DNA of 64,000 bases, taken from contig NZ_CP007130.1 in assembly GCF_000522985.1 (NCBI RefSeq), forward strand, positions 868,001 to 932,000, in the 5' to 3' direction. This DNA comes from Gemmatirosa kalamazoonensis. Lineage in GTDB: Bacteria > Gemmatimonadota > Gemmatimonadetes > Gemmatimonadales > Gemmatimonadaceae. The translations under genes and the position numbers were made by a program. Under the pieces are notes generated by a model. The model was not told where the DNA came from and did not search any database. It saw nothing but the letters and a program-made list of their open reading frames with translations. Below are positions 1 through 64,000 of this stretch, one piece after another; the stretch's first letter is position 1; each line of letters begins with the position of its first letter.

Positions 1-1
1 G

Positions 2-547
2 GGGCACACCATGTTCGCGACGAAGAAGGTGACCCCCGGCGGGCACTGGATGAGCATCGTCGGCATCGCGGCGCGCAAGGCGGGCGCCGACCCGATGCAG
101 TCGGCGTCGGCGTACGTGCGCACCGCCGTCGCGCTCTCCGACGGATTCCTCGCGGTGTGGGACGAGAAGTATCGCAGCGCGCGCATCCGCCCCGAGACGG
201 TGATCGCCAAGTACGTCGACGGGGCGTGGGAGCCGCTGCTCCAGACGCCGCCGTTCCCCGAGTACACGAGTGGCCACAGCGGCATCTCGACCGCCGCGGC
301 CGCGGTGCTCACCGACGAGTTCGGGCCCGGCTTCGCGTTCGCCGACTCGGCCGAGGTGGCCTATGGGCTGCCGGTGCGCGCGTTCCCGTCGTTCGAGGCG
401 GCGGCCGCCGAGGCCGCGATCAGCCGGCTGTACGGCGGCATCCATTTCCGCCAGGCCATCGAGCAGGGCGTCGTGCAGGGGCGCAGGATCGGCCAGCTCG
501 TCGTCGCGCGCGTCCGCACCCACGATCGCGTCATCGCCCGGCGATGA
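2..547 (+). CDS. Vanadium-dependent haloperoxidase / PAP2-type phosphatase (5' end outside window)
   Basis: The frame is open from the first bases of the window, so only the C-terminal ~180 residues are present; the internal Met at base 11 is probably not the start. The visible part carries the PAP2/haloperoxidase active-site blocks: PEYTSGHSGIS (the SGH acid/base block) and, about 50 residues later, RLYGGIHFRQAIEQG (the Arg/His block holding the phosphate or vanadate). In this superfamily these residues bind vanadate for halide oxidation or catalyse phosphomonoester hydrolysis; sequence alone does not decide which. The spacing and the GGIHF block favour the bacterial vanadium haloperoxidase-like group, which is usually secreted. 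The N-terminal domain and any signal peptide lie upstream. Confidence 0.82.
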   Translation, partial: GHTMFATKKVTPGGHWMSIVGIAARKAGADPMQSASAYVRTAVALSDGFLAVWDEKYRSARIRPETVIAKYVDGAWEPLLQTPPFPEYTSGHSGISTAAAAVLTDEFGPGFAFADSAEVAYGLPVRAFPSFEAAAAEAAISRLYGGIHFRQAIEQGVVQGRRIGQLVVARVRTHDRVIARR

Positions 548-558
548 CGCGTCGCGCG

Positions 559-1014
559 TCATGGCTTCTTCGCTTTCTTGGTCTTGATGAGGATCACGCC
601 GTTCGCGCCGCGGCTGCCGTACATGGTGAGGCTCGCCGCGTCCTTCAGGACGCTGATCGACTCGATGTCGTACGGGTTGATGCCCGCCAGGCTGCCGCCG
701 GGCCCCGCGGCGATCGGCACGCCGTCGACGACGTAGAGCGGCTCCTCGGGGCCGGTGAACGACGTCGCGCCGCGGATGCGCACGGTGAGGCTGCCGTCCG
801 ACGCGCGCCCGACGGTGACGCCGGCGACGCGGCCGTTCAACACCTGCTCGATGGGGACGTTCGCGCTCTGCTGCACGTCCTTCGAGGTCACCGTGGCGTT
901 CGGCGGCGCTACCGGCTCGGGCGACGGTGCGGGAGCCTGGGAGCTCCCGCCCGCGCAACCGGCGATCGCCACGAGCGACGTCGCGGCGAGCCGGCGCAGT
1001 GCAGACGTGGACAT
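559..1014 (-). CDS. Stand-alone TonB-receptor plug-domain lipoprotein
   Basis: This 151-residue protein starts with a lipoprotein signal (lipobox IAGC, Cys20), has a Pro/Ala-rich linker, then a single plug-like domain: [30 protein letters not shown] and [25 protein letters not shown]-type sequence, ending in a Lys-rich tail. These are the hallmark plug motifs of SusC/RagA receptors (compare the SusC at 4626), but no beta-barrel follows and the frame stops cleanly. It may be a periplasmic accessory that interacts with TonB or a receptor, or a decayed receptor remnant made into a lipoprotein. It is divergent from the FG-GAP gene with a gap of under 100 bp, so the two probably share a promoter region. 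The role is unknown. Confidence 0.85.
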
Positions 1015-1107
1015 GGGGCGGCGGAGTGGAAGGGTGGAGACGGGCGCTACCTGAAGCTCCCTCGCGCACGGCAGCGCGCAAGTGCGACGGCGCCTGCGCT
1101 CGCGCTG

Positions 1108-4100
1108 ATGCTCCTGCTGGCAGCGGCGTGCCGCGGCGCACCGGCCACGCCGCCGCTGTTCGATCGGCTCGCGCCGGGAGCGACCGGCGTGTCGTTCGCG
1201 AACCGGCTGCCGGAGACGCCGGACTTCAACATCCTCAGCTACCTGTACTACTACAACGGCGGCGGCGTCGCGGTGGGCGACGTGAACGGCGACGGGCTCC
1301 CCGATCTCTACTTCACGTCGAACCTCGGCGCGAACCGGCTGTACCTGAACCGCGGCGGGTTCCGGTTCGAGGACGTCACCGCGCGCGCCGGCGTCGCCGA
1401 CTCGGTGGGATGGAAGACCGGCGTGACGATGGCCGACGTGAACGGCGACGGCCGGCTCGACATCTTCGTCTCCGGCGTCGACTACCTCGGGATGCACGGC
1501 CGCAACGTGCTCTACGTGAACAACGGCGACGGCACGTTCACCGACCGCGCCTCGGAGGTCGGTCTGGCGCAGCCCGGCTATTCCACGCAGGCCGCGTTCT
1601 TCGACTACGACGGCGACGGCGATCTCGACGCGCTGCTGCTCCGCCACTCGACGCACGGCGAGCGCGCGATCGCCGGCGCGGCGAAGCGCGACGTGCACGC
1701 GGAGCGCGGCGGCGCGCGGCTGCTGCGGAACGACGGGGGGCGCTTCGTCGACGTCAGCGCGACGGCCGGGATCTACGGCGGCAGCGAGGGGTTCGGGCTC
1801 GGCGTCGTGGTGAGCGACGTGAACGGCGACGGCTGCCCCGACGTCTACGTCGCGAACGACTTCCAGGAGAACGACTTCCTGTACGTGAACCGGTGCGACG
1901 GCACGTTCGCCGAGTCGATCGCGCGCGCGACGGGGCACACGAGCCGCTTCTCGATGGGCGTCGACGCGGCCGACTTCGACAACGACCTGCGTCCCGATCT
2001 GTTCGTCGCCGACATGTTCCCCGAGCGCGAGGACGTGCTGAAGACATCGGCGAGCTCGGAGAGCTGGAGCCTGTTCAACGCTCGGCTGAAGGCCGGCTAT
2101 CACCCGCAGTACGCGCGCAACACGCTGCAGTGGAACCGCGGCGACGGCCGCTTCAGCGAGATCGGCCTGCTCGCCGGCGTCGACGCGACCGACTGGAGCT
2201 GGGCCCCGCTGTTCGCGGACCTCGACAACGACGGGCGCAAGGACCTGTTCGTGACGAGCGGCGTGCTGCGCCGGCCGAACGATCTCGACTACATCACGTA
2301 CGTCGGCGGCGACGCCGTGCAGGCGATGCTCGCCCGCAACGACACGTCGCAGACCGAGATCCTGCGGCACATGCCGAGCGTCCCCGTGCCGAGCCACGTC
2401 TTCCGCAACGAGGGCGGCCTGCGCTTCACCGACGTGACGCAGGCGTGGGGGCTCGGCACGCCCGGCTTCGCGAATGGGGCGGCGTACGTGGATCTCGACG
2501 GCGACGGCGCGCTCGATCTCGTGGTGAACGAGGTGAACGCGCCGGCCGCGATCTACCGCAACCTCGCGCGCCGCTCGCCCGCGACGACGAACTACCTCGC
2601 CGTCACGCTGCGCGGCGACTCCGGCAACACCGCGGGGATCGGCGCGAAGCTGCTCGTGTTCGCGGGCGGCGCGTCGCAGCTCGTGGAGCAGTCGCCGACG
2701 CGCGGCTTCGAGTCGTCGGTGGATCCGCGGCTGCACGTGGGGCTCGGCCGCGCGACGCACGCCGACTCGGTGGTCGTCGTATGGCCCGACCGACGGTTCC
2801 AGACGCTGCGCGGCGTGGCGGCGAACCAGGCGCTCGTGCTCGCGCAGCGCGACGCCGCGGGCCGCTGGACGTACGCCGTGCCGCACGGCGCGCCGCTCAC
2901 GGTGACCGACGAGAGCGCGCGGCTCGCGTTCGACTGGCGGCACGTCGAGAACGCGTTCAGCGACTTCGACCGCGAGCCGCTCATCCCGCGGCTCGTCTCC
3001 ACCGAGGGGCCCGCGCTCGCGGTGGGCGACGTGAACGGCGACGGCCTCGACGACCTGTACCTCGGCGGCGGCAAGTGGCAGCCGGGCCGGCTCGCGGTGC
3101 AGCGCGCCGACGGCTCGTTCGCGCTCGTGTCCGACTCGGCGATCGCGACCGACAGCCTGAACGAGGACGTGAGCGCGACGTTCGTCGACGCGAACGGCGA
3201 CGGGAAGCTCGACCTCGTCGTGACGAGCGGCGGCAACGAGTTCTGGGGTGATGCGCCGGCGCTCGCGCCGAGGCTCTATCTCAACGACGGGACGGGGCGG
3301 TTCCGGCGCGTGACGGACGCGTTCCCAGGCGTGCGCGAGAACGCGTCGTGCGTCGTCGCCGCGGACTTCGACGGCGACGGCGACGTCGATCTGTTCGTCG
3401 GCGGACGCGTGGTGTCGAGGCGCTACGGCGAGGCGCCGCGGAGTCATCTGCTGCGCAACGACGGCACCGGGCACTTCACCGACGTCACGCGGCAGCTCGC
3501 GCCGGCGCTGGAGCGCGTGGGGATGGTGACGTCGGCGGCATGGGCCGACGTGGACGGCGACGGGGTGCCGGACCTCGTCGTCGTCGGCGAGTGGATGCCG
3601 GTGACGGTGTTCCGTCAGGATCGCGCCGGTGGACGGTTCGTCGACCGCACGCGCGAGTCGGGGCTCGCCGGCACGGCGGGATGGTGGAGCAGCGTGACGG
3701 CGGTCGACGTCACGGGCGACGGACGCCCCGACCTCGTGCTCGGGAACCTCGGCCGCAACGCTTACGTGAAGGCGTCGGCGGACGAGCCGGCGCGGCTCTA
3801 CGTGCACGACTTCGCGCACGACGGATCGCTGCAGCAGATCGTCACGTTCTACAAGCACGGCACGAGCTACCCCATGGCGGGGCGCGACGAGATCGTGCGA
3901 GCGGTGCCCGCGCTGCGCGCGAAGTACCCGACGTACGCGTCGTTCGGCGCGGCGACGGTGCAGGACGTCTTCCCACGGGCGGATCTGCGCGCGGCGCGCG
4001 TGCTCGAAGCGCGGACGTTCGAGAGCGCGGTGGCGGTGAACGACGGGCACGGCGCGTTCGCGCTCCGGCCGCTGCCCGTGGAGGCGCAGCTCGCGCCGGT

Positions 4101-4428
4101 GTACGCGTCGCTGGCGCGCGACTTCGACGGCGACGGGCACGTCGACCTGCTGCTGGCCGGTGACTTCTGGGGCGCCCCACCGCTGCAGGGGCGCTACGAC
4201 GCGAGCCACGGCGTGCTGCTGCGCGGGCTCGGCGACGGCCGGTTCCGGGCGGTGGACGAGGCGGGGAGCGGGCTGGCGATCGACGGGCAGGTGCGCGCGC
4301 TCGGCGTCGTGCGCGGCCCGGGCGGCCCGGTCGTGGCGGTGGCGCGGAACGACGACCGGCCGATGCTGCTGCGCGTGAGCGCGCCGGCGCGGCGGAGCGT
4401 CGCGTTAGGCACGCGCCCCGCGCACTGA
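1108..4428 (+). CDS. FG-GAP/VCBS repeat lipoprotein with ASPIC/UnbV domain
   Basis: About 1,106 residues made of calcium-binding-like FG-GAP/VCBS blades, with repeated D-x-[ND]-x-DG-x-x-D loops such as [38 protein letters not shown] and [13 protein letters not shown]. An ASPIC/UnbV-like segment sits in the middle ([31 protein letters not shown]). The arrangement resembles CRTAC1-like extracellular proteins of unknown substrate, here forming two propellers around the ASPIC segment. The first ATG (1108) gives MLLLAAAC, a lipobox with almost no n-region. A CTG at 1051, preceded by GGTGGAGA, would add an Arg/Lys-rich n-region and make an ideal lipoprotein signal, so the true start may be upstream. 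No biochemical function can be assigned. Confidence 0.85.
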
Positions 4429-4451
4429 CGCGCGCTGACGGAGGGGATCCC

Positions 4452-4528
4452 CCGCATGCGCGCCCCATGCGCGCCGCATGCGCGCCGCATGCGTGCAGCG
4501 TGCGTGCAGCGTGCGTGCAGCGTGCGTC
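4452..4528. repeat. Seven-unit 11-bp tandem repeat upstream of SusC
   Basis: Seven consecutive 11-bp units, drifting from CCGCATGCGCG (first units) to CAGCGTGCGTG (last units), end about 100 bp before the SusC start codon. The 11-bp period is close to one DNA turn, so unit gain or loss would keep helical phase while changing promoter spacing. The rest of the 4429-4625 gap holds no gene; a plausible ribosome site (GGCGGAGG) precedes the SusC ATG. Confidence 0.9.
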
Positions 4529-4625
4529 CGCACGCGTACCTATCGCCCGCGCAGTGCACGGGTAACTTCGCGGCGAGCACCACACTCCGTGCGCCAACCC
4601 CCCTCAATCGGCGGAGGACGTCGCG

Positions 4626-7600
4626 ATGGTACGCCCTCGATGCAAGATCTCCCTCCTCGTCGGCGGCTTGCTGGTAGCCGTACGACTCGGCGCACAGGCG
4701 CCGACCGGCACCGTCAGCGGACGCGTCATCGACTCGACGTCGCGACTTCCCGTGACGAACGCGAACGTCGTCATCGAGGGCTCGCAGCGCGGCACCGTGA
4801 CGCGCGCCGACGGCGCGTACGTGATCGCCGGCGTGCCCGCGGGACCGCAGCGCGTGCGCGTCAGTCGCATCGGCTACGCCGCGCAGACGCGTGACGTGAC
4901 CGTGACGGCGGGCGGCACCGTCGAGGCGCAGTTCGCGATCGCGTCCGCGGCGACGGCGCTCACCGAGGTGGTCGTCGTCGGCTACGGCACGCAGCGGCGC
5001 GAGGCCATCACCGGCTCGGTCGCGACGGTGAACGCCGACGACGCGAAGGTCGGGCGCATCACCGCACCCACCGAGCTGCTGCAGGGCCGCGTCGCCGGCG
5101 TGACGATGATCCAGAACAACGGGTCGCCCGGCGCCGGCGTGCAGGTGCGCATCCGCGGCGGCACGTCGATCAGCGCGAGCAACGAGCCACTGTACGTGAT
5201 CGACGGCGTGCCGCTCAACAACACCGCGATCGAGCCGACGTCGCTCGGCTCCGGCGACAACCGCAACACGTCGCTGCCGCGCAATCCGCTCAGCTCGATC
5301 GATCCGTCGGACATCGAGACGATCACGGTGCTGAAGGACGCCAGCGCGACGGCGATCTACGGGTCGCGCGGCGCGAACGGCGTGGTGCAGATCACGACGA
5401 AGCACGGGCGCGAGGGGCGCACGGAGCTCACGTACGAGGGCTACTTCTCGTCGTCGAGCCCGTCGAAGACGCTGGACGTGTTGAACGGCGACGAGTACCG
5501 CGCGTTCGTGCAGCAGCAGGTCACGGCGGGCAATCTCGCGGCGAGCCGCCTCACCGGCCTCGGCACGTCGAACACGGACTGGGAGAAGGAGGTCGTGCGC
5601 ACGGCGCACACGCAGAACCACAACCTCGGCTTCTCCGGCGGCGCCGCGAGCACGCAGTACCGCGGCTCGCTGAACTACATGCAGCAGGAAGGCATCGTGC
5701 TGAGCAGCGGGTTGGAGCGCATCTCGGGGCGCATCAACGCCGGGCAGCAGGCGTTCGCCAACCGGCTCCGCATGGGGCTCAACCTGAACGCGTCGCAGGT
5801 GAAGAACGACTACGTGCCCTCGGAGAACACGGCCGGGTTCACGGGCACGACGTTCACGAACATGCTGATCATGAACCCGACGCAGCCGGTGCGCGTGACC
5901 GACCCGTCGACGGGCGTGTCGCGGTACTACGAGATCGGCACGGGCGCGGTCACGATCCGCAACCCGGTGGCGATCACCGACCAGGTGAAGGACGACGGCG
6001 TGTCGCGCCGCATCCTCGGCAACTTCACCGCCGACTACGACCTGTTCTCGTCGCTCACCGCGCAGCTCAACGTCGGCACCGACCGCTCGAACGGCACGCG
6101 CTCGGCCTACTATCCGCGCATCAGCCCGTTGGGCGCGTCGACGAACGGCGACGCGCTGTACGGCGAGCTGGCGAACACGACGAACACGCTGCAGACGTAC
6201 CTCACGTACCGCGCGAGCCCGGGGCCGCACTCGCTCGAGCTGCTCGGCGGCTACGAGTTCAACAACTACTCCACGGTGAGCGAGAACTCCGAGGCGCAGG
6301 GGTTCATCACCGACGCGTTCGCCTACTACAATCTCGGCGCCGGCGCGACGCTGCAGCAGGGCTTCGTCACGTCTGGCCGCACCGACAGCCGGCTGGTGTC
6401 GTTCTTCGGTCGCGCGAACTACAGCCTGAAGGACCGCTACTTCCTCACCGGCGTCGTGCGGCGCGACGGCTCGTCGCGGTTCGGCGCGGGGAACAAGTGG
6501 GCGGTCTTTCCGGCCGTGTCGGGGTCGTGGCTGATGAGCGCCGAGCCGTTCATGAAGGGGCTGTTGGGCAGCGTCGTCTCCGAGCTGCGGCTCAAGGCTG
6601 GCTATGGATTGAACGGCAGCCAGGAGATCAGCCCATACTCGTCGCTGCTCACGCTTGCCACCGGCCCCAAAGCGAGCTTCGGGGAGACGACCGTGCTCGG
6701 CGTGTCGCCGAACCGGAACCCGAATCCCGATCTCAAGTGGGAGCAGACGGCGCAGACCAACGTCGGTCTCGACTTCGCGATCCTCGACGGCCGCTTCAGC
6801 GGCACCGTGGAGTACTATCTGAAGAACACGCGCGACCTGCTGCTCACCATCAACGTGCCGCAGCCGGCGGTCACCGACACGGTGCTGGCGAACGTCGGTG
6901 CGGTGCGCAACAAGGGGCTGGAGTTCACGCTCGACGCGCGCACGATCTCGCGTCCGCGGCTCGACCTCACGCTCGGCGTCCTCGGCTCGGTGGAGCGCAA
7001 CCGGGTGGTGAGCCTCGGCAAGACGGCGTTCATCACGTCGGGCAACGTGAGCGGGCAGGGGCAGACGGGGCAGGTCTCGCAGCGCATCATGCCCGGGTTC
7101 CCGTTAGGCACGTTCTACGGCCCGGAGTACGTGGGCGTGGACGCGAACGGCCGGCAGCTGTTCAACAAGTACAAGGTGACGAAGAACGCGGCCGGCGTGA
7201 TCACGAGCCGCGAGCTGACGGCCCAGACGACGACGCCGACGGCCGACGACTACAACGTGCTGGGCAACGCGAACCCGAAGTTCTCGCTCGGCGGACATGG
7301 GCAGCTCCGCGCCGGGCAGCTCGACGCGAGCTTCCTCGTGCGCGGCGTGTTCGGGCAGAAGGTGCTGAACAACACCGCGCTCGTCTACTCGACGAAGGGG
7401 AACGCGCTCCAGGACAAGAACTTCCTGAAGTCGGCGCTGAACGACCCGATCGGCATCAAGGAGCCGGCGATCTTCTCCTCGCGGTGGATCGAGGACGGCT
7501 CGTTCGTGCGGCTGCAGAACGTCACGGTGGGCTATACCGTCCGGCTGCCGAGCGGCACGCACGCGCGCCAGGCCCGCGTGTACGTGACGGGCGACAACCT

Positions 7601-7733
7601 GATCATGTCCACGAACTACACGGGGTACGACCCCGAGGCGTTCACGTCGGCCGGACGCGCATCGCGCGGCGTCGATTACCTCAACTATCCGAACCCGCGC
7701 ACGGTGTCGCTCGGCGTGCGGGTCGGCTTCTGA
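4626..7733 (+). CDS. SusC/RagA-family TonB-linked outer-membrane transporter
   Basis: 1,035 residues: a signal peptide (~1-24), a CarboxypepD_reg-like beta-sandwich (~28-110), the junction TEVVVVGYGTQRR, a plug domain (~118-235, with GRVAGV, VRIRGG, LYVIDGVPLNN and [18 protein letters not shown]) and a ~22-strand barrel ending in the expected aromatic RVGF. Such proteins import oligosaccharides through the outer membrane using TonB energy and pair with a SusD lipoprotein lid. SusD follows after 13 bp, then a GH13 amylase, so malto-oligosaccharides or another alpha-glucan are the likely cargo (inference). The ATG is preceded by GGCGGAGG. Length and domain order are normal for the family. Confidence 0.95.
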   Translation: MVRPRCKISLLVGGLLVAVRLGAQAPTGTVSGRVIDSTSRLPVTNANVVIEGSQRGTVTRADGAYVIAGVPAGPQRVRVSRIGYAAQTRDVTVTAGGTVEAQFAIASAATALTEVVVVGYGTQRREAITGSVATVNADDAKVGRITAPTELLQGRVAGVTMIQNNGSPGAGVQVRIRGGTSISASNEPLYVIDGVPLNNTAIEPTSLGSGDNRNTSLPRNPLSSIDPSDIETITVLKDASATAIYGSRGANGVVQITTKHGREGRTELTYEGYFSSSSPSKTLDVLNGDEYRAFVQQQVTAGNLAASRLTGLGTSNTDWEKEVVRTAHTQNHNLGFSGGAASTQYRGSLNYMQQEGIVLSSGLERISGRINAGQQAFANRLRMGLNLNASQVKNDYVPSENTAGFTGTTFTNMLIMNPTQPVRVTDPSTGVSRYYEIGTGAVTIRNPVAITDQVKDDGVSRRILGNFTADYDLFSSLTAQLNVGTDRSNGTRSAYYPRISPLGASTNGDALYGELANTTNTLQTYLTYRASPGPHSLELLGGYEFNNYSTVSENSEAQGFITDAFAYYNLGAGATLQQGFVTSGRTDSRLVSFFGRANYSLKDRYFLTGVVRRDGSSRFGAGNKWAVFPAVSGSWLMSAEPFMKGLLGSVVSELRLKAGYGLNGSQEISPYSSLLTLATGPKASFGETTVLGVSPNRNPNPDLKWEQTAQTNVGLDFAILDGRFSGTVEYYLKNTRDLLLTINVPQPAVTDTVLANVGAVRNKGLEFTLDARTISRPRLDLTLGVLGSVERNRVVSLGKTAFITSGNVSGQGQTGQVSQRIMPGFPLGTFYGPEYVGVDANGRQLFNKYKVTKNAAGVITSRELTAQTTTPTADDYNVLGNANPKFSLGGHGQLRAGQLDASFLVRGVFGQKVLNNTALVYSTKGNALQDKNFLKSALNDPIGIKEPAIFSSRWIEDGSFVRLQNVTVGYTVRLPSGTHARQARVYVTGDNLIMSTNYTGYDPEAFTSAGRASRGVDYLNYPNPRTVSLGVRVGF

Positions 7734-7746
7734 CGGAGGGCGAATC

Positions 7747-9276
7747 ATGCGTCATACCAAGATCCTGACGTCGCTCTTCGTGGCGCTCGTCGTCGTGCCG
7801 CAGGGGTGCACGAACCTCTCCGAAGATCCGTACAGCGTCATCACGCCGGAGAAGTTCTACCAGAACGACGACGAGGTACGCTCCGGCCTCGCCGCCGTGT
7901 ACAGCCAGCTCAACACGGTGTCGACGGGGAACCAGCAGTACCTGAACGAGATCACGTCCGACGAGGGCGTGATCCCCACGCGCGGCCAGGACTGGTTCGA
8001 CAACGGCGTGCACCTGGAGGCCCAGCGGCACACGTGGCAGGCGGGGAGCCCGCTCGCGCTGAACCAGATCAACAGCACGTGGGTGCAGTCGTTCACCGGC
8101 GTCGCGCGTGCCAACGTGCTGCTCGCGGCCGTGGAGAACCTGCCGATCGCGAACAAGGCGCGCACGATCGCGGAGACGCGCGTGCTGCGCGCGTACTTCT
8201 ACTACCATCTCATGGATCTGTTCGGCGGCGTGCCGCTCGTCACGACCACCGAGGTCGAGCCGCACGAGCGCACGACGCGCGCGGAGACGTTCGCGTTCAT
8301 CGAGAAGGAGCTGACGGAGGCGCGCAAGGATCTGCCGGTCGCGTGGCCGTCGTCGGACTACGGCCGCGCGACGCAGGGGTGGGTGGACGCGATGCTCGCG
8401 CACATGTACCTGAACGCCGAGGTGTACACGGGCACCGTGACGGCGGGCGGGCTGCAGAAGGGCTCCGCGCAGTGGCAGAAGGCGATCGACGCCGCCGACC
8501 GCGTGATCGCCGGTCCGTACAAGCTCACCGCCGACCAGGCGGCGAACTTCCGCGCCGACAACAACACGTCGACCGAGATCGTGATGGTCTCCGCGCGGCG
8601 GCCGGAGAGTGGGCTGAACGGCTACGGGACGATCAGCAACAACCTGCACTACAACCAGTTCTCTCCCGCGCCCAACAACGGCCGCGCCGTGGAGCCGCCG
8701 ACGTACCGGAAATTCGACCCGGACGACAAGCGCCGCGCCGCGATCCTGGAGGGGCCGCAGTTCCACCTCGTGACCGGCGCGGCGATCAACGACCGCTCGG
8801 GCGCGCGTCTCGTCTACACGGTCGACATCCCCGACATCACGCAGGCGACCGAGGGGAACGGCGTGCGCATCTACAAGTGGCCGTACGACCCCGCGCGCGT
8901 GACGAACCTGCACGGCAACGACTTCGCGATCTTCCGCCTCGCCGAGATCCTGCTCATCAAGGCGGAGGCGCTGAACGAGCTCGGTCGCACGTCGGAGGCG
9001 ATCCCGCTCGTGAACCAGATCCGCGCCCGCGCGTTCACCCCGCCGAAGCCGATCGCATCGAACCTGTCGCAGGCGCAGCTGCGCACGGCGATCTTCGACG
9101 AGCGGCAGATCGAGCTGCTCGAGGAAGGGCGGCGGCGCACGGACCAGATCCGGCAGGGCACCTACCTGCTCGCGAGCTGGAACCACGAGGCCGACGCGCC
9201 GTTCCGCGTGCTGATGCCGATCCCGCAGACGCAGATGGACGCGAACCCGCTGCTCGTGCAGAACCCCGGGTACTGA
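7747..9276 (+). CDS. SusD/RagB-family nutrient-binding outer-membrane lipoprotein
   Basis: 509 residues with a lipoprotein signal (Cys21 in VPQGC) followed by the family opening DPYSVITPEKFYQND and helical TPR-like repeats; the C-terminal RagB/SusD region has FAIFRLAEILLIKAEALNE, NQIRARA and a FDERQIELLEEG-type block. SusD proteins sit as a lid on the SusC barrel and bind glycan at the cell surface. It lies 13 bp after SusC with its own ribosome site (GGAGGGCGA), which indicates one operon. It ends with the usual aromatic PGY. The cargo is not readable from sequence; neighbouring GH13 enzymes suggest alpha-glucan. Confidence 0.95.
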   Translation: MRHTKILTSLFVALVVVPQGCTNLSEDPYSVITPEKFYQNDDEVRSGLAAVYSQLNTVSTGNQQYLNEITSDEGVIPTRGQDWFDNGVHLEAQRHTWQAGSPLALNQINSTWVQSFTGVARANVLLAAVENLPIANKARTIAETRVLRAYFYYHLMDLFGGVPLVTTTEVEPHERTTRAETFAFIEKELTEARKDLPVAWPSSDYGRATQGWVDAMLAHMYLNAEVYTGTVTAGGLQKGSAQWQKAIDAADRVIAGPYKLTADQAANFRADNNTSTEIVMVSARRPESGLNGYGTISNNLHYNQFSPAPNNGRAVEPPTYRKFDPDDKRRAAILEGPQFHLVTGAAINDRSGARLVYTVDIPDITQATEGNGVRIYKWPYDPARVTNLHGNDFAIFRLAEILLIKAEALNELGRTSEAIPLVNQIRARAFTPPKPIASNLSQAQLRTAIFDERQIELLEEGRRRTDQIRQGTYLLASWNHEADAPFRVLMPIPQTQMDANPLLVQNPGY

Positions 9277-9322
9277 GGCTCGGTACCTCGCGCGAGGTCG
9301 CGGAGGGCGCGAGGAACAACTA

Positions 9323-9513
9323 TTGAACCGCAGAGGGCCGCAGAGGGCCGCAGAGGACTGCCCTTTTCTTGAGTTGAACCACAGAGGACACGGAGGACAC
9401 GGAGAAAACCAACTTCTTCTCTTGAAAGGTTCTCCTCTGTGTCCTCTGTGTCCTCTGTGGTTACAAGAAAGGAATGGTGTCCTCTGCGGCCCTCTGCGGC
9501 CTCTGCGGTTCAA
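9323..9513. repeat. Nested palindrome R1 (CCGCAGAGG outer arms, ACAGAGGACACGGAGG inner arms)
   Basis: The outer left arm 9323-9357 pairs with 9480-9513; both are runs of the short unit CCGCAGAGG/GC. Inside the loop a second, differently worded palindrome pairs 9377-9404 with 9432-9462 (CACAGAGGACACGGAGG-type units). The element fills the gap between SusD and the amylase and ends about 35 bp before the amylase start. It contains no gene and could form a very stable RNA hairpin between the two coding regions. Confidence 0.92.
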
Positions 9514-9548
9514 TTCACACGCGCGAGTCACACGCAGCAACTCCATCG

Positions 9549-10931
9549 ATGCAAATCTTCCGAAGTCTGCGGCTGATCGGTCTCGCGGTGCTCGTCGCCG
9601 GGTGCCACGCCGCGCCGCGGGTCGAGCCGGCGGCGACGGCGTCCGTGCGCCACGCGGAATGGACGCGCCGCGCGGTGATCTACGAGGTGAACGTACGGCA
9701 GTACACGCCGGAGGGGACGCTCTCGGCGATCCGCGCGCACGTGCCGCGGCTGAAGGCGCTGGGCGTCGACATCCTGTGGCTCATGCCGGTGCAGCCGATC
9801 GGCGTGAAGAACCGCAAGGGCCCGTTGGGCAGCTACTACTCGATCGCCAGCTACACGGCGGTGAACCCGGAGTTCGGCACGCTCGACGACTTCAAGGCCC
9901 TCGTCGCCGACGCGCACGCGCAGGGCATGCGCGTGATCCTCGACTGGGTGCCGAACCACACGTCGTTCGACCACCCGTGGATCACGGCGCATCCCGACTG
10001 GTACGTGCACAAGCCGGACGGGTCGATCTCGAACGCGCGCGACAACGAGAACCACGACACCGACTGGACCGACGTCGCGGAGCTGGACTACGACAACCGC
10101 GACCTGCGCGCGGCGATGATCGGCGAGATGCGGTGGTGGCTGGAGCGCACCGGCATCGACGGGTTCCGCTGCGACGTCGCGGGCGGCGTGCCCGACGACT
10201 TCTGGGCCGACGCGCGCGCCGCGCTCACGGCGGCGCGACCCGACCTGTTCATGCTGGCCGAGGCGGAGGGGCCGCGGTTCCACGCCGCGTTCGACATGAC
10301 GTACGGCTGGGACCTCCACCACCTGCTGAACGACGTGGCGAGCGGCAAGCAGCCGGTCGGCGCGCTCGACGCGTACTTCGCGCGCGAGGACTCGCTCTAC
10401 CCGCGCGACGCGTACCGCATGTACTTCACGAGCAACCACGACGAGAACAGCTGGAACGGCACGGAGTTCGAGCGGATGGGCGCGAACAACGTCCCCGCGT
10501 ACGTGCTCGCCGCGACGGCGTACCACGGCATGCCGCTGCTGTACACGGGGCAGGAGGTGTCGATGAAGAAGCGGCTGCGCTTCTTCGAGAAGGACACCGT
10601 GGACTGGAGCGGCCCGTCGGTCGCGGCATTCTACCGCTCGCTGTTCGACCTGAAGCACACGCAGCCCGCGCTCGCGAACGGCGATGCCGGCGGCCGACAG
10701 CAGCGGATCGCGACGACGGGCGGCAGCGGCGTGTACGCGTACGCGCGCACGAAGGGGGCGAACACGGTGCTCGTCGCGCTCAACTTCGGCGACGCGCCGG
10801 TGACGGCGTCGTACACGGGGCTCGGCGCGGCGGGGGAGTACACCGACTGGGCGAGCCGCGCGAAGATCGCGTTAGGCGCGTCGGGCATCCTGCCGATCCC
10901 GGCGCACGGCTACCGGGTGCTCGTGCGGTGA
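9549..10931 (+). CDS. GH13 alpha-amylase-family lipoprotein
   Basis: 460 residues. The lipoprotein signal ends at LVAGC (lipobox), so the enzyme is membrane-anchored. It is a compact (beta/alpha)8 GH13 enzyme: region I DWVPNHTSFDHPW, region II DGFRCDVA with the nucleophile Asp209, region III MLAEAEG with the acid/base Glu238, and region IV SNHDENSW with Asp298. It should hydrolyse alpha-1,4-glucan or malto-oligosaccharides. The small size and lack of a long C-terminal domain fit the SusCD-associated periplasmic amylases. It is downstream of SusC/SusD on the same strand but separated by a nested palindrome, so coupling may be partial. Its last 22 bp overlap the converging kinase gene. The start at 9549 was chosen because it directly precedes the signal peptide. 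Confidence 0.92.
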   Translation: MQIFRSLRLIGLAVLVAGCHAAPRVEPAATASVRHAEWTRRAVIYEVNVRQYTPEGTLSAIRAHVPRLKALGVDILWLMPVQPIGVKNRKGPLGSYYSIASYTAVNPEFGTLDDFKALVADAHAQGMRVILDWVPNHTSFDHPWITAHPDWYVHKPDGSISNARDNENHDTDWTDVAELDYDNRDLRAAMIGEMRWWLERTGIDGFRCDVAGGVPDDFWADARAALTAARPDLFMLAEAEGPRFHAAFDMTYGWDLHHLLNDVASGKQPVGALDAYFAREDSLYPRDAYRMYFTSNHDENSWNGTEFERMGANNVPAYVLAATAYHGMPLLYTGQEVSMKKRLRFFEKDTVDWSGPSVAAFYRSLFDLKHTQPALANGDAGGRQQRIATTGGSGVYAYARTKGANTVLVALNFGDAPVTASYTGLGAAGEYTDWASRAKIALGASGILPIPAHGYRVLVR

Positions 10932-11560
10932 CCGGGCCCCGAGCGGACGGTGAAGTCGCGGTCGACGATCAGGTCCGCGACCGCCGCCTGGCGGCTGATG
11001 ATGTCGTGCTCGATCGCGAGCACCTGGTCGACGAACGGCTCGTGGATGTCGCGGGCGCGCTCGCGCCGGCGATCGGCGGTGTCCGCGTGCGTCGCGGCGA
11101 GGAAGATCCGCACGTCGAGGTCGGGGAGGCCGAGCACGTAGGTGCCCTCGACGACGAGCGCGCCGGCGGCGGCGAAATCGTAGCGCTGCGACACGAAACG
11201 ATTCGCCGGATAGTCGACCCGCGGCGCGACGACGCCGTCGCGGCCGGCGCGGAAGTCGGCGACGTGCTCGGCGAGCAGTTCGAGCCGCACCTCCTGCGGG
11301 CCGACGCTCGACAGGTCGCCGCGGCGGTGCTCGTGGTTCGTGCGCGGCGGGCGCACGAAGTAGTCGTCCTGGTGGATGACGGCGGTCGGCGCGCCGGCGT
11401 CGGCGAGTGCACGCGCGAGGCCGGTGGCGGTCACCGTCTTGCCGCTCCCGGACTCGCCCGCGACGCCGATCACGCGCCGCGCGCCGGGGCGCACGCCGAA
11501 GTCGCGCGCCAGGCGCGCCGCGAGCGCGCGGGCGAAGGCGTCGGGATCGCCGGTGCTCAT
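10910..11560 (-). CDS. Uridine kinase / phosphoribulokinase-family P-loop kinase
   Basis: 216 residues with an N-terminal Walker A (GVAGESGSGKT), then the uridine-kinase-like HQDDYF and an Asp/Arg-rich region (RRRERARDIHEP) that resembles the lid. The family phosphorylates uridine, cytidine or other hydroxyl substrates with ATP or GTP. Its ATG overlaps the stop of the glycosidase-like gene upstream (ATGA), so the two are translationally coupled; that context points to a sugar or nucleoside product rather than general salvage (inference). The 3' end overlaps the convergent amylase by 22 bp. The true substrate is unknown. Confidence 0.82.
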   Translation of the reverse strand: MSTGDPDAFARALAARLARDFGVRPGARRVIGVAGESGSGKTVTATGLARALADAGAPTAVIHQDDYFVRPPRTNHEHRRGDLSSVGPQEVRLELLAEHVADFRAGRDGVVAPRVDYPANRFVSQRYDFAAAGALVVEGTYVLGLPDLDVRIFLAATHADTADRRRERARDIHEPFVDQVLAIEHDIISRQAAVADLIVDRDFTVRSGPGHRTSTR

Positions 11561-12711
11561 GGGCCGAGGAGCGCGCGGTGAGCCTCGGAGCCCGCGTGCC
11601 GCAGCAGCACGAGCCCCGTGGCGCTGTAGGCCATGCGCGGCGTGCCGCCGGGCGCGCCCGTGACGCCGTGCAGGTACTCCTCGAACGCGAAGTCGTCGCG
11701 CGCGTCGATCGCGTCGGCCACGAGCGCGCGCAGCCGAGCGAGGGCCGCGTCGTGCCCGTGCTGCGCGAGAGCGAGCGCGAGCCAGCCGAGCCAGATGGGC
11801 CACACGCCGCCGTTGTGGTACTCGTGCGGCCGGTTGCGGAAGCCGTGCAGGTGGTAGCGGGCGAGCGCCGGCCAGTCCGGATCGTCCTCGTCGATCACCG
11901 GATGGAACGCGGGCGGCAGTGTGCGGCGCGCGAGGAACCGCTCGTCGATCCACGCGAGCGCGGCGTCGGCGCGGCGCGGCACGAGCCCGGCGACGGCGAG
12001 CAGCGCACACGCGGCGAGATCGAAGACGTCGAACGTCCGCGCCGGCGTGAACGCGGCCACCGGATAGCGCGCGGGATGCTCGCGTGCCGGGGCTCCGGGC
12101 CAGAACCGCGCGTCGATGGCAGCCGCGATGCGCTCGGCTTTCTCGCGCCACGCGGGCTCGCCGAGCGGCGTCGCGAGGAGACGCAGCGCCCACGCGCGCA
12201 GCACCTGGTCGTACAGGACGTAGCCCTCGTAGAGATACTCGTCGGCCCAGTTGCCGCCGGTCGGCACGTACAGCAGGTCGCGCCCGTTGTACTCGATCGC
12301 GTCGAGCAGCCGCACGACGCGGCGGGCGGAGTCGGCGAACGGCGCGAGGTCGAGCGCGTCGGCGCGCGCCGCGAGCGCGAGCCCCACCAGGTACCACGTG
12401 GCGCCGTCGAGGCGGGGCGCGAGCGTGCCGAAGCTGACGTGCGGCGGCGCGCCGTCGCGCAGCTCGTAGTTCGACGCGATCTGTCCCTCCGCCCCCTGCA
12501 CGTCGCGCAGCCCGGCGAGGGTGCGCACGAGACCCGCGACGATCGCGTCGTCGCCGAGGAGCAGCCCGGCCACGCCCGCCATCACCGCGTCGCGCGCGAA
12601 CACGGCGCGGTAGTTCGCGGTGTCCGACGCCGACGCATGGATGCCCGCCGCTCCGCTCAGCGCGCGGAGCAGCCGCACCGCCTCGTCGTACCGTCCGGCG
12701 CCGTCAGTCAC
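11557..12711 (-). CDS. GH100/amylo-alpha-1,6-glucosidase-like (alpha/alpha)6 glycosidase
   Basis: 384 residues, no signal peptide, so probably cytoplasmic. All-helical toroid with the blocks FARDAVMAG near residue 40, ASNYELRDG, LYVPTGGNWADEYLYEG and HEYHNGGVWPIWLGW near residue 310. The ARDA and HNGG(V)WP pieces are typical of the alkaline/neutral invertase (GH100) and glycogen-debranching clan. Likely activity is hydrolysis of sucrose or a small glucoside; which one is not decidable here. The GTG start at 12711 lies close to the divergent MFS start (12732), so sugar import and hydrolysis are probably co-regulated. It overlaps the downstream kinase by 4 bp. Confidence 0.75.
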   Translation of the reverse strand: MTDGAGRYDEAVRLLRALSGAAGIHASASDTANYRAVFARDAVMAGVAGLLLGDDAIVAGLVRTLAGLRDVQGAEGQIASNYELRDGAPPHVSFGTLAPRLDGATWYLVGLALAARADALDLAPFADSARRVVRLLDAIEYNGRDLLYVPTGGNWADEYLYEGYVLYDQVLRAWALRLLATPLGEPAWREKAERIAAAIDARFWPGAPAREHPARYPVAAFTPARTFDVFDLAACALLAVAGLVPRRADAALAWIDERFLARRTLPPAFHPVIDEDDPDWPALARYHLHGFRNRPHEYHNGGVWPIWLGWLALALAQHGHDAALARLRALVADAIDARDDFAFEEYLHGVTGAPGGTPRMAYSATGLVLLRHAGSEAHRALLGP

Positions 12712-12731
12712 GGACCCTCACGAGTCGACCG

Positions 12732-14108
12732 ATGAGTGGCCACTCCGCCCCGCTGCCTAACACGAGCCGCCCGACGCGCCCGCACCTCACGTTCGCGCAG
12801 ATCGTGAACATGAACTTCGGGTTCTTCGGGATCCAGTACAGCTTCGGGCTCCAGCAGGGGAACATGAGCCCGATCTACCGCTACCTCGGCGCGAACGAGG
12901 CGAGCCTGCCGCTGCTCTGGCTCGCCGGGCCGATGACGGGGCTCCTCGTGCAGCCGATCATCGGCGCGATGAGCGACCGCACGATCAGCCCGCGCGGGCG
13001 GCGCACGCCGTACTTCCTGGTGGGCGCGGTGCTGTGCTCCGTCGCGCTGCTCCTCATGCCGTTCAGCCCCGCGCTGTGGGCGGCGGCCGGACTGCTCTGG
13101 GTGCTCGACGCGGCGAACAACGTGACCATGGAGCCGTACCGCGCGTTCGTCAGCGACCGGCTCGACGAGAGCCAGCACCCCACGGGATTCCTCACCCAGA
13201 GCGCGTTCACGGGGCTGGGCCAGACGCTGTCGTACCTCACGCCGTCGATCCTCGTCGTGCTGGGGATGAGCCGGGACCGGACGAACGCGCACGGCATCCC
13301 GATCATCACGGTGGGGGCGTTCCTCATCGGCGCGCTCTTCTCCATCACGTCGATCCTGTGGACGGTGCGTACGACGCCGGAGCTGCCGCTCACGGAGGCG
13401 GAGCTCGCACGGATCCGCGCCATGCCGCGGGGGCTGGGCTCGACGCTGCGCGAGATCGCCGACGCGGCGCGCGAGATGCCGACGACGATGAAGCAGCTCG
13501 CGCTCGTGTACCTGTTCCAGTGGTACGCGATGTTCTGCTACTGGCAGTACATCGTCCTCGCGCTGGCCGCGACGCTGTTCCACACCCACGACCCGACGTC
13601 GAGCGGGTTTCGCGAGGCGGGGCTCGTGAACGGGCAGGTCGGCGGCTTCTACAACTTCGTCGCGTTCGTGTCGGCGATCGGGATGGTGCCGTTCACGCGG
13701 CGGTTCGGCGCGAAGACGATGCACACGGTCTGCCTCGTCGCGGCCGGCGCGGCGATGCTCGCCATTCCCGCGATCGAGAGCCGCGCGCTGCTCCTCGTGC
13801 CGATGCTCGGCATCGGCGTGGGATGGGCGAGCATGATGGGGAACCCGTACGTCATGCTCGCGGGCAGCATCCCCGAGGAGCGCGTGGGCGTCTACATGGG
13901 GATCTTCAACATGTTCATCGTCATCCCCATGATGATCCAGATCTTCACCGTGCCGCTGCTCTACGGGCCGCTGTTGGGCGGGCGGCCGGAGAACGTGATC
14001 CGGCTCGCCGGCGCGCTGCTGCTCTGCGCCGCCGCCGCGTGCGCGTTCGTGCGCGCGGGCGCGGCGTGGCGGGCGGAGCGCGCGGCGCTCGCGGCGGCTT
14101 CACCGTGA
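12732..14108 (+). CDS. SLC45-like MFS sugar transporter (copy 1)
   Basis: 458 residues with about 12 membrane helices. Diagnostic pieces include NMNFGFFGIQYSFGLQQGN in helix 1, [18 protein letters not shown] before the MFS loop 2/3 motif, and GRRTPYFLVG. These match the sucrose/maltose-proton symporter branch (SLC45/SUC/GPH-like). Members import disaccharides with protons across the inner membrane. It is divergent from the GH100-like gene 21 bp away, which suggests import plus cytoplasmic cleavage of the same sugar. A clear paralog lies at 32652. The 3' end is followed by a long hairpin. Confidence 0.9.
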   Translation: MSGHSAPLPNTSRPTRPHLTFAQIVNMNFGFFGIQYSFGLQQGNMSPIYRYLGANEASLPLLWLAGPMTGLLVQPIIGAMSDRTISPRGRRTPYFLVGAVLCSVALLLMPFSPALWAAAGLLWVLDAANNVTMEPYRAFVSDRLDESQHPTGFLTQSAFTGLGQTLSYLTPSILVVLGMSRDRTNAHGIPIITVGAFLIGALFSITSILWTVRTTPELPLTEAELARIRAMPRGLGSTLREIADAAREMPTTMKQLALVYLFQWYAMFCYWQYIVLALAATLFHTHDPTSSGFREAGLVNGQVGGFYNFVAFVSAIGMVPFTRRFGAKTMHTVCLVAAGAAMLAIPAIESRALLLVPMLGIGVGWASMMGNPYVMLAGSIPEERVGVYMGIFNMFIVIPMMIQIFTVPLLYGPLLGGRPENVIRLAGALLLCAAAACAFVRAGAAWRAERAALAAASP

Positions 14109-14148
14109 GGCGCGCGCGGTGCCTGGACTCCACGTACGAGTGCTCGAA

Positions 14149-14242
14149 GGACTGAAGAAGGACTGAAGGAGGACTGAAGAAGGACCAACAACACTTTGTT
14201 GGTATTTCCTTCTTCAGTCCTCCTTCAGTCCTTCTTCAGTCC
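14149..14242. terminator. 42-bp-stem palindrome of GACTGAAGAAG units between convergent genes
   Basis: The left arm 14150-14184 is the exact reverse complement of 14207-14241 (35 bp); after a 4-nt bulge the stem continues as CCAACAA/TTGTTGG around a tiny loop. Each arm is three 11-bp direct repeats (GACTGAAGAAG, with a GGAG variant). Weaker flanking arms (CTCCACGTACG / CGTACGTGGAG) extend it. It sits between the converging MFS and SGNH genes, where it could end both transcripts. The sequence differs from the CCGCAGAGG family, but the architecture is the same. Confidence 0.85.
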
Positions 14243-14294
14243 CACAAGAACACGTACGTGGAGCCCAGGTCGGGCCGCCGAGGTGCGGACCTCG

Positions 14295-15515
14295 TCACTG
14301 AATCGCGAGGCCGTAGCGCGCGTCGATCGCCCGCACGGCGGCGTCGGCGAGGATCGATTGGCCCGCGGCGCTCGGGTGCACGCCGTCCAGGCTGATGTTC
14401 GGGCCGAACGGCGTGTTGGAGAACAGCACGTCGTACAGCTTGAACGACGGCTTCGGCAGATCGTACAGCGCGGAGAGCGCGAAGTACGCGTAGCCGCCGG
14501 CCGTCGCCTTCGCCTGGATGTGCGCGTTCATCTGCGCCATCCGCGCGTTGATGGCGCTCACGTCCGACGCCGTGAGCACGTAGTCCACCGCGCCGGGGAC
14601 GTCGGCGCAGGTCGCCGTGGTGGGCGTGTGCTGGAGGAGCGTGAGGATGTAGCCGGGGATGTAGAGGTAGTTGGAGCTGAAGTAGCAGCTCGGGCTCACC
14701 GAGATGCCGAGCGTGAGCAGGTACGGCCACTCGTTGAAGAACTCGCGCGCACGGCGGATGCTCGGGAAGTTCGCCGCGTTGTCGGGCAGCCCGACCAGCA
14801 CCGCGCGCGCGCCGGTGGACGCGACGCCGGCGACCATCGCGTCGAAGTCCGCCTCCCAGTTCGCGTACGGCGTCATCGCCGCGATGCGGCCCGTGCTCGC
14901 GGGGAGCACGTCGTTCGCGGCCGCCTCGAGCGACACGAACGTCGGCGCGAGCGCGAGCATGGCCGAGAGCTGCGTCTGCCCGGGCGCGAGCACGCGGCTG
15001 TAGAGCGTGCCCACGCGCGCGCTGCGCGCCGCCGCGAGCTCCGGCGTGGTGAAGCGCATGTCGTGCACGTCGGCGCCCGAGATCGCGAGGTTGCTCGTCG
15101 GCGGCACGATGCCGCTCTGCAGCGGCATGCACGTCGTCATCACCGCCGCGACGAGATCGTCGCCCGCGCCGAACGCGCTGAACGCGGCGATCAGCGCTGC
15201 GTCGGCGGCGAGGGGCGGCGGCAGCGGCGGGCTGCAGCCGGGGTCCTGGAACAGCGGCAGCGCGAACGGGACGCCGGCGCGCCCCGCGAGCCGCGCGGGC
15301 CACGCCGCGCGCTGCGTCGCGGCCGAGATGCCCGCCGACATCGCGCCCTGGCTGTTGCTCGTGCCGATGGCGACGTAGCGGGCGAGGACCGACGCGGCCG
15401 TGAGGGGAATGGCGTCGCGGCGGGGCGACGGCGGCGCGGTGAGGCGCGGTCCTACGGGGTCCGTGCAGGCGGCCATCGCGAGCGCGACGGCGGCCACGGC
15501 GCGGGACGACTTCAT
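14295..15515 (-). CDS. SGNH/GDSL-family hydrolase lipoprotein
   Basis: 406 residues with a lipoprotein signal ending AMAAC. SGNH blocks: block I is YVAIGTSNSQGAMS (GTSNS instead of GDSLS, the Ser nucleophile being in the TSNSQG segment), block III is EAANDV (Asn of the oxyanion hole) and block V is SLDGVHPSAAGQ (catalytic Asp and His). A ~100-residue insertion with Cys pairs (PGC, MTTC, SCYF, TCAD) is present. It is an exported esterase, lipase or carbohydrate deacetylase; the substrate is unknown. It is transcribed toward the MFS gene and separated from it by the long GACTGAAG hairpin. Confidence 0.85.
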   Translation of the reverse strand: MKSSRAVAAVALAMAACTDPVGPRLTAPPSPRRDAIPLTAASVLARYVAIGTSNSQGAMSAGISAATQRAAWPARLAGRAGVPFALPLFQDPGCSPPLPPPLAADAALIAAFSAFGAGDDLVAAVMTTCMPLQSGIVPPTSNLAISGADVHDMRFTTPELAAARSARVGTLYSRVLAPGQTQLSAMLALAPTFVSLEAAANDVLPASTGRIAAMTPYANWEADFDAMVAGVASTGARAVLVGLPDNAANFPSIRRAREFFNEWPYLLTLGISVSPSCYFSSNYLYIPGYILTLLQHTPTTATCADVPGAVDYVLTASDVSAINARMAQMNAHIQAKATAGGYAYFALSALYDLPKPSFKLYDVLFSNTPFGPNISLDGVHPSAAGQSILADAAVRAIDARYGLAIQ

Positions 15516-15573
15516 CGACTCCTCCCATCGAGGGGAGAGGCTACGGTGCGCCTCCCCCCGGGCGACGGCAAGG

Positions 15574-16163
15574 TCAGGACGTGGCGTGCGTCACCACCGC
15601 GGCGCCGAGCGAGCAGAACGCGGCCGCGGTGAGGACCGCGAACGCGGGGAGCATCGCGCGCGGCCCGCCCACGGCCAGCGCGAGGAACGCGGCCGGCAGC
15701 GCGAGCCCGCAGGCGAGCGGCGTCCAGCGCCGCCACCCGGTCCAGACGCGCGCGCGCGCAGCACCGCGACGCCCACGACGAGCATGAAGAGGTGGCTCAG
15801 CGGCCACGCCGCGTCACACACGCCGTACACGACGTCGCCTAACGGATGGGCGTGGAGCGCGTCCTGGATCTGCTGCCCCGCGGCGAGCGACAGCCCCACG
15901 AGCTGCACGGCGAGGATGACGGCGCCGCCGCGTCCGCGTCCCGTGGCGCGCAGGCGCCGGAGCGCGACCGCGCTGCACGCCCATCCCATGAGGTAGACGA
16001 TGCCGAGCAGCGCGGCCGCCGTGGTGTCGGGCACCTTGAGGCTCGACGGCGCGGCGAGCCATTGCGCGAGGAACACGGGGCTGCCCAGAATGCCGAGCGC
16101 GCCGAGCACGCGCGGCGTCGAGGGGCGTGCGGAAGGGGCGAAGGGAGCGATCGTGGCGGTCAT
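15574..16163 (-). pseudogene. Multi-pass membrane protein of unknown family, frameshifted at a GC run
   Basis: Reading from the ATG at 16163 gives ~135 residues of clean membrane protein (LGALGILGSPVFLAQWL, LLGIVYLMGWACSAVALRR, LSHLFMLVVGVAVLRARA). The frame then turns into Arg/Pro-rich nonsense just after a run of alternating C and G at 15747-15759. The adjacent frame continues the membrane protein (WRRWTPLACGLALPAAFLAL, LPAFAVLTAAAFCSLGAAV) to a stop at 15574. One extra CG unit, or one missing base, explains it. About seven helices in total. Either phase-variable, a recent pseudogene, or a sequencing error. No function recognised. It starts back to back with trehalase. Confidence 0.72.
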
Positions 16164-16187
16164 GCCGGGATTCCGAGGAGGATGGGG

Positions 16188-17884
16188 ATGACGACCGAAC
16201 AGTCGTACCAGTGGGCGCGGCACGATACGACGGGGACGCGTCGCGGATCATGGGTCATTCGTCCCCTTGTCACTTCGCTGCTCGTACTCGGCGCGTGCCG
16301 CGGCACGCCGTCGACGCCGGCGCCGAGCGCGCTGTACGACCCACCGCACGCGCTCGGCCCCCTGTTCGTCGACGTGCAGATGGCGCGCGTGTTCCCCGAC
16401 TCGAAGACGCTCGTCGACGCGGAGCCGCGGCATGCGCCGGGCGACGTGCTGGCGGCGTATCTGTCGGCGAAGGGGCGGCCAGGATTCGATCTCAAGACGT
16501 TCGTGTGGCAGGAGTTCGAGCCGCCGGGCGCCGCCGGTGCGGGGTTCGTCCCCGACTCGTCGGCGACGATGGAGGACCACATCCGTGCGCTGTGGCCCGC
16601 GCTCACGCGCCAGGCCGACAGGCCCGATCCGCGCTCGACGCTGATCCCGCTGCCGTACGCGTACGTGGTGCCGGGCGGACGGTTTCGCGAGGTGTACTAC
16701 TGGGACTCGTACTTCACGATGCTCGGCCTCGTGGAGAGCGGGCGCACGGATCTCGTGAAGAGCATGCTGGACAACTTCGCGCACCTCGCGCGCACGCTGG
16801 GCCACATCCCGAACGGCAACCGCACGTATTACCTGGGCCGCAGCCAGCCGCCGTACTTCGCGGCGATGGTGGGCCTCTACTCCACGGCGACCGACACGGC
16901 GCGCGCGCCCGGCTTCCTCGACGCGCTGGAGAAGGAGCACGCGTTCTGGATGGATGGCGCCGACCGGCTGCAGCCGGGGACCGCGTACCGGCGGGTCGTG
17001 CGGCTGCCGAACGGGGCGATCCTCAACCGCTACTGGGACGACATCCCGGAGCCGCGCCCCGAGTCCTTCTGCGAGGACTACTCGTTAGGCATGTCGGTGC
17101 CGGAAGGGCAGCGCGAGCGGCTGTACCGCAACCTGCGCGCGGGGGCGGAGAGCGGATGGGACTTCTCGAGCCGCTGGATGCGCGACCCGGCGGACCTGCG
17201 CTCGCTCGAGGTGATCGACATCGCGCCGGTGGATCTCAACAGCCTGCTCTATCACGCCGAGCGCACGATCGCGGCGCTGCTGCGGTTCCGCGGCGGTGCC
17301 GGCGATGCCGCGGCCGCCGACCGGTACGCCGCGCAGGCCGACGCGCGGCGCGCCGCGCTGCTCGCGGCGGCGTACGACAGCACGGATGGCTGGTTCTACG
17401 ACGTGCGGTGGCGCACGATGGAGCGCGTGCGCGACCGTCCCACGCTCGCCGCCGCGGCGCCGCTGTACTTCGGGCTCGCGACGCCGGAGCAGGGACGCGC
17501 GGTGGCGGACCGGTTGGGCCGCGACTTCCTGAAGCCGGGCGGCTTCGTGACGACGCTGATCCGCTCGGGGCAGCAGTGGGACGCGCCTAACGGCTGGCCG
17601 CCGCTGCAGTGGCTCGCCATGCAGGGCGTTAGGCGCTACGGCCGCGCCGACCTCGCCGACACGGCGCGCGCGCGCGGTGGCTCGACGTGAACCGCCGCAC
17701 CTACGCGTCGACGCGCAAGATGACGGAGAAGTACGACGTCATGGATCTCACGCGTCCGGCCGGCGGCGGCGAGTACCCGACGCAGGACGGCTTCGGGTGG
17801 ACGAACGGCGTCGCGCTCGCGCTCTCGGCGCAGGCCCGCGGGCGGGCGACGCCGGTGCCGGACGCGGTGCGCCGGCCGCGCTGA
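16188..17884 (+). pseudogene. treA: Periplasmic trehalase (GH37), frameshifted near the 3' end
   Basis: From the ATG at 16188 (GAGGAGG six bases upstream) the protein has a long n-region, a lipobox VLGAC, then a GH37 (alpha/alpha)6 domain with both signatures: PGGRFREVYYWDSY and QWDAPNGWPPLQ. At a GC run (17664-17676) the frame is lost and stops at 17690. The other frame continues exactly as expected for trehalase (RWLDVNRRTY, EKYDVMD, GGGEYPTQDGFGWTNG) to 17884. The lost part includes the Glu of GGGEYPTQD, which aligns with the catalytic base of E. coli TreA, so the in-frame product should be inactive unless slippage restores it. Trehalose to two glucose is the expected reaction. One extra GC dinucleotide or one missing base accounts for the break. 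Confidence 0.88.
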
Positions 17885-17903
17885 GCGCCCGAGACGCCGC
17901 GCG

Positions 17904-18332
17904 TCACTGCTTCGTGACGGCGAACGTTCCGCTCTCTTTCGTGTCCGCGCTCCAGGTGCCCGTCATGCGCCCCACCGTGACGGGCGCCGTGAACGTCGCG
18001 CCGATGCCGTTGCACCCGTGGGTCGACACGGTGAGCCGGCCGTTCGAGACGGTCCAGGGGCCGGTGGCCGGGCAGTTCGGATTGGAATTCTGGACCACGA
18101 CGGACGCCGTGGAGTCGGCCTTCAGGACCATGCTGAAGTTCACGGCGACGTCGTCGATGCTGCGCATGATGCCTCCCGTCCACGTCCCGACGAGCGACGC
18201 GTCGCTGGGGAAGACGGTGGTGGGCGCGTCGTCGCGGCACGCGGACGTCGTGGCGACCGTGGCAGCGAGCGCGGCGACGACGAGGATCGTCGTCGGCGCG
18301 GGGCGACGACCGGATCGTGGGGTGCCTGTCAT
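17904..18332 (-). CDS. Small hypothetical lipoprotein
   Basis: 142 residues: a basic n-region (TPRSGRRPAP), a hydrophobic stretch and a Cys after TTSA, then a ~110-residue beta-rich domain opening SLVGTWTGGIM and containing NFSMVLKADSTASVVV, VSNGRLTVSTHGCNGIG and RMTGTWSADTKESGTF. The repeated GTW...G pattern resembles lipocalin-like or META-like small extracytoplasmic beta-barrels. No family is confidently recognised. Two Cys in the mature part may form a disulfide. It converges on the trehalase end and is divergent from the ECF sigma gene. Confidence 0.75.
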   Translation of the reverse strand: MTGTPRSGRRPAPTTILVVAALAATVATTSACRDDAPTTVFPSDASLVGTWTGGIMRSIDDVAVNFSMVLKADSTASVVVQNSNPNCPATGPWTVSNGRLTVSTHGCNGIGATFTAPVTVGRMTGTWSADTKESGTFAVTKQ

Positions 18333-18494
18333 GATGACCTCGGTGTGAGCTCGCCCGTGCCGGGAGCCGAGGATGCACGTATCTTGGCCCCGGGGGAACG
18401 CCGCGGCCGTCGGGCGCGGGGCCCCACGAGGGATTACACGAGAGCGCCCCGATTCTCATCACGCCTCGGCGCCGTGCGAGGCAGGGAGCGGCGC

Positions 18495-19082
18495 ATGACG
18501 CAGGCACCGTCCGCCGACGTCGCACGTCTGCTCGAGGCGCTGCGGGGCGGCGACGCCGCGGCGCTCGACGCGCTCGTGCCGCTCCTCTACGACGAGCTCC
18601 GCACCCTGGCGCATCGACAGCGCCGCCGGTGGGTGGGCGACGACACGCTCGACACGACGGCGCTCGTCCACGAGACGTACCTCAAGCTCGCCGACCGACA
18701 CGGCGCGTCGTGGGAGACGCGCGCCCACTTCATGGCCGCCGCCGCGCAGGCGATGCGGCACGTCCTGATCAACTACGCGCGCGACCGCCGCACGCGGAAG
18801 CGAGGCGGCGCGAGCGTGCGCGTGCCGCTCGACTCCGTGGAGGCGCAAGAGGGCGAGGCGGACGAGGAGGAGGAGCTGCTGCTCGCGCTCGACACAGCGC
18901 TGCGCGAGCTGGAGCGCGCGAACGCGCGGCAGGGACGCATCGTCGAGTGCCGCTTCTTCGCCGGCATGTCGATCGCCGAGACCGCGCTGGCGTTAGGCGT
19001 GTCGACGGCGAGCGTGAGCCGCGGCTGGGCGCTGGCGCAGGTGCGGCTGTACGAGGCGGTCCGGCGCGAGCTGCGGCGCTGA
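18495..19082 (+). CDS. ECF-family RNA polymerase sigma factor, kinase-associated group
   Basis: 195 residues. Region 2 includes LYDELRTLAHRQRRR and DTTALVHETYLKLADR; region 4 is the helix-turn-helix ECRFFAGMSIAETALALGVSTASVSRGWALAQ. The LVHETYLKL signature and the acidic linker (EAQEGEADEEEE) fit the ECF group found next to Ser/Thr kinases in Acidobacteria, Planctomycetes and Gemmatimonadota. The ATG follows AGGGAGCGGCGC. The kinase begins 9 bp after the stop, so the pair is one operon; such sigma factors are thought to be controlled by the adjacent kinase rather than by a classical anti-sigma factor (known for related groups, inferred here). Confidence 0.93.
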   Translation: MTQAPSADVARLLEALRGGDAAALDALVPLLYDELRTLAHRQRRRWVGDDTLDTTALVHETYLKLADRHGASWETRAHFMAAAAQAMRHVLINYARDRRTRKRGGASVRVPLDSVEAQEGEADEEEELLLALDTALRELERANARQGRIVECRFFAGMSIAETALALGVSTASVSRGWALAQVRLYEAVRRELRR

Positions 19083-19091
19083 CGCGGCGCC

Positions 19092-21191
19092 GTGGACACC
19101 GGACGCGAGTCCCGCCTCGAGCGCCTGTTCGAACGCGCGATGGCGCTGCCGCCGGAGCGGCGCGCTGCGTTCGTGCGGGACGCGTGCGGGCCCGACGCGG
19201 CGCTGTGCGCGACGCTCGGGGCGCTCGTCGAGGACGCGAGCGACGCGCGCGCCTTCATCGACGGCGTCGCCGGCCCCGCCGTCGCGCGCCTGACGGCGGC
19301 GGCGGTGGGATCCGCGCCGGAGCTGCTCCCCGGCGAGCAGGTCGCGCACTTCCGGATCCTCGAGGCCATCGGCGGCGGCGGCATGGGACGCGTGCACCGC
19401 GCGCTCGACCTGCGGCTCGGCCGCGTCGTGGCGCTCAAGTTCCTCCCGCCGCTCCTCGGCGCCGACGAGGGCGCGAAGCGTCGGTTCGTCGACGAGGCGC
19501 GCGCCGCGTCGGCGCTCGACCACCCGAACGTCTGCGCGATCCACGAGATCGGCGAGACCGCGGGCGGGCGGCCGTTCATCGCGATGGCCAGCTACGACGG
19601 CGAGACGGTGAAGCAGAAGCTCGCGCGCGGGGCGCTCCCGCCGCACGAGGCGATCGAGTACGGCGCGCAGATCGCCGACGGGCTGCAGGCGGCGCACGCG
19701 GCCGGGATCGTGCACCGCGACGTGAAGCCGGCGAACGTGATGATCACGGCGCGCGGCCAGGCGAAGATCCTCGACTTCGGCGTCGCGATGACGACGGCCG
19801 CGGGGTGCGGCGGCGACGGCGCCGCCGTCGGCACGATCGCCTACATGAGCCCCGAGCAGACGCGCGGTGACCCGGTCGACGCGCGCGGCGACGTGTGGAG
19901 CCTCGGCGCGGTGCTGTTCGAGATGCTCACCGGGCGGCGGCCGTTCCACGGCGCGACCGAGCGCGCGGTCGTCGACGCCATCCGTCACGTCGCGCCGCCG
20001 CGCGCGGATCGCCTGCGGCCCGACATCCCCGCGGCCGTCGCCGCGCTCGTGGAGCGCTGCCTCGAGAAGGACGCGGCGCGCCGCCCGGAAAGCGCGGGCG
20101 AGCTGCTGCGGGAGCTGCGGGCCGCGCAGTCAGGTCTCGCGACCGCGCGGGCGGCACGCCGGCGCGCCCGCCTCCGCGCCGGCCTGACGGCGCTCGCCGC
20201 ATCGCTCGCCGCATCGCTCGCCGTGATCGGCCTCGCGGCGCGCGCACGCGTCGCGCCGACGGCGCCGCGCGCGATCACCAGCCGCGCGGCACACCGCGTC
20301 AACCCGGAGGCGCTCGCGCTCTACCTCCAGAGCGCGCGGGTCGCCGACAACGCTCGCAAGCGCGAGTACCTCGAGCAGGCGATCGCGAAGGACTCGCTGT
20401 TCGCGCCCGCGTACGCGCAGGTCGCCCACGCCTACATGTGGCTCGGCGACAAGGCCAAGGCCGAGCGGGCGATCGCGAAGGCCCTCGCGCTGGACCCGTC
20501 GCTCTCGGAGGCCTACGACGCGCTCGGCCTGCTCCGGATGTGGCGCGACTGGAACTGGCCGGCGGCGGAAGCGGCGCTCCGGCGATCGATCGAGCTGAAC
20601 CCGCACAACCCCAAGGCGCACCACGAGCTCGGCCAGCTGCTCATGCGCGTCAGGCGGTGCGACGAGGCCGTCGTCGAGACGCAGCGCGAGATGATGGAGA
20701 GTCCGCGCGAGGCGTACGGGCAGGGTGGGCTCGCCGAGGTCTACCTGTTCTGCCGGCGCTACGACGACGCGATCCGGGAGTTCGAGAAGACGCTGAGCCT
20801 CGCGCGGGACTCGTCGGCCATCTACTTCAACATGGGCGACGCGTACTTCTTCCAGCACCGGTACGACGACGCGCTCGCGATGTACCGGCGGGCGCGATGG
20901 GTGCCCGGTTGGGCCTGGGCACGAGCCGGCGACCGCAGAGAGGCGTCGTGGCAGGCCGAGTCGCTCGCAGTGGAGTTCGCGCGGACGGGGCGCAACTACT
21001 GGATCGCGTGGACGGTGGCGCGGATCTACGCGAGCCTCGGCGACCGCGATCACGCGCTCGCGTGGCTGGAGCGGATCTACGACGCCCGCGAGGGGATCCT
21101 CGTGTATCTCGCGGTCCAGCCGCAGTTCGACGGGCTGCGCGGTGAGCCGCGCTTCCAGGCGCTGGTGGCCAGGGTCGGGCTGCCGAGGTGA
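19092..21191 (+). CDS. Transmembrane Ser/Thr protein kinase with C-terminal TPR repeats
   Basis: 699 residues from a GTG start. The kinase domain covers ~85-340: glycine loop IGGGGMGRVHRA, VAIK-type lysine in VVALKFLPP, catalytic loop HRDVKPANVM, DFGVAM, and YMSPEQTRGDPVDARGDVWSLG. One membrane helix follows (~360-385), and the external C-terminal half carries TPR-like repeats (AYDALGLLRMWRDWNWPAAE, AIYFNMGDAYFFQHRYDDA). N-terminal residues 1-75 form the acidic/helical lead domain usual in this group. It is expected to phosphorylate and gate the adjacent ECF sigma. It overlaps the downstream CPBP gene by 4 bp (GTGA). Confidence 0.93.
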   Translation: MDTGRESRLERLFERAMALPPERRAAFVRDACGPDAALCATLGALVEDASDARAFIDGVAGPAVARLTAAAVGSAPELLPGEQVAHFRILEAIGGGGMGRVHRALDLRLGRVVALKFLPPLLGADEGAKRRFVDEARAASALDHPNVCAIHEIGETAGGRPFIAMASYDGETVKQKLARGALPPHEAIEYGAQIADGLQAAHAAGIVHRDVKPANVMITARGQAKILDFGVAMTTAAGCGGDGAAVGTIAYMSPEQTRGDPVDARGDVWSLGAVLFEMLTGRRPFHGATERAVVDAIRHVAPPRADRLRPDIPAAVAALVERCLEKDAARRPESAGELLRELRAAQSGLATARAARRRARLRAGLTALAASLAASLAVIGLAARARVAPTAPRAITSRAAHRVNPEALALYLQSARVADNARKREYLEQAIAKDSLFAPAYAQVAHAYMWLGDKAKAERAIAKALALDPSLSEAYDALGLLRMWRDWNWPAAEAALRRSIELNPHNPKAHHELGQLLMRVRRCDEAVVETQREMMESPREAYGQGGLAEVYLFCRRYDDAIREFEKTLSLARDSSAIYFNMGDAYFFQHRYDDALAMYRRARWVPGWAWARAGDRREASWQAESLAVEFARTGRNYWIAWTVARIYASLGDRDHALAWLERIYDAREGILVYLAVQPQFDGLRGEPRFQALVARVGLPR

Positions 21192-21883
21192 CCGTGGCGC
21201 TCGGCGTCGCCCCGATCGCGGCGACGTTCGCGGCCTATCTGGTCGCGCCCACCGTGGTGCTCCTCGGCCGCATCACGCCGGAGCGACGCGCGCCGGTGCG
21301 CGAGCTGACGGCGGTCGCTCTGTTCTGGCTTCCGATCGAGCTCGGGCTGCTGCCGAGGATCCCGGGGCCTAACGGTGTCGATCTCTCGAAGCTCGTCGCG
21401 TTCGGCGCGGCGCTGGTGCTGTTCCTCGTCGTCAGGCGCCTGCCGGACGTGGGATTCACGTTCGCGTTGCGATGGCGCGACGTCGGCGTGGCGGTCGTGG
21501 CCTGCGCGCTCTACGCGCCTGTGGCGATCGCGGTCGGCCTAACGACGAGGTTCATCGCGTGGCACCCGCAGCCGAGTGCCGCGACGCTCGTGGTGCGGCC
21601 GCTGCTCATCTACGCGCTCATCGCGCTCCCCGAGGAGTTCCTGTTCCGGGGGCTGATCCAGAACCTGCTCGCGCGATGGTGGGGACCGGAGCGTCCGTGG
21701 CCGCTGCTCGTCGCCTCGGTGATCTTCGGGCTCGCGCACCTGCCGGATCCGCGATACGTCGTGCTGGCGACGCTGGCCGGCGTCGCGTACGGGCTGGTGT
21801 ACGAGCACACCGGCCGCGTGACAGCGTCGGCGATCACACACGCGCTGGTGGATGCGCTGTGGGTGCTGCTGCTGCCGCGTTAG
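21188..21883 (+). CDS. CPBP-family intramembrane glutamic endopeptidase
   Basis: 231 residues with about seven membrane helices. The ABI/CAAX-protease motifs are present: LPEEFLFRGLIQNLL (EExxxR), FGLAHLPDPR (FxxxH) and HALVDALW (final His). Such enzymes cleave within or near membranes, in prenyl-protein processing, bacteriocin immunity or signalling. The GTG start overlaps the kinase stop (GTGA), so it is the third gene of the sigma-kinase operon; a role in releasing or trimming a membrane signalling protein is possible (inference). Confidence 0.9.
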   Translation: MTVALGVAPIAATFAAYLVAPTVVLLGRITPERRAPVRELTAVALFWLPIELGLLPRIPGPNGVDLSKLVAFGAALVLFLVVRRLPDVGFTFALRWRDVGVAVVACALYAPVAIAVGLTTRFIAWHPQPSAATLVVRPLLIYALIALPEEFLFRGLIQNLLARWWGPERPWPLLVASVIFGLAHLPDPRYVVLATLAGVAYGLVYEHTGRVTASAITHALVDALWVLLLPR

Positions 21884-21975
21884 GCCGCCGCCTTCGTTAG
21901 GCTCTCTCGCCGCCAGGCACCGCGCAGGTGACCGGCAAGAATCTCAACATATGGGTCGTTCGCGCGCATGGAGTA

Positions 21976-21991
21976 TGTGACTCGCGTCACT
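21976..21991. promoter_or_regulatory. CRP-like palindromic site TGTGA-N6-TCACT
   Basis: TGTGACTCGCGTCACT matches the half-sites of the CRP/FNR superfamily CRP-type consensus at 9 of 10 positions. It lies in the 447-bp gap 21884-22330, which otherwise contains no recognisable gene, three nearby GTTAGGC-type heptamers and no clear terminator. It is ~340 bp upstream of the small secreted protein. A chance match is possible. Confidence 0.35.
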
Positions 21992-22330
21992 GCCTAACGA
22001 TCGTCCAGCGCGGACGCGAATTTGGTGCGTTCCGCGACGCCGTGGATCCTCGTTTGCGCTGCAGTCGGTCGCCGAGACGACGAGCCGACGGGCATGACGC
22101 CCGGACGAAGCGGAGGCGTCGGATCGGCGAGCCGCTCTCCATCCGCCGCGACGGACGGAGCATCACGGCAGAAGTACCGAGCGGACCTCGCGCACGAACC
22201 GGCGTCACTGGCCCGTGCGTGCGGAGGTGCACGGCACGCCGTACGTGGACGCTCGTAGCCGCGACGCGGCGCCGAGTCTCGTCGGCGCGAGTCGCGGCCT
22301 CACAATCGTCGATGTCGTGGAGGCAGGACT

Positions 22331-22618
22331 ATGAAGAAGTGGATCGCTACCCTCGGTCTCGGTGCCGCGCTGGCCGTCGCCGCGCCAAACGCGCACGCGC
22401 AGCCGATCATCACCGGCGGTCTGGTGAACGTCACGGTCACCGACGTGGCGAACAACGTGCTCCAGAACGTGAACGTATCGCTCGGCGTCGCGCTGAACCT
22501 CGCCGCGAACGTCTGCGGCGTCGCCGTCAACGTGCTGGCGTCGCAGATCGGCTCCGGCCCGGTCTCGTGCACGAGCGCCACCAACGGGCAGACCGTGACG
22601 ATCGCCAAGCTGCTGTAA
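22331..22618 (+). CDS. Small hydrophobic secreted protein with a Cys pair, chaplin/rodlin-like in character
   Basis: 95 residues, preceded by GGAGGCAGGACT. A Sec signal peptide (MKKWIATLGLGAALAVAAPNAHA) is followed by a mature ~70-residue domain almost free of charge: alternating Val/Asn/Leu strands (GLVNVTVTDVANNVLQNVNV, VALNLAANVCGVAVNVLA), two cysteines 17 residues apart, and an end TVTIAKLL. The beta-prone composition and the NVCG...VNVL piece recall Streptomyces chaplins and other small surface-amyloid proteins, but I do not claim homology. It stands alone with a long upstream region. It may coat the surface or assemble fibres. Confidence 0.8.
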   Translation: MKKWIATLGLGAALAVAAPNAHAQPIITGGLVNVTVTDVANNVLQNVNVSLGVALNLAANVCGVAVNVLASQIGSGPVSCTSATNGQTVTIAKLL

Positions 22619-22726
22619 CGCCGAGGTGCGAGACCGGGCGGGCGGGGAGGTGTCGCGGCGCCTCCCCGCCCGTCGCGGCTCGCGGCGCGGTGGGTGCTGT
22701 CGCGGCGGCGTTAGGCCGTTCGGTCT

Positions 22727-22877
22727 CACGCGGAGGCGCGGAGAACGCGGAGACATTGAACCGCAGAGGACGCAGAGGGCCGCAGAGGAGAACCCATTGC
22801 CACTGGTTTCCTCTGCGGCCCTCTGCGTCCTCTGCGGTTCAATTCAACAGAGGCCTTTCTCCGCGTGCTCCGCGTGC
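22727..22877. repeat. Nested palindrome R2 (ACGCGGAG outer, CCGCAGAGG inner)
   Basis: The inner arms 22755-22794 and 22805-22843 are the CCGCAGAGGACGCAGAGGGC words of the family. They are enclosed by a different outer palindrome, 22727-22753 with 22859-22877 (CACGCGGAG / CTCCGCGTG units). Here the CCGCAGAGG element is the inner one, whereas at 9323 it is the outer one. It lies between convergent genes (small secreted protein and GH13 enzyme), where it may act as a two-way terminator. Confidence 0.9.
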
Positions 22878-22883
22878 GCAGGC

Positions 22884-24710
22884 CTAGAACACGCACCCCG
22901 TCCGCCGCGGGACGGTGATCACCACGCCCCCGCCCTCGGCGCGCGGTGCGGGGCAGAGGCCTAACGCATCCCCAGGCAGCGACGGCAGCGGCAGTCGGAT
23001 CTCCACCGACTTCGTGTCGTTGTTGAGCGCCACCACGCTGCTGCCGCGGCGGTAGACGTACTGCTGCTCGCTGGCGAACAGGTGCTGCGTGGGCCCACGG
23101 CGCAGATCGGGGCGCGCGGCGCGCAGGCGGAGCAGCTTCTGCACGTGCGCCCACACCGCCTGCTGCCCGGCGCTGCGTCCCGCGCGCTCGAACGCGTTCG
23201 CGGAGTCGTCGGGCCATCCGCCGGGGAAGTCGCGGCGGTTGTCCGGGTCGTTGCCGCCGGGGAGCGCGATCTCGTCGCCGTAGTAGAGCAGCGGCGTGCC
23301 GCGCGCGGTGAGCAGGAACGTGTACGCGAGCTCCAGCCCCTCCGTGGTGGCGCCGCGCTCGTTCATGAAGCGCGACACGTCGTGCAGGCCGAGGAACGTG
23401 ACGAGCGACGACGGGTCGCGGTACATGCGGTCGTGCGACAGCAGCTGCGCCACGTCGCGCACCGGGCGGCCGGACGCGAACGCGCTCCGCACCGCGTAGT
23501 ACAGCGGGAAATCGAACAGCGACTGCACCTTGTCGTCGACGCCGTCGAACTGCGGCCGGCCGCCCTGGAAGAACGCGATCATCGCCGGATCACCGTCGAA
23601 CACCTCGCCCACGACGCGCAGCGCCGGGTACTCGCGGTTGATCGCCGTCATCCAGTCGCGCCAGAACGTGCGCGGCACGTACGGCCACGTGTCCTGCCGG
23701 ATGCCGTCGATGCCGCTCACGCCGACCCACCAGAGCGTGTTCTGCGTGATGTAGCGTGCGACGTCGGGATCGTCCTGGTTCAGATCGGGAAGGATGTCGA
23801 TGAACCAGCCGTCGAGCGTGGCGCGGCGCATGTCGGGCGTCGCGTACGGGTCGGCGAGCGTCCACGTCTGCCACGTGTTGTTCGGGTGCCGCGCGGCGGT
23901 GCCATGGTACCACGTCGGCGTCGGCGGATCGGCGACCCACGGGTGGTACGCGCTCGTGTGGTTCGCGACCATGTCGAGGATGACCTTGATCCCCTGCGCG
24001 TGCGCCGCGTCGACGAGCCGCTTGAACTCGGCCACGTCGCCGAAGTGCTCGTCCACCGCGTAGTAGTCGATGGCGTGGTAGCCGTGGTACGCCGTGGTCG
24101 CCTTGCCGTCGTAGACCTCCTTCGTGTCGAGGACGTTCGTGTTGTCGTAGATCGGGTTGAGCCAGATCGCGGTGACGCCGAGGTCCTTGAGGTACGGCAG
24201 CTTCGCGCGCACGCCGGCGAGATCGCCGCCGTGGTAGCGCCGCCCCTCGGCCCGGTTCAGCAGCCCGCGCGACGCGGCCGGATCGTCGTTGCTCGGATCG
24301 CCGTCGGCGAACCGGTCGGGCATGATGAGGTAGATGACGTCGTCGTGCCCGAACCCGGCGAAGCGGCCGGCGCGCGCGAGCGGCGCGCTCACGGTGAACG
24401 GCACGCGCGCCGTGCCGGCGGGGGTGCGCAGCACGAGCGGGTAGTCCCCCGCGGTTCGCGCGCGCGGGATGGTGACGTCGACGAACGCGTACGTGCCCGC
24501 CGCATTGACGCGCGTGGCGCCGCACGCGAGGCGCGGGCACTCGACGCGCGCGCCCGCGAGGTTGCGCCCCTTGATGAGGAGCCGCACCGGGTTGATGGAG
24601 TGCGCGGCCCACCAGTTAGGCGGGTCGACCTTCTCGACGACCGGGGGCTGGGCCGCCGCGGCGGCCGAGAGCAGGGACGCGGCGAGGCCGCACAGGCGCG
24701 CGCGCTTCAT
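22884..24710 (-). CDS. Secreted GH13 cyclomaltodextrinase/neopullulanase-like amylase
   Basis: 608 residues with a Sec signal (AASLLSAAAAAQ). An N-terminal Ig-like cyclomaltodextrinase domain (~25-125, PPNWWAAHSINPVRLLIKG) precedes the GH13 barrel: IYLIMPDRFADGDPSND, DMVANHTSAYHPW, IDGIRQDTWPYV (nucleophile Asp), LRVVGEVFDG (acid/base Glu) and FLGLHDVSRF (His-Asp; the usual Asn of NHD is Leu). The TWP after the nucleophile and the PNWW lead match SusA-type neopullulanases. It should degrade pullulan, starch or cyclodextrins to short maltosides. It is downstream of the ABC importer genes on the same strand, 60 bp from the ATPase. Confidence 0.92.
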   Translation of the reverse strand: MKRARLCGLAASLLSAAAAAQPPVVEKVDPPNWWAAHSINPVRLLIKGRNLAGARVECPRLACGATRVNAAGTYAFVDVTIPRARTAGDYPLVLRTPAGTARVPFTVSAPLARAGRFAGFGHDDVIYLIMPDRFADGDPSNDDPAASRGLLNRAEGRRYHGGDLAGVRAKLPYLKDLGVTAIWLNPIYDNTNVLDTKEVYDGKATTAYHGYHAIDYYAVDEHFGDVAEFKRLVDAAHAQGIKVILDMVANHTSAYHPWVADPPTPTWYHGTAARHPNNTWQTWTLADPYATPDMRRATLDGWFIDILPDLNQDDPDVARYITQNTLWWVGVSGIDGIRQDTWPYVPRTFWRDWMTAINREYPALRVVGEVFDGDPAMIAFFQGGRPQFDGVDDKVQSLFDFPLYYAVRSAFASGRPVRDVAQLLSHDRMYRDPSSLVTFLGLHDVSRFMNERGATTEGLELAYTFLLTARGTPLLYYGDEIALPGGNDPDNRRDFPGGWPDDSANAFERAGRSAGQQAVWAHVQKLLRLRAARPDLRRGPTQHLFASEQQYVYRRGSSVVALNNDTKSVEIRLPLPSLPGDALGLCPAPRAEGGGVVITVPRRTGCVF

Positions 24711-24740
24711 ATCGATGGCTTCTCGGTGAACTGACCCGGT

Positions 24741-24764
24741 CGTAATCTGCGTAATCTGCGGCTC
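24741..24764. repeat. Half-element of the CGTAATCTGCG repeat family
   Basis: Two direct copies of CGTAATCTGCG/GTAATCTGCGG in the 60-bp gap between the GH13 enzyme and the ABC ATPase. The same words occur as a full palindrome at 26896-26963, but here only one arm is present, so it cannot form the hairpin. Confidence 0.75.
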
Positions 24765-24770
24765 GAAGAG

Positions 24771-25802
24771 TCAACGCAGCGCCCGGCCGTCCGCGCCGAA
24801 CAGGTGCACGCGGTCGACGGAGAAGCGCGGCGTGACGGCTTCGCCGACGTCGGGCAGCGCGTCGCCGGTCAGCGCGGCGACGAGGCGGTGCGGGCCGACG
24901 TCGACGTGGACGTGGCTCGTCCCGCCGAGTCGCTCGACGAGCACCACGCGGCCCGCGCCGCCGGTGCCGTCGGCGGTGCGCTCCAGCGCGACGTCCTCGG
25001 GGCGGATGCCTAACGTCAGGTCGTCGCCGGCCGTCGGGAGCGGCACGCCGAGCGAGCCGGCCGCGAAGCGGGCAGGGACGAAGTTCATCGGCGGCGTGCC
25101 GATGAAGCCGGCGACGAAGCGGTTCGCCGGCGCGCGATAGAGGTCGATCGGCCGGCCGACCTGCTGCACCCGTCCGTTCGCGAGCACGACGATGCGGTCG
25201 CCGAGCGTCATCGCCTCCACCTGGTCGTGCGTGACGTAGATCGTCGTCGTCCCGAGCCGCCGCTGAAGCGCGCCGATCTCGACGCGCATCTGCGCGCGGA
25301 GCCCCGCGTCGAGGTTCGACAGTGGCTCGTCGAACAGGAACGCGGCCGGCTCGCGGACCATCGCGCGTCCCATCGCCACGCGCTGCCGCTGCCCGCCCGA
25401 GAGTGCCTTCGGCCGTCGGTCGAGCAGCGGCTCGAGGCCGAGGATCCCCGCGGCCCACGCGACGCGCCGCTCGATCTCGGCGCGCGCGACGCCGCGCAAC
25501 TTGAGGCCCAACGACAGGTTCTCGCGCACCGTCATGTGCGGGTACAGCGCGTAGTCCTGGAACACCATCGCCACGTCGCGCGCCTTCGGCGACAGCGCGG
25601 TGACGTCGCGGTCGCCGATGCGGATGCGGCCGGTCGTCACCGTCTCCAGGCCGGCGAGCATGCGCAGGATCGTGCTCTTCCCGGACCCCGAGCCGCCGAC
25701 GAGCACGAGCAGCTCGCCGTCCGCGACCTCGAGGTCGAACTCCTCGACGACGCGCACGTCGCCGAAGCGCTTGGTCACGTGCTCGAACGAGATCGGAGGC
25801 AT
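24771..25802 (-). CDS. Sugar ABC transporter ATPase (MsmK/UgpC/MalK type)
   Basis: 343 residues. Walker A is GGSGSGKST (~residue 38), the Q-loop is [13 protein letters not shown], the signature is [15 protein letters not shown], Walker B is [11 protein letters not shown], and the H-loop is [12 protein letters not shown]. The C-terminal TOBE-like domain includes LGIRPEDV and DVHLFG-type ends. This subfamily powers import of oligosaccharides and can serve several permeases. It is placed downstream of the two permeases and the binding-protein gene; a 257-bp gap holding palindrome R3 separates it from the permease. The start at 25802 was chosen because the domain begins directly ([14 protein letters not shown]); upstream codons come from the repeat. 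Confidence 0.93.
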
Positions 25803-25839
25803 GCTGTCGGTCGCGGAGAACTGCTTCGCTGTGTGAATA

Positions 25840-26040
25840 AACCGCAGAGGACGCAGAGGGCCGCAGAGAACACCGATGGGGCGAGGCAGCAGGCGAGTAC
25901 TCGGGGGATCCAAGTGCGATTGAAACGATCTCGAGATCCTTTTCATCGCCGTTGGATCCCCAGGGTACTCGCCCAGCACCTCGAAGCTGTGGTTCGATCA
26001 AAGAGGACAGTCCTCTGCGGCCCTCTGCTCGCGGTTCAAT
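25840..26040. repeat. Composite palindrome R3 (CCGCAGAGG arms around a GGCGAGTAC/GGATCC palindrome)
   Basis: The outer arms start ACCGCAGAGGACGCAGAGG (25841-) and end in the matching CCTCTGCGGCC...GCGGTTCAAT (~26011-26040). The loop carries a second palindrome (GGCGAGTAC...GGGGATCCAA against TTGGATCCCC...GTACTCGCC) and a short GATCTCGAGATC core. Nearly the same ~200-bp composite occurs at 34054-34254. It fills the gap between the ATPase and permease genes of the importer operon and contains no gene. Confidence 0.9.
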
Positions 26041-26058
26041 TTCGAAGAGGCAGCCGGT

Positions 26059-26874
26059 TCATCCCTTGACCCCGCTCCCCGCCATGCTCTCGATGAAGTA
26101 GCGCTGCAGGAACCCGTACGCGATCACCACCGGCACCACGAGCACCATCGTCGACGCGAGCGAGACGGCGAGCGAGCCCGCGCCGCCGCCGAGCGCGAAG
26201 ACGGTGAGCAGCTGCGGGAGCGTCATGAGCCGCTGCTCGCGCACGACGAGCAGGGGCCACAGCACTTCGTTCCACGATCCCATGAACGTGAAGATCGCGA
26301 CCGTCGCGAGCACCGGCCTCGCGAGCGGCCAGAAGATCGTGAACAGGATGCGGAGCTCGCCCATCCCATCCATGCGGGCCGAGTCGACGAGCGACTGCGG
26401 GATCTGGAGGAAGAACTGGCGCAGCATGAGGATCGCCGTGGCGTTGAACAGGTATGGCACGACGAGCGCCGCGTAGCTGTCCACCCACCCGAGCTGCACG
26501 ACGAGCGTGTACAGCGGGATGAGCGTGAGCTGTCCCGGCACGAGCAGCACGGCGAGCGTCACCACGTCGAGGGCGCGGCGGCCGCGGAAGCGGAGCCGCG
26601 CCATCGCGTACGCCGTCATCGATCCCAGCACGAGCACCGCGGCCGTGATCGTCGAGGCGACGAGCAGGCTGTTGAGCAGCGCGCGGCCGAACGGTGCCCG
26701 CGCCCACATCGTGCGATAGTTGTCGAGCGTGGGATGCGCGGGCACGAGCGTGAGCGAGCCGACCTCGGTGGGCGGCTTCAGCGTCGTCGCGACCATCCAC
26801 AGGAACGGCACGACGAACGTCGCCGCGGCGACGGCGAGAACCGCGTAGAGGAGCGTCCGCCTAACGAAGCGCAT
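26059..26874 (-). CDS. Sugar ABC transporter permease, MalG family
   Basis: 271 residues, six membrane helices. N-terminal FVVPFLWMVATTLKP and the EAA loop DSARMDGMGELRILFTIFWP (contact with the ATPase) are typical of MalG/LacG. It pairs with the MalF-type permease encoded just upstream (gap 93 bp, filled by a small palindrome). It should form the inner-membrane channel for an oligosaccharide. The ATG at 26874 opens with MRFVRRTLL, a normal cytoplasmic start. The last residues AGSGVKG follow the final helix. Confidence 0.93.
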   Translation of the reverse strand: MRFVRRTLLYAVLAVAAATFVVPFLWMVATTLKPPTEVGSLTLVPAHPTLDNYRTMWARAPFGRALLNSLLVASTITAAVLVLGSMTAYAMARLRFRGRRALDVVTLAVLLVPGQLTLIPLYTLVVQLGWVDSYAALVVPYLFNATAILMLRQFFLQIPQSLVDSARMDGMGELRILFTIFWPLARPVLATVAIFTFMGSWNEVLWPLLVVREQRLMTLPQLLTVFALGGGAGSLAVSLASTMVLVVPVVIAYGFLQRYFIESMAGSGVKG

Positions 26875-26895
26875 CACGGGTTGCGGTGTGGGTCG

Positions 26896-26963
26896 GCCGC
26901 AGATTACGCCGATTACGCAGAAGACACAGCGAGCGAGTCTGCGTAACCTGCGTGATCTGCGGC
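26896..26963. repeat. Palindrome of the CGTAATCTGCG family between permease genes
   Basis: Arms 26896-26921 and 26938-26963 pair (GCCGCAGATTACGCCGATTACG against the matching CGTGATCTGCGGC side with a few mismatches). Each arm is a pair of short direct repeats (GATTACGC). It fills the 93-bp gap between MalF- and MalG-type genes, so a stable hairpin would sit in the operon mRNA and could set relative expression. Confidence 0.85.
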
Positions 26964-26967
26964 TCAT

Positions 26968-27843
26968 TCATGAGCGATCCGCGCCGAGCACGCGCCGCTG
27001 GATCGCGACGACGATCCCGATCATCGCCGCGAGCGCGACGCCGATCGTCGCCGCGTAGCCCATCTTCTGGTACGAGAACGCGTTCGTGTAGAGGTACAGC
27101 ACGATGGAGTACGTGCGCCGCAGCGGCCCGCCGCCGGTCATCACGTACGGCTCGATGAAGAGCTGGAAGCCGTTGATCGTCGACAGCGTGACGACGAGCA
27201 GCGTCTGCGGAAGGAGCAGCGGGAGCGTCAGGTAGCGGAACCGCTGCCACGCCGTCGCGCCGTCGAGCGCGATCGCCTCCTGACAGCTCCGCGGCACGTA
27301 CTGCAGGCCCGCGAGATAGATGATGACGTAGAACCCGACGTTCTTCCACGTCACCATCGCGGCGATCGCCGGCATCGCCGTGGCGGGGCTCGTGAGCCAC
27401 GGCACCGGGGCGAGTCCCACGCGCGCCAGCAGCTCGTTGATGAGCCCCACGTCGGTCGCGTACAGCGCGTTCCACAGGATCGCGACGACCGCGCCCGAGA
27501 TGACGACCGGGAGGAAGAACGCCGCGCGCCAGAACGCGCGCAGTGCGAGCGGGCGGTCGAGCGCCAGCGCGAGGCCGAGCGCGACGACGATCTGCAGCGG
27601 CACGTGGATCGCCAGGAACACGAACGTGTTGCCCACCGCCTGCCAGAAGCGCCCGTCGGTCGCCAGGTGCCGCACGTTGTCGAGCCCCGCGAACGTCGGC
27701 GGCGTGACGAGATCCCAGCGCAGCAGCACGAGCGCCAGCGCGAACACCACCGGGTACGCCGCGAACGTCAGCAGGAACAGCGCGTACGGCGCCGTGAGCA
27801 GCCACCCCGCGCGCGACTCGGCACCGGCTCGCTCAACGCGCAC
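26968..27843 (-). CDS. Sugar ABC transporter permease, MalF family
   Basis: 291 residues from a GTG start at 27843, overlapping the end of the binding-protein gene by 11 bp. Six helices; typical lead GWLLTAPYALFLLTFAAYPV and EAA loop QEAIALDGATAWQRFRYLTLP. It lacks the large periplasmic P2 loop of E. coli MalF, like most UgpA/LacF-type proteins. It forms the heteromeric channel with the MalG-type protein encoded next. The overlap indicates translational coupling to the binding protein. Confidence 0.92.
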   Translation of the reverse strand: MRVERAGAESRAGWLLTAPYALFLLTFAAYPVVFALALVLLRWDLVTPPTFAGLDNVRHLATDGRFWQAVGNTFVFLAIHVPLQIVVALGLALALDRPLALRAFWRAAFFLPVVISGAVVAILWNALYATDVGLINELLARVGLAPVPWLTSPATAMPAIAAMVTWKNVGFYVIIYLAGLQYVPRSCQEAIALDGATAWQRFRYLTLPLLLPQTLLVVTLSTINGFQLFIEPYVMTGGGPLRRTYSIVLYLYTNAFSYQKMGYAATIGVALAAMIGIVVAIQRRVLGADRS

Positions 27844-30460
27844 GGAGGATCCCTCGCGTCTCGCGCGCGGCACGCGCGAGCGCGTCGCGCACGGGCACCG
27901 TGCCATAGATCGACGCGGCCTCGTACGCCTCGGACAGCACGTCGAAGATCTCCACCACGTCGGGGTCGACGTCGAGGTCGCGCGCGCGCTCCACGTAGCG
28001 CGCGTACGTGGGCAGCGTGGGCCAGCGCGCGAGCGCCCGCGCGAACCGCGCATCGTCGGCGAGCGCGCGTCGGTAGGGGAGCTGGCTCGCCTCCTCGACC
28101 AGCATGCGGTCCGCCTCGGGCGACGTGAGGAACGCGACGAAGCGCGCCGCGGCCTCCGGGTGCCGCGTGGTCGCGAACACGGCGATGCTGCGCAGGTCGG
28201 CGAACGCGTAGCGCTGCTCGGGCGGCGCGCCGTCGGCCGCCGGGATCGGCACGGCGCCGTAGCGCATGCCGGGCGTCTTGATCTCCTCCAGCTCGCGCAC
28301 GAACCACGGACCGATGATCTTCATCGCCACGGTGCCGTCGGCGAACGGGTCGCGCCCCTGCGAGAAGTTCGCGCGCGGCAGCAGCCCCTCGGCGAACCCG
28401 CGACGCAGCAGCTCGAGCGCCGACGCCGCGGCGGCGTTGTCGAACAGCACCGAGTCGCCGCGCACGAGCGTGCGGCCGCCGGAGCTCGCGAGGTACAGCG
28501 GGTAGAAGTCGTAGAACCGCTCGTACCACGTCGTCTTCAGCGGCGCCCACAGCGCCCAGTGGTCGCGCCGCCCGTCGCCGTCGGCGTCGCGCGCGAGCTT
28601 CCGGAACGCGTCGAGCAGCTCGCTCTGGGTGGTGGGCGGCGACACGCCGGCCCGCGCGAGCAGGTCGACGTTGTACAGCAGCAGCTCGGGGTTCGTCTTC
28701 CACGGGAACGCGTACACGCCGCCGTCGGGGAGCCTGAGCGGCGCGAGCATCGCCGGCGACGTGCGCTCGCGGAGCCGAGCGGCCGTCGCCACGCGATCGT
28801 CGAGCCGCACCACCCCGCCCGCGCGCACGAGCCGCGACAGCAGCGCGGACGACACGTTCGACGACACGTCCGGCGTCGCGCGCGCGACGATGGCGGCGAG
28901 CAGCACCTCCTCGGTGGACCGCCCCGCGGGGAGCGGCTGCACACGCACCTGCACGTCGGGATGCTCGGCGTTCCACCGCGCGACGAGGCGCGTGGCGAGG
29001 CGCGTCTCGGCGGGGTTCGCGGCGGGCCAGTAGGTGAGCGTGATCGGACCACCGTTAGGCGTCTCGTCCACGTGCAGGCCGGACGCGTCGCGGCGCAGCG
29101 TGAGGCGCTCGCCACCGGGACCGACGAACTCGCGGCGGTCGGGCACGACGGCAAGCGACGCGCTGGGCGCGCCGCGGGTGCCATAGCGCGCGTAGGTCGC
29201 GGCGTCGGGATTGGCGGCGACGCGCTGCAGTGCGAGCAGCGCCTCGATCGTGGACTCCGCGCCGGCATCGCGATTCACCGCGCCCGGCCCGTCGACGCCG
29301 TCGAACGTGCGGCCGGTGCGCTCGTCGTACATGCCGACGAGCCACGACGCGGCCAGCCCCGCCTGCACGGCGTAGCGTCGGTCGCCCGTCGCGTCGGCGA
29401 GCGCGAGCCATCCCTCCACCACCGGACCGACGCCGTACGCGATCTGCGGGTACCAGGTGGCGCCGCCGTCGGGCGCGACCGTGGCGGGGATGCGGCCGGC
29501 GAGGGCGAAGCGTGTCCACAGTGCGTCGGCCTCGCGGCGCGCCGCGGTCGCGAGCTCCGGCCGTCCGAGCGCGACGGCGGCGGTCGCGAGCGCCTCAGTC
29601 GATCGGCTGCCCCACGCGTGCCATGCGGCGGCCGGTGCATCGGTGCGCGCGCCCCACGGCGCGGCGTCCGGTCCGCCGCGCGACAGCGGCACGAGCAGCT
29701 CCGCCGCACGCTCGGCCAGTGCCGCGTGCTCCGGCGACGGCTCCGCGCGCTGCAGCGCCAGCATGCCCAACAGCGCCTCGGACGTGGCGGTGGCCGAGCC
29801 GCCGACGAGCCGGCCGGCGTCGACGTCGCGGCGCGCGCGCGCGACGGTGCGGTCGAGCACCGCGCGCAGATCCGGCGGCAGCGCGGCCGCGCCGAGCACG
29901 CGGTCGGCCTCGCCGAGCGCCCAGAGCGCGCGCGCGCCCCAGAACGACATGCCCTTGCGCCCGCTCGCGACCCGATCGTTAGGCACTCCGCGCCCGTCGA
30001 CGAAGTTCAGGTACTCGCCGTCGCCGCGCTCCATGGCGGCGACGAACGCGAGCAGCCCGAGCGCGTCGTCGCGATCGCGCGCGTCGCCGCTCGCCTCGTA
30101 CGCGCGCAGCAGCGCGACGGCGGCCCGCGCCGCGTCGTCCACGCTCGCGATCCCCTCCGAGCCGTCGCGCTGCGGGGAGCCCGTGGGCCGGTAGTCCGGC
30201 GCCGGCGCGTACAGCGCGACGATCTTCACGCGGTGTCCGTCGACGAAGAGGTCGCGCGTGAGGTGCCGCAGGTGGTCGTAGGTGAGGCCTAACGGCTTCG
30301 ATGCGTGCGGCTCGGGCAGGGGGAGAGGGGCGCGGTGGCAGCTCTGCACGAGCATCGAACCGCAGAGGGCGCGGAGGACGCAGAGGAGAACAACAACACG
30401 AGACGATTGTTGTTGTTCTCCTCTGCGTCCTCTGCGTCCTCTGCGGTTCGATGTCGTCAC
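27833..30460 (-). CDS. Fusion lipoprotein: helical glycosidase-like domain plus ABC sugar-binding protein
   Basis: About 875 residues. Residues ~60-425 are an all-helical (alpha/alpha)-toroid-like domain (SVDDAARAAVALLRAYE, GMSFWGARALWALGEADRVL, ATWYPQIAYGVGPVVEGWLAL), family uncertain. Residues ~450-875 are an extracellular solute-binding protein family 1 domain (LTYWPAANPAETRLATRLV, VYAFPWKTNPELLLYNVDLL, FADGTVAMKIIGPWF). The start most likely is GTG 30460 (or 30463): it overlaps the previous stop by GTGA, and GGGAGG lies 6-9 bases upstream. With this start a 99-bp palindrome (30354-30452) is coding and supplies RRGRRGRRG followed by VVVLLCVLRALCGS and the Cys of VQSC, a plausible lipoprotein signal. 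From the later ATG at 30355 no signal peptide would exist. It should capture an oligosaccharide for the adjacent permeases and perhaps trim it. Confidence 0.85.
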   Translation of the reverse strand: MTTSNRRGRRGRRGEQQQSSRVVVLLCVLRALCGSMLVQSCHRAPLPLPEPHASKPLGLTYDHLRHLTRDLFVDGHRVKIVALYAPAPDYRPTGSPQRDGSEGIASVDDAARAAVALLRAYEASGDARDRDDALGLLAFVAAMERGDGEYLNFVDGRGVPNDRVASGRKGMSFWGARALWALGEADRVLGAAALPPDLRAVLDRTVARARRDVDAGRLVGGSATATSEALLGMLALQRAEPSPEHAALAERAAELLVPLSRGGPDAAPWGARTDAPAAAWHAWGSRSTEALATAAVALGRPELATAARREADALWTRFALAGRIPATVAPDGGATWYPQIAYGVGPVVEGWLALADATGDRRYAVQAGLAASWLVGMYDERTGRTFDGVDGPGAVNRDAGAESTIEALLALQRVAANPDAATYARYGTRGAPSASLAVVPDRREFVGPGGERLTLRRDASGLHVDETPNGGPITLTYWPAANPAETRLATRLVARWNAEHPDVQVRVQPLPAGRSTEEVLLAAIVARATPDVSSNVSSALLSRLVRAGGVVRLDDRVATAARLRERTSPAMLAPLRLPDGGVYAFPWKTNPELLLYNVDLLARAGVSPPTTQSELLDAFRKLARDADGDGRRDHWALWAPLKTTWYERFYDFYPLYLASSGGRTLVRGDSVLFDNAAAASALELLRRGFAEGLLPRANFSQGRDPFADGTVAMKIIGPWFVRELEEIKTPGMRYGAVPIPAADGAPPEQRYAFADLRSIAVFATTRHPEAAARFVAFLTSPEADRMLVEEASQLPYRRALADDARFARALARWPTLPTYARYVERARDLDVDPDVVEIFDVLSEAYEAASIYGTVPVRDALARAARETRGILRAR
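30354..30452. repeat. CCGCAGAGG palindrome R4, inside a coding region
   Basis: Arms 30354-30398 and 30408-30452 pair almost perfectly (ATCGAACCGCAG against CTGCGGTTCGAT at the ends). Length is 99 bp, exactly 33 codons. On the minus strand it is read in frame in the binding-protein gene: the first arm gives repeated Arg-Arg-Gly, the loop Glu-Gln-Gln-Gln-Ser-Ser, and the second arm a Val/Leu/Cys hydrophobic stretch. Confidence 0.9.
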
Positions 30461-31473
30461 CACGGCACGCCTCCCTCGCCCCGCGCGATCGCCACGTCCA
30501 GCGCATCGAGCAGCGCGGCCTTCGACACGCGCGCACCCGCTACCGACACGTCTGCCGCGCCGTAGTACACGAGGTAGTCGGCGCCGCGCTCGACGAGGCC
30601 CTGTGGGAAGACGACGCGCACGCCGGTGCGGAAGTTCGCCATGTCGACCTGCGGGATGGGACCCGGCTCGATCTCGTACGGCGCCTCGGGCGTGAGCGCG
30701 GGTGCGTCGCTCACGTAGCGCACGCGCTCCGGTCGCTCGAGGTCGAGCACGCACCAGCCCATCGAGTAGACGTTCCCCTCGTCGATCGTCGTCGCGCCGT
30801 GGAACGGCAGGAGCCAGCCGAGCCGAGTGCGCACCGGCGGCGCGCCGGCGCCGACTCGGGCGCTGCGCCACGTGCCCGGGCGCGGGCCGAGCACCGTCGG
30901 TCCATCGTTAGGCCACTCGGCCTCGAGCGCATCGGCGCGGGCGAGCACCGCGCGCGGCATCGGCCGGTGCAGGATCGCGTAGCGGCCGTCGATGCGCTCG
31001 GGGAAAACGACGCAGTTCTTGTTCTCCCCGGCGAGGCGCGGCCCGTGGCGCACGTAGCGCTCCGGCGCGAGCAGGTCGTCGGTCGTCGCGAGGCAGACGC
31101 GCGGGCCGTCGGGGGAGTAGCCGGTGTAGGTGATCGCGTAGCGTCCCTCGTCGGCGAGGAACGTGATGCGCGCGTCTTCCACGCCCCACTGCTCGTACGG
31201 CATCTCGCGCGTGAGCACTGGCCGGTCGAGGATCTCGTCGACCGTCTCGCCGTCCGACGAGACCGCGAGCGCGAGCGACGAGCGTTCCGTGTCCGACTCG
31301 AACACCCGCACGAGCAGCACGACGCTCCCGGTGCGATGATCGATCGCCGCGCCGGCATTGAACGCGCCGGCCGCGCGCGCGTACGGGATCCGCTCCGGGC
31401 GCACGATCGGGTTCGTGGGGAAGCGCTGCAGGGCGGGAAGCCGGATCATCCTCTCGTTCTCGTGGCTCGGCAT
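30457..31473 (-). CDS. GH130 beta-mannoside/oligosaccharide phosphorylase (copy A)
   Basis: 338 residues, no signal peptide: a five-bladed propeller with FPTNPIVRPE at the start, GAFNAGAA, GVEDARITFL (general acid Asp region), NKNCVVFPE, RYAILHRPMPRA and a C-terminal VYYGAADVSVAGA. GH130 enzymes split beta-mannosyl linkages with phosphate, giving mannose 1-phosphate. The genomic setting is the ABC importer operon, so it should act in the cytoplasm on imported mannosides. The stop overlaps the GTG of the binding-protein fusion (GTGA). It begins 6 bp after the stop of the second GH130 gene. Confidence 0.9.
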   Translation of the reverse strand: MPSHENERMIRLPALQRFPTNPIVRPERIPYARAAGAFNAGAAIDHRTGSVVLLVRVFESDTERSSLALAVSSDGETVDEILDRPVLTREMPYEQWGVEDARITFLADEGRYAITYTGYSPDGPRVCLATTDDLLAPERYVRHGPRLAGENKNCVVFPERIDGRYAILHRPMPRAVLARADALEAEWPNDGPTVLGPRPGTWRSARVGAGAPPVRTRLGWLLPFHGATTIDEGNVYSMGWCVLDLERPERVRYVSDAPALTPEAPYEIEPGPIPQVDMANFRTGVRVVFPQGLVERGADYLVYYGAADVSVAGARVSKAALLDALDVAIARGEGGVPW

Positions 31474-31479
31474 GAGACG

Positions 31480-32544
31480 TCACAGCGCCTCCACCGACGA
31501 CAGTATCTCGTCGAGCGAGAGGTCCGCCACGGCCGTCACGCCGTCAGCCGCGCCGTAGTAGACGCGCACGAGATCCCCGTCCGTCACGAGTCCGCACGTG
31601 AACACCACGCCGCCGAAGAATCCCTCGCGCTCGTACGGCGCTTCCGGTGCGAGGATCGGGGTGGCCGAGCGGGCGAGCACGCGCGACGGGTCGTCGGCGT
31701 CGAGGAGGAGCGCGCCGAGCGCGTAGCTGTCCGGCGACGTCACGCCGTGGTAGACCGCGAGCCACGCGTCGCGGCCGCGCCAGCGCACGCGGAACGGCAC
31801 CGCGCCGCCGCCGATCTTCGTGTCGTCCCACATCTCCGGGCGCGCCCCGGCGACGAAGCGGTGCTCGCCCCATGCGAACAGGTCCGGCGACGTCGCGACC
31901 CAGATCGCCGGCGTGCCGAGCCCCGACGGCATCGGGCGGTGGAGCGCGACGTAGTGGTCGCCGAGTCGCTCGGGGAGGATCGTCACGTCCCGGTTGTTCG
32001 GCGGGAAGATCACGCCGTGCCGCTCGAACGTGCGGAAGTCGCGCGTCGACGCGAGCGCCGTGGCGATGCCGAGCGGCGAGACCGCGGTGTAGTTGATCCA
32101 GTACGTGTCGTCGAGCCGCGTGATGCGCGGGTCCTCGACCCCGAATGCCTCGTACGCGTTCGCCGGCGCGAGCGGGGGCGTCGGCTCGACGTCGAAGTGG
32201 ATCCCGTCCCGCGAGCGCGCGACGCGCAGGTGTGAGATCGAGGTGAGCCACGTGCGTCCGCCGACCGAGACGAGGCGCGGGTCGTGCGCGTCGACGCCCG
32301 CGTCGGTCACGCGCCATCGCGTCACCGCGAGCTCGCCGCGCTCCGGCTCGTACACCGCGGCGGCCACCTCGCCGCGCACGTGCGGCGGCGCCTCCGCCAC
32401 GCGCAGCAGCAGGACCGTCTCGTCGCCGTGCCGCACCGCTGCAGGATTGAACACGCCGACGACCTCGAGGTCGGGGCGCGACGGCCGGAGCATCGCCGGC
32501 GTCAGGATGGGGTTCTCGGCGGGGCGGTGCGCGGTGAGGGGCAT
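31480..32544 (-). CDS. GH130 beta-mannoside/oligosaccharide phosphorylase (copy B)
   Basis: 354 residues, cytoplasmic. Same fold as the next gene: ENPILTPAMLRPS, GVFNPAAVRHGDE, GVEDPRITRLDDTYWINYTAVS, NNRDVTILPERLGDHYVALHRP and VRVYYGAADGVTAVADL. The two copies differ strongly outside the motifs, so they probably have different chain-length or linkage preferences rather than being a recent duplication. ATG 32544 lies ~108 bp from the divergent MFS gene start; the shared gap probably holds the promoters for both. It is the first gene of the GH130-importer-GH13 operon. Confidence 0.9.
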   Translation of the reverse strand: MPLTAHRPAENPILTPAMLRPSRPDLEVVGVFNPAAVRHGDETVLLLRVAEAPPHVRGEVAAAVYEPERGELAVTRWRVTDAGVDAHDPRLVSVGGRTWLTSISHLRVARSRDGIHFDVEPTPPLAPANAYEAFGVEDPRITRLDDTYWINYTAVSPLGIATALASTRDFRTFERHGVIFPPNNRDVTILPERLGDHYVALHRPMPSGLGTPAIWVATSPDLFAWGEHRFVAGARPEMWDDTKIGGGAVPFRVRWRGRDAWLAVYHGVTSPDSYALGALLLDADDPSRVLARSATPILAPEAPYEREGFFGGVVFTCGLVTDGDLVRVYYGAADGVTAVADLSLDEILSSVEAL

Positions 32545-32651
32545 GTCGGGATCCGGTGGCTGGCCGAGCGACGCGACACGATGCAACGTTCGACGGCGCT
32601 CCGTCAGGAGCGCCCGGCACGATTCCCCTTCACGCCACACCGAGAACCGCG

Positions 32652-34049
32652 ATGGCGAGGCCGCGCCTCAGCTTCCCGCAGTTGTTCAACATGAGCTTCG
32701 GGTTCCTCGGCATCCAGTTCGGCTGGGGGCTGCAGCTCGCGAACATGTCGGCGATCTACGAGCGGCTCGGCGCCCGCTCCGACCAGGTGCCGGGGCTCTG
32801 GCTCGCCGCGCCGATGACCGGGCTCCTCGTGCAGCCGATCATCGGCGCGCTGAGCGACCGCACGTGGGGACGCCTCGGCCGCCGACGGCCATACTTCCTC
32901 ACCGGGGCGATCCTCGCCTCGGCCGCGCTGTTCGTCATGCCGACCTCGTCGTCGATCCTCATGGCGGCGTCGCTGCTCTGGGTGCTCGACGCGTCGATCA
33001 ACATCTCGATGGAGCCGTTCCGCGCGTTCGTCGCGGACAAGCTCGATGCGTCGCAGCGCACGGCCGGCTTCGTGATGCAGTCGCTCATGATCGGCATCGG
33101 GGCGAGCCTGGCGAACGCGCTGCCGTTCATCTTCGGGAAGCTCGGCGTCACCGGCAGCACGGCGAGCGGCATCCCGCTGTCGGTGAAGTACTCGTTCCAG
33201 CTCGGCGCGGTCGTGTTCATCCTCGCGGTGATCTGGACGGTGGTCACGACGGGGGAGCACCCGCCGGAGGACATGGCGGCATTCGAGCGCGCGCGCCGCG
33301 AGTCGCGCGGCATCGGCCCGCTGTTCGGCGAGATCGTCGACGCGGTGCGCGACATGCCGGCGACGATGAAGCAGCTGGCCGTCGTGCAGTTCGTGACCTG
33401 GCTCGGTCTGTTCTGCATGTGGCTGTTCTTCGTTCCCGCCGTCGCGCGCCACGTGTTCGGCGCCACCGACGCGCAGTCGGCGTCGTACACGCAGGGGGTG
33501 GAGTGGGGCGGCTTCGCGATGGCGTTCTACTCCATCACGTGCTTCCTCGTCGCGCTCGTGCTGCCGCGCGTCGCCGCGGCGACGAGCCGCAAGGCGGTGC
33601 ACGCCGGCGCGCTGGTGTGCGGCGGGCTCGGGCTGCTCTCCGTGTACGTGATCCACAACCAGTACCTGCTGCTCCTCAGCATGGCCGCGGTGGGCGTCGC
33701 GTGGGCGTCGATCCTGTCGATGCCGTACGCGATCCTCTCGGGCGCGCTGCCGGCGCAGCGGATGGGCGTGTACATGGGCGTGTTCAACTTCTTCATCGTC
33801 ACGCCGGAGATCATCGCGTCGCTGTTCTTCGGGCCGATGACCCGCGCCCTGTTCGGCCGCGACAACCCGAACGCGCCGCTCTACGTGGTGATGATCGGCG
33901 GCTTCTGCTTCTTCGTCGCGGCGCTGCTCGTCGCGCGCGTGCAGGACGTGGGCACCCGCGAGGCGGCGGCGGAGATCGAGGCGGACGCGCACGAGCCGCT
34001 CACCGTGCAGGGGTCGGCGCAGCCGGTGCCGAGCGGGGGGCCGGGGTGA
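32652..34049 (+). CDS. SLC45-like MFS sugar transporter (copy 2)
   Basis: 465 residues, 12 helices, clearly paralogous to the protein at 12732: [48 protein letters not shown] and a [18 protein letters not shown] stretch near the end. It is expected to be a proton-coupled disaccharide importer. It is divergent from the GH130 genes, so it is probably an alternative entry route for the same oligosaccharides. The C-terminal tail (~30 residues, Glu/Ala/Pro-rich) is cytoplasmic and unique to this copy. Confidence 0.9.
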
Positions 34050-34053
34050 GCGA

Positions 34054-34254
34054 TCGAACCGCAGCGGACGCAGAGGGCCGCAGCGAACATCGATGGGGCG
34101 AGGTGACAGGCGAGTACCCGGGGGATCCAAGTGCGATTGAAAGGATCTCGAGATCCTCTTCATCGCTGGTGGATCCCGAGTCGTACTCGCCCAGCACCTC
34201 GAACCCGTGGTTCGATCAGAGAGGACAGCCCTCTGCTTCGTCTGCGGCTCAATT
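34054..34254. repeat. Composite palindrome R5, near-copy of R3
   Basis: Same order as 25840-26040: AACCGCAGCGGACGCAGAGG arm, ATCGATGGGGCGAGG, the GGCGAGTAC...GGGGATCCAA palindrome with its GATCTCGAGATC core and GTACTCGCC return, then the CTCTGC...TCTGCGGCTCAATT arm. It diverges from R3 at a few dozen positions, including compensating changes. It lies in the 199-bp gap between the converging MFS and M50 genes. Confidence 0.9.
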
Positions 34255-35472
34255 CAATCCAGCAGCTCTCCGCGCCGCGTGCCGCACGAGAGCGAGCAGC
34301 GCGACGAGCATCGCCGCGAGCGCGACGCCGCGCACGAACAGCGTGAGCACGAGTCCCACCGTCGGCGCCTGGCCGGCGCGGATCGCGACCGCGTACGTGT
34401 CGCGCGCGAACGACGGCACGCGGAGCACGATGCGGCCGAGCCAGAGCAGCAGCAGCGCGCCGCTGGCGATCGCGTAGACGACGACCGCCGCGGTGGTGCC
34501 GCGGCCGAGCGGCGCCGCGCCGCCGGCGTGCCGCGCCGAGTCGCGCCCCGCCCCGCGCAGCAGCGCGCCGAGCGCGAGGCCGCTCCGGCGCCGCAGGTTC
34601 GCGACGCCGAGCGCGTCGGCGAGCAGCCAGTAGCCGTCGAAGCGGAACGCGGGGTTCAGGTTCACCACGGCGGTGACCGCGCTCAGCGCGTACGCGGCGC
34701 TGGCGGCGCGGATGCCTAACGCGCGCCCGGCCGCGAGCACCGCGAGCGCCGCGACCTGCTGACAGAACAGCCCCGCGAGATCCACCACGACGCGGCGGGC
34801 GCGGGGCAGCCGCCACACGTCGTCGAGCTCCACGAACAGCACGGGGAACACGAGGTAGACTCCCGCGCCGACGCGCCCGTGCGCGCAGCCGAACCGACGC
34901 GCCGCGGCGACGTGCCCGAGCTCGTGCGCCACGGTCGTGAGCGCGAACAGCGCGATCGCGAGCGGCGAGAGCAGCGCCGCGGGGTCGAGCGCGCGCGCGC
35001 CGCCGGCGAGTCCCCACGCCCAGGCGCTCGCGGCGACGACGAGCGCCGCGGCGGCCCAGAACAGCCGCGGCGTCATGAGCGGCGCGAGCGGCGTCGCGAG
35101 CCGGGCCGCCCACCGCTCCGACAGCAGCGTGGTGCGCGCGTTCAGCGACGCGAGGGTCGCGCGCGGCGGCGCGTCCGGCATGTCCGGCGCGTCGGCACGC
35201 GCCACGATCCCCTGCGCGACGAGCGACGTCTCGACCCAGCGCGCGAGCTGCGCCGCCTCCGGCGCGGTGCCTAACGCGCGGGCGAGCGGTGCGCGCACCT
35301 CGGCCAGCGTCGCGCCGTCGCCGAGCTGCGCGAGCAGCGCCGCGGTGGCCGCGCTGACCTGCCACCGGCGTCCCCCGTCGCCCTCGACGAGGAACACCGG
35401 TGCCGCGCCCGACACATCGAACGGGCGCACGACGGCGCCGGGCGTCAGTCGGTAGCGCGTCTCAGCGGGCAT
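34249..35472 (-). CDS. M50-family membrane metalloprotease with PqqD/RRE-like N-terminal domain
   Basis: 407 residues. Residues ~5-95 resemble a PqqD-type winged helix (LTPGAVVRPFDVSG, VEGDGGRRWQVSAATAALL, QLGDGATLAEV), the fold used as a leader-recognition element in RiPP enzymes. A membrane domain follows with zinc motif TVAHELGHVAAARR and the distal ligand block NLNPAFRFDGYWLLAD, as in M50/YydH-like peptide proteases. It overlaps the terpenoid-fold gene by 11 bp, so they are translationally coupled, and it is third in the cassette behind the small PEP-CTERM peptide. Likely job: membrane-embedded cleavage or export of that peptide (inference). The last residues GLN sit inside repeat R5. Confidence 0.87.
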   Translation of the reverse strand: MPAETRYRLTPGAVVRPFDVSGAAPVFLVEGDGGRRWQVSAATAALLAQLGDGATLAEVRAPLARALGTAPEAAQLARWVETSLVAQGIVARADAPDMPDAPPRATLASLNARTTLLSERWAARLATPLAPLMTPRLFWAAAALVVAASAWAWGLAGGARALDPAALLSPLAIALFALTTVAHELGHVAAARRFGCAHGRVGAGVYLVFPVLFVELDDVWRLPRARRVVVDLAGLFCQQVAALAVLAAGRALGIRAASAAYALSAVTAVVNLNPAFRFDGYWLLADALGVANLRRRSGLALGALLRGAGRDSARHAGGAAPLGRGTTAAVVVYAIASGALLLLWLGRIVLRVPSFARDTYAVAIRAGQAPTVGLVLTLFVRGVALAAMLVALLALVRHAARRAAGLN

Positions 35473-37501
35473 CGAGCCACGGCGCCGCCGCGAGCAGGGC
35501 GGCGCCGGCGAACGCGCTCGTCACCGTGGTGCTGCGGAAGAAGCGCGTCCGCTCGCCCAGCGCCGGCCACTGCCGGTGCAGATCGAACGAGACGAAGTCC
35601 ACCGTCGCGAGCCAGCGCGCGTCGCTGCGCTGCGCGAGCACGAGCCATCGCGCGGCGCGCGCGATCGCCGCGCGCGCTGCGTCGTCGGGGCCGCGATGCG
35701 CCGCCTCGGTGAGCGCGAGCAGCGCGAACGCGGTGGACGACGCGTCCGCCGCGATGCCGACGCCCCACCCGCCGTCGACGTGCTGCGTGTCGAGCAGGAA
35801 CGCGCGCGCGCGCTCGAGTGACGCGGCCGCGTCGGGGAGGATCGTGGCCACGGCGCGCAGCAGCCGCGCGGCGACGAACGTGCCGTAGTACGGGCCGACG
35901 TACCAGGTGCTGTCCCACGCGCCGTCTGCACGCTGGCGAGAGGCGACCCACGCCGCGGCGCGCGCCGCCGGGCGGCACGCGGTCGGGCGCCATGCGAGCA
36001 GTGCGCTCGCGAAGTTCGCGACGACCTCCGGCTCCGCGCCCGGGCCCCAGTACTCCGCGATCTGCCGCTCGTACCAGGCGCGCCACGCCGGGTCGAGCGC
36101 GGGGTCGACGAGCCACGTCTCGATCGCGCCGTCGGGCTGCTGCATGGCGAGCGCGCGGGCGACCGGCGCGCCGAACGTCGCCTCGAGGTCGCGGTCGCGG
36201 CGCGCGAGGAACGCGTGCAGCACCTGCGCGAGGTCGTCGAGGTCGGGCGGCAGCGCGGCGAGCGTGGGGTGATAGCTCCACTGGTCCTCGCCCGCCACGC
36301 GCATCGCGAGCAGCGTGTCGAGGTTCTCGTCGATCACGCGCGTCGGCACGCGTCGCCCCGCGCGCTCGGCGAGCCCGTAGAACCAGCCGATGATCGCGCG
36401 ATGGAACACCGCGCCCTCGTGCACGCCGTCGGCCGGCACGTCGGGCCGCTCGCACCCAGCCGACGTGTCCCGCAGCCAGGCCATGCGGTGCGATGCCTCG
36501 GGGTACCCGGCGTCGTGCTCGCGGACGAGCGCGCCGAGCACGCGGTCGACCGCGTCGCGCGCGTGAAGGGGTGTGAGCGGCGCCGCCGCGAGCCGCGCGG
36601 CGCGCACCCGGCGCTCCATGACCTTCGTCGCCATCACCTCGCACAGGCGACGCACGTGGCGTGCGAAGCCTGCCCAACGCGCCGCGCCCAACGCCTCCGC
36701 CGCCTCGGCCGATGCGTCGCAGCCGTCGATCGCGTCGGCGAGCAGCTCGTCGGCGACGCCACCGTGGAAGAGATGGTGGCCGACGGCGTCGGCGTCGAGT
36801 GCATCGTCGGGCGCCGCGCCGGCGGCGGCGAGCGCGCACGCGTGGACGTAGGTGAGCCGTCCCGCGCACCAGTCGTCGCGCCAGTCGGCGAGGTCGTCGC
36901 GGATCTGCTCGGCCACGCTGAACGGCGCGATCACCGCGTCCCACGCATTCACGCGGGCCTCGTCGCCGGCGGCCGCGGCGCACGCGGCGGGAATCGCGGT
37001 GAACACTGCAGCCTTCGCGGCGGCGAGCGCGGCGAACGCGTCGAAGCGCCACGGCTCGCCGCGGCGGGCGGCGGCGATCAGCGCGCGCTCGTCGACCGCC
37101 GCGGCGACCTGCGCGCGTGCGAGCCGGGCGAGCGTCGTCCACAGCGCGCTGTCGCGCGGCACCGCGTCGGCGAGCCGCGCGAGTGCGCGCTCGTGCCACA
37201 GCCCCGCGCCGAGCAGCCGCGCGGGGTCCACCGCGTGCTCGCCGTCGATCGGCGCGTCGAACGCGAGCAGATAGTCGCGATAGAGCAGCGCCGCGACGGC
37301 GATCGCGGTGCGCGCGTCGTCGTCGAGGCGCGGCGTGACGTCGGCGAACAGCCACGGGGCGACGTGCACCACGTCGAGCGGGCGCACCGGAAGCGCGAGC
37401 CCGGGCAGCGCGAGCGCGGCGACCTCGCGCTCGTACTCCGCCTGCACCCGGCACGCGTGCTCGTGCGCGGACGCACCGGCGAGCGTCAGCAGGGAGCTCA
37501 T
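35462..37501 (-). CDS. Class I / class II terpenoid-fold fusion protein (terpene cyclase-like)
   Basis: 679 residues, soluble. N-terminal ~1-300 is helical with Asp-rich blocks like class I prenyl synthases: RLDDDARTA near residue 60 and AEQIRDDLADWRDDWCAGR near residue 205, the latter like the second Asp motif of squalene/phytoene synthases. C-terminal ~370-679 is a prenyltransferase/squalene-cyclase repeat barrel (QQPDGAIETW, RQRADGAWDSTWYVGPYYG, DTQHVDGGWGVG). No DxDD motif of a protonation-type class II cyclase is obvious, so activity is uncertain. It might cyclise a terpenoid, prenylate the partner peptide, or use the fold for another modification. It sits between the small peptide gene and the M50 protease. 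Confidence 0.8.
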   Translation of the reverse strand: MSSLLTLAGASAHEHACRVQAEYEREVAALALPGLALPVRPLDVVHVAPWLFADVTPRLDDDARTAIAVAALLYRDYLLAFDAPIDGEHAVDPARLLGAGLWHERALARLADAVPRDSALWTTLARLARAQVAAAVDERALIAAARRGEPWRFDAFAALAAAKAAVFTAIPAACAAAAGDEARVNAWDAVIAPFSVAEQIRDDLADWRDDWCAGRLTYVHACALAAAGAAPDDALDADAVGHHLFHGGVADELLADAIDGCDASAEAAEALGAARWAGFARHVRRLCEVMATKVMERRVRAARLAAAPLTPLHARDAVDRVLGALVREHDAGYPEASHRMAWLRDTSAGCERPDVPADGVHEGAVFHRAIIGWFYGLAERAGRRVPTRVIDENLDTLLAMRVAGEDQWSYHPTLAALPPDLDDLAQVLHAFLARRDRDLEATFGAPVARALAMQQPDGAIETWLVDPALDPAWRAWYERQIAEYWGPGAEPEVVANFASALLAWRPTACRPAARAAAWVASRQRADGAWDSTWYVGPYYGTFVAARLLRAVATILPDAAASLERARAFLLDTQHVDGGWGVGIAADASSTAFALLALTEAAHRGPDDAARAAIARAARWLVLAQRSDARWLATVDFVSFDLHRQWPALGERTRFFRSTTVTSAFAGAALLAAAPWLDAR

Positions 37502-37523
37502 TGGGAGCTCATGACCGGAACGG

Positions 37524-37558
37524 GGAAGGGGGCGACACCTCGCGGCGCGCCCCCTTCC
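37524..37558 (-). promoter_or_regulatory. 11-bp perfect stem-loop between peptide gene and processing genes
   Basis: GGAAGGGGGCG (37524-37534) pairs perfectly with CGCCCCCTTCC (37548-37558) around a 13-nt loop. It lies in the 64-bp space after the small peptide gene and before the fusion enzyme. No U-run follows on the transcribed strand, so it is more likely a leaky attenuator or mRNA stabiliser that raises peptide output over enzyme output than a full terminator. Confidence 0.65.
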
Positions 37559-37565
37559 TGGTCAC

Positions 37566-37850
37566 TCACTCGCGCAGCGACGCGTTCGAGCTCCGTTCGT
37601 CGCGGCGACGCGCGGCGCGACGACGGAGATACGAGCCGAGTCCCACGGCGCCGATCCCCGTGGCGGCCAGGACGAGCGTCGCCGGTTCCGGCGTCGTCGT
37701 GATCGGACCACCACCGCCCCCGTCGCACGCCGGCTGCTGGTATCCGCCGCACTGCTGGAACTCGATTCGCTCCTCGAGCGACTCGGCGCGGAAGATCGCG
37801 TCGAAGGCCTCGGTCGGGAGCACGGGCTCGGCCGGCGTCTGCTGGTTCAT
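37566..37850 (-). CDS. Small PEP-CTERM-tailed peptide, possible modified-peptide precursor
   Basis: 94 residues. There is no signal peptide: the start MNQQTPAEPVLPTEAFDAIF is soluble. A helical acidic stretch (RAESLEERIEF) leads to a short Cys/Gly region (QQCGGYQQPACDGGGGG), then a classical PEP-CTERM anchor: TTPEPATLVLAATGIGAVGL, a single membrane helix and an Arg-rich tail (RRRAARRR). PEP-CTERM tails are normally sorted by exosortase on proteins that carry an N-terminal signal; its absence is unusual. The leader-plus-Cys/Gly core layout, with the PqqD-M50 protease and fusion enzyme immediately downstream, suggests a modified peptide precursor (inference). Confidence 0.75.
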   Translation of the reverse strand: MNQQTPAEPVLPTEAFDAIFRAESLEERIEFQQCGGYQQPACDGGGGGPITTTPEPATLVLAATGIGAVGLGSYLRRRAARRRDERSSNASLRE

Positions 37851-37949
37851 GGGACCAGGATCCGTTGAGGTGGGAGGCCCATGATTCACGGCGAGTGGCG
37901 CCCGCGCAATGCGGCGTCGACGCAACAGATCCGCTCCCCAGTCCCGCGC

Positions 37950-38237
37950 CTAACGCTCCAGGCCCAGCTCGTGCTCCCGCCGCTCCGTGTCGCGTCCCTC
38001 CGGCGTCTCCGAGGCGGGCCGCACCTCCGGCCGGCCGCGGCGCGCGAGGAGGAGGAACACGATCCCCGTGATGAGGAGTACGATCCCCCACCACAGGTTG
38101 ATGTTCACGTTCGCCGAGCGCGCGTAGAGCCCCGGGTCGCCGTTCGTCGCGACGCCCCAGCCCGCGAGCAGCAGGCCGAGGATCGTGAACAGACCGCCGA
38201 TCGGGTAGCGCAGGTCGAGTCCTGATGCTCCACTCAT
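37950..38237 (-). CDS. Small two-helix membrane protein beside SSS symporter
   Basis: 95 residues: YPIGGLFTILGLLLAGWGVAT and INLWWGIVLLITGIVFLLLAR are two membrane helices, joined by a short loop (NGDPGLYARSANVN), with a charged tail (RPEVRPASETPEGRDTERRE). Similar small proteins often sit beside SSS-family symporters and may be accessory subunits. It begins 12 bp after the symporter stop on the same strand, so the two form one operon. No enzymatic motif. Confidence 0.75.
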   Translation of the reverse strand: MSGASGLDLRYPIGGLFTILGLLLAGWGVATNGDPGLYARSANVNINLWWGIVLLITGIVFLLLARRGRPEVRPASETPEGRDTERREHELGLER

Positions 38238-38249
38238 GGCGGGGCTCCG

Positions 38250-39998
38250 TCAGCGGAAGATGAGGTTGAGCGCGAGCGTCAGCACGAGCACGATCGCCGC
38301 GAACGTGGCCGGCCGTCCGAGCCCGCGCGACTCGTCCTTCGGCTTCGGTGTGAGCGCATAGACCAGGCCGCGCAGCTCCTCGTCGGGGCGCGGGCGCGTC
38401 GCGAGGCTCACGACCACCGTCACCACGCAGCACGTCGTGAACGCGGCGATCGCCGTCCAGAACGTCTGCGCGAGCTCGCTCGGATACGTGTGCAGCGAGC
38501 CGAGGTAGCCGCCCTTCACGCCGGGCGTCGCGCCGATCGGCAGCGTGAGGCCGTGGTGGATCGCGGCGCCGAGCGTGCCCGAGAGCAGCCCGAGGAACGC
38601 GCCGTGCCCCGTGCTCCGCCGCCAGAACATGCCGAGCGCGAACGTCGCGAACAGCGGCGCGTTCACGAACGCGAACACGAGCTGCAGCAGGTCCATGATG
38701 TTGTTGAACGCGCCCGCGACGTACGCCGCGGCGATCGACAGGATCACGCCGCCCACCGTCGCCGCGCGCCCCATCCACAGGTAGTGCTCGTCCGACGCGC
38801 CCTTCCTGATGTGGCTCTGGTAGATGTCGTACGTCCACACCGTGTTGAACGCCGTCACGTTGCCCGCCATCCCCGACATGAACGACGCGAGCAGCGCCGT
38901 CAGGCCGAGGCCGAGCATGCCGTCGGGGAACAGGCGGATGAGCAGCATCGGCGTCGCGAGGTCGAAGTCGAGCACCGCGCGCCCGGCGGCGTCCATGAGC
39001 GGCGCGCCGCTCGCGTCGAGCTTCGGCGGGATGACCGGCGTGCCGCTGCCGACGCTCATCGCGAGCGCCACCATGCCGGGCAGGATGACGAGGAACGGGA
39101 ACAGCATCTTCGGCACCGCGGCGATGAGCGGCGTGCGGCGCGCCGCCGTCATCGAGTCGGCTGCCATGGCGCGCTGCACGACGAGGAAGTCGGTGCACCA
39201 GTAGCCGAACGACAGCACGAAGCCGAGCCCCGCGACGAGCCCGAACCACTCCACGCCGATCGGGTTCGTCGCCGCGTTCGTCATCCCCTGCCACGCGTGC
39301 GTGAGCGAGCCTTCCGGCAGCCCGCGCGACGTCGCCGCCGTGGCGAGGCGCTGCGTGAGCCCGCCCCATCCGCCCACCGAGCGCAGCCCGATCCACACGA
39401 GCGGCGCGAAGCCGAACGCGATCATGAAGAACTGCAGCACCTCGTTGTAGATGGCGCTCGTCAGCCCGCCCGCGAACACGTACGCGAGCACGATCCCGGC
39501 CGACACCCACACGCTGACGTCGAAGCTCCAGCCGAGCAGCAGGTGGAACAGCTTGCCCATCGCGTACATCGAGATGCCCGACGAGAAGATCGTCATGACC
39601 GCGAAGCTCGCCGCGTTCAGCGTGCGCGTCTTCTCGTCGAATCGCAGCTTGAGGTACTCGGGGACGGAGCGCGCGCGCGAGCCGTAGTAGAACGGCATCA
39701 TGAACAGCGCGACGAACACCATCGCCGGGATCGCGCCCACCCAGTAGAAGTGACTCGTCGCGATGCCGTACTTCGCGCCCGACGCACCCATGCCGATGAC
39801 CTCCTGCGCGCCGAGGTTCGCGGACAGGAACGCGAGCCCCGTCACCCACGGCGGCAGCGATCGGCCGGAGAGGAAGAAGTCGGTCGTCGTGCGCGCCGTG
39901 CGGCGCAGCGCGAAGCCGATGCCGAGGACGACCGCGAAGTACACGGCCATCACGATGTAGTCGATCGTGACGAGATGAGCGACGGGATTCTGATTCAC
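38250..39998 (-). CDS. Sodium:solute symporter (SSS family, sugar-type)
   Basis: 582 residues from a GTG start (39998), about 14 helices. SSS features: IDYIVMAVYFAVVLGIGFAL as helix 1, DFFLSGRSLPPWVTGLAFLS, FLSANLGAQEVIGMGASGAK, the helix-5 region SGISMYAMGKLF, and GLTALLASFMSGMAGNVTAFN. The FLSGRSLPPW-type motif groups it with bacterial Na+/galactose (vSGLT)-like carriers. It imports a sugar or related compound with sodium. It is downstream of the secreted glycosidase-like gene with a 34-bp gap, so it probably takes up that enzyme's product, and is followed by the small membrane protein. Confidence 0.92.
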   Translation of the reverse strand: MNQNPVAHLVTIDYIVMAVYFAVVLGIGFALRRTARTTTDFFLSGRSLPPWVTGLAFLSANLGAQEVIGMGASGAKYGIATSHFYWVGAIPAMVFVALFMMPFYYGSRARSVPEYLKLRFDEKTRTLNAASFAVMTIFSSGISMYAMGKLFHLLLGWSFDVSVWVSAGIVLAYVFAGGLTSAIYNEVLQFFMIAFGFAPLVWIGLRSVGGWGGLTQRLATAATSRGLPEGSLTHAWQGMTNAATNPIGVEWFGLVAGLGFVLSFGYWCTDFLVVQRAMAADSMTAARRTPLIAAVPKMLFPFLVILPGMVALAMSVGSGTPVIPPKLDASGAPLMDAAGRAVLDFDLATPMLLIRLFPDGMLGLGLTALLASFMSGMAGNVTAFNTVWTYDIYQSHIRKGASDEHYLWMGRAATVGGVILSIAAAYVAGAFNNIMDLLQLVFAFVNAPLFATFALGMFWRRSTGHGAFLGLLSGTLGAAIHHGLTLPIGATPGVKGGYLGSLHTYPSELAQTFWTAIAAFTTCCVVTVVVSLATRPRPDEELRGLVYALTPKPKDESRGLGRPATFAAIVLVLTLALNLIFR

Positions 39999-40032
39999 GG
40001 AGTGGCCTCGGTGTTGGGCGACATCACGGGCG

Positions 40033-42354
40033 TCAGAGCCCCAGCCGCCACAGTGCGAACTGTACCGCGAGATCCGTCGTGCTCCACAGCTGCACGTCCG
40101 CGCCGGATCCGTACCGCCGCGGCACGGGGCGCCCGCCGTCGAACCCGTAGCTCCACAGCTCACTGTGGAACCCGGACGCGGCGACCGCGTCGCGCACGGC
40201 GCGGGCCGCGTCGCGCAGCTCGCGGGCGACCGCGCCGCCCGTGTCGCGCTGCGCGGCGACGTGGCGGGCGACGCCGAGCAGGAAGAGGTTCACCTCGCGT
40301 CCCCACACCACGCGCGGGCCGTGGTACGCGTCGCGGACGAACGCCCCCCAGACCGGCGGCGTCGCGTACGCGTCGTTCGCCACCACCGGTCCCACGCCGT
40401 CGACGAGCAGGCCGACGGGATACGCGCGCGCGAACAGCCGCGCGTCGCGCAGCGCCGTCGCGTCGTCCTCGCCGCCGAGGAACAGCCCCGTCGCCGGGTC
40501 CGTGTTCGCGACGCCGACGGGGCGTCCCCCGGCGTCGAGCGAGAGCGCGAGGAACTCGAGCGAGTCGCGGTCGGCGCCGGTCGCCGCGACGCGCTGCGTC
40601 CACCACGCGCGCTCCTCGGCCGGCATCGCCGCGAGCCGCGCCGTCACGCGCTGGCGGACCTCGGCGGGCGACAGGCGCACCACGAAGTGCCGCGCCGCAC
40701 CGCGCCACGCGTCGACCGCGGCGCGGAGGGTCGAGGGGTCTTTCGCGTACGTCGCGAGCGGCTCGCCGACGCCGTCGACCGGGATGCCTAACGCGCGGTA
40801 CGCGTCGAGGATCCGGCCCATCGCCTCCAGCGCGTGCGGCGCCCAGATCGCGTTCACGTCCATCGGCCAGCGGCCGTTCGCGTAGCCCACGCCGCTGTCG
40901 CGCCAGCTCTGCGACGCCCACCCCGTGTCCCGCGGCGCGAACGGGACGAGGTTCTCCGCGCGCTGGTCGCGCGCGTACGCCGCCGTCATGCGCGACACGA
41001 GCGCGAGCTCCTTCAGCAGCCGCGCGGCGCGCGTGCCGCCGCCGTCGCTCGAGTCGAGCAGGAACGCGCGCTTGTGCGCCGCGCTCACCGCGCTGTCGAC
41101 GATCCACCGCGCGGTGAGCACCGGCAGGTGGAACTCGTCGTCGATCATGTGATAGTTCTCGCGCGTGCGCGCCGCGTTCCGCAGCACCGCCGTCGCGCGG
41201 GCCAGCGAGTCGCGTCCGCCGCTCCCCAGCAGCCGCGCGTACTCCGCGGCGGCCTCGCGGATCGCCTGGCCGCCGAGCGCCTCCTCGTGGCTCACGTCGC
41301 CCGCGGGGCCGAGCTTGCGCAGCACCGAGCCGATGACCGCCTCCGACATCGCGGGGCGCCAGATCGAGCGCATCATGAGCGCGCTCACCATCATGTCGCG
41401 CCCGAAGTACGTCGCATACGTCGGCAGCCCCGCCATCAGCTTCTCGCGCGACGACAGCAGCTCCACGCCGCGCACCTCGCGCTCGAGCCATCGCGCGCGC
41501 TCGTTGCCCGTGCGCGCGGCGTCGCCGAGGAACGACAGGAACTCCGGCGTGAAGATCTCCTCGCGCGCGAGCGGCGTGAGCGCCGCGCCGGTCGTCGCCA
41601 CGCGCACCGTGAACGGCACCCGCGCGTCGCCGGAACGTGCACGCAGCGTGAGCGTGCGGCCGTCGCGCGTCGCCTGCACCAGACGCGGGTCGACCTCGAT
41701 CTCGAGCGCGAGCGAGTCGCGCGCGTCGAGCGACGGCTGCGCGAACCGCGCGATCCAGCGCGTGGCCGCCGGGCGGATGGTCACCGTCGGCTCCAGGCGC
41801 GCGTACGCCGCGCGCATGTCGCCCGCGTGCAGCAGCGCGAGCTGGCTCCGGCGCTCGGCGGGCGGCAGCGACTCGATGGCGGCGAGCATGCGGTCCACCT
41901 CCGCCACGCGGAACGGGCGCTCGCCGAGCGGCGCGCGCTGCCGTCCCGCGTACTGGAGGTCGCGCTCCACGCGCATGGAGCCGAGCAGCACGAGGCCGAT
42001 CCGCACCGCGCGCGTGTCGGCGACGAGCGCGTGCTCGAGGACGCGCCAGCTCCCGTGGCGGCCGATGCGCGCGTCGGTCGCGGTCCACCGCAGCGGCGCC
42101 GGCTTGCCGTCGGCGTCGCGCGCCGTGAAGCCGAGGCTCTCGTTCAGCGCGTCGGCCCACAGGTGCACGACGCGGCCTTCCCGGCCGTCGAGGTAGATCT
42201 GGACCGTGTTGCGGGCGGCGTCGCGATAGAGCCGCGTCTCGTAACCCTGGTACGCCGCGCTGTCGTCGAGCCCGGGCTCGGGGAACGTGAGGACCGGCGC
42301 GGTCGGCTGCGCAGCGGCGAGTTGGGCGAGCAACGCGAGCGACGACAGGATCAT
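40033..42354 (-). CDS. Large secreted (alpha/alpha)6 glycosidase-like protein, family uncertain
   Basis: 773 residues with a Sec signal (LSSLALLAQLAAAQ). The N-terminal ~250 residues are beta-rich (carbohydrate-binding-like: YQGYETRLYRDAARNTVQIY, LEHALVADTRAVRIGLVLLG). The C-terminal ~480 residues are helical, with PTYATYFGRDMMVSALMM, TRENYHMIDDEFHLPVL, YANGRWPMDVNAIWAPHALE and ELWSYGFDGG. FGRDMM, the MDVN...APHALE block and the overall layout recall glycogen-debranching and other (alpha/alpha)6 hydrolases, but I cannot name the GH family. Its operon partner is the SSS sugar symporter, supporting an extracytoplasmic glycosidase role. Confidence 0.72.
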   Translation of the reverse strand: MILSSLALLAQLAAAQPTAPVLTFPEPGLDDSAAYQGYETRLYRDAARNTVQIYLDGREGRVVHLWADALNESLGFTARDADGKPAPLRWTATDARIGRHGSWRVLEHALVADTRAVRIGLVLLGSMRVERDLQYAGRQRAPLGERPFRVAEVDRMLAAIESLPPAERRSQLALLHAGDMRAAYARLEPTVTIRPAATRWIARFAQPSLDARDSLALEIEVDPRLVQATRDGRTLTLRARSGDARVPFTVRVATTGAALTPLAREEIFTPEFLSFLGDAARTGNERARWLEREVRGVELLSSREKLMAGLPTYATYFGRDMMVSALMMRSIWRPAMSEAVIGSVLRKLGPAGDVSHEEALGGQAIREAAAEYARLLGSGGRDSLARATAVLRNAARTRENYHMIDDEFHLPVLTARWIVDSAVSAAHKRAFLLDSSDGGGTRAARLLKELALVSRMTAAYARDQRAENLVPFAPRDTGWASQSWRDSGVGYANGRWPMDVNAIWAPHALEAMGRILDAYRALGIPVDGVGEPLATYAKDPSTLRAAVDAWRGAARHFVVRLSPAEVRQRVTARLAAMPAEERAWWTQRVAATGADRDSLEFLALSLDAGGRPVGVANTDPATGLFLGGEDDATALRDARLFARAYPVGLLVDGVGPVVANDAYATPPVWGAFVRDAYHGPRVVWGREVNLFLLGVARHVAAQRDTGGAVARELRDAARAVRDAVAASGFHSELWSYGFDGGRPVPRRYGSGADVQLWSTTDLAVQFALWRLGL

Positions 42355-42652
42355 GAGCTCGGCGGGTCGGTGTCGCGGGAGAATACCCGGTGCACACCGC
42401 GCCGGCCAGAGCGTGCGCCGCGAGGAATCCAGTGCCGCCCCTCGTGGCGTACACTCGATGTGCTCACGCTCCCCTCTCCCCTCGCGGCGCTCGCCGCGCC
42501 GCTCCGGCGCTGAGCACCACCGCGGCCGAACGATGGATCATCACGGACCCGAGCGTCTGTCGGGCGCGGCGGCCGTCGTGTACCTTCGCCCCGCGTCGGA
42601 GCGCAGAGGCACGCGCGCCGACCGGCCCGCCCCCCTCCTTCGCTTCAGCGAC

Positions 42653-43273
42653 GTGAGCGACGTGAGTGACGTGCTCGACTCCGATTCGCCCGCGCGTCTC
42701 GACGATGCCGGACTGGTCGCCGCCATGCGCCGCGGTGACGAACGCGCCGTGGGCGCGCTCTACGATCGGCACAGCGCGATGGTGATGGGCCTCGCCCTGT
42801 CGATCGTGCGCGACCGCACCGACGCGGAGACGGTGGTGCTCGACGCCTTCACGCAGGCGTGGCGCGACGCCGCGCGCTACGACGCCGCGCGCGGCTCGGT
42901 GGCGAGCTGGCTGCTCGTGCTCGCGCGCAGCCGGGCGCTCGACCTGCTGCGCAGCGCCGGCCGACGCGCCCGACTCGCACCGGTGTCCGTGGACGACGCG
43001 CCGCCCACCGCGCTCGTCGCCGAGGACGCGCCGAGCGACCCGTCGCGCGCGGTGGAGGCGCACGAGCGACAGGTCGAGGTGGCGGCCGCGATGGGCGAGC
43101 TGCCCGACGCGCAGCGAACGGTCATCGAGCTGGCGTTCTTCGAGGGGCTCTCGCACTCGGAGATCGCGGAACGACTGGCCGAGCCGCTCGGTACCGTGAA
43201 AACGCGCATTCGACTCGGGATGACGAAGCTGCGCCAACTGCTGCGACACTTCGGCGAGGGGGCCGTGCTATGA
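42653..43273 (+). CDS. ECF sigma factor, RskA-regulated (SigK-like) group
   Basis: About 206 residues. Region 2: AVGALYDRHSAMVMGLALSI and ETVVLDAFTQAWRDAARYD; region 4: ELAFFEGLSHSEIAERLAEPLGTVKTRIR. The stop overlaps the ATG of the anti-sigma gene (ATGA), the usual coupling of this group. The start is uncertain: three in-frame GTGs occur in a GACGTGAGC repeat at 42653, 42662 and 42671, and an ATG at 42533 would add 40 unsupported residues. The 298-bp gap upstream (42355-42652) shows no gene. The factor would direct an extracytoplasmic stress regulon. Confidence 0.9.
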   Translation: MSDVSDVLDSDSPARLDDAGLVAAMRRGDERAVGALYDRHSAMVMGLALSIVRDRTDAETVVLDAFTQAWRDAARYDAARGSVASWLLVLARSRALDLLRSAGRRARLAPVSVDDAPPTALVAEDAPSDPSRAVEAHERQVEVAAAMGELPDAQRTVIELAFFEGLSHSEIAERLAEPLGTVKTRIRLGMTKLRQLLRHFGEGAVL

Positions 43274-44080
43274 GACGCTACACGAGCGAGGAGCTCTTCG
43301 AGCTCGCCGCCGGGTACGCGCTCGGCGCGACCTCCGACGAGGAGACGGCGGCGGTGGAGCAGGCGCTCCCGGGCTCGCCCGCGCTGGCCGCGGAGGTGGC
43401 GTCGTTCCGCGACGTGATGGTGACGCTCGCGCGCGCGCGCGCGCCGTCGCGCCGAGCGCGAGCCTGCGCGACCGCCTGGTGGAGCGCGTGCACGAGACGA
43501 AGGTGGTGCCCATCTCGGCCGCGCCGTCGGCCACGTCCGCGTCACGCGAGCCGCGTCGCGCGTCGCGCTCGTGGGGCTGGGTGGTCGGCATCGCCGCGAC
43601 GCTACTCGTCGCCGCGGGGCTCGCGCTGGAGAACCTGCAGCTGCGCCGCTCGCTCGAGTCGCGCGGCGTCGAGCTCGCGCAGGCGACCGCGAAGGCGGAG
43701 CGCCGCGAGCGGCAGCTGGACGCGGTGCTGGAGGCGGAGAAGGACCTCTACGTCGCGCAGATGAAGGGCGCCGACACGGTGACGGGCCCGGGGATCCAGT
43801 TCTTCTGGAACGCCAAGCAGCACCGCGCCATCCTGCACGCGTTCCGCCTCCCGCCGGCGCGCGACGGGCGCGCCTATCAGCTCTGGCTCATCCAGGACGG
43901 CAAGCCGGTGTCGGCGAAGGTGTTCAACTCCGACCCGGACGGGCACGCCCTGGTCGAGAACATCCAGGTGCCGACGACGCCTAACGGCGTGACGCAGGTG
44001 CTGCTGACCGAAGAGCCCGCGGGGGATCGCCGCTGCCGACGACGAAGCCGTTCCTCGGCGGAGCGTTGGCGAAGACCTAG
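43270..44080 (+). pseudogene. RskA-family anti-sigma factor, frameshifted twice
   Basis: The first frame gives the anti-sigma domain (YTSEELFELAAGYALGATSD, VASFRDVMVTLARAR). After a 17-nt alternating CG run (43428-43444) it is lost. The continuing frame reads SASLRDRLVERVHETKV, a membrane helix (WVVGIAATLLVAAGLAL), coiled coil (LAQATAKAERRERQLDAVL) and the RskA C-domain (GIQFFWNAKQHRAILHAF, AYQLWLIQDGKPVSAKVF). A second shift follows at a run of five G (44021-44025): one more G would restore AGGSPLPTTKPFLGGALA, the normal family ending, with a stop at 44080. Each break equals one missing base (or one extra GC unit in the first). If real, the cognate sigma factor is unrestrained. Confidence 0.85.
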
Positions 44081-44093
44081 CGCTGCCCGTCAT

Positions 44094-44182
44094 TGAACCG
44101 CAGAGGACGCAGAGGGCCGCAGAGGAAACCAACTCGTGTCGTTGGTTCTCCGCTGCGGCCCTCTGCGTCCTCTGCGGTCAAA
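44094..44182. repeat. CCGCAGAGG palindrome R6 between convergent genes
   Basis: TTGAACCGCAGAGGACGCAG at 44094 onward (arm to ~44129) is matched by CTGCGGCCCTCTGCGTCCTC to ~44182 around an AACCAAC...GTTGGTT inner stem. It sits in the 114-bp gap between the broken anti-sigma gene and the convergent phosphoesterase gene; a likely two-way transcription stop. Confidence 0.9.
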
Positions 44183-44194
44183 CACGAACGGCGA

Positions 44195-46882
44195 TCACGG
44201 CTTCCGCCGCTCCTCGCGCTCGTCGTCGTCCAGATCGACCGAGAGCGGGAAGAACAGCGCGCGTTTGACCGCAGGCATCGGCGTCTTCCAGCCGCGCGCG
44301 TCGTGCCAGAGGATCGCGTTCAGTCGCTCGCTCGGTGCGGCGTCCGGCGTGAAGAAGTTCATGCGCGACGACGCGAGCGCGGCGCGGCGGCGGGCGGCGG
44401 CGTCGGGACCGATGATCGCGCCGACGCGCGCGTTCGTCTCCGAGAGCGACTGCCGCGGCACGATGGCGGAGTACGGCGTGAGATCGGGCTTCTCGTCGGG
44501 AGCGAGGAAGCTCGCGCGCATGTCCGTCGCCGTGAGGTCGAACACGCTGAGCGCGGGGAGGCCGAGCATCAGCTCGATCGTCTTCACCATGCTCGGCTGC
44601 ACGTAGGGCGTCGGGTCCACCACGCCGCGCTTCGCCCACGGCGAGATCGCGAGCGCCACGGTGCGGTGGCCGTCGACGTGGTCGACGCCGTTCTGCGCGT
44701 CGTCCTCCACGACGAGGATCGCCATCTTCGGCCAGAACGGGGAGCGCGACAGCCCCTCGACGATGCGGCCCAGCGCGAGGTCGTTGTCGGCCACGCACGC
44801 CTTCGGCACGCACCACCCCGGCGTCGTGCCCACCGTGTGGTCGCTCGGCAGGATCACCATCACGAGGTGCGGCATCTTGCCCGCCGCGGTCCAGCCGCGC
44901 AGGTGGTCGAGGATCACCTCCGCCTTCACGACGTCGGGCACCTCCTGCGTCCACCCGGGGTACTCGCGCACGAGCGCGCGGTCGAGCGACGGGATCGCGG
45001 AGCGCGTGCGGTAGCGGGTGCCTAACAGCGTGCGGAAGTGGCGGCTCCGCGTCGCGGGGTCGTCGGCGGCGTGCCGATCCCAGTCGGCCATGAGCTCCCG
45101 CCGCACGCTCGGCACCGAGTCCGACGGCGCCGGCGCGTACTCGCCGAAGATCGTCACCGTCTTCCCCTTCGCCTGCGCCGCCTCCCACAGGAAGCCGCCC
45201 GATGAGTACGCGAGCGGGTCGTTCCCCTCCGACGGGTACGAGCGCCCGTAGTAGAGCGGCCACATCGGATACTCGGTCTCGTTCGCCTGCGTGAGCCACT
45301 GGTGGCCGTCGGCGGAGTTGCCGCCGGAGGCGAAGAAGTGGTCGAGCGTCACGAACTGCTCGGCGAGCGCGTGCGCGTTCGGCGTCACGTCGCGGCCGTA
45401 CATCACGAGCGAGGAGTCGCCGTCGCCGCGTCCGAGGTCGCCGAGGATCTGGTCGTACGTGCGGTTCTCGCGGATGATGAACACCACGTGCTCGATCGGC
45501 GACGGCTCGCCGGGGCGCTCGGGCACGGGACGCGCCGCGACGGCACGCGGCCCCGCGGCTTCGGCCGGGGCGACGCTGGTGGCGAGCGGCAGCCCGTCGT
45601 TCTGCGCCACCGCGACGGTGTACGCGGCGAGCTCGGACGCGTTAGGCACCGCGACGACGTGCACCGAGCCGCGCACCGCGTGCACGTAGCCCCCGCGCTT
45701 GCCGTCCACCTCGCCCTCGCCGGAACCCACGCCGTAGAGCGTGCCGACGGCGAGCCACCGGCCGTCCGCGCTCGCGTCGAGGCTCGACGGATACCAGCCG
45801 GTGGGGATGAGCCCGCGCAGCGACGCGCGCGCACCCGACACGTCGTACACCGCGACCGCGTTCGCGCCGCCCAACGCGACGTAGAGCGTGCGCCCGTCCG
45901 GGGCGATGGCGAGCGCGGTGGGCGCGAGCCCGATGCGCCGCGCGGCGCGGAACGGCGCGACCGCGATGACCGCGGCGACGGTGTCGGCGCGCGTGTCGAT
46001 CACGTGCACCGCGTCGTCGTTGCCGTCGGCGACGTAGAGCCGCTCGCGCGCCTCGTCCCACGCGATCGCGGTCGGGTGGCGCCCCACCGTGAGCGTGCGC
46101 GTGACGCGCCGCGCCGCGACGTCGACCCGCGTCACCGAACCGGGCGAGGCGATGCCGCGCGCGTCGATGCGCACGGACTCGGCCCGCGGATCGCAGCACT
46201 GCCGCGCGGCGCGCTGCCCGGCCGTCGGCTTCGCGCCGCCGAGGTTCGTGACGTAGGCGCGTGAGCCGTCGCGCGCGAGCGCCGCCGCCACGGGCACGAC
46301 GCCCAACGGCACCGACGCGATCGGCGTGAGCGCGTCCGCGTCGAGAACGGCGAGCGCGTCGTTCGCCGGCAGCGGCACGACGGCGACGCGTCGTCCGCTC
46401 GCGTTAGGCACGCGTGCCGCCGCGGGCGCACCGGCGAGGAAGTCACCCACCGCGCCCGACGTCGTGCGCGCGCGTCCGGCGCCGGTGTCCGCCTCGAACG
46501 CCGCGAGCTGCGCGATGGACGAGCGGCTGGCGAGCGGCGCCGATCCCGGCAGGCGGTTCGTGGCCACCGAGTCGGCCAGCCGGCCCACCGTCGTCACGAG
46601 CGCGCGCCCGGTGGGCGGGTCCACCGCGACGCCGAACACGCCCGGTCGGCCGTCGAACCGCTGCCGCGACACGATGCGGCCGTCGTTCCAGTCGAGCCGG
46701 TAGACGGAGCCTGGCACCGCGACCCACACCGTGCGCGACGCGCTGTCGAAGCGCACGCCGCCGACGCGGCCGGCGAACACGGTCTGCATCCCCGCGGGGG
46801 TCGTGCGTTGTCCGGTGGCGACGACGCCGGGCTTCGCGACGTCGCGCGCCGGAGGCGTGGGCGGAGGCTGGAGGAAGAGCAT
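44195..46882 (-). CDS. YncE-like beta-propeller / alkaline-phosphatase-fold phosphoesterase fusion
   Basis: About 895 residues. The first ~430 form a surface propeller (GVAVDPPTGRALVTTVG, HPTAIAWDEARERLYVADG, AIAPDGRTLYVALGGANA). The C-terminal part is a phosphoesterase of the alkaline phosphatase superfamily: IEHVVFIIRENRTYDQILGD, FASGGNSADGHQWL, MVILPSDHTVGTTPGWC and VVEDDAQNGVDHVDGHRT (metal ligands). The combination is known from many soil bacteria; the substrate is unsettled. Members are usually exported, yet from ATG 46882 (MLFLQPPPTPPARD) no convincing signal peptide is seen and none lies in frame directly upstream, so the start may be wrong or the signal lost. Confidence 0.88.
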   Translation of the reverse strand: MLFLQPPPTPPARDVAKPGVVATGQRTTPAGMQTVFAGRVGGVRFDSASRTVWVAVPGSVYRLDWNDGRIVSRQRFDGRPGVFGVAVDPPTGRALVTTVGRLADSVATNRLPGSAPLASRSSIAQLAAFEADTGAGRARTTSGAVGDFLAGAPAAARVPNASGRRVAVVPLPANDALAVLDADALTPIASVPLGVVPVAAALARDGSRAYVTNLGGAKPTAGQRAARQCCDPRAESVRIDARGIASPGSVTRVDVAARRVTRTLTVGRHPTAIAWDEARERLYVADGNDDAVHVIDTRADTVAAVIAVAPFRAARRIGLAPTALAIAPDGRTLYVALGGANAVAVYDVSGARASLRGLIPTGWYPSSLDASADGRWLAVGTLYGVGSGEGEVDGKRGGYVHAVRGSVHVVAVPNASELAAYTVAVAQNDGLPLATSVAPAEAAGPRAVAARPVPERPGEPSPIEHVVFIIRENRTYDQILGDLGRGDGDSSLVMYGRDVTPNAHALAEQFVTLDHFFASGGNSADGHQWLTQANETEYPMWPLYYGRSYPSEGNDPLAYSSGGFLWEAAQAKGKTVTIFGEYAPAPSDSVPSVRRELMADWDRHAADDPATRSRHFRTLLGTRYRTRSAIPSLDRALVREYPGWTQEVPDVVKAEVILDHLRGWTAAGKMPHLVMVILPSDHTVGTTPGWCVPKACVADNDLALGRIVEGLSRSPFWPKMAILVVEDDAQNGVDHVDGHRTVALAISPWAKRGVVDPTPYVQPSMVKTIELMLGLPALSVFDLTATDMRASFLAPDEKPDLTPYSAIVPRQSLSETNARVGAIIGPDAAARRRAALASSRMNFFTPDAAPSERLNAILWHDARGWKTPMPAVKRALFFPLSVDLDDDEREERRKP

Positions 46883-47009
46883 GGGGACTCGCGGTTGGGC
46901 GGATCGGACGTTCGGCGGCACGTCGAGAGTGGAGTCTATCCACCGGATCCGCGAGGTCGCGGCGCCGAATGTCGTGGCCGCGCCCCGCGCCGGGGGGTAT
47001 GTTCTCGAC

Positions 47010-48680
47010 ATGACGGAGTCGTCGGCGACCCCACAGGCGGAGGCATACGACGGGGTGCGCGTCTCCGACGACGTCCGGCTCGCCAGCGTCGCACGCATGC
47101 TCGACGTGGTGAGCGACGTGTTCGTGCTGCTCGACGACGCGTATCGCATCGTCTACCACAACGAGGCGAACCGCGCCGCGATGCGCGCCGCCGGCGCCGA
47201 CCCGGACGCCGCGCTCGGACGGGTCGTGTGGGAGGTGCTCCCGATGCCGCCGGGCACGGTGGCCGAGGGCGAGGTGCGGCGCGCCATGCGCGAGCGCGTG
47301 CCGACGCAGTGGGAGGAACGCTACCACCCCGACGTCGTCCTGCGCGGGCGCGCGTATCCGACCGCCGACGGCGGCGTGGTCGTCGTGGCGCAGAACGTCA
47401 CCGACGCGCGGCGCGCGGCCGACGCGGCGCGCGCGGCGCTCGAGCGCGGTGCGCGGCTGCAGGCGGTCACCGCCGCGCTGTCGCGCGCCGCGACGCCGCA
47501 GGACGTCGTGCGCGTGGTGATCGACGAGGGGCGGCGCGCGCTGGGCGCCCGCGGCGGCTTCGCCTCCACGCTCGTCGACGGCGACATGCTCGACATCGTC
47601 GACGCGTTCGACTACGGCGACGAGCTGCTGCGCGTGTTCCGCCGCGCGCCGCTGGCCGCGCCGTATCCGGCGTGCGAGGCCGCGCGCACCGGCGCGCCGG
47701 TGTGGCTCGCGTCGCGCGCCGAGCGCATCGTGCGCTATCCCGCGCTCGCCGACGCCGAGGCGACGCGGCGCTTCGCGAGCTGGATGTTCCTGCCGCTCAC
47801 GTCGCCCGACGGCGTGCTCGGCGTGTTGAGCTTCACGTTCGCCGAGGAGCGCGCGTTCGAGCCGGAGGAGCGCACGTTCGCCGTCGCGCTCGCCGAGCAG
47901 TGCGCGCAGGCGCTCGACCGCGCGCGGCTGCTCGATGCGGAGCGGCGCGCGCGCGAGGCGGAGCGCGCCGCGCGCGCGGCCGCGGAGGAGGCGAACCGCG
48001 CGAAGCTCGATTTCCTGCGCGCGATGAGCCACGAGCTGCGCACGCCGCTGAACGCGATCGGCGGCTACGCGGACCTCCTCGCGCTCGGCGTGCGCGGCGC
48101 GCTCACCGCCGACCAGCGCTCCGACGTCGAGCGCATCCTGCACAACCAGCGGCATCTGTTAGGCATCATCAACGACATCCTGAACTTCGCGCGGCTCGAC
48201 GCCGGGCATCTCACGTACGACGTGGCCGACGTCCGCCTGCGCGAGCTCGTGGAGGCGATGGAGCCGCTCATCGGCCCGCAGCTGCGCGAGAAGGCGATCG
48301 CGTTCGAGGTCGATGCGTGCGGCGCGTCGCTCGTCGCGCGCGCGGACGCCGAGAAGGTGCGCCAGATCCTGCTCAACCTGCTCGCGAACGCGGTGAAGTT
48401 CACGGCGAGCGGCGGCCGCGTGTGGGTGGCGTGCGAGGCGGCGTCGGGCGCGGTCCTCGTCTCGGTGCACGACACCGGTGTCGGGATCCCGCCGGAGCGA
48501 CTCGACGACGTGTTCGAGCCGTTCGTGCAGGTGCATCGGTCGCTCGCGATGCCGACGGGCGGCACGGGGCTCGGACTGGCGATCAGCCGCGAGCTGGCGC
48601 GCGGCATGGGCGGCGACCTGACGGTGCGCAGCGTGCCGGCGGAGGGGTCGACGTTCGTGCTGCGGCTGCCAGGGGCCTAA
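47010..48680 (+). CDS. Sensor histidine kinase with PAS and GAF domains
   Basis: 556 residues, no membrane segment. PAS ~25-130 (VVSDVFVLLDDAYRIVYHN), GAF ~150-305 (TPQDVVRVVIDEGRRALGA, FLPLTSPDGVLGVLSF), a coiled linker rich in Glu/Arg/Ala, HisKA with FLRAMSHELRTPLNAIGGYA (phospho-acceptor His) and HATPase_c with NLLANAVKFT, DTGVGIPPE and GTGLGLAIS. It should autophosphorylate in response to a small ligand or redox cue in the cytoplasm. No response regulator gene is adjacent, so it is an orphan kinase. It is divergent from the phosphoesterase with a 127-bp gap. Confidence 0.93.
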   Translation: MTESSATPQAEAYDGVRVSDDVRLASVARMLDVVSDVFVLLDDAYRIVYHNEANRAAMRAAGADPDAALGRVVWEVLPMPPGTVAEGEVRRAMRERVPTQWEERYHPDVVLRGRAYPTADGGVVVVAQNVTDARRAADAARAALERGARLQAVTAALSRAATPQDVVRVVIDEGRRALGARGGFASTLVDGDMLDIVDAFDYGDELLRVFRRAPLAAPYPACEAARTGAPVWLASRAERIVRYPALADAEATRRFASWMFLPLTSPDGVLGVLSFTFAEERAFEPEERTFAVALAEQCAQALDRARLLDAERRAREAERAARAAAEEANRAKLDFLRAMSHELRTPLNAIGGYADLLALGVRGALTADQRSDVERILHNQRHLLGIINDILNFARLDAGHLTYDVADVRLRELVEAMEPLIGPQLREKAIAFEVDACGASLVARADAEKVRQILLNLLANAVKFTASGGRVWVACEAASGAVLVSVHDTGVGIPPERLDDVFEPFVQVHRSLAMPTGGTGLGLAISRELARGMGGDLTVRSVPAEGSTFVLRLPGA

Positions 48681-48859
48681 CGACGACCGAGGGCACGCCG
48701 CGTCGGCGCGCGGGCGCGTTCCGCCGCGAGGGGCCACCCTCCGAGACACAAGGGCCTTTCTCTGCCCAGGAGATGTGAGATGGCGCCACGAGCCTCGGCG
48801 CCGCGATCCTGGGATCCGCCCCGCGTCCGATCGATACGGCCGTGCGTTCACGGCATAGC

Positions 48860-48888
48860 ACCTTGGGCGAAGGGGGGGGAGCCCCCCT
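48860..48888 (+). repeat. 29-bp dispersed repeat, copy 1
   Basis: The sequence begins ACCTTGGGCGAA, followed by eight G, AG and six C then T; the G and C runs can pair into a short hairpin. An exact reverse-complement copy lies at 61010-61038. It is in the 452-bp gap 48681-49132, ahead of the 15-bp tandem array. Confidence 0.9.
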
Positions 48889-48906
48889 AGGGACTAGGTA
48901 CGCGCC

Positions 48907-49012
48907 GTCGATCGTCCCGCCGTCGATCGTCCCGCCGTCGATCGTCCCGCGGTGGATCGTCCCGCCGTCAGTCGTCCCGCCGTCAGTCGTCCCGCCGTCA
49001 GGTCGTCCCGCC
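48907..49012. repeat. Seven-unit 15-bp tandem repeat upstream of GGDEF gene
   Basis: Units run GTCGATCGTCCCGCC (first three), GTGGATCGTCCCGCC, GTCAGTCGTCCCGCC (two), and a 16-bp GTCAGGTCGTCCCGCC. One reading frame gives a repeated Pro-Pro-Ser-Ile/Val-Val peptide that would join the GGDEF frame, but the single extra base in the last unit and the weak coding character argue for a non-coding array. The rest of the 48681-49132 gap shows nothing else recognisable. Confidence 0.88.
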
Positions 49013-49132
49013 GTCGACGCTCCGCCCCGTGACCCCACCGCGCCCCCCGCGTCCTACCCGCGAGCGCGCCACGACCGCGCCCCGACTTCCGTCCGTGCCG
49101 CCGACGTCGGCGCCCGGCCGCCTCCCGCCTCG

Positions 49133-50686
49133 ATGGCCTCCCTCTCCTCCGCCCGCACGATCCGCCGCGCCGGTGTGGCCGGTGTGCTCGTCGCCGTCCT
49201 CGCCGTCCTCGCCGCCGCGCGCCTGCTGTACACGGGCCAGCGCGAGGCCAGCGACGCCGCGCAGTGGGTGGATCACACGCATCGCGTCATCGAGCACCTC
49301 GACGACCTCGAGCTCGCGGTCGCGCGATCCGAGACGGCGCTGCGCGACCGCGTGCTCGTCGGACCGACCGCGCCGGCGCAGGCGTATCCCGTCGCGCGCG
49401 CGCGTGCCGAATCGAGTCTCGCCGCGGCGTTCGACTCGACGCGCGACAATCCGACGCAGCACCGCCGGCTTCGCGCGCTCGGCGTCGCGCTGCGCGCGCG
49501 CTTCTCCGAGGCCGCGGCGACGATGGCGCTCATCGACGCGAGCACGCCGGCCCTCGCCGCCGCGCGCCTCGCCGGCGACCGCACCACCGGAAGCGCCGAG
49601 CGCGTCCACCGGCTGCTCACCGCGGCGCGCGACGACGAGCGCTCGCTGCTCGCGACCCGCGCCGCCCGCGCCGGCGCCGCTGCGCACCGCGTGCGCCTGG
49701 AGTCGGCGTGGGCGCTGCTCGTCGGACTCGGCGTCGTGCTCGCGTCGTTCTGGGCGGTGCGGCGCGAGACGATGCTCCTCGCCGCCGCGTGGCGCAACGC
49801 GCGTGCGGCGGAGGCCTCGGCGCGCGACAGCGAGGAGCGCTACCGGCTGCTGTTCGCGAGCAGCCCGCGCCCCACGTGGGTCTACGACACCGAGACGCTG
49901 CGCTTCCTCGCCGTGAACCCCGCCGCGGTCGCGCACTACGGCTTCTCGGAGAGCGAGTTCCTCGCCATGACCCTCGCCGACATCCGCACCGACGCCGAGC
50001 GCGAGGAGGTCCGCACGTGGGTCGCCGCGGCCGGCGACGCGCCCACGACGTCGCAGCGCCGGCACACCACGAAGGACGGCCGCGAGATCGACGTGCAGCT
50101 CGCGTCGCACCCGCTGACGTTCGGCGAGCGCCGCGCGCGGCTCGTCGTCGTCGAGGACGTGACCGACCGGCGCCGCCTCGAGGCGAAGCTGCAGGACCTC
50201 GCCGTGCGCGACCCGCTCACCGGCCTGCTCAACCGGCGCGGCTTCGAGCAGCTCGCGGCCCACGAGATCGCGTGCGCCCGCCGCGCGCGCCGCACCGACG
50301 CGCTGCTCTACCTCGACCTCGACGGCTTCAAGGGGATCAACGACACGTTCGGCCACGCCGAAGGCGACGACGCGCTGCGCACCGTCGCCAGCGTCATCGC
50401 CGACACGGTCCGCGACCACGACATCGTCGCGCGACTCGGCGGCGACGAGCTGGTGGTGTACGCGGCCGGACTGCATCGCAGCGGCGAGGGCCACGCCGTC
50501 GCCGCGCGTCTGCAGGCCGCGCTCGACGCGCACAACCGCGCGGCCGCCGCGACCGGGCGGGCCTACACGCTCGCGTTCAGCGTCGGCGTCGCGGAGCTCG
50601 CGCCGGGCGACACGCTCGACGCGCTGCTCGCGCGCGCCGACACGGCGCTGTACGAGGCGAAGCAGAGCCGCTACGCGGCGGCCTGA
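49133..50686 (+). CDS. Membrane diguanylate cyclase: CHASE3-like sensor, PAS, GGDEF
   Basis: 517 residues. Helix 1 (GVAGVLVAVLAVLAAARLL) and helix 2 (SAWALLVGLGVVLASFWAV) flank a ~150-residue periplasmic helical sensor of CHASE3 type. PAS follows (YRLLFASSPRPTWVYDTETL), then GGDEF (RDPLTGLLNRRGFEQLA, ALLYLDLDGFKGINDTFGHA, active loop RLGGDELVVYA). GGDEL is a catalytically competent A-site variant, so c-di-GMP synthesis is expected; no EAL domain. No RxxD inhibitory site is obvious before GGDEL. The ATG at 49133 lies directly before the first helix. The end overlaps the convergent DoxX gene by 16 bp. Confidence 0.92.
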   Translation: MASLSSARTIRRAGVAGVLVAVLAVLAAARLLYTGQREASDAAQWVDHTHRVIEHLDDLELAVARSETALRDRVLVGPTAPAQAYPVARARAESSLAAAFDSTRDNPTQHRRLRALGVALRARFSEAAATMALIDASTPALAAARLAGDRTTGSAERVHRLLTAARDDERSLLATRAARAGAAAHRVRLESAWALLVGLGVVLASFWAVRRETMLLAAAWRNARAAEASARDSEERYRLLFASSPRPTWVYDTETLRFLAVNPAAVAHYGFSESEFLAMTLADIRTDAEREEVRTWVAAAGDAPTTSQRRHTTKDGREIDVQLASHPLTFGERRARLVVVEDVTDRRRLEAKLQDLAVRDPLTGLLNRRGFEQLAAHEIACARRARRTDALLYLDLDGFKGINDTFGHAEGDDALRTVASVIADTVRDHDIVARLGGDELVVYAAGLHRSGEGHAVAARLQAALDAHNRAAAATGRAYTLAFSVGVAELAPGDTLDALLARADTALYEAKQSRYAAA

Positions 50687-51090
50687 CGTCGAGCGCCGCG
50701 GCGCACGCGCGCGACCGCCTCCGCCGCGTCGCGCCGCCGCAGTACCAGCACCACCAGCGCGAGCGTGAGCGGCACGACCTCGCTCGTCATGTGCCGGCCG
50801 TGATCGAAGGCGACGTGCGTCGCCATGCCGCCTAACATGACGCACACGATGAGGAGCGCGCCGGCGACCGCCGCGGGACCGAGCAGGAGCAGTGCCGCGG
50901 CCGTGAGCTCGACGACGCCGATCGTGACGCGGAACCAGTCCGGATAGCCCCAGTGGCGGAACGCGGCCGCCCATCCGCTCGTGTCGGAGAACTTCGCCCA
51001 ACCCTGCGGCACGAAGATCAGCAGCAGGAGCACGACGGGGATCCAGCGAGCCGCGCGCACGAGTGCGGCAGCGAGCGGGCGGCGGGGCAT
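50671..51090 (-). CDS. DoxX-family membrane protein
   Basis: 139 residues, four helices: WIPVVLLLLIFVPQGWAKF, WFRVTIGVVELTAAALLLLG, VAGALLIVCVMLGGMATHVA and a fourth near the end. The FVPQGWAKF...W..FRHWGYP lead is typical of DoxX proteins, which have been linked to quinone, sulfur or redox chemistry in membranes. Divergent from the LuxR-type gene (gap 142 bp). Function in this organism is unknown. Confidence 0.85.
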   Translation of the reverse strand: MPRRPLAAALVRAARWIPVVLLLLIFVPQGWAKFSDTSGWAAAFRHWGYPDWFRVTIGVVELTAAALLLLGPAAVAGALLIVCVMLGGMATHVAFDHGRHMTSEVVPLTLALVVLVLRRRDAAEAVARVRRGARRQAAA

Positions 51091-51232
51091 GGACGGCTCC
51101 GGGCGACGGTGGACGTTTCGCGAGACGTGGACGGCCGCCACCATGCACGCCGCGCCGCACGGGTCGCATCGTCCGTCGGTCGTAGTACCTCCCGACATTG
51201 CGCCCGCGCGCGCCGTCGCGAACTCTCCCCCG

Positions 51233-52018
51233 ATGCATGTCCGATCCCTCGACCGCGCACTCGGCGCGGGCGTCGCCGCCGTCGCCGTGTTCCACACGGT
51301 CTCCATGCTCGCGCTCCCCGCGCGGGTGCGACATCCGGCCGCTGCGGTGGTCGCCCTGTGGGCCGCGCTGCTCGTCGGGCACGCCGCGCTGTACTGGTTC
51401 GGCGCCGGCGTGCGCGCCCGCGTCGGGCTCGCGGCGTACCTCGCGGCGCAGACGGCGATCGTGTTCGTCGTGGGAATCACGGGCGCCCTGTTCCCGGTGG
51501 GCGTCGCGCTGTGGGCCGCGCTCACCGCGCAGGCGGTCATGCTCGCCGGCGGCGCGCTCGGCACCGTGGCGATCACGCTCGGCGCGATCACGCTGTTCGC
51601 GCTCGACGCGATGCTCGCGCAGGACCTCTACCGCGGGGCGACGTGGGGGCTGCTGCTCGCGCTGGCCGGCGTGGTCGGGCACGCCGCGGCGGCGCTGCGC
51701 TCGGCGCCGCGCGTGCCGCCGGAGACGCCCAGCGGCACCGCGCCGCCGTCCACGCCGGCCACGCCGTCCACGATGGCCGTCCCCCGGCGCGAGCTGCCGC
51801 GCGAGCTGCGCGGGCTCACCGCGCGCGAGCTGGAGGTGCTCCACGCGCTGAGCCGCGGCGCGCGCAACGGGGAGATCGCGCGCGACCTGGGCATCGCCGA
51901 GCGCACCGTGAAGGCGCACCTCGCGAGCGTCTACACCAAGCTCGGCGTGGAGTCGCGGGCCGCGGCGATCGCCGTGGCACTGCGGGCGGGAGTCGGAAAC
52001 GAATGGCGCGAGCCGTGA
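51233..52018 (+). CDS. Membrane-anchored LuxR-family transcription regulator
   Basis: 261 residues. The N-terminal ~150 residues are four to five membrane helices (VFHTVSMLALPARV, AAVVALWAALLVGHAALYW, IVFVVGITGALFPVGVALW). The C-terminal ~65 form a NarL/LuxR helix-turn-helix: LTARELEVLHALSRGARNGE, IARDLGIAERTVKAHLASVY and KLGVESRAAAIAVA. A Pro/Thr-rich linker connects them. There is no receiver domain, so it appears to sense at or in the membrane directly. It is divergent from DoxX, which it may regulate. Confidence 0.88.
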   Translation: MHVRSLDRALGAGVAAVAVFHTVSMLALPARVRHPAAAVVALWAALLVGHAALYWFGAGVRARVGLAAYLAAQTAIVFVVGITGALFPVGVALWAALTAQAVMLAGGALGTVAITLGAITLFALDAMLAQDLYRGATWGLLLALAGVVGHAAAALRSAPRVPPETPSGTAPPSTPATPSTMAVPRRELPRELRGLTARELEVLHALSRGARNGEIARDLGIAERTVKAHLASVYTKLGVESRAAAIAVALRAGVGNEWREP

Positions 52019-52094
52019 ACGGCTCGGGGCGACGGCGCGGCAAGCACGGGATCTGCTCAGCCTTCGCCGCTCGACCACATCACGGAGCTCGACC

Positions 52095-53672
52095 ATGGAA
52101 CCGAACGCCGCCCGTCCCGTCGAGGGCGCCCGCCCCTCGATCTGGCAGGCGACCGCCGACGTCCCGTCGTACCCGAAGCTGAAGGAGGACCTCACCGTCG
52201 ACGTGTGCGTCGTCGGCGCGGGGATCGCCGGCCTCACGACCGCGTACCATCTCGTGCGCGAGGGCAAGTCCGTCGTCGTGCTCGACGACGGCCCGGTCGG
52301 CGGCGGCGAGACGGGGCGCACCACCGCGCACATCGCCACCGCGGTCGACGACTACTATCACGAGATCGCGCGCGTGCACGGCGACGAGACGGCGCGCCGC
52401 GTGGCCGAGAGCTTCCGCGCCGCGCTCGACCGCATCGAGGGCATCGTCCGCGACGAGGCGATCGACTGCGAGTTCACGCGGCTCGACGGGTGGTGGTTCG
52501 CCGGCGACGCGCAGGGGCGCGACGTCCTGGCCACGGAGCACGACGCGGCGCGCGCGGCCGGCGAGGCGGTGGAGCTGGTGGACGACTGGCCGCTCGCGAA
52601 CGTGTTCCCCGATGCGCCGTTCCCGCGCCTCGCGCTGCGCTTCCCGAACCAGGGACAGTTCCACGCGCTTAAGTATCTCGCCGGCCTCGCGCGCGCGATC
52701 GTCGAGCGTGGGGGACGCATCCACTGCGGCGAGCACGTGAACGGCGTCGAGGACGCGAAGGACGGCGCGCGGTGCGCGGTGAAGACGGAGAGCGGCCGCA
52801 CCGTGCACGCGTCCGACGTCGTCGTCGCGACGAACACGCCGGTGAACGACTGGGTGAAGATGCACACGAAGCAGGCGCCGTATCGCACCTACGTCGTCGG
52901 CATGCGCGTGAGCCGCGGCTGGGTGCCGCCCGGTCTGTACTGGGACACGCTCGACCCGTACCACTACGTGCGCCTGGCGAATCCGTTAGGCACCGGCGAC
53001 GAGGACGTGCTCATCGTCGGCGGCGAGGACCACAAGACGGGACAGTCCGAGGCGCCGGAGGAGGAAGCGTTCGGCCGGCTCGAGTCGTGGGCGCGCGCGC
53101 GCTTCCCGGTCGGCGAGACGCTGTATCGCTGGAGCGGCCAGGTCATGGAGCCGGTCGACTACCTCGGCTTCATCGGCCGCAATCCGGGGAGCCGGCGTCT
53201 CTGGATCGCCACTGGCGACTCGGGCAACGGCATGAGCCACGGCACCATCGCCGGGATGCTGCTCGCCGATCTCATCGTCGGCCGCGAGTCGCCGTGGGCA
53301 CCGGTGTACGACCCGTCGCGCGTGACGCTGAAGGCGATGCCCGTCGCCGAGTTCCTGAAGGAGAACCTCAACGTCGCCGCGCAGTACGTCGACTACGTAA
53401 CGCCCGGCGAGGTGCGCGACGTCGCGGAGATTCCCGCCGGCGAGGGACGCCTCGTCCGCCGCGGGACGAAGAAGCTCGCCGTCTACAAGCGCGACGACGG
53501 CTCGCTCGACGTGCGCTCCGCCGTGTGCACGCACCTGTACTGCATCGTCGCCTGGAACTCGGCCGAGAAGACGTGGGACTGCCCGTGCCACGGCTCGCGC
53601 TTCGCGCACGACGGCACGGTGATCAACGGGCCCGCCGCGTCGCCGCTCGAGGAGGCCGAACTGGGAGAGTGA
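52095..53672 (+). CDS. FAD-dependent oxidoreductase with C-terminal Rieske domain
   Basis: 525 residues. N-terminal FAD site CVVGAGIAGLTTAYHL and DGPVGGGETGRTTAHIA belong to the DAO family; FATGDSG-like ATGDSGNGMSHGTIAGM closes the FAD site. C-terminal ~430-525 is a Rieske [2Fe-2S] domain with CTHLYCIVAWN and CPCHGSRFAHDG (Cys-x-His ... Cys-x-x-His). The fusion is known from bacterial YhfW-type oxidoreductases; the substrate is unknown. Cytoplasmic (no signal). Its stop codon lies in the left arm of a GAGGGCAG palindrome shared with the converging hydrolase gene. Confidence 0.93.
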   Translation: MEPNAARPVEGARPSIWQATADVPSYPKLKEDLTVDVCVVGAGIAGLTTAYHLVREGKSVVVLDDGPVGGGETGRTTAHIATAVDDYYHEIARVHGDETARRVAESFRAALDRIEGIVRDEAIDCEFTRLDGWWFAGDAQGRDVLATEHDAARAAGEAVELVDDWPLANVFPDAPFPRLALRFPNQGQFHALKYLAGLARAIVERGGRIHCGEHVNGVEDAKDGARCAVKTESGRTVHASDVVVATNTPVNDWVKMHTKQAPYRTYVVGMRVSRGWVPPGLYWDTLDPYHYVRLANPLGTGDEDVLIVGGEDHKTGQSEAPEEEAFGRLESWARARFPVGETLYRWSGQVMEPVDYLGFIGRNPGSRRLWIATGDSGNGMSHGTIAGMLLADLIVGRESPWAPVYDPSRVTLKAMPVAEFLKENLNVAAQYVDYVTPGEVRDVAEIPAGEGRLVRRGTKKLAVYKRDDGSLDVRSAVCTHLYCIVAWNSAEKTWDCPCHGSRFAHDGTVINGPAASPLEEAELGE

Positions 53673-53758
53673 GGGCAGGAGGGCAGGAGGGCAGGAGGGC
53701 AGGACAGTCGTTCGGCTCTCGTGCCCTCCTCCCCTCCTGCCCTCCTGCCCTGTCTCTC
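53664..53758. terminator. Palindrome of GAGGGCAG units between convergent genes
   Basis: About four direct copies of GGGCAGGA in the left arm (~53671-53706) pair with GCCCTCCTCCCCTCCTGCCC units in the right arm (~53722-53757), with AGAG/CTCT ends. It overlaps the stop region of both flanking genes. Same design as the other convergent-gap hairpins here, with a different repeat word (8-bp period). Confidence 0.85.
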
Positions 53759-54626
53759 AGAATCCGCACGCCGTCTTCGTCCACCCCACCACCGTCCGCG
53801 CGAGCTCCACGCGCCGGTCGTCGAACGCGTGGTCCGTGTCCCACACGCGCTCGGTGAGCCGGCGCGCACCGGCGCCTCGCAGGGCCGCGGCGAAGTCGGC
53901 GTGGTACGGGTTCTCCTCGTCGTCGAGCAGCAGCACGGGGCGCGTCGCGATGCGCGCGGCGTTCGGCACGAGCCGCCACTCCGGGTGCGCGCGCAGGCTC
54001 GCCGTCATCGCGCGCGCGTCGCCGCGGAGCGGCGCGCCGGGCGCCGTGAGCCAGCGCGTGTACGTCGCGAACGAGGTGTCGCTCCCCTCGCGCGCCATGT
54101 CGGCGAACTCCAGCGCCGCGACGCACGTGATCGACGGGTCAGCCGCGGTGCCTAACAGCGCGAGCCAGCCGCCCATGCTGTGCCCGACGAGCGCGACGCG
54201 CCGCGGATCCACGCGGTAGGTACGCGCGGTGTCCGCCTGCCGCGCCCAGCGCACCGCCGCGGCGACGTCGGCCTGCGCGTTCGCGAACGTGAACGTGCCG
54301 CCGCTGCCCCAGCTGCCGCGGTAGTCGATGTACAGCACGTTCGTCCCCGCGCGGCGCAGCGCCTGCGCGATGTCGATGTTGCGCTCGTTGCCGGGATAGC
54401 CGTGCAGCAGCACCACGAGCGGGTGCGGCCCCTTGCCCTGCGCGACGAGCATGAACGCGTTCATGCGCGCGCCGCCGCTCGTCAGCGCGAGCTCGGCGAA
54501 GCTCGCGCGGAACGCGGTGTCGCGCGGCGCGGGGTCGGCGGCGATCGGGTCGACGGACTGCGCGCCGAGCGCGCGCGAGAGAAGCGCGACGCACGACGTC
54601 GCGAGGAGGACGCGGAAGGATCGCAT
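53757..54626 (-). CDS. Secreted alpha/beta hydrolase, dienelactone-hydrolase-like
   Basis: 289 residues with a Sec signal ending RALGAQ. Alpha/beta hydrolase blocks: PLVVLLHGYPGNERN (oxyanion region), VALVGHSMGGWLAL (nucleophile Ser), LLLDDEENPYH (Asp) and VWDTDHAFDDRR (His). It is an esterase or peptidase-like hydrolase acting outside the cytoplasm. Divergent from the S9 peptidase with ~100 bp between starts, suggesting linked expression of two exported hydrolases. Substrate not readable. Confidence 0.9.
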   Translation of the reverse strand: MRSFRVLLATSCVALLSRALGAQSVDPIAADPAPRDTAFRASFAELALTSGGARMNAFMLVAQGKGPHPLVVLLHGYPGNERNIDIAQALRRAGTNVLYIDYRGSWGSGGTFTFANAQADVAAAVRWARQADTARTYRVDPRRVALVGHSMGGWLALLGTAADPSITCVAALEFADMAREGSDTSFATYTRWLTAPGAPLRGDARAMTASLRAHPEWRLVPNAARIATRPVLLLDDEENPYHADFAAALRGAGARRLTERVWDTDHAFDDRRVELARTVVGWTKTACGF

Positions 54627-54726
54627 GAGCGGGGCGGTGGAAGCGCCGGAGAATAGCGCACCGTCGAGGGCTGGCGCGACCGGACGGCCGCTCTATGTTC
54701 GCGTCGAACCTCCGACCCCGCGCGCC

Positions 54727-56757
54727 ATGCCCATCAGGAGCGTCACCGTCCTCGCGCTCTGCACCGCCGTCGCCGCGCCGCTCGCCGCGCAGCCGCAGCA
54801 CTTCACGCTCGACCACCTGCGCAAGGTCGTGGGCGTCGGCGGCGTCGAGATCGCGCCCGACGGCCGCACCGTCGTCGTCACGGTCACGCGGCCGAGCTAC
54901 GAGCGCGACAAGAACGAGTCGGAGCTGTACGCGGTGGACGTCGCGACGGGCGCCGCGCGCCAGCTCACGTTCGAGCGGCGCAGCGTCGGCGGCGCACGCT
55001 TCTCGCCCGACGGCCGCACGCTCGCGTTCCTCGCTCCCGACTCGGCGAAGGAGATGCAGATCTGGCTGCTGCCCATGGCCGGCGGCGAGACGCGGCGCCT
55101 CACGTCGCATCCCACCGGCGTCGAGCACTTCGCGTGGCGCCCCGACGGCGGCGCGATCGCGTTCGCGGCGAGCGACGAGCGCCCGAAGCGCGACGGCGAG
55201 GAGCGCTTCCTCACGACGTTCACCGTCGGCGATCAGGACCTGTTCCTCCGCGAGCGCGTCGAGCCGCAGCACGTGTGGCTCGTCGAGACGACGTCCGGGC
55301 AGGAGCGGCGGATCACGAGCGGCGCGTGGTCGCTGGAGTTCGTGCTGCCGCCGGGGAGCCCGCCGTCGGGACTGAGCTGGTCGCCCGACGGTCGCACCAT
55401 CGCGCTCGCGCAGGTCCCGGCCGCGCAGTCGGGCAAGCTCGACTCCGTGCACGCGGCGCTGCTCGACGTCGCGAGCGGCGCCGTCAGGCCGCTCACGTCG
55501 GCGCGCCGCTTCGAGAACAACCCCGTGTTCTCGCCGGACGGCAGCTCGGTCGCCTACTGGTACCCGCGCGATGGGCGCTACGACCTTGGCTATGGGAACG
55601 AGGTGTACGTCGCGCCCACGTCGGGCGGCGAGGGGAGGAGCGTGACGAGAGCGCTCGACCGCAACCTGTTCGGCGCGCAGTGGCTCGCCGACGGCGCGTC
55701 GCTGCTCGTCGCGGGGAACGACCGCACGTCGGTGGGCGCGTGGATCGTGCCCACCGGTGGCGGCGCGCCGCGCCGGCTCGACACGGGGGGCCTCGTGATC
55801 AACGGCGCGTTCGGCTACGACATCGCCGCCGCGTCGCACGCGCCCACCATCGCGTTCACCGCGACCGCGTCGGACCGCCCGTCGGAGCTGTACGTGATGG
55901 ACGGGCCTAACGGAAAGCCGCGCCGCCTCACGAGCTTCAACGCGTGGGCCGACGACGTCGCGTGGGGGAAGCTCGAGCGCGTGACGTGGAAGAGCGGCGC
56001 GTTCGAGGCCGACGGCGTCGTCGGCTATCCGCCCGACTTCGACCCGTCGAAGAAGTACCCGCTCGTGCTCTACATCCACGGCGGGCCCACGGCGTCGTCG
56101 AAGTTGTCGTTCAGCAGCACGGCGCAGCTCATGGCGGCGCAGGGCTGGATCGTGTTCCAGCCGAACTATCGCGGCAGCGACAACCTCGGCACCGCGTTCC
56201 AGGCGGCGATCGTGAACGACGCCGGCGCCGGCCCGGGGCGCGACGTCATGGCCGGCGTCGCGATGCTGCGTGCGCGCCCGTACGTCGACGCGACGCGCAC
56301 CGCCGTCACCGGCTGGTCGTACGGCGGCTTCATGACGAGCTGGCTGATCGGCAACTACCCGAACGAGTGGAAGGCCGCGATGGCCGGCGCGCCGGTCACG
56401 AGCTGGGAGGACATGTACAACTTCGGCGACGGCAGCGTGACCATCCGCTACGCGTTCGGCGGCTCGCCGTGGACCCAGAACCGCATGGCCGCCTACCGCG
56501 CGCAGTCGCCGATCACGTACGCCGCGCGCATCCGCACGCCGACGCTCGTGATGTCGAACATGGAGGACTTCCGCGTGCCGCCGACGCAGGCGTTCGCGCT
56601 CTACCGCGCGATGAAGGACAACGGCGTCGAGACGCAGTTCGTCGGCTTCACGGGCCGCACGCACGCGTCGTCCGATCCGGTGAACGCGCGCGAGCGGCTG
56701 CGGCTCTGGGTGGACTGGGTGCGCACGCACATCGACGGACCGAGAGTCGTGCCGTGA
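54727..56757 (+). CDS. Secreted S9-family prolyl-oligopeptidase-like peptidase
   Basis: 676 residues with a Sec signal (TVLALCTAVAAPLAAQ). N-terminal seven-blade-type propeller (~30-410) with repeated DGRT/FSPDG blocks (GARFSPDGRTLAFLAP, GLSWSPDGRTIALA). Catalytic domain ~430-676: LVLYIHGGPTAS, FQPNYRGSDNLGTAFQ, VTGWSYGGFMTSWL (Ser), SNMEDFRVPPTQAFALY (Asp) and GFTGRTHASSDP (His). Dipeptidyl-peptidase/acylaminoacyl-peptidase-like clan; it trims oligopeptides in the periplasm or outside. Start chosen at the signal peptide. Length is normal. Confidence 0.93.
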   Translation: MPIRSVTVLALCTAVAAPLAAQPQHFTLDHLRKVVGVGGVEIAPDGRTVVVTVTRPSYERDKNESELYAVDVATGAARQLTFERRSVGGARFSPDGRTLAFLAPDSAKEMQIWLLPMAGGETRRLTSHPTGVEHFAWRPDGGAIAFAASDERPKRDGEERFLTTFTVGDQDLFLRERVEPQHVWLVETTSGQERRITSGAWSLEFVLPPGSPPSGLSWSPDGRTIALAQVPAAQSGKLDSVHAALLDVASGAVRPLTSARRFENNPVFSPDGSSVAYWYPRDGRYDLGYGNEVYVAPTSGGEGRSVTRALDRNLFGAQWLADGASLLVAGNDRTSVGAWIVPTGGGAPRRLDTGGLVINGAFGYDIAAASHAPTIAFTATASDRPSELYVMDGPNGKPRRLTSFNAWADDVAWGKLERVTWKSGAFEADGVVGYPPDFDPSKKYPLVLYIHGGPTASSKLSFSSTAQLMAAQGWIVFQPNYRGSDNLGTAFQAAIVNDAGAGPGRDVMAGVAMLRARPYVDATRTAVTGWSYGGFMTSWLIGNYPNEWKAAMAGAPVTSWEDMYNFGDGSVTIRYAFGGSPWTQNRMAAYRAQSPITYAARIRTPTLVMSNMEDFRVPPTQAFALYRAMKDNGVETQFVGFTGRTHASSDPVNARERLRLWVDWVRTHIDGPRVVP

Positions 56758-56955
56758 GCGCCGTGCTGGCGACGGCGCTGGGTACGGCGCCGGCGATACG
56801 GCGCCGCCGATACGGCGCGATGAAGCGCTAGCGACGCCAACGTCGCTCGACCACGCGGTACGGCGCCGTGCAGCGATGCGAGCGTCGTTTGCGCGTCATC
56901 GCGCCTCTCCGCCAGCGCGGTCTCGCCCGCGCCCTCCCGAGCGCTGTTCAGCCGC
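56758..56955. repeat. TACGGCGCC/GGCGCGATGAAG repeat region between convergent genes
   Basis: Three to four copies of TACGGCGCCG, plus a large imperfect hairpin (GGCGCGATGA near 56815 against TCATCGCGCC near 56900) with an inner AGCGACG/CGTCGCT stem. The same words recur, inverted, at 59765-59855. No gene is visible in the gap; its position between converging genes suggests a terminator role. Confidence 0.65.
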
Positions 56956-58146
56956 CTAACGCAGCATCTCGACCCGTGGCGGCGTCCACGGCGGCACGTG
57001 GCGCGGGCACTCCTCCGGCGCGTCCGTCGTGGTGACGCCGGCGAAGCCGCCGCGCCCGAACCGCGCGTCCCAGAGGTCGATCTCCCCGGGATGCGACCAC
57101 ACCGGCACCCGCACGAACCGCAGCGCCGCCGCGACGACGCAGTTCCGCGCGAGCGTCGCGAGCTCCGCCCGCGGCGCGCTCCACTCGCCGCCCCACGCGA
57201 TGCGCGTCGTGGACGTGCGCGACGGCGGGCCGAGGCCGCGAGCGGTGGGCGCGGGGCACCGCTCCGCGTCGCGCAGGGCCGGCCATGGCGCGACCGTCGC
57301 CGACGACACACGGTACGTCGATCCGTCGCGCTCCACGACGAGCGCCGAGTAGCACGTGGGGTCGCCGACGAGCGGCGTGAGCGCGGCGTCGGCGTAGGTG
57401 GGTCCCACGGCGGTCCGCACCCGGGCGCGCGCGGCCCACGACGAGACGAGGAACGTCGCCTCCACCGCGATCCACGCTCCGGCCGCGAGCGCCGCGCGCC
57501 GTCGCTCGGCGGCGAGGATCGCCACCCCCGTCCACGCCACGGCGCCCAACGTGAGCAGCACTGCCACCGGGCGCTGCACCATGTCCACCGACCACGCGGC
57601 GCCGACGATCAGGAGGAGCAGCAGGCCGACGAGCACGCGCGTCGCCGGCGCGCGCGCGAGCAGCAGGAGGGGCGGGATCGACACGATCCACAGCCACGGC
57701 TCGACGATGAACACCGCGTCGCCGTAGTACCACCGGTCGTCGAGCGGCCAGAACGGATGCACGCCGTAGCTGTTCGTCCAGTCGAGCGCGAGGTGCGTGA
57801 GCAGCGTGCCGGCGAGGCAGACGACGAGCAGCCAGCCGCGGTCGCCCGCTGCGCGGAGCGGGCGGCGGAGCGCGAGCGCGATGCCCCACACGGCGAGCCC
57901 GAGGAGCGTCGCGACGACCACCGTGTGCGTGTGGCCGCGGTGGTGCAGGAGGTAGCCGAGTCGGCCGACGCCCATCGCGTCGCCGGCGTACAGCAGGTCC
58001 GCGTCCGGCAGCTCGGCGCAGATCACGCCGACGGCGGCGGCCGCCCGACGAAACGGCTCCGACGGCGCGCCGCCGCGGGCGCGGCGGATCGCGACGACCG
58101 ATTCAGCGAGTACGAGACCCGCGAGCGCGTGCGTGACGTTGTCCAC
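56956..58146 (-). CDS. YdjM/LexA-type membrane-bound metal-dependent hydrolase
   Basis: 396 residues. N-terminal MDNVTHALAGLVLAES and the His/Asp motifs ELPDADLL, HHRGHTHTVVV and THLALDWTNSYGVHPFWP are the metal-site blocks of the YdjM inner-membrane hydrolase family. About eight helices follow, then a ~150-residue soluble C-terminal domain (YSALVVERDGSTYRVSSATV, VPVWSHPGEIDLWD). Substrate unknown; the family is suspected to act on lipids or small phosphoesters. Convergent with the S9 peptidase. Confidence 0.87.
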   Translation of the reverse strand: MDNVTHALAGLVLAESVVAIRRARGGAPSEPFRRAAAAVGVICAELPDADLLYAGDAMGVGRLGYLLHHRGHTHTVVVATLLGLAVWGIALALRRPLRAAGDRGWLLVVCLAGTLLTHLALDWTNSYGVHPFWPLDDRWYYGDAVFIVEPWLWIVSIPPLLLLARAPATRVLVGLLLLLIVGAAWSVDMVQRPVAVLLTLGAVAWTGVAILAAERRRAALAAGAWIAVEATFLVSSWAARARVRTAVGPTYADAALTPLVGDPTCYSALVVERDGSTYRVSSATVAPWPALRDAERCPAPTARGLGPPSRTSTTRIAWGGEWSAPRAELATLARNCVVAAALRFVRVPVWSHPGEIDLWDARFGRGGFAGVTTTDAPEECPRHVPPWTPPRVEMLR

Positions 58147-58167
58147 CGCGCGCTCGGCCGCCGGTGC

Positions 58168-59724
58168 CTAACGCAGCCGGTCGGCGATCCGTCCCGCGAT
58201 GCCCCGCGCGTCCGCGTCGTCCGCGTCGGTGAGCACGATCACCGTCGCGCGGCGCGCCGGCACGCGCACGAACGCCCCGCGGCGGCCGTCGTCCATCGCG
58301 TACGCCGCGAGGCGCCCGTTCGGCTCCGTGCGCCACCCCAGCTCCTCCCCCGGCAGCGGCGCGCCCGCCGACGCGGCCGTCGTGTCGGCGAAGACGCGCG
58401 CCGGGCTCTCCAGCGCGAGCGCGAGTCGATACAGCTCGTCCACGTTCGACTCGACGCGGCCGTCGATCGCGACGACGGTCTTGTGCGCGCCGATCGGCGT
58501 GAACACGCGCCGGTCGACGAGGCGCGGATACGGCGTACCGGCGCGCGCGGAGAGCAGCGCGGCGAGCCGCGCGCCGCCGTCGGGCACGCGCCGCGTGCCG
58601 GTGAGGTACTCGCGCACCGTGGCGCCGCCGGCGAGCGTGTCGTCGAGCGACAGCTTGCCGTCGCGCGCGAGCAGCCGTGCGGCGAGCCCGTGGAACACGT
58701 CCGCCATCTCGCCGAGCGGGATCTCGGGCACCGTGGTCGCCGGCATGTAGCGCGGGTGCGCGGCGACGCCGTATCCCTTGTCGACGAGCACGCGCCCGCC
58801 CTGCGCCACGAGCACCGTCGCCGCGCGGCCGCGCGCCGCGACCGGGGCGAGCAGCGAGTCGACGAACGCCTCGCTGATCGACGCACCGGCGATCGCGCGC
58901 CGCATCACGTGGCGCGCGCCGAGGTCGTAGCGGTCGCCCGGGTGCAGCGTGAGGAACGGCTTTCCCGCGTCCGTCGCGTCGCGTCCGCCGTACACGAACG
59001 CCTGCCCGCGTCCCACGATCTCCGCGGTGTCGCCGCGCACCACCCACGCGGTCCCCTCGTCCTCCGAGATGCCTAACAGATCGGGGTGGCGCGGGATCAG
59101 CGAGTCGGCGAGGTCGCGCAGCCGCTCGCGCGCCACGACGTGCTGGTCGATCGCCACGCCGCGCAGGAAGCCGAAGCCGGCCTCGTAGCCGGGCGCCATG
59201 ACGACCGTGTTCCCCTCGCGCGCGCCGCGCAGCAGATAGCTCGCGAGGATCGACGCCCCGGCCGACGAGCCGCCGACCACGCCGCCGCGCGCGAGGACGT
59301 CGTGGAACGCGCGCTCCGTCTTCGTGCCGGCGTACGAGTCCACGAGGTGCCACTGCCGGCCGCCCTCGAACCACACGCCGCCCGCCTTCTTCAGCGGCGC
59401 GACGAAGCTGTCGGCGTCGGCGACGGTGCGGCTCACCGTGTGGAGCACGACCACGTTGCGCGCCCCCGCCGCCCGCAGCCCGCGCGTGCCGCGCCAGTCG
59501 GCCGGGTACACCGAGTCGCCGCCCGCTGTCGGCACGTCGACGATGAGCGCGTCGGGACCGCCGGCGAGCTCGATGAACCGGGCGTAGACCTCCGGGCCTA
59601 ACGAGCCGCCGCCGACCACGATCACGGCGCCACGCGGCGGCCCGACCTTCGGGCTCTGGGCGACGGCGGGAGGAGCGGCGAGGACGAGCGCGAGTGCGGC
59701 GGCGACGACGATGCGAGGTGTCAT
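58168..59724 (-). CDS. S51/cyanophycinase-like peptidase fused to degenerate beta-lactamase-like domain
   Basis: 518 residues with a Sec signal (ALALVLAAPPAVAQ). Residues ~30-280 are a cyanophycinase/S51 domain: GAVIVVGGGSLGPEVY, GGVWFEGGRQWHLVDSY and VVGGSSAGASILASYLLRG (nucleophile Ser in GGSSAG). Residues ~300-518 resemble the class C beta-lactamase/esterase fold (LLARDGKLSLDDTL, LYRLALALESPARVF), but where SxxK is expected the sequence is IPLGEMADVFHGLA, so no catalytic Ser-Lys pair is seen. The second domain is therefore probably non-enzymatic. Exported; likely hydrolyses a beta-aspartyl or cyanophycin-like peptide. Confidence 0.86.
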   Translation of the reverse strand: MTPRIVVAAALALVLAAPPAVAQSPKVGPPRGAVIVVGGGSLGPEVYARFIELAGGPDALIVDVPTAGGDSVYPADWRGTRGLRAAGARNVVVLHTVSRTVADADSFVAPLKKAGGVWFEGGRQWHLVDSYAGTKTERAFHDVLARGGVVGGSSAGASILASYLLRGAREGNTVVMAPGYEAGFGFLRGVAIDQHVVARERLRDLADSLIPRHPDLLGISEDEGTAWVVRGDTAEIVGRGQAFVYGGRDATDAGKPFLTLHPGDRYDLGARHVMRRAIAGASISEAFVDSLLAPVAARGRAATVLVAQGGRVLVDKGYGVAAHPRYMPATTVPEIPLGEMADVFHGLAARLLARDGKLSLDDTLAGGATVREYLTGTRRVPDGGARLAALLSARAGTPYPRLVDRRVFTPIGAHKTVVAIDGRVESNVDELYRLALALESPARVFADTTAASAGAPLPGEELGWRTEPNGRLAAYAMDDGRRGAFVRVPARRATVIVLTDADDADARGIAGRIADRLR

Positions 59725-59764
59725 GGTCCCGAACGTAAGGGGCTGACACCGGACCGGGGGAGGG

Positions 59765-59855
59765 GTGGGCGAGCGCGGTACGGCGCCGTGCCGCGCGGTG
59801 AGACGCCGTTCGCGCTTCATCGCGCCGTATCGTCGGCGCAGCATCGCCCGCGCCC
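59765..59855. repeat. Inverted relative of the 56758-56955 repeat
   Basis: GCGCGGTACGGCGCCGTG and GCGCTTCATCGCGCCGTATC occur here; their reverse complements or near-copies lie at 56758-56955. It occupies the 131-bp gap between the S51 fusion and the S41 peptidase (same strand) with no gene. Confidence 0.65.
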
Positions 59856-60857
59856 TCACCGGCGCCGTTGAAGAGCGGCGAGGGCAGCGTCGAGGTACGG
59901 ATCCCGCCCGGAGGCCGTATCCGCCGCCGTCCACGGCACCGCGATCGCCGGCGGCAGCCCGCGCCACTGGTACACGAAGCCGTCGGGCGTCGACTGCATC
60001 GACTGCGGCACGCGCAGCGTCCACCCGTCCGACAGCGTCATCGTGCGCGGGTTGCTTCCGAGGCCGAGCGTCGTGTCGCCGACCGTCGTGACGTGCGGCA
60101 GCGCGCGCATCATGAGCGTGAAGTCCTCTGCCGAGCTGCCGTCGAACCGATTCGTGACGAGCGCCACCGGCCCGGTGAAGCGGCGCGCGCCGGCCGGCGA
60201 CAGCGACATCGACGACGCGGACCCGAAGTCGCCGTGGCCGGACCCGGAGCGGAAGCGCGTCACGCGGTAGACGCGCGTGCGGTCGTAGAAGCGCGCCGCG
60301 ACGTCCTGGCCGATCCGCTCGTCGCCGCCGCCGTTGTCGCGGATGTCGACGACGATCGACGGCACGGCGCCGAGTCCCGCGAGCGCGTCGTCGATCTCGC
60401 CGCCCCAGCCGCTCCCGCCGAAGCTGCCGATGTAGACGTAGCCCGTGCCGTCCTGCAGTCGCGCGAAGTAGATCCGCCCCGAGCGCGTGGACCGGACCGG
60501 CTCGGCGAAGTAGCCGCGCCGCACGAGATCCGGCGCGAAGTGGTGCGCGTACGCGATCGGCGGCGGCCCGAAGACGCCGTACGGCGTCGCGAGATCGGCG
60601 TGGTAGTCGTTCAGCCGTCCGATCATCGCGCCGAGCAGCCGCGCGCGCTCGCGGTCGTCCGTCGCCGCACCGACGCTGTCGCGGTAGGCCGCGCCGAGCG
60701 CCGTCCAGTCGATGTGCCCGAGGTCGAAGAACGCGTAGTGGCGGTCGAACGCGTCCCACACCTCGTCGAACAGCGTGGCCGGGCGTGGTGACGTCGGCTC
60801 GCCTCGACAGCCGACGGCCAGGAGGAGGACGAGGAGGGCGCGGCGGGGGAGGGACAT
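59856..60857 (-). CDS. S41-family (tail-specific/tricorn-like) peptidase lipoprotein
   Basis: 333 residues; lipoprotein signal with lipobox LAVGC. Tricorn-core/S41 motifs: ATLFDEVWDAFDRHYAFFD, YVYIGSFGGSGW, VVDIRDNGGGDERIG and NRFDGSSAEDFTLM, the Ser block. The Gly-rich TTLGLGSN segment lacks the Lys of Prc-type enzymes, as in the tricorn/IRBP-like branch, where other residues assist. It has no PDZ domain, so it is shorter than classical CtpA. It should degrade peptides or cleave C-termini in the envelope. Confidence 0.88.
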   Translation of the reverse strand: MSLPRRALLVLLLAVGCRGEPTSPRPATLFDEVWDAFDRHYAFFDLGHIDWTALGAAYRDSVGAATDDRERARLLGAMIGRLNDYHADLATPYGVFGPPPIAYAHHFAPDLVRRGYFAEPVRSTRSGRIYFARLQDGTGYVYIGSFGGSGWGGEIDDALAGLGAVPSIVVDIRDNGGGDERIGQDVAARFYDRTRVYRVTRFRSGSGHGDFGSASSMSLSPAGARRFTGPVALVTNRFDGSSAEDFTLMMRALPHVTTVGDTTLGLGSNPRTMTLSDGWTLRVPQSMQSTPDGFVYQWRGLPPAIAVPWTAADTASGRDPYLDAALAALQRRR

Positions 60858-61009
60858 CGGCGGCGGGAGAGGGGGAGGCAGCGATCGCGTGACGCTCCCT
60901 GGACAGTCGGGGGCGCCGGATCCCCACACACCGGGTGCACGGCCGACTCAACGGCGAACCCGGCGGGTCCGTAAGGTCGGTGGGCAGGACGCCCCGGATC
61001 GTAGTTACC

Positions 61010-61038
61010 AGGGGGGCTCCCCCCCCTTCGCCCAAGGT
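61010..61038 (-). repeat. 29-bp dispersed repeat, copy 2 (inverted)
   Basis: Exact reverse complement of 48860-48888. It lies in the 262-bp gap between the divergent S41 peptidase and amidohydrolase starts, ~80 bp ahead of the amidohydrolase ATG; the first copy also precedes a gene. Otherwise the gap 60858-61119 shows no gene. Confidence 0.9.
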
Positions 61039-61119
61039 TCGTCGCGCGCGCTCGCGCCGCGGTACCATTCCGACGCCGCTCGGCGCCACCCCGACGCACC
61101 GCCCACCCGCCCGACCCGC

Positions 61120-62700
61120 ATGCTCCGAGGCCTCTCCGCCGCGCTCGCCCTCGCGTTAGGCACCCTCACGCTCGCCGCGGCGACGGCTGCCGCGCAGCAG
61201 CCGTACGACGTCGTCATCCGCCACGGCCGCGTCCTCGACGGCAGCGGCAACCCGTGGTTGTACGCCGACGTCGCCATCAAGGGCGACCGGGTCGTCGCCG
61301 TCGGGGACCTCCGGAACGCGCGCGCCGCGCGGACGATCGACGCCACCGGGCTCTACGTCGCGCCCGGCTTCATCGACGTGCACTCGCACGCGGGTCCCGG
61401 GCTCGCCACCGCGCAGCTCTCCGGCGGCGTGCCGCTGCTCGCCGAGGGGATCACCACCGTCATGGTGAATCCCGACGGCGGGGGGCCGGTGGATCTCGTG
61501 CAGCAGCGTGCCGCGCTCGAGGCGCAGCATCCGGGCGTCAACGTCGGCCAGCTCGTGCCGCACGGCTCCGTGCGCTCCGCCGTCCTCGGCATGCAGGACG
61601 TGAAGGCCGACTCCAACGCCATCGCGCGCATGCGTGCGCTAGTGAAGGCGGGGATGGACGCCGGTGCGTTCGGCCTCTCGAGCGGGCCGTTCTACGCGCC
61701 GGGCAGCTTCTCCAACACCGAAGAGCTGGTCGAGCTGTCGAAGGTCGTCGCGCCGTACGGCGGCGTGTACACGAGCCACATCCGCGACGAGTCCGACTAC
61801 ACCGTGGGCCTCTCGGCCGCGGTGGACGAGGTGATCCGCGTCGCGCACGAGGCGCGCGTGAAGGGGATCGTCACGCACATCAAGGCGTTGGGCCCGCACG
61901 TGTGGGGCATGTCGTCCAAGCTCGTGGCGCGCATCGACTCCGTGCGCGCGGCGGGCGACGAGGTGTTCGTCGACCAGTACCCGTACGAGGCGTCGGGCAC
62001 GGGGCTCGTGCCGTCGCTCTTTCCGCGGTGGGTGGAGGTGGGCGGGCGCGACTCGCTGCGCGCTCGCCTCGCCGACATGTCGCTCCGGCCGCGGCTCGTG
62101 AAGGAGATGCGCGAGAATCTCGACCGGCGCGGCGGCGCGTCGCGGCTCCAGTTCCAGCGCTACGCGCCCGACCACTCGATCGAGGGGAAGACGCTGCAGC
62201 AGGTCGCCGACGAGCGGAAGCTGGATCCGATCGACGCGGCGATCGCGCTCGCCGCGAAGGGCGACGCCGGCATCACGTCGTTCAACATGGACGAAAAGGA
62301 CATCGCCACGTTCATGCGCCAGACGTGGACGATGACGTGCTCCGACGGCGACCTGGTGCCGATGGGGCAGGGGGTGCCGCACCCGCGCGCGTACGGCACG
62401 TTCCCGCGGAAGATCCGGAAGTACGTCGTCGAGGAGAAGGTCATCCCGCTCGAGACGGCGATCCACTCCATGACCGGCCTCCCCGCCGCCGTCTTCCACG
62501 TCGCCGACCGCGGCACGCTCCGCGCCGGCGCGTTCGCCGACGTCGTCGTGTTCGACCTCGCGAAGGTGCGCGACAAGGCGACCTACACCGAGCCGCACCA
62601 GCTCTCCGAGGGAATGGTCTACGTCCTCGTGAACGGCAAGCTGGCCGTCGACGGCGGCAAGGTGACCGACGCGCGCGGCGGGCGCGTGTTGCGGCGCTGA
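61120..62700 (+). CDS. Secreted amidohydrolase, N-acyl-D-amino-acid deacylase-like
   Basis: 526 residues with a Sec signal (LALALGTLTLAAATAAAQ). Amidohydrolase layout: YDVVIRHGRVLDGSGNPW (small beta domain), APGFIDVHSHAG (first metal His pair), GVYTSHIRDESDYTVG, GIVTHIKALGP (third metal His), TMTCSDGDLVPMG (catalytic Asp) and HSMTGLPAAVFHVADRGTLR with AGAFADVVVFD at the end. These match D-aminoacylases/dihydroorotase-like imidohydrolases. It should release amino acids from N-acyl-D-amino acids or similar amides outside the cytoplasm. The family members known from E. coli-type hosts are cytoplasmic, so export is typical of this soil lineage. Confidence 0.9.
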   Translation: MLRGLSAALALALGTLTLAAATAAAQQPYDVVIRHGRVLDGSGNPWLYADVAIKGDRVVAVGDLRNARAARTIDATGLYVAPGFIDVHSHAGPGLATAQLSGGVPLLAEGITTVMVNPDGGGPVDLVQQRAALEAQHPGVNVGQLVPHGSVRSAVLGMQDVKADSNAIARMRALVKAGMDAGAFGLSSGPFYAPGSFSNTEELVELSKVVAPYGGVYTSHIRDESDYTVGLSAAVDEVIRVAHEARVKGIVTHIKALGPHVWGMSSKLVARIDSVRAAGDEVFVDQYPYEASGTGLVPSLFPRWVEVGGRDSLRARLADMSLRPRLVKEMRENLDRRGGASRLQFQRYAPDHSIEGKTLQQVADERKLDPIDAAIALAAKGDAGITSFNMDEKDIATFMRQTWTMTCSDGDLVPMGQGVPHPRAYGTFPRKIRKYVVEEKVIPLETAIHSMTGLPAAVFHVADRGTLRAGAFADVVVFDLAKVRDKATYTEPHQLSEGMVYVLVNGKLAVDGGKVTDARGGRVLRR

Positions 62701-62711
62701 GCAAATGCATC

Positions 62712-62880
62712 GACCGCCGAGGGCCGCAGAGCGCCGCAGAGCCTTTGCATTTGAACCACAGAGGACACGGAGGACAACCACTTTTATTGGTGTCCTCTGT
62801 GTCCTCTGTGTCCTCTGTGGTAAGAAGCCGTTGAAGTAGTTGTCGTTCTCTGCGGCCCTCTGCGGCCCTCTGCGGTTCAA
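62712..62880. repeat. Nested palindrome R7 (CCGCAGAGG outer, ACAGAGGACACGGAGG inner)
   Basis: Outer arms 62712-62742 and ~62847-62880 (CCGAGGGCCGCAGAG against CTCTGCGGCCCTCTGCGG); inner arms 62754-62781 and 62791-62821 (CCACAGAGGACACGGAGG against CTCTGTGTCCTCTGTGG). Same two words in the same nesting order as R1 at 9323, 53 kb away. It fills the gap between two co-directional exported-hydrolase genes. Confidence 0.92.
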
Positions 62881-62895
62881 ACACACCGTGCACTC

Positions 62896-64000
62896 ATGTC
62901 GTTAGTCCGCTACGCTCTCGCCTCCGCCGCCGCGCTGTCGCTCGGGACCGCTGCGCCCACGAACGTCAGGCACCGCCCGCCCGGCCCCCCGCCCGAGATC
63001 GCGAGCCACGTCGAGGTTCTCCGCACCGCGCACGGCGTCCCGCACATCCGCGCCGAGAACCTCGAGGCGGCCGGGTATGCGCTGGGCTACGTCATGAGCG
63101 AGGACTACGGCGCGCGCGTCGTGCTCGGCCTGCTGCGCGGGCGCGGCGAGAGCGCGCGCCTGTTCGGGCGCGACTCGCTCGAGGGCGACTTCTCCAACCG
63201 CATGTCGTACGCGCGCGCCGTCGCCGGGTGGCCCACGCTCGACGACGACACGCGCGCCGTCTACACCGGCTTCGCCGAGGGCGTCACGCGGTGGGCGGAG
63301 CTGCACCCCGAGGCGCTCCCCGCCGGCTTCGACGCGCGGTTCACCGGCTACGACGTGCTGTCGTACGAGGTGAACGTCGCCACGCCGGCGCAGGCGGCGC
63401 GCTTCCTCGCGCGCCTCGACCCGTCCGCCCGCCCGTTGGGCCGCCGCGCCGCGCAGCAGCCCGAGGGCGACCCGGTGGAGACCGAGCCGCTCGTCGGCTC
63501 CGACGCCGACGTCGGGTCGAACGCGTGGGCGCTCGCACCGAGCCGCACGAAGTCCAAGCGCGCCATCCTGCTGCGCAACCCGCACCTGCAGTGGAACGCC
63601 GGCTACTACGAGGCGCACGTCACGGTGCCGGGGAAGGTCGACTTCTACGGCGACTTCCGCGTCGGCTCCCCGTTCTCCGTCGTCGGCGGCTTCAATCGCG
63701 ACCTCGGCTTCGCGACGACGAACAACGATCCGCTGCTGTCGCAGATCTACGCGCTCGACGCCGACACCGCGAAGGCCGACCACTACCTGCTCGACGGCGC
63801 GTCGCTCCCGCTCCAGCGCGAGGAGGTGACCGTGGAGTACGCCGACGGCCAGGCGATCGCCACCGAGACGCGCGGCATGTGGCGCACCACGCTGGGCCCC
63901 GTCGTCGCGCGGCAGAACGGCAAGATCTACGTCCTCCGCGCCGCCGGCGACGGCGACGTGCGCGGCGGCGAGCAGTTCCTGCGCATGATGCAGGCGCGCT
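62896..64000 (+). CDS. Penicillin acylase-family Ntn hydrolase (3' end outside window)
   Basis: 368 residues are visible. A short signal (YALASAAALSLGTAA) is followed by the family opening EVLRTAHGVPHIRAENLEAAG, GYALGYVMSEDYGARVVLGL and, near residue 210, the chain junction VGSNAWALAPSRT, in which the Ser after the Gly becomes the N-terminal nucleophile after self-cleavage. FNRDLGFATTNNDP supplies the Asn of the oxyanion hole. Members deacylate beta-lactams, acyl-homoserine lactones or other amides in the periplasm. The gene continues beyond base 64000. It starts 16 bp after palindrome R7. The neighbouring deacylase makes amide scavenging a common theme. Confidence 0.92.
   Translation, partial: MSLVRYALASAAALSLGTAAPTNVRHRPPGPPPEIASHVEVLRTAHGVPHIRAENLEAAGYALGYVMSEDYGARVVLGLLRGRGESARLFGRDSLEGDFSNRMSYARAVAGWPTLDDDTRAVYTGFAEGVTRWAELHPEALPAGFDARFTGYDVLSYEVNVATPAQAARFLARLDPSARPLGRRAAQQPEGDPVETEPLVGSDADVGSNAWALAPSRTKSKRAILLRNPHLQWNAGYYEAHVTVPGKVDFYGDFRVGSPFSVVGGFNRDLGFATTNNDPLLSQIYALDADTAKADHYLLDGASLPLQREEVTVEYADGQAIATETRGMWRTTLGPVVARQNGKIYVLRAAGDGDVRGGEQFLRMMQAR

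Follow-up and report, generated by a model that had tools for sequence, protein, structure and literature searches.

A dispersed palindromic repeat as the probable source of signal-peptide cores in exported proteins of Gemmatirosa

Introduction

A dispersed palindrome has quite probably replaced, in frame, the signal core of a lipoprotein encoded in the window studied here (64,000 nucleotides of the Gemmatirosa contig NZ_CP007130.1, positions 868,001 to 932,000), and the comparison of sequences suggests that the same event recurred in about six other genes of this genome. In the scenario we propose, a member of the repeat family would have inserted immediately downstream of a GH130 phosphorylase stop codon; as the next gene overlaps that stop, the landing site would be its signal-peptide region. 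Insertion plus loss of the old hydrophobic core would have kept the frame, the Leu/Val/Cys-encoding frame of the second arm becoming a new hydrophobic region and the first arm providing basic residues. The old Cys and the last residues preceding it would complete a lipoprotein signal, and the protein would still be exported and lipidated. About six other genes would have followed the same path, the arm being continued there by a signal-peptidase-I site or a lipobox. From this arrangement we infer translation through the repeat, export and cleavage.

The palindromic element

The element covers 99 bp (33 codons) at 30354..30452, has no strand of its own and ends in ATCGAACCGC..GCGGTTCGAT. It corresponds to an inverted repeat with two arms of 46 nt each (30353-30398 and 30408-30453), which are 96% complementary and separated by a 9-nt loop. 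Its boundaries were set by comparing the outer ends of genomic copies (125 ends), among which conservation reaches ATYGAACCGC..GCGGTTCRAT and fixes the element as 30354-30452. The inverted repeat and this genome-wide conservation of the ends confirm the original prediction of a 99-bp, 33-codon palindrome inside a binding-protein fusion gene. The RNA fold of the element has an energy of -96.9 kcal/mol (z = -10.8), far beyond chance. No T-run follows the stem.

The frame of the element on the minus strand is VVTTSNRRGRRGRRGEQQQSSRVVVLLCVLRALCGSMLVQSC, and this translation bears out the arm readings first proposed, Arg-Arg-Gly repeats and a Val/Leu/Cys run. The first arm in the reading direction (30408..30452, minus strand) gives the basic n-region (T)SNRRGRRGRRGEQQQ, with a net charge of +6 ahead of the hydrophobic run; the second (30354..30398, minus strand) gives the hydrophobic h-region VVVLLCVLRALCGS, with the changes C to R and V to A relative to the complement of the first arm. 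The expected basic-then-hydrophobic order is indeed seen, but it is automatic in a palindrome, the opposite strand translating as SNRRGRGGRRGEQQHETIVVVLLCVLCVLCGSM with the same order. Because both strands yield it, we rejected this order alone as evidence for a signal.

Host gene and predicted lipoprotein signal

The repeat-bearing gene (27833..30463, minus strand, 876 codons) encodes an N-terminal domain like PDB 7tem, recognized by a PDB profile search, and an ABC solute-binding domain with a Pfam SBP_bac_1 match. Two ABC permease genes follow downstream, and the GH130 phosphorylase gene lies upstream (30457..31473, minus strand, Pfam PF04041), its stop overlapping the start of the repeat-bearing gene. 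Two GTG start codons are found there on the minus strand (30461-30463 and 30458-30460), the second of which overlaps the GH130 stop TGA (30457-30459) as GTGA, and the GGGAGG at 30470..30475 (minus strand), 6 nt ahead of the first GTG, is a probable Shine-Dalgarno site. All these parts of the anticipated start, the GGGAGG site, the GTG codons at 30463/30460 and the GTGA overlap, are present in the sequence. The strong hairpin formed by the element lies at these codons, where it could reduce translation.

Read from GTG 30463, the protein begins VVTTSN-RRGRRGRRGEQQQSSR-VVVLLCVLRALCG-SMLVQSC. Hydrophobicity was scored on the biological hydrophobicity scale, and the signals were matched against the lipobox pattern. 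LVQSC (30338..30352, minus strand) satisfies the PROSITE-type lipobox pattern, with no D, E, R or K in the six preceding residues (MSGCLA region), and its Cys (codon 30338-30340; column C42) is shared by all orthologs. Over its best 10 residues, the window signal has a hydrophobic sum of -0.57, which falls inside the range of the 16 ortholog signals (-2.83 to 1.55). An Arg interrupts the hydrophobic run eleven residues before the Cys; the ortholog L004 has an Arg at equal distance. An n-region, an h-region broken by this Arg and a lipobox can be read in frame in the proposed order, but the repeat contains neither the Cys nor the LVQS preceding it. We rejected an origin of the whole lipobox in the repeat, as the element ends at 30354 and the Cys is ancestral.

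Orthologs without the repeat

A whole-genome search returned five full-length orthologs and a GTDB genome scan 17 loci, the two sets partly overlapping; N-termini were readable at 17 orthologous loci, with 16 distinct sequences. The palindrome is absent from all 17, and every locus has an ordinary lipoprotein-type signal in the same frame and place, ending at the same Cys (e.g., MRSRIVCAVLAALLAS-C, MSSRHGLRLLVLIALTTA-C, MIIRVANIVAVLLVGQLIAG-C, MRVLCCAAALSTLA-C). The strict lipobox pattern is satisfied in 13 of the 16 distinct N-termini, and in 13 of the 15 orthologs with a GH130 gene directly upstream, the GH130 stop is overlapped in frame by a start codon. No more than about 9 residues of the window signal come from outside the repeat, versus 14-31 residues in the ortholog signals, and nothing of the old hydrophobic core can be recognized. 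The remainder of the gene is intact over its 876 codons, with 63-70% identity to the orthologs.

Since all orthologs share the frame and the Cys, and most of them the start overlap, this alignment shows both the start and the Cys to be ancestral in the window gene and the intervening part to have been replaced by the repeat; the same alignment assigns to the repeat the n- and h-regions only, and to the ancestral gene the Cys together with the residues just before it. Replacement of the export signal by the repeat, as originally predicted (export being itself a prediction), is thus supported by 17/17 readable orthologs: relatives without the palindrome have ordinary signals in the same place and frame, and an ordinary signal upstream in another frame was not seen among them.

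Other signals built from the repeat

For the genome as a whole, about 118 palindrome positions were collected with their flanks and 125 elements were classified by a codon model (a home-made gene finder). This list is a lower bound, as later searches found further copies, among which no additional clear signal case appeared. In six genes other than the window gene, the palindrome lies between the start and the predicted cleavage site, and its second arm is read in the LCV frame. These genes encode unrelated proteins of exported families, in which either an A^Q cleavage site or a lipobox comes after the LCVLCVLCG reading. The signals predicted to derive from the repeat belong to two proteins of the beta-lactamase family (L035, with VLHA^Q after the arm, and L036a, with SLGA^Q), a protein of M15/VanX type (L036b, SLGA^Q), an OpuAC binding protein (L047, SLSA^Q), an FG-GAP protein (L048, LFA-C) and a protein judged GDPD-like by eye, without a Pfam match (L083, TFA^Q). 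Ordinary signals of the same genome also end in LxA^Q, for example ALAARLHA^Q and ALAARLGA^Q. The starts of these genes overlap or abut the upstream stop except in L048, the least certain of the seven cases, whose start is only a TTG at the repeat edge and for which no ortholog was found at E <= 1e-40 among 99 relatives. The window signal is the weakest of the seven, with its Arg in the run.

Orthologs of L047, L083, L036a and L036b have ordinary signals in place of the repeat. The L036b domain is, in several relatives, the C-terminal part of a longer protein, behind a beta-lactamase-like domain; in other relatives, its counterpart is a stand-alone gene with its own signal. Measured against orthologs, replacement holds for the window, OpuAC, GDPD, beta-lactamase and VanX-type genes. 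The idea that the repeat acts as an export signal, which concerned the window gene, is therefore supported as a prediction and extends to about six other genes.

Location behind stop codons and choice of frame

The repeat belongs to a dispersed palindromic family with elements of 73-99 bp, whose length modulo 3 varies freely. Of 237 candidates for related copies, 40 were scored and yielded 82 matches when both strands are counted, and the two-arm pattern gave 79 matches per strand, overlapping matches within one element included. Of 63 clean elements, 55 lie at most 75 nt behind a stop codon, versus 4.8% of random windows. In overlapping operons, the spot behind a stop is the start of the next gene and therefore, if its product is exported, its signal peptide; signal hits recur without special targeting because the repeats settle behind stops that the next genes overlap. 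The window itself sits on a contig of 1,040,503 bp, in a genome of 7.48 Mb with four contigs, two of the others measuring 5,311,527 and 1,106,233 bp. Related palindromes are present in the sampled relatives, with no clear signal case among them; likewise, neither G387, which has another family (unit TCTCACGCAGAGG..), nor the best phylum-wide matches gave a convincing signal case under a codon model that was trained on the Gemmatirosa genome and transfers imperfectly.

Each arm can be read in three ways, the first as RRG, QRT or AED and the second as LCV, SSA or PLR. All seven genes that lack the old core have LCV in the second arm (7/7), combined with RRG in the first arm of four genes and QRT in that of the other three. 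Where an exported protein has kept its own core (L099, L128, L078, L108), and in the pilin-like L126, the second arm reads SSA or PLR; in the insertions inside genes (L072, L073, L079, L111), it reads SSA, as linker-like sequence. The LCV reading is thus split 7:0 versus 0:5 against the core-keeping genes (Fisher p = 0.0013) and versus 0:4 against the internal insertions (p = 0.003), in a comparison that is small and biased, the LCV cases having been found partly by searching for LCV. A hydrophobicity of -1 or lower is reached by 32% of LCV readings and by no SSA or PLR reading. Because of the small numbers and the search bias, the split between frame and context supports selection without proving it; selection against signal-breaking frames would be the cause of the pattern. 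One repeat frame can serve as a signal because a signal peptide needs little beyond charge and hydrophobicity.

These observations also accommodate, as a variant of the main explanation, tolerance without adaptation, towards which we lean slightly: repeats would settle behind stops everywhere and survive in signals only when hydrophobic, with no gain for the host. The location bias and the automatic hydrophobicity of one frame suffice for the pattern, and the purging of harmful insertions from populations has been assumed for REP elements too (PMC3733652). Nothing contradicts it; the signal that heads, in L036b, a domain placed C-terminally in several relatives could be a gain, but the stand-alone genes of other relatives have a signal of their own. 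In a more tentative formulation, to which we give somewhat less than an even weight, the palindrome would be a recurrent, orientation-independent donor of signal cores, which settles behind stops and has replaced at least seven cores of unrelated exported proteins in overlapping operons; related signals could then co-change by gene conversion.

That the insertion broke the signal, the gene heading for loss and its open frame being a recent accident, is improbable. The Arg in the run, the low score relative to the other repeat-derived signals and the strong hairpin would fit such decay, and the insertion is probably recent because its arms are 96% complementary; yet the remaining gene is intact at the identity given above, the reading frame survived in spite of the free variation of element length modulo 3, the lipobox pattern is retained and the arrangement recurs in seven genes. 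Least probable of all is an untranslated repeat, with initiation at ATG 30353-30355, an upstream frame open by chance and a cytoplasmic product MLVQSC...: codon usage favours this start (our codon model places the gene start at ATG 30355, on the distal edge of the element), the hairpin at the GTG codons may hinder translation through the repeat or lower expression, and the authors of a REP survey caution that repeats found at the amino end of annotated genes may in many cases be extragenic (PMC3733652), but the orthologs share the frame and start at the GH130 stop, with a signal needed before the Cys, a start five codons before the conserved lipobox Cys makes no signal, GGGAGG precedes the GTG whereas pyrimidine-rich sequence precedes the ATG, and six other exported proteins have the identical layout.

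Significance and comparison with known repeats

If in-frame replacement of signal cores is correct, non-coding dispersed DNA would have become a required protein part several times within one genome, against a background of repeat-free orthologs, and the pairs of repeat-bearing and repeat-free orthologs would make the origin of new signal peptides directly testable. There is also a warning for annotation: gene finders that rely on codon usage place the start of such genes after the repeat, and exported proteins would then be labelled cytoplasmic.

As to the kind of element, the GTAG/CGTC REP superfamilies are defined by a short stem of 5-13 bp with a GTAG or CGTC tag at one end, and their palindromes lie mostly behind genes, with some within genes, many of these at the amino end (PMC3733652). 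The Gemmatirosa palindromes resemble them in lying mainly behind genes and sometimes inside, but differ by a stem of 46 bp, ends of the type ATYGAACC, a 9-bp internal unit CGCAGAGGN and the lack of a RAYT gene, and do not fit that definition. Mobilisation by a RAYT was rejected, PF01797 (Y1_Tnp/RAYT) giving no match in the genome and matching the control genomes. The terminal inverted repeats of MITEs are found, the entire element being an inverted repeat with conserved ends, and 45 elements showed no excess of direct repeats that would indicate target-site duplication (k = 3 at best, p = 0.07). Rfam returned only microRNA-type hairpin models, each below its gathering score. Short repeats of 90 bp and 150 bp have been reported to crowd the genome of Gemmatirosa kalamazoonesis, with 471 repeats counted on the chromosome (PMC11237797), and our palindromes are very probably the same elements as the 90-bp repeats; the passages of that paper on them describe size and density, with no mention there of a coding role.

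Palindromes in frame within genes are already known from Rickettsia, where, according to the account cited, the palindromic elements (RPE; Ogata 2000) are in-frame insertions in many unrelated genes (PMC10969869). The likeness drawn with them in the original prediction holds for in-frame insertion into protein genes, as an analogy and not as kinship of the elements: an RPE is described as a peptide added to proteins of many kinds, whereas the Gemmatirosa repeat appears to replace a defined functional part and, unlike RPE, occurs mostly in exported proteins and mainly behind stop codons. Closer still is Yersinia YPO1552, whose predicted signal peptide consists in part of an ERIC/RU-2 element (Delihas 2007, PMC2759123). 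There too, as described, a small dispersed repeat stands in frame in a signal peptide, and the homologs have unrelated ordinary signals; YPO1552 is, however, presented as a single predicted case with a 168-bp repeat, in an account that reports no recurrence and no rule of frame or location, against seven genes in one genome, with ortholog comparison, in Gemmatirosa. What would be new here is that signal cores were replaced several times within a single genome, as the comparison with orthologs documents, and that both the frame and the location follow a rule.

Palindromic repeats in the window

Besides the copy read in frame as part of the probable signal peptide of the binding-protein fusion, the palindrome family has two further copies, at 22755-22843 and 44097-44178, each flanked by the stop codons of two genes that converge on it. 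A variant palindrome, in which the unit CACAGAGGA takes the place of CGCAGAGGA, occupies 9362-9477, 3' of the stop of the gene 7747-9273, and a related repeat at 26890-26965, CGCAGATCACGCAGGTTACGCAG..CTGCGTAATCGGCGTAATCTGCGG, separates two permease genes and is likewise open in frame ahead of the permease start. A second palindrome family (GGGGATCCAAGTGCGATTGAAA..), present at 25892-25973 and 34122-34177, has no sequence relation to the first. The window also contains two long inverted repeats, one with a GAAGGACT-type unit and 63-nt arms (14122-14269) and the other with a GGCAGGAGG-type unit and 46-nt arms (53665-53758).

Proteins associated with the repeat

The N-terminal domain of the binding-protein fusion (about 29200-30340) gave no match in Pfam and matched PDB 7tem, the putative exported protein YPO2471. 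At L036, another palindrome-bearing locus, a VanX-type dipeptidase gene (5082-6217 of that stretch) has a repeat-derived signal; in several relatives its dipeptidase domain forms a fusion in which it follows a beta-lactamase-like domain.

Comparison with other repeats

In a second genome, from a different family within the same taxonomic class (G387, loci L207-L219), palindromes have a 9-bp unit identical to that of the window's palindromes and different ends, TCTCACGCAGAGG..CTCTGCGTGAGA, and these repeats are often followed by T-rich sequence, in a terminator-like arrangement. Among the palindromes found on contig C2 of the source genome, few lie at about 2.6-4.2 Mb compared with the remaining sequence. 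This stretch may be the strand-biased region with lowered repeat density that is described in PMC11237797.
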